37,059 nt of DNA from Simkania sp. GTDB lineage: Bacteria > Chlamydiota > Chlamydiia > Chlamydiales > Rhabdochlamydiaceae. Location of the stretch: the NCBI GenBank assembly GCA_018333475.1, contig JAGXTH010000065.1, forward strand, positions 1 through 37,059, given 5' to 3'. The notes beneath the pieces are model-generated. The model was not told the DNA's origin, made no database searches, and saw only the letters and a program-made list of their open reading frames with translations. Position 1 is the first letter of the stretch, and each line of letters starts with the position of its first letter. The position numbers and the translations under genes are program-made. This document shows positions 1 to 37,059 of this stretch, one piece after another.

Positions 1-1652
1 TTACTTCCTGCATCTTCCCCTCGAAATACTCCTCATTTTCTTTTCGCCCAATGTAACTTCCTGTAATACTAGGAGCCAATGAGCCATAAGGAATCTCAGT
101 AAATCCTTCTAATAGTCCGTCGAGATAAATCGAAATACCAACAAATGGTTCCCAAATTATCGCAATGTGATACCAACAGGTCGTCTCTAACACGGTTCTT
201 CCCCTCACTCGATATTCTTTGATTCCATCGGCGGTCACTACTTGCGCCCGACCCCACAGTTGTTGTCCATCTGTATGTCCAATGGCAATTTGATAACTGC
301 TTTCATTTTCAGTTCTCCCCATTGAAAAGAAAACCTTATGGAAGTAAAGATTACTTCGTTTTGCCCACAACGACACAGTAAATGCTTGGTCATCATTCAA
401 TGAAAATTCTGGGGTGTTGATATAATCCGAGCCATCAAACAAGTTTGCCCTATAGAACAAGCCTCTGGCCCGATTTGGCGTCTTGGTGATCCATCCGCCG
501 CCACCTTGGGCGTCATAAGCATTAGTGGTGCTATCCTTAAATTCACCCACGGTTCCATCTCCTTGTTCTAAGAGATGATAGATTGCCTCATAATCTTCAT
601 AGAGTTGATTTGGAACACTTGGTCTAATTCCGCCTCCAAAACCAAATCCGCCAGTTGGCTCAAACCAATTTTGGTCGGTAGGAGCAGTGCCGCCAAACTT
701 AAAGCCGCCCGCTGGCATGATCCGATAAGTGATCGAACAAATGCCGTCGTCCTTAACCAAAATTGCAGCGTCATTCAATCCGCTGAATTCAAAACCACCT
801 GACGGAATGAAGGTTTGATCTTCTTCTGTCGATGCTTCTCCACCAAGTTCAAGACCTCCAATTGGAGTCTCGTGCATTATTTTATAGGGGATTGCACTTC
901 CGCCAAATTCAAATCCTTCGCCATCTACTGATGGAGTGTCTGTAATTGGAGCATGGCCGCCGAATTCCATTCCGCCAATAGAATGATCCGCTTCACCTGT
1001 AAATTCGATTCCTCCATCTGGATGAAAGACTTCGATTGGAGAGGCAGTTCCTCCGAATTCAAATCCTTCTCCATCGACTTCGATTGGAATTACTCTGGTT
1101 CCTGGTGCTTCGCCACTGAATTCAAATCCTCCAGATGGAGTCTCACTAATACAATCTATAGTGAGATTTAGAACTGGAGCAGTTCCATTGCCTGCCAGGA
1201 AAGCCCAGCGATTATTTCCAGTGTCGCTACCATTGTCTTGTGTTGTGATGACAATGGCATTGCCAGAGGTCCAACCTGGACGAGTAATGATCTCTGTGAT
1301 GATCGGAGAAATATCGGGCGTGTCATAGAATTGACTGGCTTGCCAGGGCGTGGGATTCCAATCTACATAAGCGGACGTTAAGACCCTAGATTCAGCATCA
1401 GTTTCGTCTGTTGGGGCCGTTGCGTTGTCGTCTGCGAAGGCAAAAATTCTAAGTTTGATTCTGGTATCGGTCGTATCTGTTTGAAAATAAGGTTGCGCAC
1501 CAGGATGTGTTCCACCGTCCCCTTTTCCTGCACTAGCTCTATTGCCAGCGCCAGAACTGTAAAGAACATAAAGAACAATGTGGTTGCCTGGGGTCCAACC
1601 GGCTCGATCAACAATTTCTTGAATTACACTGGAGATGTCTGGAGATGTGTAA
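1..1652. repeat. Terminal redundancy, left copy
   Basis: This stretch is identical to 35408-37059, an offset of 35407. The unique genome is therefore 35,407 bp and the window closes into a circle. Both repeat edges fall inside the fibre-like gene, so the repeat more probably reflects an assembly of a circular or circularly permuted genome than fixed physical ends. A genuine long direct terminal repeat cannot be excluded from sequence alone. Confidence 0.97.
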
Positions 1653-2299
1653 TAATTGAAGGGAGGTCCAGCAGCAAATGAAGGCACAGTCCAAGAAACA
1701 CTCGCACTTGTAACTGATCTTCCATCAGCATCAGTAGCAGTGGCGGGTGCGGTCGCATTATCTTCCGCCACCGCAACAATCGTAACATCTAAAGATGTTG
1801 AATTAGTTTCTTCTGCAAGAAAACTAATTCTCGTGTCACCAACAGTATCTCCTTGAGCAATGTAAACATCTTTATATCTCAAGAAGCAATTTGTATTATT
1901 GCCACTGATTTTCCCAAAGCGGTCAAAATCATTAGTGGTTAAACTCCCGCCACTTACCCAATAGCCGTCATCAGCATCAGCAAAGATTATTGGATTGCCG
2001 AGGTTTATATTGGATTGTAGAGTGACTGAGGCAGTCTCAATTACATTAGGTCCGACATGAACTGGCACAAAACGAAAGAATTGCTTGGTAGGAACTCCGT
2101 AATAACCAAGTTGGAGATTAGGGATCGTGGCACCAGTATAAAAATCAGGAATGCCAGGACGCCATTCACCGTTATCCAACACATTATCAATCTGAATAGA
2201 TTGAGGGTCTATGCAAATTTCACTCGAACCACCTTTTTCAGCTAGTTCGATATTTGCAAGATAAGAGAGTTCGGAACCAAGACGGCCAGTAAATGTCAT
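1..2299 (-). CDS. Fibre-like modular virion protein, 5' part (continues across the circular joint)
   Basis: This is the first 766 codons of a 793-residue protein. The gene starts at the ATG at 2299, leaves the window at base 1 and, on the circle, ends at 35325. An in-frame TAG eight codons upstream fixes the start. The order seen is a unique N-terminal region (about 1-165); two tandem modules of about 110 residues, each starting AxADDNATAP/VAEDNATAP and containing a YxTPDIS/YTSPDIS motif and a GWTxGN turn (about 170-385); nine copies of a GGFEFGG-type motif (about 386-560); and a C-terminal LamG/concanavalin-like jelly roll (about 565-793). Carbohydrate-binding jelly rolls are typical of adhesive fibre or tail proteins, so receptor binding is the inferred role. 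There is no strong Shine-Dalgarno sequence. The gene is co-oriented with and overlaps the small terminase gene (TAATG). Confidence 0.8.
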   Translation of the reverse strand, partial: MTFTGRLGSELSYLANIELAEKGGSSEICIDPQSIQIDNVLDNGEWRPGIPDFYTGATIPNLQLGYYGVPTKQFFRFVPVHVGPNVIETASVTLQSNINLGNPIIFADADDGYWVSGGSLTTNDFDRFGKISGNNTNCFLRYKDVYIAQGDTVGDTRISFLAEETNSTSLDVTIVAVAEDNATAPATATDADGRSVTSASVSWTVPSFAAGPPFNYYTSPDISSVIQEIVDRAGWTPGNHIVLYVLYSSGAGNRASAGKGDGGTHPGAQPYFQTDTTDTRIKLRIFAFADDNATAPTDETDAESRVLTSAYVDWNPTPWQASQFYDTPDISPIITEIITRPGWTSGNAIVITTQDNGSDTGNNRWAFLAGNGTAPVLNLTIDCISETPSGGFEFSGEAPGTRVIPIEVDGEGFEFGGTASPIEVFHPDGGIEFTGEADHSIGGMEFGGHAPITDTPSVDGEGFEFGGSAIPYKIMHETPIGGLELGGEASTEEDQTFIPSGGFEFSGLNDAAILVKDDGICSITYRIMPAGGFKFGGTAPTDQNWFEPTGGFGFGGGIRPSVPNQLYEDYEAIYHLLEQGDGTVGEFKDSTTNAYDAQGGGGWITKTPNRARGLFYRANLFDGSDYINTPEFSLNDDQAFTVSLWAKRSNLYFHKVFFSMGRTENESSYQIAIGHTDGQQLWGRAQVVTADGIKEYRVRGRTVLETTCWYHIAIIWEPFVGISIYLDGLLEGFTEIPYGSLAPSITGSYIGRKENEEYFEGKMQEV

Positions 2300-2349
2300 G
2301 TCATTATCTAGTAATTTTGCCTAGTAATGCGTTGAGTCAGTCGGTATAA

Positions 2350-2415
2350 TTACTTAACCGTGCAAGTTGCCTCTAATAATTTGTTGCCCTTCAAAGTCAT
2401 GCAACTTGCACGGTT
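2350..2415 (-). other. Long stem-loop with an embedded 16-codon micro-ORF
   Basis: Bases 2356-2370 and 2401-2415 form a perfect 15-bp inverted repeat around a 30-nt loop, between the stop of the 2417-2647 gene and the start of the fibre-like gene. On the minus strand an ATG at 2400, at the edge of the loop, opens a 16-residue reading frame (MTLKGNKLLEATCTVK) that ends with TAA at 2350, so its coding sequence makes up the loop and the second arm. There is no T-run on the minus strand, so a simple terminator is unlikely. A translational control hairpin or leader peptide is possible but only inferred. Confidence 0.45.
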
Positions 2416-2416
2416 T

Positions 2417-2647
2417 TCAATAATTGACCTTCACCACCGTGTCAAGGCTTGCAGAAACATCAATCTTGGCATAAGCGTGTAGCTGCTCCCCTCCAAGATC
2501 GAGAACCTCATAAGGCACGATAACATCAGCCCCATCTGTAATAGAAATGACAGGGCTTGTGATTCCTTGAACTTTAATTGGCAAGATAAATCTGGGCATA
2601 TCCTCGGCAACTGTGCCGCTAGGAATGGTGACAACCTTCTGACTCAT
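2417..2647 (-). CDS. Small hypothetical protein, probable structural accessory
   Basis: The 76-residue product is rich in beta-prone Val/Ile/Thr and acidic residues, with no Cys or membrane segment. I do not recognise the family. The size, composition and position between other virion genes would suit a small head- or tail-associated beta-barrel protein. Its ATG overlaps the stop of the upstream gene by four bases (2644-2647), which points to translational coupling within the operon. Confidence 0.6.
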   Translation of the reverse strand: MSQKVVTIPSGTVAEDMPRFILPIKVQGITSPVISITDGADVIVPYEVLDLGGEQLHAYAKIDVSASLDTVVKVNY

Positions 2648-2991
2648 CTAATTTTCCTCAAACAGTTTTGAATCAAAATGCTTGAGATAACTTTCAGAGC
2701 GGCTTCCAATCCCTTTCTATTCAAGCAAATTGGGTCACATCCATTCCATAGTTGATCTTTGATTGTCTGAGAAATGGCACCGAGAACTTCACGATCACAT
2801 TCGTGATTGTCATGCAAAACCATGAAGTCATAGATTTCTTCAAGATTGATTTGAATGAATTCGCCGCAGTCTGTGGTCATTTTGAGCGGCCCAGGCTTCT
2901 TGCCAAGTTCATCTCCAAATCCATCCACGAGAGCATCTAGAAAACTATAATAGTTGTCCGGGATGTCGTCTTGTTTTAACCAAAAATTCAT
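2644..2991 (-). CDS. Hypothetical protein, 115 aa
   Basis: A soluble, mixed-charge protein with several Cys and His residues (for example DNHECD) and no membrane segment. The family is not recognised. It starts in a TAATG overlap with the stop of the 2991-3398 gene and ends overlapping the start of the 2417-2647 gene, so it is a middle gene of a coupled leftward operon of virion genes. Function unknown. Confidence 0.6.
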   Translation of the reverse strand: MNFWLKQDDIPDNYYSFLDALVDGFGDELGKKPGPLKMTTDCGEFIQINLEEIYDFMVLHDNHECDREVLGAISQTIKDQLWNGCDPICLNRKGLEAALKVISSILIQNCLRKIR

Positions 2992-3398
2992 TAGTTCTCC
3001 GAGAAACCTGTAATGGTCGGCGTCAATTTGAGTTCGTCGGTATCAACCAAAGTCTTCACCGAGCCGAAGCGTTCTGCCCAGACAAGCCGTGGCGTGCCTG
3101 AATCGTCATATATAAAATACCCATACACGGTGCCGCCAGATGCGCCACAAGTCCAGCTTTGTTCGGCTGAATAGGCTTTAACTGCCTTGTGGGATACGGT
3201 CGCCGCTGCGTCCCAACCACCGCTTAGAGTCTTAATCACATCTAAGCCGTCGCCTGTTGCCAAATCAAAATCAGCATAAACACTGTCTTGATCGGGAGTT
3301 TCATTGTTCTCGTATAGAGCCAATTTTAGATCGGTTCCCGAATCCAAAAGGCGATCCATAAGATAGAGTTCTGATAAATCGGGGACGATGAGCGGCAT
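2991..3398 (-). CDS. Phage structural protein (tail/virion beta-rich family)
   Basis: The 135-residue protein begins MPLIVPDLSELYLMD and ends in a beta-rich region with SGTPRLVWAERF and LTPTIT. This pattern (N-terminal amphipathic segment, a KLALYENNETP strand, a YGYFIYDDSG strand, then the WAERF and LTPTI strands) is familiar from small virion proteins encoded beside tail fibre genes in many phages. The ATG at 3398 is preferred over the upstream ATG at 3434 because AGAGG lies about 8 nt before it. The exact role (fibre-associated, tail or head decoration) cannot be fixed. The next gene upstream on this strand lies beyond an inserted plus-strand homing endonuclease gene. Confidence 0.6.
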   Translation of the reverse strand: MPLIVPDLSELYLMDRLLDSGTDLKLALYENNETPDQDSVYADFDLATGDGLDVIKTLSGGWDAAATVSHKAVKAYSAEQSWTCGASGGTVYGYFIYDDSGTPRLVWAERFGSVKTLVDTDELKLTPTITGFSEN

Positions 3399-3420
3399 AA
3401 AATTACCTCTTAAATGTTTC

Positions 3421-3458
3421 ATTATAATAGGCATTCCAGAAACATTCTTTGCTATACT
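3421..3458. promoter_or_regulatory. Possible divergent promoter elements
   Basis: The 90-bp gap between two divergent genes holds a minus-strand TATAAT (plus-strand 3421-3426) and a plus-strand TATACT (3453-3458). Neither has a convincing -35 box at normal spacing. They could drive the 2991-3398 gene leftward and the LAGLIDADG gene rightward. Confidence 0.3.
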
Positions 3459-3488
3459 TTATAGTTTGCCATTCCTCTGGAACAACAA

Positions 3489-4394
3489 ATGCTCAACAAA
3501 TATGAATTAGAAAAAGTTCTCAAAAGTGGCGCATCTAATGTTGAAGCCGCCACAATTTTTGATTGTGGTGTGCGCACAATAGTGCGTGCCAGGAAAACTT
3601 TTGGTCTTGATCGTGGTTTCATCAGTCACGGCAATCATATCCTTAGTGACGTGCAAAATGAAATCCTCACGGCATGTCTATTGGGAGATGGTTACATCAA
3701 CTTTTCATCTAGAGGTCACTCTAGATTTGGTTTTGGGCAAGCGAAGCGAAGGCGAAAATATGTCGAATTTATAAATGAACTTCTCAAGCCATTATCAGTG
3801 ACGCCTTTTTTTGAAACTCGATTGGACCCAAGAGTAAAATCCGGGAAGAGTGAATCTTGGCGATTTTATACTCACGCAGATCACCAATTTACTGATCTTC
3901 GTGAGAAGTGGTATAACCCAGAAAAAAAGGTGCCGAGTTGGTTAAAATTGTCACCCCTTATCTTTTCTCATTGGTTTCTTCAAGATGGTTGCAATTCACC
4001 AGAAAAAAGAGCTTTGACTCTTGCAACAGATGCGTTTAGCAGAGCCGATGTGGAATTTCTACAAGAGCGACTCAGAACTGATCTAGAGTTGGTTTCTACA
4101 ATTCAAGGAAGCAAACAATTTCACTTAGCCATCGGTGCTTATGAATGTGAAAAGGCTTTATCCATGATAAGGCAATATAATAACTTTCGTTGCTTTCGAT
4201 ACAAGAATCGCTTCATCAAGAAGAAAAACCCAAATCTAGGTGCATCTAAACTTAACAAATCTATTGCAGAACAAATTAGAATCAAATGGAAGAATGGCGT
4301 TAAACCACCTTTGTTGGCCGAGGAATACGACGTGGGGGTTGTGTCCATCTACAATATCCTAAGCTATCGAACCTATGCTGTTACTTCAACATAA
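3489..4394 (+). CDS. Free-standing LAGLIDADG homing endonuclease
   Basis: A 301-residue protein with two LAGLIDADG-type helices: ILTACLLGDGYI at about 59-70 and PLIFSHWFLQDGC at about 156-168. Both contain the acidic Asp that binds the catalytic metal (LLGDG, LQDG). A helix-turn-helix-like segment lies at the N-terminus (ASNVEAATIFDCGVRTI) and another near the C-terminus (PPLLAEEYDVGVVSIYNIL), probably extra DNA-binding modules. Single-chain two-motif members of the family cut asymmetric sites of about 20 bp and spread their own gene. It is the only rightward gene in this operon. It is head-to-head with the 3398 gene, and its last 22 bases run antisense into the 3' end of the 4373-5014 gene. 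It is free-standing: no intron or intein surrounds it. Confidence 0.88.
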   Translation: MLNKYELEKVLKSGASNVEAATIFDCGVRTIVRARKTFGLDRGFISHGNHILSDVQNEILTACLLGDGYINFSSRGHSRFGFGQAKRRRKYVEFINELLKPLSVTPFFETRLDPRVKSGKSESWRFYTHADHQFTDLREKWYNPEKKVPSWLKLSPLIFSHWFLQDGCNSPEKRALTLATDAFSRADVEFLQERLRTDLELVSTIQGSKQFHLAIGAYECEKALSMIRQYNNFRCFRYKNRFIKKKNPNLGASKLNKSIAEQIRIKWKNGVKPPLLAEEYDVGVVSIYNILSYRTYAVTST

Positions 4395-5014
4395 TGCACT
4401 TTGGAGTGAAATTTCCAAGTATTGTAAGCAACTCCAAAAGCACTCAATTTCAAACTGTCATTCGTGTCGTCAGCGGTCACATTCATTATAATGGGAGCAT
4501 CTAATGCGAAAAATAGATTGTTCACTGATCCAACTATATCAGTTGTGCTGCCATTTTTCTCAATCGTTCCAACATGAAGCCAAGCACATGTCTCATTCGT
4601 ACTTGTATTTTTTGCGATGGTGTGAATCAAAAATGTCCAAGCTGAATCATCAGGCAGATTCAATCTTGAATTGGCTATGGCATCAATAAAGAACTCAGTA
4701 TCAGATGTTGTGGTAATGGTGGCATACAAATCAATTTCCTGTTGCCACCGAGTATTTACATCTCTTGTAATGACATGGGTGACATCCTTGCCGCTATTGT
4801 GAAGAACAGCCGTCGTGTCCTCCATGCCTCGTTGAACTGTAAATGTATTCCCACTAATGGAAGTAACTAACAAAAGTTCTTGTTCAATTACAATTCTAAA
4901 ATTGGCAATGGTTGGAAACCCCGTTACGCTCACGACATCTAATGTGGTTTGACTATCGTCGATAGAACCATCTAGAAGTGTTTGGATATTGTTAGTGAAC
5001 GTGTCGAGCATCAT
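4373..5014 (-). CDS. Structural protein, paralogue B of a tandem pair
   Basis: A 213-residue protein clearly homologous along its whole length to the next gene upstream. Shared landmarks are LDTF near the N-terminus, DGxIDxSQT, NFRxxxEQELxLVT, TTAVxH, SDSAWxFxxxTxAKNxxTNET, TTDIVG and TADDTNDxL. The start at 5014 overlaps the paralogue's stop (TAATG) and lines up with the paralogue's first residues, so it is preferred over an upstream ATG at 5059. Strand-rich, without Cys clusters or membrane segments, it looks like a virion surface or tail-tip beta protein. The role is inferred from context only. Its 3' end overlaps the antisense homing endonuclease gene. Confidence 0.65.
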   Translation of the reverse strand: MMLDTFTNNIQTLLDGSIDDSQTTLDVVSVTGFPTIANFRIVIEQELLLVTSISGNTFTVQRGMEDTTAVLHNSGKDVTHVITRDVNTRWQQEIDLYATITTTSDTEFFIDAIANSRLNLPDDSAWTFLIHTIAKNTSTNETCAWLHVGTIEKNGSTTDIVGSVNNLFFALDAPIIMNVTADDTNDSLKLSAFGVAYNTWKFHSKVHYVEVTA

Positions 5015-5658
5015 TAGGCTGTAATCTCCGTCCAAAAAACTTTTGACCGCCATTGCCAATTATTGCTGCTCGTGCCAGTCACAGTAATTATGAGAGCATC
5101 ATTGGTGTCGTCGGCTGTGATTGCCACTGTCAGAGCGGCGTCTTCTTGATTAAATAATTGCCCTACAGTTCCAACAATGTCAGTTGTCGTTGAATTGTGT
5201 TCGATACAACCGGCATGATACCAACCACCAGTTTCATTTGTGTCTTCATTTTTCGCCACGGTCAAAACTGTAAACATCCAAGCCGAGTCTGATGGCACGA
5301 GTAATCTAGAGTTGCTCACCCCATCTAGAAAAATTTCTGTTGCCGTGTTGTTAGTTGTTCTTCCGCTCAATAAAAAGTATTGCCCAAATCTAGTAGCCAC
5401 TGCCGCCGTGAGAATGTGAGTAATTTTTTGGTTATCCACATGGGCAACCGCTGTAGTGCCTTCAATTTCACGGATAACCGTTAAAGTATTGCTGGAAACG
5501 TCTGTAACCAACATCAACTCCTGTTCGACCAGAACTCTAAAGTTTGGTGTCAAAGGAAAGAGGGAGGCATCAGTCACATCGAAGCTCGTTTGCGAATTGT
5601 CGATGTCGCCATCCAAAGTGGCTTGTCCGAAATTTGAAAAAGTGTCTAAGAGAGCCAT
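5014..5658 (-). CDS. Structural protein, paralogue A of a tandem pair
   Basis: The 214-residue homologue of the downstream gene, by eye about 40% identical in the N-terminal half. It has an N-terminal region with NFRVLVEQELMLVTDV (a strand pattern common in phage virion proteins that coat or plug) followed by a jelly-roll-like Ser/Thr-rich C-terminal half. The pair arose by gene duplication. Divergence is even along the length, so the duplication is old. The two may form hetero-oligomers or alternative tips, which is inference. Confidence 0.65.
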   Translation of the reverse strand: MALLDTFSNFGQATLDGDIDNSQTSFDVTDASLFPLTPNFRVLVEQELMLVTDVSSNTLTVIREIEGTTAVAHVDNQKITHILTAAVATRFGQYFLLSGRTTNNTATEIFLDGVSNSRLLVPSDSAWMFTVLTVAKNEDTNETGGWYHAGCIEHNSTTTDIVGTVGQLFNQEDAALTVAITADDTNDALIITVTGTSSNNWQWRSKVFWTEITA

Positions 5659-5677
5659 GCTCTATAAAGAGTAAATT

Positions 5678-5929
5678 TCAGCAATTATCGAACGTGGCGA
5701 TATATTTTGTTCCGTCAAAAAAGAAAGAAAATACCCAGCGTTCGTCAGCATTTAGGCCGGTGACATTGTTGTCATTGGTATCTCCACAGGTCGTCACCAA
5801 GAATTGATCGACATTGCAAGTGACATCAACACCGCCTTCTCCAACTGCTCCAACCTTCAAGATAATCACGAATTCATCTCCGAACTTAGAATAGCTCGTA
5901 TTGCAATTGATGGTAAGATTATCAGACAA
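5678..5929 (-). CDS. Small hypothetical beta-rich protein
   Basis: 83 residues ending FFFDGTKYIATFDNC, the kind of C-terminus seen in small virion proteins. The best start is a TTG at 5929, with only a weak upstream purine stretch. The frame overlaps the 3' end of the sigma-like gene by 64 bp. Four Cys residues are present but do not form a classical zinc motif. Function unknown. Confidence 0.5.
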   Translation of the reverse strand: MSDNLTINCNTSYSKFGDEFVIILKVGAVGEGGVDVTCNVDQFLVTTCGDTNDNNVTGLNADERWVFSFFFDGTKYIATFDNC

Positions 5930-6189
5930 GGTGCTTGTCTTACCGCAAAAATTCTGTTTGCGGTAAGGAAATAAGCTAGATTAAGCAAGCACTTGTAAAT
6001 AAATGCGCCAGCGTTGAGAATTTCGTCTTCTGTTTTTAGTTCTAGCAGGTAAACCCAGGCGTCTTGATTAAAATCATCAGGATCGAGCTTTTTGAACTTA
6101 TTGGAGATGTGTCTGGTAATCTTTGTGATTTTCTCGAACAGTTCCGGGCTAGTTTTCCTGTTCATTAGAAAATCAAGAATGGGGTCCAT
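5866..6189 (-). CDS. Sigma-region-2-like small protein
   Basis: The first 75 or so of 107 residues resemble region 2 of sigma70-family factors: LDPDDFNQDAWVYLLEL followed by GAFIYKCLLNLAYF, comparable to the D-x-x-Q-E-x-W...FxxYLxxIxxNxA pattern. The remaining tail (from LTANRIF) does not fit the family, and an 11-bp inverted repeat (5939-5949/5957-5967) falls exactly there. The tail may be altered or the gene shortened. The ATG at 6189 has AAGGAAAAAG just upstream and overlaps the RHH-like gene. A role in phage transcription is inferred. Confidence 0.4.
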   Translation of the reverse strand: MDPILDFLMNRKTSPELFEKITKITRHISNKFKKLDPDDFNQDAWVYLLELKTEDEILNAGAFIYKCLLNLAYFLTANRIFAVRQAPCLIILPSIAIRAILSSEMNS

Positions 6190-6409
6190 CTTTTTCCTTG
6201 AAGTAATCCTTGATGATTTTCCGAATCAAAGCGGATACTTTGAGGCCGAGTTTATTGGCTTCTTGAGTAAGTCGTTCCTTTTCTTGTTTGCTGGCCGAGA
6301 TAGACATTGGTTTAGCCACTTTGCCAAGTTTTCTCTTAGTGGGCGTTTTTCTGAGTTCTGGTGCTTTTCTTGGGAGTCTACCCAAGGCTCGCAGGAAGTC
6401 TTCATTCAT
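6173..6409 (-). CDS. Ribbon-helix-helix-like DNA-binding protein
   Basis: 78 residues: a basic N-terminal tail (Lys/Arg/Pro-rich) followed by MSISASKQEKERLTQEAN and LGLKVSALIRKIIKDYF, which match the strand-helix-helix order of CopG/Arc/MobC-type proteins. Such proteins act as dimeric repressors or relaxosome/packaging accessory factors. A good AAGGAC site precedes the ATG. It lies between an HNH gene and a sigma-like gene downstream of the candidate origin. Confidence 0.55.
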   Translation of the reverse strand: MNEDFLRALGRLPRKAPELRKTPTKRKLGKVAKPMSISASKQEKERLTQEANKLGLKVSALIRKIIKDYFKEKDGPHS

Positions 6410-6435
6410 AAAAAGTCCTTATCGCTCCAGATCGT

Positions 6436-6744
6436 TTATAGAGCGATCTGTAGTCTTCTGCCCGTTGGGCGAGGTTTGGGGTCACGCAGGGCCATTAGAG
6501 CCTGTCCTGAGCGTTCGACGGGGCTTCTGTGGGCTTTTAGCCAGTTATGGACAGCCAGATGATGTGGGTCACAGAGGGGCATGAGGTCTTCGAGGGGTTC
6601 GTTGCCGAGGTTTTTGTAAGTAATGTGATGGAGTTGGTAATGTTCATCGTGGCAAATCAAGCAATGTTGAGGTTTTTTGCTGAGTTGGTATTCAAGACGT
6701 TTTAATTGCCAAGCTGTGGATTGAATATAGCGGTGATAGTTCAC
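6436..6744 (-). CDS. HNH endonuclease
   Basis: 102 residues with a complete small HNH core: CLICHDEHYQLHHITY (CxxC, then the HH pair), NLGNEPLEDLMPLC (the Asn/Asp part) and the closing CDPHH. It has the size of small phage HNH proteins that assist terminase cutting or act as free-standing nickases. The start is a GTG at 6744 without a clear ribosome binding site. It sits immediately left of the candidate origin rather than beside the terminase genes, so either a packaging or a mobile-nuclease role is possible. Confidence 0.8.
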   Translation of the reverse strand: MNYHRYIQSTAWQLKRLEYQLSKKPQHCLICHDEHYQLHHITYKNLGNEPLEDLMPLCDPHHLAVHNWLKAHRSPVERSGQALMALRDPKPRPTGRRLQIAL

Positions 6745-6887
6745 ACGCTAGATAGGCGGGTGGATTAACAATTTAAGAATTCAAATCTAGCAGATTTAGC
6801 CTTTAACATGCTCCTTTTTTCCTTTCCCAATGTTGATGTTGCAATCCAGTATTGCTCTTCCCACTCACCCCCTCTCTAAGACTGTTA

Positions 6888-6996
6888 TGGTAGGGACACC
6901 CATAGACACCCATTTCTCAGGTCTTTTACTTATATGTACCTAAAGTACATAATATGTTAGAACTCAGGAAATGGGTGTCTATGGGTGTCCCTACCA
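6888..6996. other. Candidate replication origin: 29-bp inverted repeat with iterons
   Basis: Bases 6888-6916 and 6968-6996 are perfect 29-bp inverted repeats around a 51-bp AT-rich spacer. Each arm carries two tandem copies of a GACACCCAT core (read toward the spacer on the left and away on the right). The spacer has its own 7-bp dyad (6933-6939/6945-6951). The element lies in a gene-free stretch (6745-7066) directly downstream of the helicase and primase genes. Iterons next to primase-helicase genes are typical of P4-like origins. The rest of the gap holds short dyads (for example 7031-7044) and no gene. Confidence 0.5.
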
Positions 6997-7066
6997 CCAT
7001 GAAATAAGGACTTACGTCATTTTTTTTAATTGCCACCTGGCAACTGGCAGCAAATTAGGAACATCG

Positions 7067-8455
7067 TTATTGTACCAAAGTTGGTGGCAACATGGTCCTC
7101 AAGCCTATATTTTCATAAAGACTGCGTTTTCTGTAGTATTTGATTTTACCTGGGAACACTGTGTTCAAGTCCCGCAACAACCAATCAATTTGACCCCGAT
7201 CCAGCCCCATCGTATTATGCAGTCGAGCATATAAATCCTGTCGAGAACAAGACTGTGGCTTATCGTTAAACTCGATCTCGACAGGAAATCTTTGTCCATT
7301 ATTACAACAGGAATGGAGAATCAGATGGTCTTGGATAAATTCCCAAAGTCTGGGGTTTCCGCTAGTCTGGAAATTTTTGACGTGTTCCACAGAACTTGTT
7401 TCGTCGAATTGTTGATTTGTTCGCAATCTAACCAAGCCTTCTACCGCCCAATTGATAATCCCCGTCATTTCGGATGCCAATTTTGTGTCAAGCTCTTTAT
7501 CAGCCTCGGCTTCAAAACTTTTTTCATGTTGAAGCATCAACGTGCGACTTGGCATTGCGCCTGCTGAATCGGCATAGGCTGGAGGCTCGTTTGCCGCCAA
7601 CATGAATCTAACTGGTAGTTTGGCGGAAGTGCCATCTCTATATTTTTTTTCTATAGATACACAATCTTCTCCCACAATCGAATTCATACATTGGATAATG
7701 AGTCGCTTATGATTGGCATTTAGTTCGATCTCACCGACTATAGCCACTAGAGCATTCACGAGCTTGGCTGTGCCATAAGGTCGGGCAAGATCATTCAGAT
7801 CGAAGCCGACAGCATTTTTGCCCATGAGCTTCTCGAAAACCCGTAGAATTGTGCCTTTGCCTCCTCGTTTAACGCCGACCAACATAAGCAATTTTTGGAA
7901 TCTGGTGTCACGAGTCAAGCAATAGCCCATCCATTCTTGCAGTAGATTCTTTTTACCTATATCTCCTTCATAAACCTCGTCGAGAAATTTTAACCAACAG
8001 GGACATGTAGCTTTCGCATCAAAATCAAAATCTAGGCAATAATCACAACAAAAGTTTGGTGTATGTTCAACTAGATTAAAACCATCTAGATTGAGCAATC
8101 CATTGACAAGTGGGATTAAATTTCTTGGGTCTGGCATATCCTTGGGATTACGCCAATAAGGCATAGTTTGTTTTTTGAAATTCAATTCTCCATTGTAAAT
8201 TCCAGGCATGGCATAAATAATTGGAATGGTATTTTTTACTGTATGATTTTTCTGACCCAGCCCTTTTTTTCGTAACCAATGGCGGAAATAATTTTCAAGT
8301 TCCTCTTCCAACATTAGGCAATACTTGTTACCATCGTAGAAGTAAATTTCACCATCATGGCAAAGAGGATGTTTGTCAGAGATTTCATCAACGAACTCAT
8401 CAGCTAACTGATCGAATAACGTGAGTGCTGTGGGATCAACTTTCTTGCGAGGCAT
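7067..8455 (-). CDS. D5/P4-type superfamily 3 replicative helicase
   Basis: 462 residues. A D5-N-like region (about 60-190, with VNGLLNLDGF and a CDYC...CPCW Cys cluster at 137-153) precedes a superfamily 3 ATPase: Walker A GVKRGGKGT (194-202), Walker B VAIVGEIE (237-244), motif C VRFMLAANEPP (282-292) and Arg304 as probable arginine finger. A C-terminal winged-helix-like part follows. These proteins form hexamers that unwind the origin for the partner primase. AGGAAG precedes the ATG, and the gene starts 2 nt after the primase-polymerase stop, so the two are co-translated. The usual fused primase-helicase is here split into two genes. Confidence 0.87.
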   Translation of the reverse strand: MPRKKVDPTALTLFDQLADEFVDEISDKHPLCHDGEIYFYDGNKYCLMLEEELENYFRHWLRKKGLGQKNHTVKNTIPIIYAMPGIYNGELNFKKQTMPYWRNPKDMPDPRNLIPLVNGLLNLDGFNLVEHTPNFCCDYCLDFDFDAKATCPCWLKFLDEVYEGDIGKKNLLQEWMGYCLTRDTRFQKLLMLVGVKRGGKGTILRVFEKLMGKNAVGFDLNDLARPYGTAKLVNALVAIVGEIELNANHKRLIIQCMNSIVGEDCVSIEKKYRDGTSAKLPVRFMLAANEPPAYADSAGAMPSRTLMLQHEKSFEAEADKELDTKLASEMTGIINWAVEGLVRLRTNQQFDETSSVEHVKNFQTSGNPRLWEFIQDHLILHSCCNNGQRFPVEIEFNDKPQSCSRQDLYARLHNTMGLDRGQIDWLLRDLNTVFPGKIKYYRKRSLYENIGLRTMLPPTLVQ

Positions 8456-8457
8456 AT

Positions 8458-9408
8458 TTACTTCCTAAAAAATGAGTTAAGTTTTTCTTCGAGTGCGACT
8501 GATTTGAGGCGATTGACCTCTGCGAACGCCGCAGGATAATCTCCCTCAAAATTCAAGGCTGTCCAAACTGCGAATTTGGAATAACCTTGGGATGGCTCTA
8601 GCCCTGGTACTGAACTAGAGAATAGATAAAAGACTTGATCGAGAGTGCTTGCGGAGACGCCCTTATATTTGCCTGGGCGTCTCCAATGATTGTCGGATAA
8701 TTCAACCCAGCCATGCGGTTCAAGAATTGAGTTCCAACTCATACGCATGAAAAAATTGCTAATTGGATCGGAACCAAAGTCAATTTCAGAGGAACCTTTG
8801 GGTTCCTTCTTTTTAACTTGCACCTGATTAAAAGTTTTGGCTAGATCGCAGAGTGCCAGTAAATCGCCAGGATTTTTGTCTTGGAGCGAGAATAAATCTC
8901 GTTGTAGCCATTTGCGATCAGAAAAAAGCGGTGAGGGACAAAGGCAATACTTATTGAAGCCCAAAAGTTCTATGTTTACCAATTCATTTGCTGGAACATT
9001 GGCATTGCGTGATAAAACCTCGTGTCGAACAATATGATTTGGAACTCGTAGCCAGATGTGAAAACCCTTGCGAGTTTTTTCTATGCCGCAGCCCTTTAGT
9101 CGATCTCCTGCCTGCTTGCAAAACGGGACAAACGATCTTTCCTGTTGATGATCGAAATCTAGAACATAGACTGGATTAAGATAGCCGCAAAGGATGGCAA
9201 TTCGAGAATCGCACATGGCGTTTCGGATATTAGGCCAATGCAATCGAGGCCCAGAATGGTTATATGTCGAAACATTGGGAGTTTTGTCACGAGCATGAAT
9301 TGGCAGAATCGCCCATCCCGCCTCCCAAAGTTTCCAAGCAAATTCCCAATTTTGTTTTTCTAGGGACTTGCAATTTGTATCGAGTTGGTCTATACTATCA
9401 GTAGACAT
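8458..9408 (-). CDS. Bifunctional primase-polymerase (archaeo-eukaryotic primase superfamily)
   Basis: 316 residues with the prim-pol core: GWAILPIHARDKTPNV (31-46), the catalytic VLDFD (82-86, the metal-binding Asp84 and Asp86), KGFHIWLRV (114-122, His117) and NIELLGFNKYCLCPSP (145-160). The C-terminal third (about 215-310) resembles the small helical domain that links these primases to their helicase. It would make primers, and perhaps extend them, at the origin with the adjacent helicase. No other DNA polymerase is visible, so elongation probably relies on the host. GAAAGGA precedes the ATG at 9408. Confidence 0.85.
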   Translation of the reverse strand: MSTDSIDQLDTNCKSLEKQNWEFAWKLWEAGWAILPIHARDKTPNVSTYNHSGPRLHWPNIRNAMCDSRIAILCGYLNPVYVLDFDHQQERSFVPFCKQAGDRLKGCGIEKTRKGFHIWLRVPNHIVRHEVLSRNANVPANELVNIELLGFNKYCLCPSPLFSDRKWLQRDLFSLQDKNPGDLLALCDLAKTFNQVQVKKKEPKGSSEIDFGSDPISNFFMRMSWNSILEPHGWVELSDNHWRRPGKYKGVSASTLDQVFYLFSSSVPGLEPSQGYSKFAVWTALNFEGDYPAAFAEVNRLKSVALEEKLNSFFRK

Positions 9409-9486
9409 TAAATGATCCTTTCGGGGTTGTTGATGTAGTTTCCTGAAAATCAGTGATACACCCTTTCGCTGATAATCTCCTCAAAT

Positions 9487-9523
9487 AAACACCCGCCTTC
9501 TTGTCCAACAAAGGCGGGTGTTT
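9487..9523. terminator. Bidirectional rho-independent terminator
   Basis: A 13-bp perfect stem (9487-9499/9511-9523) with an 11-nt loop. The plus-strand side runs into TTTTTT, and the minus-strand side into GTTTATTT. It lies 2 nt past the MerR-like gene and upstream of the primase-polymerase gene, so it would limit read-through between them. Confidence 0.85.
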
Positions 9524-9524
9524 T

Positions 9525-9785
9525 TTATTCACGCACGACAAGTCGCAGTGGCGTGCGATGAAACTCAGACCCAGGTTTACGACCATTTTTCCCCGGCGTA
9601 TATCCGACCTCAGCCACAACCTTTTTGATTTGTGCCTGCTGCTCAAGACTATAAAATGGCGTTTTCCCAATCCAGAGTTCACCTGCGGGGATAATCCCAC
9701 AACTGCGGTAGAAGCCCCACACAGAGGGGCTTATTCCTAGATTTTTAGCAACTTCTCGACCCAAAAGATGTGTTTGCATATTCAT
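9525..9785 (-). CDS. MerR-like winged-helix DNA-binding protein
   Basis: 86 residues. LLGREVAKNLGISPSVWGFYRSCGIIP matches the helix-turn-helix of MerR/excisionase-like proteins (R-E-x-A...LGIS...-Y/F-R-x-x-G-I-I-P). It is followed by a wing-like FYSLEQQAQIKKVV segment and a basic tail. It lacks the long dimerisation helix of classical MerR. It is the first gene of the leftward replication block, with a divergent plus-strand unit beyond it, so a local transcription regulator is the likely role. Confidence 0.6.
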   Translation of the reverse strand: MNMQTHLLGREVAKNLGISPSVWGFYRSCGIIPAGELWIGKTPFYSLEQQAQIKKVVAEVGYTPGKNGRKPGSEFHRTPLRLVVRE

Positions 9786-9831
9786 ATAAATAGTTACGTT
9801 CCTTTTGTTTTTCTAGGAAAATCGAAAATAC

Positions 9832-9927
9832 ACACTAGATAAGAAAGCTCAATCCCATGTGGTTGAGAACTCCTTTCTAGAGTGTAAGTTGCCAGAAGCC
9901 CAGGCTAACCCCTGGGCTTCATTTTTT
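9832..9927 (+). ncRNA. Possible small structured RNA or attenuator
   Basis: In the gap between divergent genes, an imperfect hairpin (9832-9852 pairing with 9863-9885; ACACT and CTCAA arms) is followed at once by a strong terminator hairpin (9895-9904/9911-9920) with TTTTTT at 9922-9927. No reading frame precedes this terminator on the plus strand. It therefore ends either a small RNA of about 100 nt or a leader that attenuates the genes at 9984 and 10210. No clear promoter was found. Confidence 0.4.
9895..9927 (+). terminator. Rho-independent terminator
   Basis: A 10-bp GC-rich stem (GAAGCCCAGG/CCTGGGCTTC), a 6-nt loop and six T's on the plus strand. Nine of the stem base pairs are identical to the terminator at 23512-23534. 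Confidence 0.8.
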
Positions 9928-9983
9928 GCTAATCAAAATCTAGCAATTTCTAGCAATCAAAACAATAGCATCCATACTCTTTT

Positions 9984-10181
9984 ATGTCTATGAGAGACAA
10001 ATTGAATTTATGGTTCACGAGAATACCAATCATTTCAGCCAGTACAACCAGCCGAGGCAAATTGAAATTCTTGGGAAACATGTTGGAGCAAATGATTGAA
10101 ACTCAACGACCTCCGAGTGTTGCCCAAGAGAAACTTTTGTTGCAATGGTGGAAGCACGCTGAAAGAAAAAGAATCAAGTGA
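9984..10181 (+). CDS. Small hypothetical protein
   Basis: 65 residues, basic (ending WWKHAERKRIK), with an N-terminal amphipathic part and a predicted helical C-terminal half. It has no recognised domain and no clear ribosome binding site; two ATGs (9984, 9990) are possible starts. It precedes the nuclease-glycosyltransferase fusion by 28 bp on the same strand, so the two may be co-transcribed. Confidence 0.4.
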   Translation: MSMRDKLNLWFTRIPIISASTTSRGKLKFLGNMLEQMIETQRPPSVAQEKLLLQWWKHAERKRIK

Positions 10182-10209
10182 TCGAAGAAGCTAGAAAAGG
10201 TTTACTCGA

Positions 10210-12228
10210 ATGAATGAATTACAAATTGGCAAGGCTGGAGAATATCTTGTCTGTGCTGACTTAATTATGCAAGGGTATGTTGCATTCCCATCGGAACAAG
10301 GATTGCCATTTGATGTAGTCGTCGATGTGAATGGGAAGTTAATTAAGGTACAGGTGAAGACAACGCTGGAATATAAGCCCTTTAATGGCTGCATAGGTTA
10401 TGTTTACCATGTCAAACAATGCGGTAAACATGGAAGGCAAACTTATAGAACCCAAGATGTTGATATTTTTGCGCTTGTAGCTCTTGATAAACGGCTCATT
10501 GGTTATGCTCTACCTTCACAGATGAAGACAACCATGTTTTTTCGCATACCTGATTTTGTTTATCCGGCAGATAAGGCTCGGACTCAGCGTGTTGAGAGAG
10601 ATACTAGAATAAATGAATTAGTGAAATCGGGGATGCCTAAAAGAGATATAGACAGATTGCTTGGTCTTAGATTAGGAACAACATCAAACATTTTGGCGAA
10701 GCCCATAAACAATCACAAAAGAAACATGTTTGGAAAACGACAACTGGTAGTAAGAAAAGCTCCCGCCACCGATCCTCAATATGAACAGCGGCCCACGAGG
10801 ACAATTCGTCTACGGCCTCGCTGCTTAGCCCAAGCCCCTGAACAGATGCTCAAGATAAATCATGGAGCAGGCGGCATAGGTGACGCCCTGTTGGGCCTCA
10901 CGATTACTCGTGGCCTGCAAGCCCAAGGTTATCAAATTGCTTATGCAGTTTCTCCTCTGGCCCAACCCTTTGTAGCCCTTTTTGAGGGTTGCGATTTCTT
11001 GGCGGAACACAAGCATGACGCCAATCAAATTGAATATCCTGATGAGAACTTACAAATCAATGTCGGTTACACTATCGAATGCAAGGAAAAATGTGGCAAT
11101 GGGTTGATTCCAAGATGGAAGAGATACGCAGATAATCTGGAATACTCTGGAGAACCTATAATCCCAGAGTTAAGGGATCGGAGGGGGATTGAAGAGTTAG
11201 GGCTGTCTTTCAAAGACAAGGTAATTCTTGCCCCATTTTCCACCTGGGAAGCACGGGCTTGGCGTATCGAGAGTTGGCTGACGTTGAATCATTTGCTTCA
11301 ATCAAAAGGATATGAAACTGTCGTCATCAGCCAGAAGCATAAAAAGCTAGAGTTATTCAAAAATACAGAGATTGTGGAAGAGGCCACTGCCGCCAAGGTG
11401 GCGGGAGTTCTGCTTAACGCCGCAGCCTGTGTGGCCTGTGACTCGGGGATGAGCCACCTCGCAGGATTGCTTGGTACATCCTGCATCACCTTATGCGGAC
11501 AAACCACTGGAAAAGATATTTTTGGTTTGTATCCCAGCGTGAAAAGCATCCAAGGTTCTTTGTTGTGTAATGGATGCTGGTGGAACGAGCCGCCGTATGA
11601 CCATCATGCCTGTGGTCATTGCTGTGCGAATTTGCAATCAATTACACCAAGTCAAGTTTTGCACGAGATAGATCAGATTTGTTTGCCAAAATTTGCCAAG
11701 GACGAGGCGGTAATTTGTCGAGGAAAATTGGCGGTGGTTCGGGATTGTTTAATGGAAGTGAAACATCTGGAGGGGGATGTTGGGGAGTTTGGTGTCTATC
11801 GTGGGGGCGTGGCGGCGTTCATCCAGCATTACTTGCCAAACGATCAGCTTCATCTCTATGACACGTTCTGCGGTATGCCTTTTGGCGATAAACATCCTGG
11901 GGGTCGTCACCGAGCGGGAGATTTCGCAGGATGTAGCATGGAACAAGTGAAAAGTTTAGTCCCCAAGGCAAAATTATATCCAGGTGTCTTTCCCAATTAT
12001 GCGTTGCCGGATGTGAAATATAAGTTCACCCATCAGGATTTTGATCTTCAACAAAGTGCAGAAGCGGCTTTTGTCTATAGCAAACCGAGACAAGTTCCTG
12101 GTTCATTGATGTTGATCGACGATTTTGGATGGGAAAATTGTCCTGGCATAAAGGTAGCTGTGGCGAAATGTTTCCCAGGCTCCTCGATTGAGCGACCCTC
12201 GGAATATCAGGCACTTATCAGGTTTTAA
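10210..12228 (+). CDS. Three-domain fusion: PD-(D/E)XK nuclease, GT9-like glycosyltransferase, TylF-like methyltransferase
   Basis: 672 residues in one uninterrupted frame. Residues 1-125 resemble the PD-(D/E)XK nuclease of group I intron homing enzymes: GKAGEYLV (Glu11), PFDVVVD (Asp35) and KVQVKTT (Gln48, Lys50). Residues 133-162 form a helix-turn-helix-like linker. Residues 213-490 resemble GT9 (heptosyltransferase-like) enzymes: HGAGGIGDALL at the start of the first Rossmann domain, ACDSGMSHLAGLLG in the second, then a CxxC...CGHC cluster (453-471). Residues 505-672 resemble TylF/macrocin O-methyltransferases: VGEFGVYRGG (524-533), LYDTFCGMP, the HQDFD motif and LIDDFG (635-640, metal-binding acids). 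The last two domains suggest sugar transfer and O-methylation of a surface glycan. A nuclease joined to them is unexpected. AGAAAAGG lies 9 nt before the ATG. Confidence 0.8.
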   Translation: MNELQIGKAGEYLVCADLIMQGYVAFPSEQGLPFDVVVDVNGKLIKVQVKTTLEYKPFNGCIGYVYHVKQCGKHGRQTYRTQDVDIFALVALDKRLIGYALPSQMKTTMFFRIPDFVYPADKARTQRVERDTRINELVKSGMPKRDIDRLLGLRLGTTSNILAKPINNHKRNMFGKRQLVVRKAPATDPQYEQRPTRTIRLRPRCLAQAPEQMLKINHGAGGIGDALLGLTITRGLQAQGYQIAYAVSPLAQPFVALFEGCDFLAEHKHDANQIEYPDENLQINVGYTIECKEKCGNGLIPRWKRYADNLEYSGEPIIPELRDRRGIEELGLSFKDKVILAPFSTWEARAWRIESWLTLNHLLQSKGYETVVISQKHKKLELFKNTEIVEEATAAKVAGVLLNAAACVACDSGMSHLAGLLGTSCITLCGQTTGKDIFGLYPSVKSIQGSLLCNGCWWNEPPYDHHACGHCCANLQSITPSQVLHEIDQICLPKFAKDEAVICRGKLAVVRDCLMEVKHLEGDVGEFGVYRGGVAAFIQHYLPNDQLHLYDTFCGMPFGDKHPGGRHRAGDFAGCSMEQVKSLVPKAKLYPGVFPNYALPDVKYKFTHQDFDLQQSAEAAFVYSKPRQVPGSLMLIDDFGWENCPGIKVAVAKCFPGSSIERPSEYQALIRF

Positions 12229-12281
12229 TCATTATCATCTTAGTGATGATTAAAATTGCAAAGTATTGTTGCAAACTCTGG

Positions 12282-12309
12282 TTGACAATCCACTTTTTCG
12301 GCGTATAGT
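12282..12309 (+). promoter_or_regulatory. Strong sigma70-like promoter
   Basis: TTGACA (12282-12287), a 16-nt spacer and TATAGT (12304-12309). The expected transcript starts near 12316, just before the AAAGGA ribosome binding site of the GTG-start gene at 12331, so the leader is very short. This is the best consensus promoter in the window. It lies after a weak 10-bp hairpin that overlaps the end of the fusion gene. Confidence 0.75.
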
Positions 12310-12330
12310 GATTGTAGAAAGGACTCCGAC

Positions 12331-12621
12331 GTGGAATCTTGGCAACATCAACTAGAGAAGCAAAAGGAACCGCCGATGACCTTGGCTGAATTTGAAAGGC
12401 GTCTTGAGGATCGAGGTTGGCACTGCAAGATTAGCAGTCGTCTGATAAAATCGCCCTCCCGGATTGATTTTGAGCATGGAACCGTTACCTTGAGTTATGC
12501 CTATCTCAATGCGTTTGACGAGGGCAATCTGGAGGAATCTCCCCATACTGCCAAGGAAATGTTCGAGCAAATTCTTTTTGACATCATGCCTGCCAAAACG
12601 ACCCTCACTATTGTTGGGTAA
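12331..12621 (+). CDS. Hypothetical protein, first gene of the promoter-terminator cassette
   Basis: 96 residues starting with GTG, chosen because AAAGGA sits about 8 nt upstream. An internal ATG at 12376 is the alternative. An N-terminal charged helix (TLAEFERRLEDRGW) is followed by a beta-rich middle and a helical segment. Family not recognised. It is a soluble cytoplasmic protein by composition. Confidence 0.6.
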   Translation: MESWQHQLEKQKEPPMTLAEFERRLEDRGWHCKISSRLIKSPSRIDFEHGTVTLSYAYLNAFDEGNLEESPHTAKEMFEQILFDIMPAKTTLTIVG

Positions 12622-12823
12622 TCACATCCGTCTCTACAAGACCAAATCTGAATTGCTTTGGGAACTGCTCAAGAAGCAATCCAAAGTCCCTTCCCGCCCT
12701 GAACTGCGAAGGCTTTTTGAGGCAGCTTATCAGCAAAACATAAGTGACGCCCTGATGTCTCGTGTCGTAAATCTGTGGGAGAAGTGCATATCTCAACCGA
12801 CTATTTCTACAAAGGAGATGTGA
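12611..12823 (+). CDS. Hypothetical helical protein (TTG start, coupled)
   Basis: About 70 residues. The likely start is the TTG at 12611, inside the last codons of the preceding gene, so expression depends on coupling. The frame stays open further upstream, where it overlaps the preceding gene. The segment KSELLWELLKKQ...PSRPELRRLFEAAYQQ is strongly helical. Its last codons carry the AAGGAG ribosome binding site of the next gene. The C-terminal VVNLWE segment is repeated in a remnant at 13053-13115. Confidence 0.4.
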   Translation: MLGNHIRLYKTKSELLWELLKKQSKVPSRPELRRLFEAAYQQNISDALMSRVVNLWEKCISQPTISTKEM

Positions 12824-12824
12824 A

Positions 12825-13052
12825 ATGAAAATGACATTTGATGATGCTTATGAACTGTATTTTGGCAGCCACCTTGACCCCTATCATAAGCTACATCCTC
12901 TTGAGGCTCTTTGTTTCCAGGCCAATGGCCGCTGGTATCTTGAGGGGTCTGCTGGGTATCTTGCTACCGTGCTGAACACTGGCGAGGTTATATACGACGA
13001 GGATGATTATTTAGGAGCGCAAGAAATCAACAGCCAAGAAGCCATGCCCTGA
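12825..13052 (+). CDS. Small hypothetical protein
   Basis: 75 residues, acidic, with several aromatic residues (YELYFGSHLDPYHK, GRWYLEGSAG). It has an excellent AAGGAG site 8 nt before the ATG. Not recognised. Middle gene of the plus-strand cassette. Confidence 0.6.
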   Translation: MKMTFDDAYELYFGSHLDPYHKLHPLEALCFQANGRWYLEGSAGYLATVLNTGEVIYDEDDYLGAQEINSQEAMP

Positions 13053-13115
13053 GTCGTAAATCTGTGGGAACAACATGTGGAAAATCCGCCCTCGACTAAA
13101 ACTGGTGAGAAATGA
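13053..13115 (+). pseudogene. Remnant of a duplicated gene end (VVNLWE tail)
   Basis: The 17 bases at 13053-13069 are identical to 12764-12780. Both encode VVNLWE in frame, and both then run through a similar Pro/Ser/Thr/Lys-rich tail to a stop next to the following gene's ATG. The second copy has no start of its own. It looks like the 3' end of a paralogue left behind, kept perhaps because it supplies the ribosome binding site for the gene at 13112. Confidence 0.35.
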
Positions 13116-13405
13116 AGACCTTCCTCTGGACAATTTTGATTTTGTTTTGTTCGACTGCAAATGCGCAGGTGAGTTCAAGTTACAGGGCGTCTCATACGCC
13201 TTTCGGCTCCAGTTCGAGCAGAACTCAAACGCAAATCATTCGAGGAAAAAACGGTTTAATCGAAGGCACCGCCACCACTCATAGTCATTCCAGCACCACC
13301 ATCTACCGCAATCAATTTGGTCGCATTACTGGCACGGCCAACAGGGGCAAAACAACTACTGTGTTTCGAGATTCTCACGGGAAAATTATAGGGAGTGTGA
13401 AGTGA
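13112..13405 (+). CDS. Secreted protein with three short repeats
   Basis: 97 residues. The N-terminus (KTFLWTILILFCSTANAQ) is a textbook Sec signal peptide with an ANA-Q cleavage site. The mature part is Ser/Thr-rich and has three imperfect repeats of the form (I/Y/F)R-x-x-x-G-x-I-x-G: RGKNGLIEGTA, RNQFGRITGTA and RDSHGKIIGSV. It probably acts in the periplasm or outside the cell. It overlaps the next gene by four bases. Confidence 0.65.
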   Translation: MKTFLWTILILFCSTANAQVSSSYRASHTPFGSSSSRTQTQIIRGKNGLIEGTATTHSHSSTTIYRNQFGRITGTANRGKTTTVFRDSHGKIIGSVK

Positions 13406-13770
13406 CGAAGAAATCAGATCAAAAACTAATCATATTTGCCGTAGCGGGGGTGATTTGCTTTGCCACCCTTCTCGGCTGCATGGGGATTAGTTTTGAAATT
13501 TTTTCAATCCTGCACCGCAAAATCGCCTTGGAACAAACAAAAGCCGAGATTCGAGACGTTTTCAATCCCTCCCTTGCCGAAAAGAAGGCGGCACTCAAAA
13601 AACAGTATAAGGAGACAATGACTAGAGATTATGCCAAATACAAAAGAGAAGACCCTGTAAAGTTTGCCAAGCTAGAAAAGGATTTCAAAAAGGCTGACGC
13701 CGAGTGGTACAAAAAGCTCGATGCCATCAAGACAGACCAACAGTTTGAGACTTTCACACAAGGAAACTAA
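13402..13770 (+). CDS. Membrane-anchored or lipoprotein coiled-coil protein
   Basis: 122 residues from a GTG overlapping the previous stop. A Lys-rich start is followed by one hydrophobic stretch (IIFAVAGVICFATLLGC). TLLGC also fits a lipobox, so it could be a lipoprotein or a single-pass membrane protein. The rest is a highly charged Lys/Glu helix, probably a coiled coil, outside the membrane. The architecture resembles an inner-membrane spanin, but nothing else supports a lysis role. Confidence 0.55.
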   Translation: MTKKSDQKLIIFAVAGVICFATLLGCMGISFEIFSILHRKIALEQTKAEIRDVFNPSLAEKKAALKKQYKETMTRDYAKYKREDPVKFAKLEKDFKKADAEWYKKLDAIKTDQQFETFTQGN

Positions 13771-13772
13771 CC

Positions 13773-14306
13773 ATGTTCTCTCTCGTCCTTTTGCTTGCAC
13801 TCACAGCCCCTCCTGAGCAATCTAAAGGCTTCGATCCCATCGAAACTTGGGTATCCAAGGCCGCAGCCTGTGCCTCCGAAGGGGTTAGGAGTGCCCCGTA
13901 TGACATCAAAAAACAAGTTCAGGAGAAATACCTCACCGAGCCGCCAAAAGTCCGCTTAGTGGCTCCCACGAGCGGACCAACGGTAGGCGTTCTAGCCCCC
14001 ATGAGTCAGACGGAAGCCAAACACGCCTACTTCCGGTACAAAATTTTCGACATTGAATCGGATTATGAAGGCAAGGCTCAAATCGTCAAGATCGGCAGCA
14101 TTGCCAGCAAAAGGCCGACCAAGTGGATCAAGGGATTGAGGATGGGACAGTTACGGATTGGTGATGAGATTGCTTTCGATGAAGAGACAATCTTTGTATC
14201 CCATCGTGTCTCGGACCTCAAGACACAGGTGACGGATCACGAGTTGCTTGAGGTTCTGGATTGGAAGGAGTGTTTGAAAAGGTATCAGGAACGGATGAAG
14301 AGGTAG
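13773..14306 (+). CDS. Exported hypothetical protein
   Basis: 177 residues. A short hydrophobic N-terminus (FSLVLLLALTAPP) is a probable signal peptide or anchor. The mature region has a helical part with AAACASEGVRSAP and then a beta-rich domain (FRYKIFDIESDYEG to IFVSHRVSDLKTQ). Family not recognised. It is the last gene of the cassette, 28 bp before its terminator. Together with its two upstream neighbours it forms a set of envelope-directed products, which fits a host-modifying or lysis module. Confidence 0.55.
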   Translation: MFSLVLLLALTAPPEQSKGFDPIETWVSKAAACASEGVRSAPYDIKKQVQEKYLTEPPKVRLVAPTSGPTVGVLAPMSQTEAKHAYFRYKIFDIESDYEGKAQIVKIGSIASKRPTKWIKGLRMGQLRIGDEIAFDEETIFVSHRVSDLKTQVTDHELLEVLDWKECLKRYQERMKR

Positions 14307-14333
14307 CCACGCTGAGTCACGGATGACAAAAAG

Positions 14334-14372
14334 AAGACCTCGGCATAGACAACGAGTTTATGCCGAGGTCTT
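14334..14372 (+). terminator. Terminator of the plus-strand cassette
   Basis: A 14-bp perfect stem (14334-14347/14359-14372) with an 11-nt loop, ending in CTTTCT. The T-run is short, but the stem is strong and well placed after the 14306 stop. Confidence 0.7.
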
Positions 14373-14425
14373 TCTGCATACATAGATAACTTGATTTATA
14401 ATACCCAGATCAACTAACTATTTCT

Positions 14426-14638
14426 ATGAAAAACAAATTCATCTGCGAAGGAAAAGCCCAAGCAATTTTAGGGAAAACAAGATTTGCTGACCCAAGAAAA
14501 TTCTTGTTAAGTCATAGGCCCATACCAGACCCCCGAAAATTCTTGATGACCTGCAACGATAATCAGCCTTATCTGTTGACAGAAGATGGTGAATTTCAAC
14601 TGGCTCTTGAGGATGGGACTCCAATCTTGTTGGAATGA
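14426..14638 (+). CDS. Small hypothetical protein with an internal repeat
   Basis: 70 residues with the direct repeat DPRKFLLSHRPIP/DPRKFLMT and an acidic C-terminus. A TATAAT at 14397-14402 could be its -10 box, with no clear -35. Its last 43 bp overlap the end of the sigma-like gene tail-to-tail. Function unknown. It might be a short regulator or a remnant. Confidence 0.4.
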   Translation: MKNKFICEGKAQAILGKTRFADPRKFLLSHRPIPDPRKFLMTCNDNQPYLLTEDGEFQLALEDGTPILLE

Positions 14639-15057
14639 GCTTGCTTGGCCTTCCATTTCAATCGCATCATTTGGGTATATTGAGCCGCACTTTTCAGTAG
14701 ATGTTCCTCATTTTCCGTGGGGATATACCCAGGGTTGGCTTCAATGACGGCTCTAATCCTGGTCTTCTCCTGCATGATCCAGGTGCGTTTGCTTTGCTTG
14801 ATGGCTGCATTGACGCAGCAGTATATGTAATTGAATGGCTCGTTATATGGATCAATGCGGCGAATATAACGCAGGACAATTACCCAGGAGTCATTGACCA
14901 TTTCTTCATCCAGTTTGCGGTTGATCTTCGAGACAGCCATCTCGATTGTGTCACTTAGCAGCAGCGTCAGGGCATCATTGAGCTTAGTGCCTTCTGGAGT
15001 GGCTTGATGATCGGCAAGTTCTTTGCATAGAGCTTTTTTATCTACAGTTAGGTGCAT
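14596..15057 (-). CDS. Sigma-like protein, T4 gp55-type late factor candidate
   Basis: 153 residues. The middle (about 31-95) reads as sigma region 2: LLSDTIEMAVSKINRKL, then EEMVNDSWVIVLRYIRRIDPYNEPFNYIYCCVN and AAIKQSKR. This matches the MI-x-D...L-x-Y-I-x-x-F/I-D-P...N/P-F-x-Y order of phage late sigma factors such as T4 gp55. No region 4 is visible, as in gp55. It would recruit host RNA polymerase to late promoters. GAGG precedes the ATG, and the gene follows the tail genes. Confidence 0.5.
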   Translation of the reverse strand: MHLTVDKKALCKELADHQATPEGTKLNDALTLLLSDTIEMAVSKINRKLDEEMVNDSWVIVLRYIRRIDPYNEPFNYIYCCVNAAIKQSKRTWIMQEKTRIRAVIEANPGYIPTENEEHLLKSAAQYTQMMRLKWKAKQAHSNKIGVPSSRAS

Positions 15058-15059
15058 CT

Positions 15060-15242
15060 TTACCTCGCTGGTCTATTTTTCTTGCCGCAACCGCATCTCC
15101 TTTTGGTAGGTATGTTTTGAATTGAAACTTCTCTGATTGAACAGCGGGCGTGAACCTTCTCTGGTGGATGAGTGGTGATGATTTGTAGCCCGCAATTGAG
15201 GCATTTCACACCACCTTCGATTGCTTCAAAAATGCAGTTCAT
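15060..15242 (-). CDS. Small zinc-ribbon-like protein
   Basis: 60 residues. CLNC near residue 14 and a CGCGKK motif near the C-terminus, plus a lone Cys between them, suggest a zinc-stabilised fold. The Arg/Lys-rich end could contact nucleic acid. It starts in a TAATG overlap with the upstream tail gene and is followed 2 nt later by the sigma-like gene. It might be a co-factor of that gene. Confidence 0.5.
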   Translation of the reverse strand: MNCIFEAIEGGVKCLNCGLQIITTHPPEKVHARCSIREVSIQNIPTKRRCGCGKKNRPAR

Positions 15243-16156
15243 TAGTATGGTGAAATGTCAGTTATACCAGTTTCATAACCGACTCCTTGCAAACCTATGG
15301 TTGCCCAATCGCCAAGGCCCACGGGCTGTTTGCTGAGATTGGTTGGACTACAACTCATCCAAACGAACCAATAGTCAATACCTCCAAAATGCGCCAAAGA
15401 GAAATCTGAAATGCCATAGAAGTCCCTCGAAACCACCCATCGCAACAAATCATTTTTCTTCAATCTGATGTTCCCCGCATTACAATCCGTGAAATATGTT
15501 TGTTCATGGAACTTGTAAGTTTTAACAAGCGAGAAGCCAGACCCGGTAAAGTCGTATAGATATTGCTGGGGATAGTCCCAAAAAATCGAACTGCCCCACC
15601 AAGGACTGTACCACCGCAATGTGTCAGTGTCGTCCTTACGGCCAATAAAGAGATTTGTGAAGTATCGTCTAATTGTAGCTGGATACGTGCCGCCGCCATC
15701 GCTCACGCTATGCGTGATATTGGAACGAGTAGTCAAGAACACATCCATGTCGTTCAAAACTTTGATGCCTCGGGGTCCGTAATAGACGTGTGGAATATCG
15801 TAGCTACCTGCTAAGTCCTCTTCCATCTGAAATGATGCACTCGCCGCATCAGCACCGCCAATATAACTCTCATTGTAGAGATTGGGTGTATTCCAGGCAT
15901 TTTGAATCGCCAACCATTTTGATGTAGGAGTATCACTGCCGTGAAAAGCAGCCAATCCAAACAAATTAAATGAATCTCGTGCAGGAGGGTCTACCGTTGT
16001 TGGCTCGGCCATGATGTGAACGCCCGAACTGTCGTCTACCACTTTGATTCCGTGACCCGCAATTATATTGGTCCGTTGCAACTTTTCGTTGACGGAATTG
16101 ACCCAATTGGCGGTCAAGAATTCGCCTTGCTTAAAATTGTTCCATTTATTTTCCAT
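15242..16156 (-). CDS. Tail-associated structural protein
   Basis: 304 residues from the ATG at 16156, which directly follows the upstream stop. A TTG further upstream is the alternative start. The N-terminus (FKQGEFLTANWVNSVNEKLQ, then a GHGIKVVDDSSGVHI strand) is of the kind found in base-plate or tail-tip proteins. The rest is aromatic and Gly/Ser-rich, probably a beta domain. Position downstream of the tape measure supports a tail-tip or adhesion role. Confidence 0.5.
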   Translation of the reverse strand: MENKWNNFKQGEFLTANWVNSVNEKLQRTNIIAGHGIKVVDDSSGVHIMAEPTTVDPPARDSFNLFGLAAFHGSDTPTSKWLAIQNAWNTPNLYNESYIGGADAASASFQMEEDLAGSYDIPHVYYGPRGIKVLNDMDVFLTTRSNITHSVSDGGGTYPATIRRYFTNLFIGRKDDTDTLRWYSPWWGSSIFWDYPQQYLYDFTGSGFSLVKTYKFHEQTYFTDCNAGNIRLKKNDLLRWVVSRDFYGISDFSLAHFGGIDYWFVWMSCSPTNLSKQPVGLGDWATIGLQGVGYETGITDISPY

Positions 16157-16158
16157 GT

Positions 16159-17028
16159 TTAATCCGGGCAAGTAGGCGGTGTATGACTAATCCAATACGG
16201 ATTCTGCTGCATTACTCGTGCGTTAAAATCAATCGGAATATAGACTGGCTTGGAAATTCCGCCACCATGCCTGATCCTGTAAGGCACGAATTTACCAGCA
16301 GATATAGAATAGCGATTGTTCCAGCCGTTATAGTTGCATTGAAAGTTAAAAACCTGCTCGTTGGCAGTTCCACCATTCGTGGTCACGGCCCATCTAGTCC
16401 TCATTCCGTTGAATAATAAAGTTCCTGGGCTGAATCCATTCCACGCATATTGATTGACTTTCCCAACGGCACAAGACCAGACCGAAGGATCGGGGAATGA
16501 TCTATAATTCAAACTAATTGAAATAGATGCCTTTGGAATAACCTTGTAAATTGCCTCGTCAGTAAATGGCTGACGATTAGTGGCATTGTCGTTATTCGCA
16601 GGATTGGGAGCGGTGGAAAAGAATTCATCAATCGTATCTGATTTATCCAAAGGCAATTTTAGATGTTCTGCGGACAAATCAAAATCAATTTCCCCAGAAG
16701 ATACGCTGAACTTACCAAAGGAAACAGTGACGAATGCCGTCTTAAAATCTCCCTCGCCTCTGGAAGGAGGATGTTCCACAGCTTGACAAGTGTAATCGCC
16801 AGCCTCCTGTACATCGACAGCCAAGGCAAATAACCGCACCCCCGGTCTAGCATATATTTCTGGCTCGAACGCCACCATAACACCATCAACAACTCGAAAG
16901 CCCCCAACAGCAAGCGTTGCGTAGGCAATAGCTTCATTGAACGGAGCATAGAAAGAAACTTCTGCTTCCGGCCCGTCCTTGGTCACTCTGAATTTTTCTG
17001 TTACTTCTTCAAATGCCAAATAACCCAT
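16159..17028 (-). CDS. Probable distal tail protein
   Basis: 289 residues, the first gene after the tape measure, the normal place of distal tail or tail-tip proteins. An N-terminal beta-rich half (EVSFYAPFNEAIAYATLAVGGFRVVDG) has an immunoglobulin-like look, with DAGDYTC-type residues (EAGDYTCQAVEHPP). The C-terminal half is rich in Asn/Tyr/Trp. AAGGAA precedes the ATG. No sequence family was recognised with certainty. Confidence 0.5.
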   Translation of the reverse strand: MGYLAFEEVTEKFRVTKDGPEAEVSFYAPFNEAIAYATLAVGGFRVVDGVMVAFEPEIYARPGVRLFALAVDVQEAGDYTCQAVEHPPSRGEGDFKTAFVTVSFGKFSVSSGEIDFDLSAEHLKLPLDKSDTIDEFFSTAPNPANNDNATNRQPFTDEAIYKVIPKASISISLNYRSFPDPSVWSCAVGKVNQYAWNGFSPGTLLFNGMRTRWAVTTNGGTANEQVFNFQCNYNGWNNRYSISAGKFVPYRIRHGGGISKPVYIPIDFNARVMQQNPYWISHTPPTCPD

Positions 17029-17069
17029 CTTGATTCCTTATGTTCCAACCGTTAAAATTTATCCCTGAT

Positions 17070-17120
17070 GGGAGAGATGAGTCAAAATGCTTATGATATT
17101 TGCTCATCTCTCCCGTTTTT
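17070..17120. terminator. Hairpin between tape measure and distal tail genes
   Basis: A perfect 12-bp stem (17070-17081/17103-17114) with a 21-nt loop. Only the plus-strand side has a T-run (17116-17120), although the flanking genes run leftward. It may block antisense transcription or protect the 3' end of the minus-strand message. Confidence 0.5.
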
Positions 17121-19083
17121 ATGCCAACCCCACCTTTAATCCCTTGACGGACGTGCTTATATTAGACAAGTGTTGATTCATCTGTTTTTGTTCGTTAAGT
17201 TGATTCTTCTGCAACTCAGTTTGTTGTTTGGCGTCTGATACATCCATCGTATTCAAATCACGCCATGCTTGCCCTAATTCTTGAAATTGAGGTTTTGCCT
17301 GACCTAAACGAACCAAAGGATGAGTTTGAGGCATATTCTCTTTGTTCCAAATCTTCGATCTCTCTGCGACATCCTTGGCAATGTTGTCCGAGAAGCCGGT
17401 CAATTTGCCCAATGCCGAACCAATCGCAGACATCTTCAACAACTTGTCCACGATCCGCCCCAGCGTCAGGTCGATATTGATTAGATCGAATGCGAAATTT
17501 TCAATGGCCTGACCTATGTCGCCAAAAATCGAGCCGATAATCATAAAGAACATTTCCCATTGGGTCCAATCAATGCTGTCAATTATGTCTGCCACTCTCT
17601 GAAATTGGGCAACCAACCCATTCTGGACCTTGCTCACCAGTTCAGTCATCCATTTGGCACCTTGTCCAAACCAAGCCACTATTTTTCCCAGCAGTTTTCC
17701 AAAAGGAGCAAAAATGGTCAGCAACTCCTTCCCAAAAATTACCATTGCGGTCAAAGGATTCATTACTAGAAAAACGGCCCCAGCCAACATGCTGATAACT
17801 TTTAGAACTGCTTTGAAGATGTCTTTAATCCCCGTGCCTTCACCAACAATGTCGGCCAGACCCTTATAAATGTCTGCCAACCATTTAACCCAATCATTAG
17901 CAATTTCTAGAATTGCCTGGGCAAATGGCGCAAGTATTTGACCGAGATATTTCAGTGCTTCTCCAACATTAGCCATCAATTGGTCCCAAGCCCCGCCCAA
18001 ACTATTCACTTGCTTCTTTTCATCTTCCAGACCAGCATTTCCAAGCTCGGCCAACTTCTCCATACGTTGATTTTGCCCGTGATACCCACGCAAAGCATGA
18101 GTGTCGGTCTTAATGCCTTTGGATTCCTCGGTCAGAATCTTCATGGCGTTTTCTGTGCTGCCGCCAATCTTGTTTTTTAGTCCAACAGCTAATTGTGTGA
18201 AGTTTTCAAGTTCCTTGGTTGGGACTTTCATGTCCAAGCCAATTGAGGCCACCTTGAGAATTTCCTCAGTGGTCAGTCGGCTCGTCTTGGACAAGTTACG
18301 AGCAAAATCTTGAAAACTTTTTGTGAACGATTCGAGTTGAGATTGCTTTCCTTCAAAATCTAGCGAAGCCTCTGCGGCAGCCTTGAAGGCAACGAGTTCT
18401 TTTCTCGCTGCCACAAAGCTCTTTAACGCCTTCATTAGCGAGCCAACTAGAACGGCTATGGCTGCACCCCAGCCCAAAGTGGAGGTCGAAAGCACCGCAA
18501 ACAGCCCAGCAAATCGACCCAATCCAAGGGCACTCAAAGCAGTTCCGCCTAGAGAGGTTCTCATTTTGCCCATGTTTCCCAGCGAAGGCAGTTTTGGCGG
18601 GCGTCCTGGCAAAGTAATACTGGTGGTTGGCACAGCAGGATTGCCTTGTGATAAAAGTTGAGCGACCGTTTGTGACGGCGGCAAGGCTGGAGGCCCGCCA
18701 ATACCGCCAGTCCCCATTGCACGAGGTCTATTTGGATTAGGAAGAGGAGGCGGCCTGTTGCCCATTTTGGCAGCAGATTCTTCGATTCTTTTGGACAAAT
18801 CTTCCATAAGGGAAATTTGTTCTGCAATCTTTGGGATTGCGAAGGAACTGCCCGCAGCGGCTCCCACAGCAGCGGCACCGGCTGCCGATCCCAACGCCAC
18901 ACCTAACGCATTAACTGAATCTTTTGATTTAGCTGCTGCCGATCCTAATGCGGCAATGGCAGTTGTTTTGATGTCGGAAACGGAATTATCAACAGCCAAA
19001 ACTTGAGCCTTTAAGTTCTTCAACTCAGAGGTATCAATTCGGACTTTTATAATAAGATCGGCAAGTGTGTTGAACGAAAGCAT
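17119..19083 (-). CDS. Tail tape-measure protein
   Basis: 654 residues, the longest uninterrupted gene in the tail block, directly after the G/GT chaperones. The N-terminus is helical with Ala-rich stretches, followed by Pro-rich linkers (about 90-165) and at least two hydrophobic segments (around IAVLVGSLMKAL and MLAGAVFLVMNPLTAMVIFG), as expected for tape measures that insert into the host membrane. The C-terminus is a Gln/Asn coiled coil (TELQKNQLNEQKQMNQHL). By the usual 0.15 nm per residue rule the tail would be near 100 nm. No lysozyme-like domain is visible. Confidence 0.85.
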   Translation of the reverse strand: MLSFNTLADLIIKVRIDTSELKNLKAQVLAVDNSVSDIKTTAIAALGSAAAKSKDSVNALGVALGSAAGAAAVGAAAGSSFAIPKIAEQISLMEDLSKRIEESAAKMGNRPPPLPNPNRPRAMGTGGIGGPPALPPSQTVAQLLSQGNPAVPTTSITLPGRPPKLPSLGNMGKMRTSLGGTALSALGLGRFAGLFAVLSTSTLGWGAAIAVLVGSLMKALKSFVAARKELVAFKAAAEASLDFEGKQSQLESFTKSFQDFARNLSKTSRLTTEEILKVASIGLDMKVPTKELENFTQLAVGLKNKIGGSTENAMKILTEESKGIKTDTHALRGYHGQNQRMEKLAELGNAGLEDEKKQVNSLGGAWDQLMANVGEALKYLGQILAPFAQAILEIANDWVKWLADIYKGLADIVGEGTGIKDIFKAVLKVISMLAGAVFLVMNPLTAMVIFGKELLTIFAPFGKLLGKIVAWFGQGAKWMTELVSKVQNGLVAQFQRVADIIDSIDWTQWEMFFMIIGSIFGDIGQAIENFAFDLINIDLTLGRIVDKLLKMSAIGSALGKLTGFSDNIAKDVAERSKIWNKENMPQTHPLVRLGQAKPQFQELGQAWRDLNTMDVSDAKQQTELQKNQLNEQKQMNQHLSNISTSVKGLKVGLA

Positions 19084-19091
19084 ATTGCTAT

Positions 19092-19732
19092 TTAGACAAG
19101 CCCATTAGCTTCTTTTTGCCTTTTCGCCTTGAGTTCTCGTGCCTTCTTGAGATTGCTGGAATAATCATTGGCATTGCCCGACCAATTAAGCCAGTAAATT
19201 TGAGGCATCGTCAAGGCATTGATGACATCTGGCCCGACCCCTTCTTTCCATGCCTTTTGATAATCCTTTATCAATTTGTCGCTGTCTGACAATAACTGTC
19301 TCTTAGGACTTGTAGCTGATTTTTTTTTACGTCATCGTCGTCTCCATTGTAGATCGACGACAGCAAGATGATGACTTCGTTCATTTTGCCCAGATCAACA
19401 AAACTAAAAGCATCAACTTGTTCTCTGGTCACGTCCTTGTGTCTATGACGCAAAGACAAGAATACCACTTCTACAATTCCTTCTAGAGTGGCTATGCCGT
19501 CCTGAAAAGATTGGTCTTCGAGACTTACTCGCTTGGCAGAACATTCTTTGAGTTCGGCCCTGAGTAAATCCGCAGGGATGTCCCCAAGTTTTTTCAAAGT
19601 GTAATAACTGTGAAATTGAGCGAATCGAAGTAAATCACCAAGATCGCTTTTTGTGAGTGGGCTTAGTTCCCAGGTTTTGTCTCCGAGTTTATACAGCACT
19701 GGAGAAGCTGTGAGATCGCTTAACGGGTTCAT
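19092..19732 (-). CDS. Tail assembly chaperone GT, made by -1 frameshift
   Basis: Ribosomes that slip back one base on the A9 run (plus-strand T's 19320-19328) leave the G frame after residue 137 and continue for 76 codons to 19092, giving a 213-residue fusion. The -1 frame has no stop between the slip site and the T region (SDSDKLIKDYQKAWKEG...). It has no good start of its own (only TTG at 19292), which argues that it is made only by frameshifting. In phage lambda and most long-tailed phages, G and GT bind the tape measure and bring tail-tube subunits. The position just before the tape measure fits exactly. Confidence 0.78.
19271..19732 (-). CDS. Tail assembly chaperone G
   Basis: 153 residues, helical in the middle (LGDLLRFAQFHSYYTLKKL; LDLGKM-like region FVDLGKMNEVIILLSSI). 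It is the normal-termination product of the frameshift pair and lies between the tail tube gene and the tape measure. The sequence after the slippery site (NQLQVLRDSYCQTATN) is the short in-frame tail. The start at 19732 has no clear ribosome binding site. Confidence 0.72.
   Translation of the reverse strand: MNPLSDLTASPVLYKLGDKTWELSPLTKSDLGDLLRFAQFHSYYTLKKLGDIPADLLRAELKECSAKRVSLEDQSFQDGIATLEGIVEVVFLSLRHRHKDVTREQVDAFSFVDLGKMNEVIILLSSIYNGDDDDVKKNQLQVLRDSYCQTATN
19320..19328 (-). promoter_or_regulatory. Slippery site for -1 ribosomal frameshifting
   Basis: On the minus strand the frame reads GTA AAA AAA AAT: nine A's containing A-AAA-AAA, one of the most efficient bacterial -1 slippery heptamers. 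It is positioned in the overlap between the G and T frames, upstream of the G stop at 19271. Confidence 0.75.
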
Positions 19733-19754
19733 ATTCTATGATAGTGGACCAATA

Positions 19755-19794
19755 AAAAATCCTCCATGATCTACACAGACCAAGAAGGATTTTT
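19755..19794 (-). terminator. Terminator after the tail tube gene
   Basis: A 9-bp stem (19755-19763/19786-19794) whose minus-strand side ends in a T-run (plus-strand AAAAAA at 19754-19759). Partial termination here would make the abundant tail tube message end before the chaperone genes. Confidence 0.65.
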
Positions 19795-19822
19795 ACTAGC
19801 TCAGGATGCAGGAAAAACCAGA

Positions 19823-20275
19823 TTAGAAGAAGGCGTCACCACACAAATTATCGCAATGACCCGTCTCGGAGCATTCGTTGAGGACAGTATATGGACCATC
19901 ACTCTTCCAGTTGCAAACATATCCCAATGCGCCATCTAGACTGTGGGTATATGCCACGCTGGTAATGACTGCATTAGGAACTTGGAAATTACACAGACTG
20001 TTTTCGCAGTTTGTCGCCTGCAAAGCCAAATAAACGCAAGAACCAGATCGAAGCTGAGGCGGCTGGGTAATGATGTCCGAATCCCAAAGGGCGGTAAAAG
20101 AGCCAGTTGCTTGTCTACGACCCGTGATTAGCTTGCCGTAGCCGTTGCTTGATTTGTGAGTAGTGTCTATTTCACTAGCTTCATCATTAGCCGTCCATTC
20201 TTGAACGTGCATTGTATAGGTTTCGACATCGTTTGTCAGTATAACATCGCCTGAAATCCCAGCAAAAAACGCCAT
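19823..20275 (-). CDS. Major tail tube protein
   Basis: 150 residues from the ATG at 20275, preferred over 20287 because GGAG lies correctly before it. The pattern AFFAGISGDVILTN...VQEWTANDEASEIDTTHKS...RQATGSFTALWD is that of siphovirus tail tube proteins, which stack as hexameric rings. A Cys-rich C-terminal part (CENSLCNF...CSETGHCDNLCG) is unusual and may form disulfides or bind metal in the finished tail. It precedes the chaperone and tape-measure genes, the usual order. Confidence 0.72.
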   Translation of the reverse strand: MAFFAGISGDVILTNDVETYTMHVQEWTANDEASEIDTTHKSSNGYGKLITGRRQATGSFTALWDSDIITQPPQLRSGSCVYLALQATNCENSLCNFQVPNAVITSVAYTHSLDGALGYVCNWKSDGPYTVLNECSETGHCDNLCGDAFF

Positions 20276-20351
20276 AGTTATCTCCATTGTCCTGATTGAA
20301 CATTTGATCTAGAATATGTAGTCGCTTAGAAAAGAATTTTTGGAGATCAAA

Positions 20352-21095
20352 ATGCCCAAGATCAAATTTATTGAATATCGAGGCGAATCTAGAACAATCA
20401 GAGATTGGGCAAAATTAAAGGGCATCAAGCCTGCCACAATTGCCTATAGATTAAGAAATGGCTGGCCGATAGAAGATGCCTTAAATCTGGACTTGCACTC
20501 AGGAAAAAAGATGAAGCATGGAAACTGGAAATTTCATCGAAAAGAATATAAGACTTGGCATGGAATGTTGGAAAGATGCACCGATCCAGAGCGATACCAT
20601 TGCCAAAAAGGCATCAAAGTCCTATACAAGGATTTCGATGAATTCTTTCAGGACGTTGGTTCCTCACCCAGCCCTAGACATCAAATAGACAGAATTGATA
20701 ATGATGGTCACTACGAAAAGGGGAATTGCCGCTGGGCAACGGCAAAACAAAATAATGATAATAGAAGCAACACTGTCATCGTAACCTATGGAGGAATTAC
20801 GAAACTTTTAGTCGAATGGGCAAAAGAGCTTAATCTTAATTACATGACTACATTAAATCGTTTTAACAAGGGTTGGCCTCTAGAAAAAGTATTTGCGCCT
20901 AGAATGACGATTAAAGACCCACTTGTCACATTTCATGGAGAAACAAAGACCATTGCACAATGGGCCAAGGAAAGAGGAATTCATTATGTAACTCTAAGAA
21001 CTCGATTGTTGCGATATGGCTGGTCAGTCGAAGACGCCATGAATCAAAAACTAATTCAAGGTCAAAAACATCACAAACACGGCAACTCTTCCTGA
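20352..21095 (+). CDS. HNH-like homing endonuclease with three DNA-binding repeats
   Basis: 247 residues from the ATG at 20352 (GGAG 6 nt upstream). The core (about 67-140) has TWHGMLERC, then GIKVLYKDFDEFFQDVG, QIDRIDNDGHY and NCRWATAKQNNDNRSN, the signature of a phage homing-nuclease family with a treble-clef HNH-like fold. Around it are three copies of a helix-turn-helix module with a (T)I-x-x-W-A-K pattern: residues 5-45 (RTIRDWAKLKGI), 143-184 (VEWAKELNLNY) and 190-233 (KTIAQWAKERGI), each ending GWxxEDA/EKV. They probably track along the target DNA. It is inserted rightward between the tail tube and joining genes and overlaps the latter tail-to-tail by 25 bp. Confidence 0.82.
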   Translation: MPKIKFIEYRGESRTIRDWAKLKGIKPATIAYRLRNGWPIEDALNLDLHSGKKMKHGNWKFHRKEYKTWHGMLERCTDPERYHCQKGIKVLYKDFDEFFQDVGSSPSPRHQIDRIDNDGHYEKGNCRWATAKQNNDNRSNTVIVTYGGITKLLVEWAKELNLNYMTTLNRFNKGWPLEKVFAPRMTIKDPLVTFHGETKTIAQWAKERGIHYVTLRTRLLRYGWSVEDAMNQKLIQGQKHHKHGNSS

Positions 21096-21529
21096 GTCTT
21101 CGTTAGCATAAAAGTTAAGGTTAATTGCCCTTCCCAAGAGTCACTTCCAATTGATTGACTTCGATCAGCAATTCGAGTGGCATTATGTACCCGATTGGTA
21201 ATTTGTAATTGGGCGGCCCCATCCGTATACAAATCCTCTAGATTCTCAAGAACCGCCTCGACTTCTTCACGGCCTTTTCCAAAGACAAAAAAAGTTACAA
21301 AGACGTTTCTGACGGTAATCCGCTTTCTGCCGCTCTTAGCTTCATTCAAAATTTGGGTTCTGATTTCGCTAAGAACGACGAAAGGTTTGATTCCTTGTCC
21401 AGCATTGCTCGGAAGACGATCTCCATACATGGAGTCGTTACCAATCAAGGTGCGTAGATTGACAGCATCATTCAGTGTTGATGTCTTGTAAAGCTCTACA
21501 ATCGCACCGAGTAATGATGGAACTGCCAT
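21071..21529 (-). CDS. Tail completion / tail terminator-like protein
   Basis: 152 residues from the ATG at 21529, one base after the upstream stop; earlier in-frame starts would overlap the upstream gene. The layout (N-terminal SLLGAIVELYKTS helix, a long beta region with RKRITVRNVFVTFFVF, then an EAVLENLEDLY helix and final strands) and the position between connector genes and the tail tube match tail terminator proteins. No direct family match was made. Confidence 0.5.
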   Translation of the reverse strand: MAVPSLLGAIVELYKTSTLNDAVNLRTLIGNDSMYGDRLPSNAGQGIKPFVVLSEIRTQILNEAKSGRKRITVRNVFVTFFVFGKGREEVEAVLENLEDLYTDGAAQLQITNRVHNATRIADRSQSIGSDSWEGQLTLTFMLTKTQEELPCL

Positions 21530-21530
21530 A

Positions 21531-22124
21531 TTAGTTGAATAGAACAGCGATTCTAATGGTTTGTGAAGCTGTGCTGGCATGACTCAATTTCAAAGTCGCC
21601 ACGCTAAAAGTCGCCAAGGGATTTGTAGAAGTGCCGTCCCAAATGGCAGCGGTTCTTCCAACCGGCAGAACAATTGCATACAATTCTGCATCCATACCAT
21701 CGAGTAACACGAAGGTCGCTTGAACTGGAGCATAGGCTGTAAACGCCACAACATTATCTCCAGTAAGTACCAAATCCTCGACATCGACAATCATCACAGT
21801 AATTGCGGTGTCTGCGTCGGGAAAGTCGTCCCCAGAGCCGCCATCTACCGGCACGCTATTTACGGAAACGGTCCCCACGGTCACGCCTCTACGACTGCCT
21901 GTGGCCCAATAAATATCTACCTCTGCGGCAGTCGTGATATTGTGACCGTCGCCCAGAGTGAGGATACCTGTGTCGGCATCTGTTCTGGTAGATAGAGTTC
22001 CTGCATTAGCACCAGCCAATGTTACCTCTCTAACTTCCACAGCTTCGCTCGAAACAGTAAACGATGCAGGGAAATTTTTCCCTGCGACAGAAATTGATTC
22101 ACGGACGGTCATGTCAATAGCCAT
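21531..22124 (-). CDS. Structural beta-rich protein in the connector region
   Basis: 197 residues, Thr/Val/Ala-rich with repeated beta strands and hardly any Lys, beginning MAIDMTVRESISVAGKNFP. GGAAA precedes the ATG. It lies among head-tail joining genes. The composition would suit a tail or decoration protein. Not recognised. Confidence 0.5.
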   Translation of the reverse strand: MAIDMTVRESISVAGKNFPASFTVSSEAVEVREVTLAGANAGTLSTRTDADTGILTLGDGHNITTAAEVDIYWATGSRRGVTVGTVSVNSVPVDGGSGDDFPDADTAITVMIVDVEDLVLTGDNVVAFTAYAPVQATFVLLDGMDAELYAIVLPVGRTAAIWDGTSTNPLATFSVATLKLSHASTASQTIRIAVLFN

Positions 22125-22152
22125 AATTTTTTCCTCTGTTTTTATATAGGAG

Positions 22153-22518
22153 TTAAACGCTCAAATCTTCCCATTGGCTGTCTTCCCTAACTTCAATCTT
22201 GAAAAGTCTAGACAAACCACACAAATTTTTCTTATCCAAAACTCGATAAAGTTTGATTGTTCCCAGGACTTCCCCCGTGTCTATCTCTATCAAACTATTG
22301 ATTTCCACCTTATTCCAGGCAGTTTGGTCATCAGTGTAGAGTCTTCCTCGCTTAACTTCTCGCTGAGCCATCAAACTAGGCAGAACGTCTTGTGAGGGAT
22401 ATTCTTGATAGAAACAGTCAATATCCTGATCCAACACCACTTTATCTCTGGTGAAACCTGCGGATACATCCTGTCCATAAGCTATATCATGCGAAGTAAA
22501 TGTGTGGGGAAAAAACAC
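22153..22518 (-). CDS. Head-tail stopper-like protein
   Basis: 121 residues starting at a GTG that overlaps the adaptor's stop (TAGTG). It is beta-rich with a central RGRLYTDDQTAWNKVEINSLIEIDTGEV segment. Size and position directly after the adaptor match head closure (stopper) proteins, though sequence alone is not decisive. Confidence 0.45.
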   Translation of the reverse strand: MFFPHTFTSHDIAYGQDVSAGFTRDKVVLDQDIDCFYQEYPSQDVLPSLMAQREVKRGRLYTDDQTAWNKVEINSLIEIDTGEVLGTIKLYRVLDKKNLCGLSRLFKIEVREDSQWEDLSV

Positions 22519-23324
22519 TAGATGTACCGATCCTTGTAATTCGAGAGGATTGACAATAAATCAGGAGTCAATTTGCTTCTGAATTGATTGCTAAATTGCA
22601 GATCATAACTGTATTCATCGAGCTTTTCTGAGACTCTGGTAGGTTGTCCAGCAAAGCCGCCAATATCGTTAAAAAAGGTCGTAATTAGTTCGGCCACGAC
22701 GAACTTCAAATCATCTGGCAATGGATCAAAACCACCATTCCAAATGACCCTGACGGTGTGATTGCAACCGCACTTTCTATTCGGTTCTAAAATGCCTCGT
22801 TTTGGATCAAGTTGGTATGATCCGAACCCATCCCAAACTTGCAGATTGTTAGGGGTTGAGCCTGCGCTAGAAATCAAATCAACAGCCAATCTTGAAGCAT
22901 ATTTAGCTGCGACAGAGGCGGCCCAGCCAGATTCATTATTGATGGCGTCCACCAGATCACTTAGACTAAGATTGGCATAATCTAAATCAATCGTGGTGAC
23001 TGCCCGTGTAGTGCCATCGACTAGGTTGAGATTATTGTTGCTGATGCCATAAGAAGAACTTGTCGGGCCGGTAATTTTGATTGCTGATTGATGTTCATCA
23101 AAAACTCTGATGACATAATCGACTGGATAAGCAGTCAAATAAAGCTCTAGGGTTCGGTCATAATAGATTTCATCATAATCACCTTTTACAAGGCGTCGTT
23201 TGCAATATCGCTCCATGCCTGCGAGGAGGGAGGTTGCAATTGCATCGAATCGAGTTTCGTCGCCTGATGTCAAATCTAGATGGGCGACCAAGGGATCGTT
23301 AAAATCAAGAATTTGGTTGGACAT
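22518..23324 (-). CDS. Head-tail connector / adaptor protein
   Basis: 268 residues from the ATG at 23324, chosen for the AAGGAAG just upstream. The N-terminal part (DATRF-like DETRFDAIATSLLAGMERYCKRRLV, YDRTLELYLTAYPV) and the C-terminal helix (LPDDLKFVVAELITTFFND) match the helical frame of HK97 gp6-like adaptors, with a long beta insertion (about 95-175) in between that resembles a carbohydrate- or protein-binding insert. The adaptor ring attaches below the portal. Confidence 0.65.
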   Translation of the reverse strand: MSNQILDFNDPLVAHLDLTSGDETRFDAIATSLLAGMERYCKRRLVKGDYDEIYYDRTLELYLTAYPVDYVIRVFDEHQSAIKITGPTSSSYGISNNNLNLVDGTTRAVTTIDLDYANLSLSDLVDAINNESGWAASVAAKYASRLAVDLISSAGSTPNNLQVWDGFGSYQLDPKRGILEPNRKCGCNHTVRVIWNGGFDPLPDDLKFVVAELITTFFNDIGGFAGQPTRVSEKLDEYSYDLQFSNQFRSKLTPDLLSILSNYKDRYI

Positions 23325-23484
23325 TGGCTTCCTTTTTGTTGCATTCTTCGACCACAACCTCACCGGCATTTCTATACGCCATCTTCAATCTTTGAAAGGC
23401 ATCTATTGTCAAAGGAAATTCAAGTTCTTGGACCACTTCCTTGTTTTCACGGGATTTAACCATCTTATTTTCAGGGATTAACAT
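23305..23484 (-). CDS. Small hypothetical protein upstream of the adaptor
   Basis: 59 residues from the ATG at 23484 (a TTG at 23505 is possible). Charged, helical, without recognised family. Its end overlaps the adaptor start by 20 bp. The ATG is preceded directly by a 22-bp dyad instead of a clear ribosome binding site. Confidence 0.45.
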   Translation of the reverse strand: MLIPENKMVKSRENKEVVQELEFPLTIDAFQRLKMAYRNAGEVVVEECNKKEANVQPNS

Positions 23485-23506
23485 GTTGTATTTAGAGTAA
23501 TACAAC
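23485..23506. promoter_or_regulatory. 22-bp dyad over the translation start region
   Basis: Perfect 8-bp arms, GTTGTATT (23485-23492) and AATACAAC (23499-23506), around a 6-nt centre, next to the ATG at 23484 and just after the minus-strand terminator. It could be an operator or a hairpin hiding the ribosome binding site. Confidence 0.4.
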
Positions 23507-23507
23507 G

Positions 23508-23534
23508 AAAAAAGCCCAGGTATTACCTGGGCTT
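23508..23534 (-). terminator. Strong minus-strand terminator
   Basis: A 9-bp stem AAGCCCAGG/CCTGGGCTT (23512-23520/23526-23534), a 5-nt loop and six T's on the minus strand (plus-strand A's 23508-23513). It closes the gene-free stretch to its right and isolates the connector genes from it. Confidence 0.85.
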
Positions 23535-23537
23535 CTT

Positions 23538-24199
23538 TACAAGAAATCTCAAAACCATGCCTGTACTAGACTTGCTAGGAAATACGCTGCCTTCACTTGC
23601 CCGGACCCTGCCGCCGCACTACAAGTTAATACCGCAACATACCATTTACACAACTTCGCAATTCCTCACCGCAACGACAGGCGACCTCGCCAAAACCTCA
23701 CGTCTCACGTCATCACCATACCGTCACGTTACTTAACTAGACCCGTCTGAAAGATACCAATACACGAGAGTGCATGACCTCGCCATTACGGCTCATCACA
23801 CGTCTCTGCGCCACTTTACCAACGCATAAAGCGACTATGCCCACACCGTATGATACATAACCAAGACACTATTAGACGACACTACACCGAGACTTCACCA
23901 GCCAAACCTTGCCAGTACATGCTATACGATACCTCCACTTCATTTGGAGTAACTTTGCCATGACGCAAAGATTCACAACAATGCTAGGACTTGACTTCTC
24001 GGAACTACACCATCACTTTTCGTAATTTCACTTTTCGTAACCTAAACCTTACCTGTACGTGACATTTCAGTATATGGCTATACCACCACACTTCATTTCG
24101 GTACGACACCGCTACATTAGAAGGCTAGAAAATACCCCAGCCGAACGCAAGTTTACATGACTATGCCATGACTTCACGATGCCAAATGTCACGTCGCCA
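23538..24199 (-). ncRNA. Gene-free, strand-skewed stretch; candidate large structured RNA
   Basis: About 660 bp without a reading frame of 60 codons on either strand, between the stop of a conserved gene and a strong minus-strand terminator. The minus strand is G-rich and C-poor (plus strand 23581-23640: 23 C, 10 G; 23881-23940: 22 C, 7 G). It repeats short motifs such as RTGAAGT and TGGCAWAGT/TGGCRAGGT. Local hairpins are visible: GTATA/TATAC, CTTTGC/GCAAAG and CTCCA/TGGAG. A 13-bp sequence recurs at a 15-bp period (24013 and 24028). It may be transcribed from the gene at 24826 and ended at 23508. Size and setting recall phage large RNAs such as ROOL or GOLLD, but no match was tested. Confidence 0.4.
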
Positions 24200-24826
24200 T
24201 TACTGGTCGGAGACATCTTCCCACGAAAATCTGCCCTTCCCCGCCGATCTCCACTGCCCTAGACCAGACCAACGCCCGTGATCCAGCATTGCCACAATGC
24301 ACTTATCTGGCAAAGTGCCATAAGGTACGTGTACTTCAAATTCTAAGATTGTTCCCGCTGGAATCACATAAGATCGAGCTATACTCGTGCGTGGCCCCTT
24401 TGGGGTATCAGCCCTGAGAGGTCTTTCACAGATTTCGAGCTTGGCATCGGCAGGTGCCACATAGATTTTGTTGGGAGAAATAAAAACACCGTGGCTCACC
24501 TTGGACTGCAACTGCTTGATCGCAGTCTTTCCCTTTCCGAACTCCTTCATTACACGTCCCGCCTCTTTGAGCAAACCTTTGACCATGTAATGGGGTATAT
24601 AATAGCCCTTTTCATCCTTGAGGAAGCCAGTCAAACCTCGTTCAAGCTCGTCAATATCCTCCACGCCATCCAAGGTAGATTCAAGTTCGGCGTTAATTTC
24701 ATCTTCTGTCTTGCCATCACGCTTCATGCCCTTTGTCATTTTCCCAGCGACATAATCTGTCCAAATGGACTTCTGGGTCGGCATGGTGCCGAGCATGTCG
24801 TCTAATAGTGTGAGTTTAACTTTCAT
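24200..24826 (-). CDS. Conserved phage protein of unknown function
   Basis: 208 residues. The order LGTMPTQKSIWTDYVAGK, ELERGLTGFLKDEKGYYIPHYMVKGLLKEAG, KVSHGVFISPNKIYV, CERPLRADTPKGPRTSIARSYVIPAGTILEFEV belongs to a family I have seen repeatedly in phage genomes without an assigned role. The C-terminal half is beta-rich and ends in GRWSGLGQWRSAGKGRF. GAGGAG precedes the ATG. It is the last protein gene before the long noncoding stretch. Confidence 0.6.
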   Translation of the reverse strand: MKVKLTLLDDMLGTMPTQKSIWTDYVAGKMTKGMKRDGKTEDEINAELESTLDGVEDIDELERGLTGFLKDEKGYYIPHYMVKGLLKEAGRVMKEFGKGKTAIKQLQSKVSHGVFISPNKIYVAPADAKLEICERPLRADTPKGPRTSIARSYVIPAGTILEFEVHVPYGTLPDKCIVAMLDHGRWSGLGQWRSAGKGRFSWEDVSDQ

Positions 24827-24866
24827 TTTCTTTCTCCTCTAGGTTTGGTTCGAGTTTCAAGGGTGG

Positions 24867-25020
24867 AGTCCACTTAGACTCGTCCATGCAGACAGGAACA
24901 TCATCAATCTTTTCTTCTAGTTTTTTGAAATATCGTTCAATTTAGTCCACTTAGACTCGTCCATGCAGACAGGAACATCATCAATCTTTTCTTCTAGTTT
25001 TTTGAAATATCGTTCAATTT
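24867..25020. repeat. 77-bp perfect tandem duplication
   Basis: Two identical 77-bp units (24867-24943, 24944-25020). The length is not a multiple of three, and the duplication lies inside a coding region, so it changes the frame. The absence of any difference between the units means that it is recent or an assembly error. Confidence 0.95.
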
Positions 25021-25135
25021 GGAACTTGACAAATGATTTTGTGGCAAACAAACTTATGAGATGAGTACGAGCCTCGGCAATAGCCAGATTAAAAGTATTC
25101 AATTCATCGAGCAATTCTCTTAGTTCTCTATTCAT
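24917..25135 (-). CDS. Small helical protein, C-terminus altered by the duplication
   Basis: 72 residues from the ATG at 25135, which overlaps the upstream stop (ATGAATAG). A start at 25180 is possible but would overlap the upstream gene. It is helical (MNRELRELLDELNTFNLAIAEA...). In the second 77-bp unit the frame shifts and ends after KLNDISKN. Without the duplication the frame would read on from DESKWT through PPLKLEPNLEEKENES and stop overlapping the next gene's ATG (24826). So the gene was originally coupled to that gene and is now shortened or at least has a new end. Function unknown. Confidence 0.55.
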   Translation of the reverse strand: MNRELRELLDELNTFNLAIAEARTHLISLFATKSFVKFQIERYFKKLEEKIDDVPVCMDESKWTKLNDISKN

Positions 25136-25304
25136 CTCTGTGTATTCTTTTGTGAATGTTTGTCCCCTTGGCAAAAACATTCACTTCGCCAAGTTCGTGA
25201 TCTAGATCACAGTCAATCTCTTCTTCCAACTCTTGTAATTCTCGATTGATTTGTTCGAGTTGTCTTTCAAAAAATTCTCTTTGTTTGACTTCAATTTCAT
25301 TCAT
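25128..25304 (-). CDS. Small coiled-coil protein
   Basis: 58 residues with an AAAGGA site 7 nt before the ATG at 25304. The N-terminal two thirds form a Glu/Gln/Leu coiled coil (VKQREFFERQLEQINRELQE), and the end is basic. It is the first gene after the minus-strand promoter at 25361-25389 and overlaps the next gene's start. Function unknown. Confidence 0.6.
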   Translation of the reverse strand: MNEIEVKQREFFERQLEQINRELQELEEEIDCDLDHELGEVNVFAKGTNIHKRIHRDE

Positions 25305-25360
25305 TTCAATTCCTTTCGATTGCTCTAAGTTGGCAAGAATTGCCCCAACTCCTACAATCT

Positions 25361-25389
25361 AGTATATCCTATACGTTATTGCAAGCCAA
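25361..25389 (-). promoter_or_regulatory. Sigma70-like promoter, leftward
   Basis: On the minus strand: TTGGCT (plus 25384-25389), a 17-nt spacer and TATACT (plus 25361-25366). The start would be near 25354, about 50 nt before the coiled-coil gene's ATG. Confidence 0.5.
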
Positions 25390-25972
25390 AAAACCGAAAT
25401 TTTTAGGGTAGACCTGGAGGATAGAAATAGGTATAAACATGACTGGACTCAAATCCATAGCTGCCTCAATTTGCAGTATTTCCTGTTCCTGGGTCTATCT
25501 GGACGGTTTAAGAGGATCAAAAGGTTCGTTAGGCAATTAGACTTCGAGAGCTAATCAGAGCGGCTTGTACCCGCTTTTACCTTGCTAGAAATAGTATTGC
25601 TTTTGATTTAAGTTGGAACTGTTGGTAGTGTTTCCCTTCAAGGAAGCAGATGAACAGGTGACAATGATAATTAGTCGTCAAAATCTACCGATATAGACGA
25701 AACGGCATTGTGATGAACAATGTAACGAGGAAATTATCGAGATTATAAGGGCGTTTTGTAAGAGCCTAACTATGAATCAACCTCTTACTCTTGGGTCTTA
25801 TAATCATTCATGTCTAGACACATGAATCTGCTAATCTCTTTCATTTAGCTTTAATTCAATTTATTGAGTTTAGTAAGTGTTTTTGGTTGGGAGGAAAGCG
25901 CAGCTTTTGGAATAGAGACTCCAATAAAACCTATTTATTGCTATTTTCATAGCCATCATCGGAGAAACTAAA
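25390..25972. promoter_or_regulatory. Gene-free control region between divergent operons
   Basis: About 580 bp with no convincing reading frame. It separates the leftward operon promoter from the rightward gene at 25973. A 22-bp dyad with 8-bp arms (ATTCATGT 25806-25813, ACATGAAT 25820-25827) is a candidate operator. The right third is AT-rich. I saw no tRNA, no clear -35/-10 pair for the rightward gene and no terminator. Confidence 0.4.
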
Positions 25973-26407
25973 ATGACTGATTTTGGACTTGGTGACAAAA
26001 TTGTTCTCGAAGAAGAACTGACATCTACACTGAGACATCATGGTCTTATTGATCCCAAGACAACTTATTCCCGCCTGAACAAACAACATTGGGGCGTCAG
26101 ACCTCAAATGATGCCCATCTTCAATCCTGAACTAGACCTCGTGATTGATACGCCACTCGAAAAACTGAAATTCAAGGACTTCATGGTGTTGAAAGTGGGC
26201 GGATTTGACCAGTTCAGTAACTTGAAATATGATGAATTGGTAAAAAGGGCTTCGGCAGCCAATCTACATTCCATTTTAGAAGCTCTCACAAGCCGCAAGG
26301 CGGCTGCTACAGCCCTCAGATGGACTCTGAGAGGCTTAGACGCCCCCAAAGCCATACGGAAGGTCCAGGTCGATTTGGAAGTGTCGAAGAATTGTTATCC
26401 CAAATGA
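25973..26407 (+). CDS. Hypothetical protein, rightward
   Basis: 144 residues with GGAG about 8 nt before the ATG. Mixed charge, with an Ala-rich helical C-terminal half (NLHSILEALTSRKAAATALRWTLRGL). No recognised domain. It is one of the few rightward non-nuclease genes. It stands alone with its own control region and a strong terminator 120 bp downstream, so it could be an early or regulatory gene. Confidence 0.6.
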   Translation: MTDFGLGDKIVLEEELTSTLRHHGLIDPKTTYSRLNKQHWGVRPQMMPIFNPELDLVIDTPLEKLKFKDFMVLKVGGFDQFSNLKYDELVKRASAANLHSILEALTSRKAAATALRWTLRGLDAPKAIRKVQVDLEVSKNCYPK

Positions 26408-26487
26408 AGATGAAAAAGACTGAAAGAAAACTATTGAGAGCGGCGTCCAAGGTTGTCGGCATCAACGTACCAGGAAGCTCACCCTGA
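26404..26487 (+). CDS. Possible 27-residue basic microprotein
   Basis: An ATGA overlap with the preceding stop starts a 27-codon frame (MKMKKTERKLLRAASKVVG, then INVPGSSP) that ends 41 bp before the terminator. The product would be a strongly basic amphipathic helix. Coupling to the preceding gene is its only translation signal. Confidence 0.35.
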   Translation: MKMKKTERKLLRAASKVVGINVPGSSP

Positions 26488-26512
26488 ATTGTGGGTGGAC
26501 GCCTAACAAATC

Positions 26513-27517
26513 TTACCCTTGTCCGGGGAGAGCCATTAGCCCTAAAAAGCTAATGGCTCTTTTTTTTTTGAATCCCTCCTCAATCCTGGCAACCGCAGCC
26601 TGCTTTCTCTCCCAAATTTCCAACTCCTTGCCACTCAACTTAGGTGCCACCCAAACTGCCCTCTTAACGTATGGAAGTCGATCCTCGGCCATAAACGCCT
26701 CCAAGGCACTCAGAAGGCCAATAGACAGCGTTTCATAAGTCAATGACCTATATTGGTTGCCAAACACTCTCGTGGCTTCTATGCCCACTTCTGGAGCGTC
26801 TGTGGGCATCCAATGTGTCATGTGGTCAAACGGCTCAATACAACGAACTGGATGATGTTTTAGCCATATTCCCCAGGTAGGCGTTGAGAATGCCCCAGCG
26901 ACATGCAATGGCCCTGAGTCAACAAAAATACACAGACTTGCCGATTCAATCATTGCGCCTAAATGGTCTACAGTAGACGCTGGCGTTTTATCGAGATTGA
27001 CACAGATGTATTTGTCAGAAGCATTGATGAATTCCTCAATCCTCGTGAGGATTTTATCATCTAGATTCTTGGCCCACGTTTTGGAAACGCCTTTCCCGTG
27101 TAGCAGAATTACCTTCTTCCCAAGTTCATCTCGTTGCTTAAAAACTGCGTTTTTAATCTCTGGATCGAGAATGCAGTTATAGCTGTAAAGTTCTGCCTTT
27201 GGCTCAAGCCCAAGATCATCAACTATACAATGCGTAGTTTTTGTTTGAGGTAGGTTTTGATATTCCCGATCAGCCATTGGGAAATTGATATAGAGCGACT
27301 CTTCCCAATTCCAAACATCAAAAGGTGAACATAATTGTTTATATGTTGCTAAACCACGAAGAATTGCTTCTCGGCCAGGAAGAGTTTCAACTGCAAATTG
27401 CATTTCTGGAATATAATGCTTGAGATGTTTAAGCACGATAGAAAATTGCATAAAATCACCCAAACCATGTTTCATGCGTATTAACCACCAACCAGGGAAT
27501 CTAAGCGTTTTTGGCAT
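26513..27517 (-). CDS. GT9-like (heptosyltransferase-type) glycosyltransferase
   Basis: 334 residues. MKHGLGDFMQFSIVLKHLK (about 15-33) is the first Rossmann motif, and CIFVDSGPLHVAGAFSTPTWGIW (about 196-218) is the nucleotide-sugar-binding motif of the GT-B fold. Between them lies VILLHGKGVSKTWAK (the strand-loop used for the donor). The family transfers sugars from nucleotide donors, often onto lipopolysaccharide. It lies right after the capsid terminator, so glycosylation of virion or envelope parts is possible. Its C-terminal codons overlap the plus-strand terminator at 26529-26569. Confidence 0.72.
   Translation of the reverse strand: MPKTLRFPGWWLIRMKHGLGDFMQFSIVLKHLKHYIPEMQFAVETLPGREAILRGLATYKQLCSPFDVWNWEESLYINFPMADREYQNLPQTKTTHCIVDDLGLEPKAELYSYNCILDPEIKNAVFKQRDELGKKVILLHGKGVSKTWAKNLDDKILTRIEEFINASDKYICVNLDKTPASTVDHLGAMIESASLCIFVDSGPLHVAGAFSTPTWGIWLKHHPVRCIEPFDHMTHWMPTDAPEVGIEATRVFGNQYRSLTYETLSIGLLSALEAFMAEDRLPYVKRAVWVAPKLSGKELEIWERKQAAVARIEEGFKKKRAISFLGLMALPGQG
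26529..26569 (+). terminator. Strong rightward terminator
   Basis: A 12-bp stem (26529-26540/26549-26560), an 8-nt loop and a run of T's to 26569. It ends the transcript of the gene at 25973. On the opposite strand it encodes the Lys-rich end of the glycosyltransferase. Confidence 0.88.
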
Positions 27518-27530
27518 GTCCTATAATAGA

Positions 27531-27566
27531 AAAAGCCTCGTGTGATTTTCATCACACGAGGCTTTT
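27531..27566 (-). terminator. Major capsid gene terminator
   Basis: A 16-bp perfect stem (27531-27546/27551-27566) with a GAAA tetraloop on the minus strand, running into TTTTTCT. It lies just beyond the capsid gene and before the glycosyltransferase start. Confidence 0.9.
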
Positions 27567-27621
27567 AGTAAGACTATTTCACATCTGGTGAGGCTTTTAG
27601 TAAGACTATTTCACATCTGGT
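27558..27621. repeat. 32-bp perfect tandem duplication at the capsid gene end
   Basis: Two identical 32-bp units (27558-27589, 27590-27621) between the capsid stop and its terminator. The left unit includes part of the terminator's right arm, and the right unit ends in the capsid stop codon. Confidence 0.93.
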
Positions 27622-28817
27622 TAGCTGGACTGGTCGTCTAGAACCACAAATGGGCTTACGGTAGAAGTACCGTCTGCCAAAGTTACTGGATCGCTGAGCA
27701 AGCTCATGCCAGCAAATCGGGCAACGCCTCTGTAGACCACGCAGTCCTTCTTGAAGCTCACATGAGGAGAAGCCTCAATCGTAATGCTGCGGTTCACACC
27801 AAGAGCATAAGCCCCAAGGTCAAGCAGCAACACGTCACCTTCGGCACCAATGCCAGCAGTGTACTCGGACACTAGAACTGGATAGCCTAGCAAGTACATC
27901 TGTAGACCGTTGGCAGCATTGGCGTTTTGAAGCCAAATGGCCTGACCCAAAGAAGACTCAAAGCCAAGCAATGAGGCCAAGTGGTATGGATGAATGACCC
28001 ATGCGGCACCAGCACCATTATTCAAACGCTTGTGAGCCGCAATCATGTTGCGGGCATCATGGAATTTGAACTGATTGCTTGTGTCACGCTGAACAGTAAT
28101 GGTGGCACCATTGCCAATAATTCCATCGCTGTTTGCGCCGTTGCCGTTCAGAATAACGTAATCCATATAGGAACTTAGGGTCTGACGGAAACCATCTACA
28201 ATAACCGACTCAAGACCGACATTGTTGTTTTGCAGAAGTTCATTGGAAACTTCGACGAAACCCATTGCCTTGTCAGCCTGGAGTTTGACTTGCTTAAAGG
28301 TAAGATTGGTGCTGTCAGTCGGCTCGGCTGCCTCGTTCACAATTCCGACAAGCAGGCCGCCATTGAAGGCAGATTCTCCACCGCCACCAGGAGTGGCGGT
28401 CTGGTCAAGAACTGGAATATAGGTCACATCAGTCGGCATTGCAATCTGACGGGCACGGCTATTAAGAGATTCATAGCCATCGAGCTTGAAAAGCTCATTG
28501 CTCCAAATCTCAGGCACAGTAAAACCACCGACGCCATCAGTGCTTTGCACCATGTCGGTCGTGGTTTTGAAATCATACTTGTTAGAAAGCATGTTGAAAG
28601 CCTTCTCACGAGTAGAATTACGAGCAGTCTTGCCCACCAAGGCAAGCCATTCACCAAAGGTTCGGTCGTCGGCTGCCTTTGCTACCGCAGGCAGTCCCTT
28701 GCGAGAAAACTGAGTCTTCATCTCGGCCACAAGCTCCGATTTAAGTTCGGTCTTCAAATTTGACTTGATTTCTTCATACAAGTCTTGCTCGCTAGGAGCA
28801 TTTACATTTTCAGACAT
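27621..28817 (-). CDS. Major capsid protein, HK97 fold
   Basis: 398 residues from the ATG at 28817 (AAGG about 10 nt upstream). A GTG at 28850 would add 11 residues. The first about 60 residues are a charged helical scaffold (delta) domain (LYEEIKSNLKTELKSELVAEMKTQF). The HK97 core follows: GGFTVPEIWSNELF (N-arm), RARQIAMPTDVTYIPVLDQ, then GGGGESAFNGG (E-loop region), the SNELLQNNN spine helix, and the A-domain with HPYHLASLLGF and GYPVLVSEYT, ending in the P-domain strands. The protease gene upstream would cut off the delta domain. Confidence 0.87.
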   Translation of the reverse strand: MSENVNAPSEQDLYEEIKSNLKTELKSELVAEMKTQFSRKGLPAVAKAADDRTFGEWLALVGKTARNSTREKAFNMLSNKYDFKTTTDMVQSTDGVGGFTVPEIWSNELFKLDGYESLNSRARQIAMPTDVTYIPVLDQTATPGGGGESAFNGGLLVGIVNEAAEPTDSTNLTFKQVKLQADKAMGFVEVSNELLQNNNVGLESVIVDGFRQTLSSYMDYVILNGNGANSDGIIGNGATITVQRDTSNQFKFHDARNMIAAHKRLNNGAGAAWVIHPYHLASLLGFESSLGQAIWLQNANAANGLQMYLLGYPVLVSEYTAGIGAEGDVLLLDLGAYALGVNRSITIEASPHVSFKKDCVVYRGVARFAGMSLLSDPVTLADGTSTVSPFVVLDDQSS

Positions 28818-28953
28818 TTTGTTTTTACCTTGAAAAAGAGTTAGAATCACTCTTCTGCCGACTTTTCAGATGTGTGAATCTCCAGCTTTTCGCCTGATCC
28901 CTCACTCGTCGTTTGTCTTTGAAGCTGAAAGATATGTAGACATGAACAATAAA

Positions 28954-28983
28954 AAAAGCCACAAGATTTTTCTTGTGGCTTTT
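28954..28983 (-). terminator. Terminator between protease and capsid genes
   Basis: A 13-bp stem (28954-28966/28971-28983) with a TTTT loop, and seven T's on the minus strand (plus A's 28951-28957). It would make the capsid message independent of the protease message. The flanking 250-bp gap also holds a possible 19-codon frame on the minus strand (29080 to 29021) after AAAGGG, of doubtful meaning. Confidence 0.85.
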
Positions 28984-29108
28984 GGCCTGTGCGAAGGTAG
29001 ACTAAGCTATTGCTATGTTATCAGTGACGTTGCACCGCACGCCATGTGACTACCTCGGGTTTGTTTTTATTGCTGGGCATCCTTGCCCTTTACGGCAGCC
29101 TCATGCTG

Positions 29109-29882
29109 CTATTTCTTCAAAATCTTTCTTAGAATATCACTCTTGCTGACCTGCACAACTTTCGGCGTCATTCCGCACTCTTCCGCTGTCCATGACCAAA
29201 AGGATTCATCTTCTGGCTCCTCTAAACCAAGCGTCTGATAGATGTCAGGACCAAAAATCCCCTTACTCACACTCTCTACCAAGGCTGTTGGATTGCTCTG
29301 GACAGTGCATAGAGAGATTTCTAAAAGGGTCGATTCACGTATTACTCTCCTCACGGAGGCAAGTTCTGGGCGCAAAGTAATCTCTTTCTCAGTTGGCGGC
29401 CCTTGTTTCGTGGTAATAAAACCAATAGAAACGCCTCGAATGACTTTCTGTTGAGTCAAAGCAAAAATCTCCGCAGGGAACCAATTCCCTTGCCAATCGG
29501 CAGGCTGCTTAGCAAATTGAACTAAGGCTTTGAGGGCGTTCCCATCTAGCTTGTTCCACAAGGCTCGCCCTATTGGGGGACGAGAATAATCGTGTGCCCA
29601 GGCAATGACAGGGTTTTTATTGAATTGACCCCTTTTGATCCCATCTACCAGGACGACTTCTCCATCTCGATCAATGTCAGTGGTTGAAGCGGTCAGTAAT
29701 GCCTGCATTGGATCAAGGCCATCTTTGACCTCGATTTCATCAGAGAAAAACTTTCGCTCGAATGTCGCCTCCGGGTCTTTTAGGAGTTCTTCAATTTCCT
29801 CAGCAGCTTCCTTGCTGCGGACAGGAATATCCAGCACCGAAGTGCAGAAACCTTTTTTCTCGTACCAATTGTGGATCGTCAT
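29109..29882 (-). CDS. Prohead maturation protease, HK97-type
   Basis: 257 residues. The core matches the herpesvirus-like serine protease fold of phage prohead proteases: DGEVVLVDGI, NPVIAWAHDYSRPPIGRA (catalytic His in WAHD), VIRGVSIGF (catalytic Ser in GVSIG) and LLEISLCTVQSNPTALV. It cuts the capsid scaffold domain during head assembly. GAGGT precedes the ATG. It lies upstream of the capsid gene, the standard order. Confidence 0.85.
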   Translation of the reverse strand: MTIHNWYEKKGFCTSVLDIPVRSKEAAEEIEELLKDPEATFERKFFSDEIEVKDGLDPMQALLTASTTDIDRDGEVVLVDGIKRGQFNKNPVIAWAHDYSRPPIGRALWNKLDGNALKALVQFAKQPADWQGNWFPAEIFALTQQKVIRGVSIGFITTKQGPPTEKEITLRPELASVRRVIRESTLLEISLCTVQSNPTALVESVSKGIFGPDIYQTLGLEEPEDESFWSWTAEECGMTPKVVQVSKSDILRKILKK

Positions 29883-29896
29883 ATTACCTCGCTGTA

Positions 29897-30163
29897 TTAT
29901 CTAGTCAGTTTTACGACAATCTCACGCAGGCGTTGTTCCATTGCAACCACCATTTCCTTGCTAAATGGCACATCGTCCGCATCGGCAGAGGCGTCTTGTA
30001 GAGTATTTCGGAAGCAAATAGCCATGTCTGCGAGATGAAGTGTGTCGTCCAAATTAAGTTCTTGATAATTTGGAACAGGCATAATCTCCAAAATGATTGG
30101 ATTCCATTCTCTATGCTGTAAATCAGATGCTATGTTTGCCACGTCCAACCAGTAATTGCTCAT
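29897..30163 (-). CDS. Small hypothetical protein in the head operon
   Basis: 88 residues, acidic, helical (ELNLDDTLHLADMAICFRNTLQDAS). AAAGG precedes the ATG. Not recognised. It is placed between the neck-like gene and the protease, so a head accessory function is plausible. Confidence 0.55.
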   Translation of the reverse strand: MSNYWLDVANIASDLQHREWNPIILEIMPVPNYQELNLDDTLHLADMAICFRNTLQDASADADDVPFSKEMVVAMEQRLREIVVKLTR

Positions 30164-30173
30164 AAATACCTTT

Positions 30174-30557
30174 CTACATGGGAGCTTCTAGAATAGCTCT
30201 AACTTGATTCAATGTTTGTTGTGCCGCAGGAGTTAGGAATTGTCTATTCAAACCCAACGGGTTTTCTAGATATTTAGCATAGTAAACATTGGTCCCTATG
30301 CGGCCAACAATATCATTTCCCTCTTGAGAAACTTGGGTCGCAATAGATCGCCTTAGCTGTCCAGTATCTAATCTAGGTGGTTCTCCTGGCAAACTACGAA
30401 TCTTCTTTTTGCCACCCTTGGGGCCGATTGTAACTCCAACCTTCGTCGAGATCAGACTCACAACCTTGTTGCGAACGATCCTAACGACCTTTTCCATGCG
30501 ATGACGCAATTCGGCTTCAATCAATTCAATTGGTTGATTGTGAAAATTTGTTGTCAT
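30174..30557 (-). CDS. HK97 gp10-like neck / minor head protein
   Basis: 127 residues from an ATG that overlaps the portal stop (ATGA). The centre reads PGEPPRLDTGQLRRSI then GTNVYYAKYLE, the motif of the gp10-like family of head-tail joining proteins. The N-terminal helix (IELIEAELRHRMEKVVRIVRNKVVSLI) and the KKK-rich loop also fit. It is separated from the other connector genes, which lie 7 kb downstream past the capsid block. Confidence 0.68.
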   Translation of the reverse strand: MTTNFHNQPIELIEAELRHRMEKVVRIVRNKVVSLISTKVGVTIGPKGGKKKIRSLPGEPPRLDTGQLRRSIATQVSQEGNDIVGRIGTNVYYAKYLENPLGLNRQFLTPAAQQTLNQVRAILEAPM

Positions 30558-32470
30558 ACAATTTCTCTCAACACACAATAGCACCCAGGATGAAGTGGTG
30601 GCAATTCATCATCTAGACTCAATTCTGTCCCATCCAAAGGCTCACACAGAGGGCACGGAGCGTCGGTGCAAGTCCAAATAAATCCTTTAACCACGTCGCT
30701 CTCTATGGCACTCATTCTAAGTCCCTCATTGAATGCACGGGAACTCTCCGTCTTGGCAATCAATTCTGCCCGATAGGTACTAGCATTCTCAAAAATATCC
30801 TTAATCCTAGCAGTCAGTTCCCGAATGCCTGCCCCCTGCTCTAAGCCACTGGCAATCGCTTCACGAGTCAAGGCCAATGCCTCATCGACAGACTTTACAG
30901 TCGTGTCAAGAGTGGATTGAGACAGTCGCAAGGCATGTTCGGCTGCAAAAATGGCGGCATGGTCATTGAAAACATTCACTACATCGGGGTTAGCTCCAAC
31001 CCGCACCAAAAGTTTTTGTCCGCTATTCTTGACAATGGCCTCTACCATTGGCTGCACGTCGTCTGCCAAGTCTTTAGGCCAATTTTTCATTGGTTTGAAC
31101 TTGGTTGGAATGGTTTTTATTTCAAGTTTGTCGAAGGTTTTTTCGATACTGTTGATTACGCTGTCTTTCCAAATGCCAAAATGTTTGGCACATATCTCCT
31201 GAATCTTTTTCTTTTGTGGAATGTAAGGAGCTTTCGGATACTTTTTGATCTCTTTTATCTCAGGCACGATTGAATTTTGCTCGACCTGAATATCACCCAA
31301 AGGCTCGTATCCAATTTGCGCCCGTGCCTCATCTACGGTCAGGATATTCGCACCTACAGCTTGAACCAAGTATGCCATCTGTTCTGCTTCCATCTCTGGA
31401 GATGGATCGTCAAAACAAAAGAACATATTCTCTGTGTCTTCAAATAAACTCAAGAACTGAGTGTTCAGAAAGTCCTGAATATCGAGCAGGCGAGGCATAA
31501 TGGCACCGTCTACCCATTCCTTGAGAGCCACCTTATAGCTTGCCAAAGAAGTATTTTCTGCTCCTCGAAGAATCATCAAGGGCATAGAGAAGGCTTGAGC
31601 TATGTTCTCTTCTGCTCGTTCACTGATCTCAATGGCACCCAAATCAGCAGGCTTCCAGTTCATTATTGTGGCAGCCATGTCCTGGTCGGTGTACATGATG
31701 TCTTCGCCAGATAAGAAAGCACGCCATCTCCTTTTAAGTCTTTCAACTTCATCCTCGCCAACATCAGCGAACTCGCCCCTTGGGGAGAGCATCACAGCAG
31801 GACGAGGTTTCATTGCGGCGATGAGAGTCGCAAAAATCTTGTCCTGCAAAAGCAAGTTCTGGAAGCAAGACATTGCGGGACTTGTCCCTGGATAACTGTT
31901 ATAGGGGTAAATCAGATTCTCAGTAGCCAGCACGAGCATCTGATTATCCCCGGCCTCTTGACCAAGAGGATAGATTTTGTCTGTGCCATATTCCCAATGA
32001 AGAATTAACCCATTGATTCCTCTGCGTGGCGTCACAACATTCGGTGGCAACACATAGAAATCGGCATTGTCTCGATGATTGATATAGGCAATTCCGCTCA
32101 TATCCAAGTAAAGCTGGACATAACTAATCAAAGCCCTGCCGGTCATGTAAGGATTAGGTTTTTTAAGAGCGGTCAATGAGTCGTGCGAAGTGACTTCTTC
32201 CACATTCTCATTACCGCTGACCATATACTTCTGTCGCATCTGTTGGACATATTTCTTCTTGTTTGGAGTCAAAGATTTGGTCTGATCTCCCGAGGTTGTG
32301 CGATAGAGTCTCAAAGTGGCGGAACTTACTTTGTCGGCGGTTTTTTTGGCACAAGAATAAATGGTACTTTTATACGAGGATAAAAGTGCATTGATATTCA
32401 TGCCTGCACAGTTCTGTCCACCGCCAAAAGAAGTTTCCACATTCAATGATTTTTTCTTGTATTTTGTCAT
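30554..32470 (-). CDS. Portal protein fused to a MuF-like domain
   Basis: 638 residues from the ATG at 32470 (AAGGAT upstream, TAATG overlap with the previous gene). About 1-400 is an HK97-type portal: SSYKSTIYSCAKKTADKVSSATLRLY, the stem/crown region with NPYMTGRALISYVQLYLDMSG, and GAENTSLASYKVALKEWVDGAIMPRL. The last 90 or so residues are MuF-like: RAELIAKTESSRAFNEG, GFIWTCTDAPCPLCEPLDG and LPPLHPGCYCVL, with the typical Cys/His residues. The fusion would place the MuF domain at the portal so that it could be ejected with DNA. Separate portal and MuF genes are more common. Confidence 0.82.
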   Translation of the reverse strand: MTKYKKKSLNVETSFGGGQNCAGMNINALLSSYKSTIYSCAKKTADKVSSATLRLYRTTSGDQTKSLTPNKKKYVQQMRQKYMVSGNENVEEVTSHDSLTALKKPNPYMTGRALISYVQLYLDMSGIAYINHRDNADFYVLPPNVVTPRRGINGLILHWEYGTDKIYPLGQEAGDNQMLVLATENLIYPYNSYPGTSPAMSCFQNLLLQDKIFATLIAAMKPRPAVMLSPRGEFADVGEDEVERLKRRWRAFLSGEDIMYTDQDMAATIMNWKPADLGAIEISERAEENIAQAFSMPLMILRGAENTSLASYKVALKEWVDGAIMPRLLDIQDFLNTQFLSLFEDTENMFFCFDDPSPEMEAEQMAYLVQAVGANILTVDEARAQIGYEPLGDIQVEQNSIVPEIKEIKKYPKAPYIPQKKKIQEICAKHFGIWKDSVINSIEKTFDKLEIKTIPTKFKPMKNWPKDLADDVQPMVEAIVKNSGQKLLVRVGANPDVVNVFNDHAAIFAAEHALRLSQSTLDTTVKSVDEALALTREAIASGLEQGAGIRELTARIKDIFENASTYRAELIAKTESSRAFNEGLRMSAIESDVVKGFIWTCTDAPCPLCEPLDGTELSLDDELPPLHPGCYCVLREIV

Positions 32471-32655
32471 TACCAAATCCTTAAATGTCCCACAACCTCG
32501 AAGAGAGCGTCATTATTGACATTACACCAACTATCAGCTTTTTGTTTCTTATCTATTGGTTTCGGCTGGGCTTTTGGCTTTTTCCCACGTTTCTTGGTCT
32601 TGGGTTCAGGAGGCTGTCCCTTCTTCCACAATCTATCAAATATCTCCGTCATCAT
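32470..32655 (-). CDS. Small basic protein between terminase and portal
   Basis: 61 residues with a Lys/Pro-rich centre (PKTKKRGKKPKAQPKPIDKKQK), so it probably binds nucleic acid or disordered partners. Its start overlaps the terminase end by 20 bp, and its stop overlaps the portal start (TAATG). No recognised family. Confidence 0.5.
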   Translation of the reverse strand: MMTEIFDRLWKKGQPPEPKTKKRGKKPKAQPKPIDKKQKADSWCNVNNDALFEVVGHLRIW

Positions 32656-34783
32656 CTCTCCTCATTGCTTGTTTACGTTCTAGATGTAGAACAAGGTAGC
32701 GCAATCCGTCGCAGTTCTTCACCAGAATATCATTGGCATAATACTCATCACCATCTCCGACAGTGATGTTATATACATCATGCCGACTTTTTAGGTGTTC
32801 GATTTTGATGATATGCGGCATCTGGGCCTCGCCTACGGTGTCTTGCTTTGCAATTTTGATGGCAGAATCTTCCATGCTTGCTATGAGCTTCGTATGTTCT
32901 TCCACAGCAATCACATTGTTTGGAGGTAATTGTTTTTCCGAAGCGACATTTTTTGGCATGTTTTCGGTGCCATTCCAGTCCTGCTGCCGAGCCGTGCCAT
33001 TTAGAAGCAAGCGGACGGATTGTTTCGAGGAGTTTCCGATTGGCACGCTTCTGCTTTTCGGTTCGGGGATGTCTTCTGAAATGCTCCGTGGGACTAACGC
33101 ATTCGAGATTTTGGATTGAATTGTTTGCTGGGTCGCCGTCCTTGTGATGAATATGCCATCCTTTGGGGATGATCCCTCGCTTTTCTTCCCAGACAACCCG
33201 ATGTAAATATCTTGGTTTTCCTTGCCAGCCTTCGGATTTGAAGTATTTTCTGTCAGCCTCGTTTGAAGACTCTGGGTAACGTCTGTATTTGACGCCTTTG
33301 TATATTTTTGTTTCACGCATACTCTATCATAGTATCGCAAAGCATCAATTCGACAGAAATCTTTACCTTCTGCCCAAACAGGATGGTCGGGGGTGCCCGT
33401 CAGGGTGTGACCATTTGACAAAGTAATTTGCATTACACAAGCATTTTTTTGAGTAAGAGCTATTGCAGTGATGGGCTTGTAGCCACTTCTTGTTAAGGCG
33501 AGGTCATGCAATTTCAAATCAACAAGGGTTTTTGGTCCTTCAATTGTGTCAATCAGAGTTTCTCCAATAAGACAGGCGTGGTCTTTTTGCCCATTCATCG
33601 GCTTATTTCCCACTGCATTCCCATCCTCGCCAGTCAAATATCTATACGTCAAAAATTCGCTGTGTAAGTTCGGACAACATTCAGTCACAATCTTCAATTT
33701 GCCACGTCTTATTCGAGCTTGTACCAAACTAATTCCCAAAGAAATGCTCTCCGGCCCCTTGAGTGCTGGCTTGGCATTCACGCCTAATTTTCTTAAAGCA
33801 AGAATTGCATTCTTTTGATGATCGCAAGTCCACAACCTGATTTTATCGCCAGTAGCTTCCTTAAATTTCTTCTCAAAGCCAGTAATGCTGTCAAACAACT
33901 CTAGAATGTCACCAGGAGCATAATGCTCGTGAATTATCCACAGGCAGTCATCGTAATCAATTAGCCCTAAGAGCCAACAATGAGGGTCGGTGCCGCCAAA
34001 ATCTACCGCCGCTACATATTGTGCTGCCTCTGGCAACCCTTCGTCAGGCATATCCACAAAACAACTCTTCCCATTGGCATCTACTGGATCATAAACCAAC
34101 CCTGGCATCTTCGAGAATTTGCCCTCGAAATTCATCTCAAATTCCCAAGTTGGCATTTCCTTTCTAGCCTTCTCGATGAGTGTCATATCGCTGGCTGGAT
34201 TTAGCCAGGAAGGAAAGACTCGATAGAAATAATTTTTATCACCGTTATCAGCAGCAGCCATTATTTTTGTTTTAAGCCAATCATACTTCATATAAGGTGT
34301 TGAACTCAAAAAGATTCTGGCTCCTTTGCGATTAACTAATCTTCCCTCGACTGTTTTGAGCGTCGAATAGGGACAGTTCCCACATTCGTCTATCCACCCT
34401 GAGTCGGCTTTTATTCCTTCATAATCCGCTTCTGCGGATCGGAAGTAGATAACACCACCACCAGGGAGTTTATACTCGTGCAAGCCGCTCGTGCCTTGAT
34501 AAGCAGTCCCTTGTAAAGTCTTCTCTAAAGCAGTTTTTGTCGCCTTTGTAACAACATCGAATGTACTGGCAACCACCAAATGTGTGCCTTTGCCCTTGAG
34601 CTTCTCTATTTCTCTGAGTTGCCATAGGGCGGCACACGCTGATTTGCCGCCATTTTTGCCTCCTATAGCGGCAATAATTCTGGCCTCTGATTGCAAACAA
34701 TCAAATTGCCCCTCGTGAACTGGAAAGTATTTGTTTGTGATGCCATTCTCATCAATGAAAAGATCGCCCCAATTCAATGTCAT
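32636..34783 (-). CDS. terL: Terminase large subunit with an intein
   Basis: The 715-residue precursor would splice to a 428-residue terminase. The ATPase has Walker A GGKNGGKSA (about 41-49) and Walker B GWIDE (129-133). The nuclease has AVDFGG (Asp261), TCDHQKN (Asp321) and the last motif DHACDGLRY, which is split by the intein: residues 401-403 (DHA) lie before it and 691-715 (CDGLRY...) after it. The third catalytic acid is therefore only brought into place by splicing. The gene starts in an ATGA overlap with the small terminase gene. The enzyme cuts concatemers and drives DNA into the head. Intein residues 404-690 are described separately. Confidence 0.88.
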   Translation of the reverse strand: MTLNWGDLFIDENGITNKYFPVHEGQFDCLQSEARIIAAIGGKNGGKSACAALWQLREIEKLKGKGTHLVVASTFDVVTKATKTALEKTLQGTAYQGTSGLHEYKLPGGGVIYFRSAEADYEGIKADSGWIDECGNCPYSTLKTVEGRLVNRKGARIFLSSTPYMKYDWLKTKIMAAADNGDKNYFYRVFPSWLNPASDMTLIEKARKEMPTWEFEMNFEGKFSKMPGLVYDPVDANGKSCFVDMPDEGLPEAAQYVAAVDFGGTDPHCWLLGLIDYDDCLWIIHEHYAPGDILELFDSITGFEKKFKEATGDKIRLWTCDHQKNAILALRKLGVNAKPALKGPESISLGISLVQARIRRGKLKIVTECCPNLHSEFLTYRYLTGEDGNAVGNKPMNGQKDHACLIGETLIDTIEGPKTLVDLKLHDLALTRSGYKPITAIALTQKNACVMQITLSNGHTLTGTPDHPVWAEGKDFCRIDALRYYDRVCVKQKYTKASNTDVTQSLQTRLTENTSNPKAGKENQDIYIGLSGKKSEGSSPKDGIFITRTATQQTIQSKISNALVPRSISEDIPEPKSRSVPIGNSSKQSVRLLLNGTARQQDWNGTENMPKNVASEKQLPPNNVIAVEEHTKLIASMEDSAIKIAKQDTVGEAQMPHIIKIEHLKSRHDVYNITVGDGDEYYANDILVKNCDGLRYLVLHLERKQAMRRDDDGDI
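32714..33574 (-). other. Intein in the terminase nuclease motif
   Basis: 287 residues. It starts with Cys (CLIGETLIDTIEGPKTLVDL, block A), has block B (LSNGHTLTGTPDHPVW with TPDH) at about 52-67, and ends with blocks F and G (HDVYNITVGDGDEYYANDI then LVKN) before the +1 Cys. The last residue is Asn, as required for cyclisation, but the next-to-last is Lys instead of the usual His. Residues about 90-260 between the splicing blocks contain no LAGLIDADG or HNH motif in this frame: they are polar and low in structure. The HNH nuclease gene lies over exactly this part in another frame. Confidence 0.83.
32778..33320 (-). CDS. HNH homing endonuclease nested out of frame inside the intein
   Basis: 180 residues, same strand as the terminase but in another reading frame, lying wholly within the intein. 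LHRVVWEEKRGIIPKGWHIHHKDGDPANN with SIQNLECVSPTEH (residues 39-80) is a full HNH_3-type nuclease core (His40, His58-His59, Asn67, His80). A C-terminal CDCCG...CHQNC element (136-157) should bind zinc. The ATG at 33320 has only a weak GATAGAG before it. The stop at 32778 lies inside the codons of intein block F. The frame of the intein stays open for all 180 codons, so both proteins can be made. It may spread the intein by cutting empty terminase genes. Confidence 0.85.
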   Translation of the reverse strand: MRETKIYKGVKYRRYPESSNEADRKYFKSEGWQGKPRYLHRVVWEEKRGIIPKGWHIHHKDGDPANNSIQNLECVSPTEHFRRHPRTEKQKRANRKLLETIRPLASKWHGSAAGLEWHRKHAKKCRFGKTITSKQCDCCGRTYEAHSKHGRFCHQNCKARHRRRGPDAAYHQNRTPKKSA

Positions 34784-35325
34784 TTGGCCTCGATTGTGAG
34801 TGGTTGTGGTTGTTTGTTTCCAACCACAAAAGCCACGCTGGCTACCGTTTGGTTTTGTTGCTCGTCCAATTCGACCAATGTTCCAGATGGGAAGAACTTC
34901 TCGAATTGAAGGAAGAACTTCATCGCATTGCCCAAGCGACCCGAATGAATATATTCCCTCATTTCTTCATCTACTTTTGGCATTCCGTGTCGAGCAAATG
35001 CCTCGAAGAGAGTTCTTACGGCTGCGATCCTAATCGGACCCATTTTTTTGTCGTAGTTAAAAATCGCTGTGGGAATATCGGCATCAGCCCTGGCGACGTG
35101 ATCCTCTGGCAATGCTCCTACAGCCAAACATGAGCTACTGATTTTGCCGGTATAAAGAACCTGATCCATTGAGGTATATTGACCGGCATCATACTTGCCA
35201 AGCCGAGTAATCAATGTGCCCTTCTTAATGCCAAGTTCCTTGGACCACTCGGATATAGTCAGCTTCTTACCGTTGTGTTCCAAAACACGATGGTAAGGCA
35301 TATTGTAATGTGTTTTCCCAGCCAT
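34780..35325 (-). CDS. terS: Terminase small subunit with a homing-nuclease-type DNA-binding domain
   Basis: 181 residues. Residues 14-62 (LEHNGKKLTISEWSKELGI followed by KKGTLITRLGKYDAGQYT) form a helix-turn-helix module. The same W-S/A-K-E-x-G-I and T-L-x-x-R-L pattern occurs three times in the homing endonuclease at 20352. The rest is helical (GPIRIAAVRTLFEAFARHG, YIHSGRLGNAMKFFLQF) and fits the oligomerisation core of small terminases. It starts overlapping the fibre-gene stop (TAATG) and ends overlapping the large-subunit start (ATGA). It should recognise the packaging site. Confidence 0.62.
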   Translation of the reverse strand: MAGKTHYNMPYHRVLEHNGKKLTISEWSKELGIKKGTLITRLGKYDAGQYTSMDQVLYTGKISSSCLAVGALPEDHVARADADIPTAIFNYDKKMGPIRIAAVRTLFEAFARHGMPKVDEEMREYIHSGRLGNAMKFFLQFEKFFPSGTLVELDEQQNQTVASVAFVVGNKQPQPLTIEAK

Positions 35326-37059
35326 TAAGCCACCGTATAGAACCCAGGTCGATAACTATTGGACTCGGCCAATAACCATTCCTCACTCCTCACCAAAGAA
35401 GTGATTCTTACTTCCTGCATCTTCCCCTCGAAATACTCCTCATTTTCTTTTCGCCCAATGTAACTTCCTGTAATACTAGGAGCCAATGAGCCATAAGGAA
35501 TCTCAGTAAATCCTTCTAATAGTCCGTCGAGATAAATCGAAATACCAACAAATGGTTCCCAAATTATCGCAATGTGATACCAACAGGTCGTCTCTAACAC
35601 GGTTCTTCCCCTCACTCGATATTCTTTGATTCCATCGGCGGTCACTACTTGCGCCCGACCCCACAGTTGTTGTCCATCTGTATGTCCAATGGCAATTTGA
35701 TAACTGCTTTCATTTTCAGTTCTCCCCATTGAAAAGAAAACCTTATGGAAGTAAAGATTACTTCGTTTTGCCCACAACGACACAGTAAATGCTTGGTCAT
35801 CATTCAATGAAAATTCTGGGGTGTTGATATAATCCGAGCCATCAAACAAGTTTGCCCTATAGAACAAGCCTCTGGCCCGATTTGGCGTCTTGGTGATCCA
35901 TCCGCCGCCACCTTGGGCGTCATAAGCATTAGTGGTGCTATCCTTAAATTCACCCACGGTTCCATCTCCTTGTTCTAAGAGATGATAGATTGCCTCATAA
36001 TCTTCATAGAGTTGATTTGGAACACTTGGTCTAATTCCGCCTCCAAAACCAAATCCGCCAGTTGGCTCAAACCAATTTTGGTCGGTAGGAGCAGTGCCGC
36101 CAAACTTAAAGCCGCCCGCTGGCATGATCCGATAAGTGATCGAACAAATGCCGTCGTCCTTAACCAAAATTGCAGCGTCATTCAATCCGCTGAATTCAAA
36201 ACCACCTGACGGAATGAAGGTTTGATCTTCTTCTGTCGATGCTTCTCCACCAAGTTCAAGACCTCCAATTGGAGTCTCGTGCATTATTTTATAGGGGATT
36301 GCACTTCCGCCAAATTCAAATCCTTCGCCATCTACTGATGGAGTGTCTGTAATTGGAGCATGGCCGCCGAATTCCATTCCGCCAATAGAATGATCCGCTT
36401 CACCTGTAAATTCGATTCCTCCATCTGGATGAAAGACTTCGATTGGAGAGGCAGTTCCTCCGAATTCAAATCCTTCTCCATCGACTTCGATTGGAATTAC
36501 TCTGGTTCCTGGTGCTTCGCCACTGAATTCAAATCCTCCAGATGGAGTCTCACTAATACAATCTATAGTGAGATTTAGAACTGGAGCAGTTCCATTGCCT
36601 GCCAGGAAAGCCCAGCGATTATTTCCAGTGTCGCTACCATTGTCTTGTGTTGTGATGACAATGGCATTGCCAGAGGTCCAACCTGGACGAGTAATGATCT
36701 CTGTGATGATCGGAGAAATATCGGGCGTGTCATAGAATTGACTGGCTTGCCAGGGCGTGGGATTCCAATCTACATAAGCGGACGTTAAGACCCTAGATTC
36801 AGCATCAGTTTCGTCTGTTGGGGCCGTTGCGTTGTCGTCTGCGAAGGCAAAAATTCTAAGTTTGATTCTGGTATCGGTCGTATCTGTTTGAAAATAAGGT
36901 TGCGCACCAGGATGTGTTCCACCGTCCCCTTTTCCTGCACTAGCTCTATTGCCAGCGCCAGAACTGTAAAGAACATAAAGAACAATGTGGTTGCCTGGGG
37001 TCCAACCGGCTCGATCAACAATTTCTTGAATTACACTGGAGATGTCTGGAGATGTGTAA
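35325..37059 (-). CDS. Fibre-like modular virion protein, 3' part (second copy of the joint region)
   Basis: The last 577 codons plus stop of the gene that starts at 2299 on the circle. 35408-37059 repeats the region at 1-1652, and 35325-35407 is the true 3' end. Visible here are part of the tandem modules, the nine GGFEFGG-type repeats and the C-terminal jelly roll (RANLFDGSDYINTPEFSLN, FTVSLWAKRSN, YHIAIIWEPFVGISIYLDG, GSYIGRKENEEYFEGKMQEVRI), ending YRPGFYTVA. The stop overlaps the small terminase ATG. Confidence 0.8.
   Translation of the reverse strand, partial: YTSPDISSVIQEIVDRAGWTPGNHIVLYVLYSSGAGNRASAGKGDGGTHPGAQPYFQTDTTDTRIKLRIFAFADDNATAPTDETDAESRVLTSAYVDWNPTPWQASQFYDTPDISPIITEIITRPGWTSGNAIVITTQDNGSDTGNNRWAFLAGNGTAPVLNLTIDCISETPSGGFEFSGEAPGTRVIPIEVDGEGFEFGGTASPIEVFHPDGGIEFTGEADHSIGGMEFGGHAPITDTPSVDGEGFEFGGSAIPYKIMHETPIGGLELGGEASTEEDQTFIPSGGFEFSGLNDAAILVKDDGICSITYRIMPAGGFKFGGTAPTDQNWFEPTGGFGFGGGIRPSVPNQLYEDYEAIYHLLEQGDGTVGEFKDSTTNAYDAQGGGGWITKTPNRARGLFYRANLFDGSDYINTPEFSLNDDQAFTVSLWAKRSNLYFHKVFFSMGRTENESSYQIAIGHTDGQQLWGRAQVVTADGIKEYRVRGRTVLETTCWYHIAIIWEPFVGISIYLDGLLEGFTEIPYGSLAPSITGSYIGRKENEEYFEGKMQEVRITSLVRSEEWLLAESNSYRPGFYTVA
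35408..37059. repeat. Terminal redundancy, right copy
   Basis: Identical to 1-1652. Joining the two copies gives the 35,407-bp circle. Confidence 0.97.

Follow-up and report, generated by a model that had tools for sequence, protein, structure and literature searches.

The stretch of DNA analysed here (37,059 nucleotides, hereafter the window) is part of a 1.9-Mb metagenome-assembled genome and contains phage genes for portal, capsid and terminase. On its reverse strand the gene for the terminase large subunit (terL) carries an intein, and an intact 180-codon HNH endonuclease ORF lies within the intein coding sequence, on the same strand but in another frame; both ORFs are located where an earlier note on this DNA had placed them. 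The features of the locus are listed below, the two extein assignments being readings of the sequence.

32636 to 34783, reverse strand: terminase large subunit ORF with the intein inside, 715 aa (PHROG terminase large subunit, 3e-28; Pfam Terminase_6N and Intein_splicing).
33575 to 34783, reverse strand: terminase N-extein, 403 aa.
32714 to 33574, reverse strand: intein, 287 aa, from Cys1 (33574) to Asn287 (32714), followed by Cys+1 (C1, T61, H64 and N287 invariant in 24 members; best PDB match the gp41-1 intein).
33305 to 33574, reverse strand: N-terminal splicing region of the intein, blocks A and B, residues 1-90 (pLDDT about 90-98).
32831 to 33304, reverse strand: intein-frame linker, residues 91-248, whose DNA is also most of the HNH gene (predicted disordered, pLDDT below 50).
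32714 to 32824, reverse strand: C-terminal splicing region of the intein, blocks F and G, residues 251-287 (pLDDT above 90).
32639 to 32713, reverse strand: terminase C-extein, its first residues being the nuclease-domain motif CDGLRY.
32778 to 33320, reverse strand: HNH endonuclease gene, 180 aa, with an HNH_3 core and a C-terminal Cys4 zinc finger (Pfam HNH_3; I-HmuI profile match; AlphaFold2 mean pLDDT 90.6).
32778 to 32780, reverse strand: HNH stop codon TGA, written by the His-Asp codons (CAT GAT) of the intein, residues 265-266, at or just before the start of block F.

The residues that identify an intein, C1, T61 and H64 (the TxxH motif of block B), N287 and C+1, are all present in the window and are conserved in the relatives described below, where Cys1 occurs in 86 of 86 complete N ends, TxxH in 85 of 88, and the +1 residue is Cys, Ser or Thr. 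The Pfam Intein_splicing match in the terminase frame (1.4e-8) is slightly under the gathering score, and the penultimate residue of the intein is Lys, a position at which His is commoner, which counts against a splicing intein. The AlphaFold2 model of the intein, based on 24 intein sequences, is of high confidence at residues 1-90 and 251-287, while residues 91-248 score below 50. Comparison of the model with Foldseek returned the gp41-1 intein with a TM-score of 0.89 on the target, identifying a predicted HINT fold. The window intein is encoded by one ORF, in contrast to six related loci in which its halves are in separate ORFs. It also differs from a canonical intein, in which the endonuclease is in frame with the splicing blocks, as the HNH occupies a different frame, the in-frame linker is predicted to be disordered, and no relatives with the HNH in frame were found.

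The HNH ORF lies in the −1/+2 frame relative to the terminase ORF and is wholly contained within the intein. Its start coincides with intein residue 85, where the N-terminal splicing region ends, and, as the earlier note had it, its stop falls in the block F region; in most relatives the distance from the end of the HNH to that of the intein is near-fixed, often exactly 19 aa. In its own frame the protein matches Pfam HNH_3 at 8.4e-18, and nearly the same DNA that encodes the linker, predicted to be disordered, yields a confidently predicted fold. The HNH_3 profile, the invariance of H40, H58, H59, N67, N71 and H80, and the conservation of the zinc-binding cysteines among relatives place the protein in the HNH_3, I-HmuI-like class. 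The nearest solved structure is that of I-HmuI (PDB 1u3e), with a profile match of 7.5e-4, although the fold match to it is weak (E 0.03, 19% identity).

Other ORFs in the window are of note. The ORF at 3489-4391 (forward strand) encodes a LAGLIDADG_2 endonuclease (2.6e-22), a second homing-type nuclease, and is flanked on both sides by phage genes of the opposite strand. Inspection by eye revealed similar short motifs, RTIRDWAKLKGIKPATIAYRL and LTISEWSKELGIKKGTLITRL, at 20340-21092 (forward) and 34783-35325 (reverse), respectively; the latter ORF immediately precedes terL and might encode a small terminase subunit whose DNA-binding part resembles that of homing nucleases. A short ORF at 6439-6744 (reverse) displays an HNH-like pattern, CLICHDEHYQLHHITYKNL...PLCDPHH, without a Pfam match, and a 672-aa ORF at 10210-12225 (forward) combines a PD-(D/E)XK_5 nuclease, a family 9 glycosyltransferase and a TylF methyltransferase, which is odd for a phage.

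Relatives were gathered by tblastn in phage records and by scans of IMG/VR, and the loci were classified with three profiles (IntN, IntC and HNH), the HNH searches being independent of frame. The same layout was found in Tetrasphaera phage TJE1, Acinetobacter phage Highwayman, a Rhodobacteraceae phage and many uncultivated viruses. The non-redundant census comprises 154 contiguous terminase-intein ORFs over an HNH in the frame relation of the window, a few of which lack a detected IntN or IntC match (in some cases owing to a truncated contig or a diverged block), and 8 with the HNH in the other frame. The pattern that the earlier note had proposed to look for in related inteins, an out-of-frame HNH kept over an open linker frame, therefore occurs in at least 162 contiguous viral loci. 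A further 6 loci contain a split intein and 9 a free-standing HNH, while an in-frame HNH of the same family was found neither in this census nor in the intein-only searches. In the whole-intein search, the ranking of which favours full-length inteins, an overprinted HNH was present in 78 of 80 loci, three of these being remnants only, and the other two were mini-inteins of 130 and 140 aa. The IntN-only search, free of this bias but covering one part of the family, returned an overprinted HNH in 56 of 57 resolvable non-redundant loci, the exception being a 127-aa mini-intein; here a closer sequence set was used, since the mixed IntN alignment was too diverged. A viral-contig search with the whole terminase as query and a search of 76 related genomes gave no matches, and a scan of genome contigs recovered one locus, in the split form. 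Among the matches listed in 50,697 phage records, TJE1 is the only actinobacterial phage with this HNH family. The other-frame (+1) group consists of L076, L087, L090, L092, L099, L114, L117 and L118; its members have about 10 stops per locus to avoid, and the group adjoins the split-intein group in the HNH tree. One terminase ORF (L074, 1015-4248) is interrupted by two inteins, both of which enclose an out-of-frame HNH of their own.

The inteins are inserted at the TerL nuclease motif H|xDALRY, the exact position varying by a few residues among relatives. An empty site is provided by the uninterrupted terminase of L056, which is 65% identical to that of L095 and has an HNH just downstream. 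The HNH is likewise free-standing beside an intact terL in L002, L008, L026, L082, L126 and L127, and in phages FBPa53 and Poludnitsa; it lies between the halves of a split intein in L007 (Lactobacillus phage CL2), L009, L021, L023, L043 and L045; and it is reduced to a remnant in L162, L180, L186 and Brochothrix phage BL3. The inteins of L186, L180 and L162 are shortened to 155, 184 and 214 aa, respectively, and resemble steps towards a mini-intein. The deposited genomes of CL2 and BL3 (L213) both have a fractured terminase gene containing a split intein; the C-terminal piece carries no annotation in CL2 and is named gp3 in BL3. In the HNH tree, which is arbitrarily rooted, the overprinted label requires at least 7 state changes on well-supported branches, and thus the free, split and overprinted arrangements have interconverted.

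That the HNH always occurs in or beside terL is also what would be expected of a packaging cofactor of the terminase, akin to HK97 gp74, and some phages do employ HNH proteins in cos cleavage (PMC10448857). A packaging role in place of homing is nevertheless improbable: the family is HNH_3 with I-HmuI as its nearest structure, the gene is found inside inteins at one motif, and it is subject to decay and loss, as the remnants and the mini-inteins devoid of an HNH illustrate.

Translation of the HNH from its own start codon is suggested by the sequences upstream of it. Shine-Dalgarno (SD)-like 4-mers precede 56% of HNH starts compared with 27% of other ATGs in the same ORFs (p 4e-8), and SD-like 5-mers precede 29% and 7%, respectively (p 4e-9); the start in the window itself has no clear SD motif upstream. 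In addition, the free-standing HNH of Acinetobacter phage BP10 has the same N-terminal Met as the overprinted proteins. Since the HNH most often lies in the −1 frame with respect to terL, the nuclease might instead be made by programmed −1 frameshifting, generating a terminase-IntN-HNH fusion. This mechanism is quite unlikely and was rejected. In most loci the HNH frame is closed by stops immediately before its start codon, and a canonical slippery heptamer is present in no more than 6 of 76 loci. The excess of SD motifs ahead of the HNH also speaks against it, as do the +1 frame of the HNH in a second clade and the shared starting Met of the free-standing relatives.

The probability that such a frame stays open by chance was given in the earlier note as 2 in 10,000, a value that does not hold as it was derived from the wrong null (uniform codons). 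With the HNH protein fixed and synonymous codons drawn from local codon use, P is about 0.10, with about 2 stops expected in the host frame of the window compared with about 13 in the other alternative frame. The host frame is easily open because stops arise only where the HNH codons read xTA|A/G or xTG|A, and polar HNH proteins are poor in such residues. A single locus is thus weak evidence, and the relatives had to decide. The comparative data lift the overlap far above chance: in the main frame relation no host-frame stop was observed against 284 expected over 87 overprinted loci, in the other-frame group none against 85 over 8 loci, and with both relations pooled none against about 370 over 95 overlaps. 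Conversely, stops in the corresponding frame are near expectation in both the split (mean 5.8 vs 6.7) and the free-standing relatives (mean 5.8 vs 6.4). An internal Met codon followed by a codon starting with A, a pair that would write TGA in the host frame, is missing from the HNHs in the window's frame (0 of 177), whereas the other groups display 33 of 81.

Codon-level selection, which the earlier note had suggested following in both frames, acts very differently on the two products. HNH-changing substitutions are strongly disfavoured, with a dNN/dSN of 0.19 (0.15-0.23) in independent close pairs, 0.17 in the other-frame clade and 0.17-0.28 overall. By contrast, constraint on the linker is weak or absent, the dNN/dNS of 0.57-0.86 differing by pair set and reaching 1.0-1.6 in the other-frame clade; the linker frame may not be wholly passive, given the value of 0.57 in one pair set, and with such differences the linker ratios carry little weight. 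The purifying selection on the HNH codons, together with the invariance, even between highly diverged members, of the residues for catalysis and zinc binding, makes it most unlikely that the HNH frame is a relic or a chance ORF without a product, although a few inteins (L162, L180 and L186) do retain remnants only.

The frames of the HNH and the intein differ by one base on each side and the window derives from a metagenome-assembled genome, so that a sequencing or assembly indel might have displaced what is really an ordinary in-frame intein domain; an indel, or homologues with the HNH in frame, was the alternative that the earlier note had set against its own reading. The explanation is next to impossible and was rejected: it needs two compensating errors, the same layout occurs in 162 non-redundant loci including the deposited phage genomes TJE1 and Highwayman, none of the relatives has the HNH in frame, and host-frame stops are depleted only where the intein is contiguous. 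Phage introns often carry HNH endonucleases, but the proposal that the insert is a group I intron with an HNH is next to impossible and was dismissed, as the host frame is open throughout, all the intein splicing blocks and the HINT fold are present, and no Rfam match, such as to an intron RNA core, occurs in the window.

Sequence comparisons and structural models thus make it very probable that the locus encodes a splicing-competent terL mini-intein with a double-coded, disordered linker and a separately translated I-HmuI-like (HNH_3) homing endonuclease. Ribosomes translating terL would produce a precursor that self-splices to release active terminase, while a second initiation event at the internal start codon, one frame over, would generate the free 180-aa HNH. 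Where terL lacks the intein, the nuclease would cleave it at the conserved nuclease motif (H|xDALRY), and the cut gene would acquire a copy of the intein together with the HNH gene nested in it; homing is suggested by the class of the HNH, the insertion pattern and the differences in presence and absence between relatives. The view of the earlier note that splicing and homing are uncoupled gains support from four features, the purifying selection in the HNH frame, the weak or absent constraint on linker residues, a linker frame that is always free of stops and the SD motifs enriched at the HNH start, and is probably right.

More tentatively, the relatives may form a widespread viral intein class in which homing and splicing are entangled and overprinting protects a selfish nuclease from decay, a reading that is possible rather than probable. 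As the nuclease shares its bases with the open frame of an essential gene, indels in the nuclease would destroy the terminase, and the overprint would thereby shield it. Such protection, if real, would explain the retention of the HNH in 56 of 57 inteins of the clade, and the loci would be a natural counterpart of engineered gene entanglement. The group is large and environmentally common, with one DNA segment of an essential phage gene specifying two proteins, each with its own fold. It also provides a large natural data set on gene overlap, one frame encoding a fold and the other for the most part having to remain open, with the split and free-standing forms as built-in controls. With these loci one can ask directly whether a homing nuclease is kept from decaying by its overlap, and how the free-standing, split and nested forms change into one another.

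Inteins are usually described as a single protein comprising a splicing part and an in-frame nuclease. The window intein resembles canonical large inteins of the PI-SceI type in having blocks A, B, F and G with an endonuclease coded between B and F; the endonuclease, however, is in another frame, and thus splicing and homing would reside in separate proteins. In the fractured genes reportedly described by Dassa et al. in 2009, a homing endonuclease gene lies between the halves of a split intein. There too the endonuclease is a separate protein, and the six split relatives (CL2 among them) show that layout with the same HNH, whereas the window intein is one uninterrupted polypeptide and its HNH is overprinted rather than intergenic. 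I-HmuI (PDB 1u3e) is borne by a group I intron, while the HNH described here is nested in an intein. The insertion site, at the TerL nuclease motif, is distinct from that of the mycobacteriophage terminase inteins, which are in the ATPase domain (Kelley et al. 2016, PMC5050341). Inteins of ‘non-canonical architecture’ in actinobacteriophages are the subject of a preprint (bioRxiv 2025.01.02.630785) that PMC11855218 cites; its title suggests unusual intein-endonuclease layouts, possibly similar inteins with out-of-frame endonucleases, and priority is uncertain. The literature search for hidden out-of-frame HNHs, which covered that preprint by its title, returned only cases of the ShiLan type. 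In ShiLan (2025, PMC11855218) an out-of-frame HNH with zinc fingers is hidden in an insertion within a phage methylase, and the insertion has no splicing domain, being neither intein nor intron; a phage gene with a hidden HNH in another frame thus has a published precedent, in that instance without an intein. By layout alone the two systems are alike, each having an out-of-frame zinc-finger HNH that is thought to home and an insertion free of stops in the host frame. The translation start is unexplained in ShiLan, whereas relatives of the window locus show an excess of SD motifs ahead of the HNH, and, in contrast to the ShiLan methylase, the host frame here is a full intein in an essential gene.
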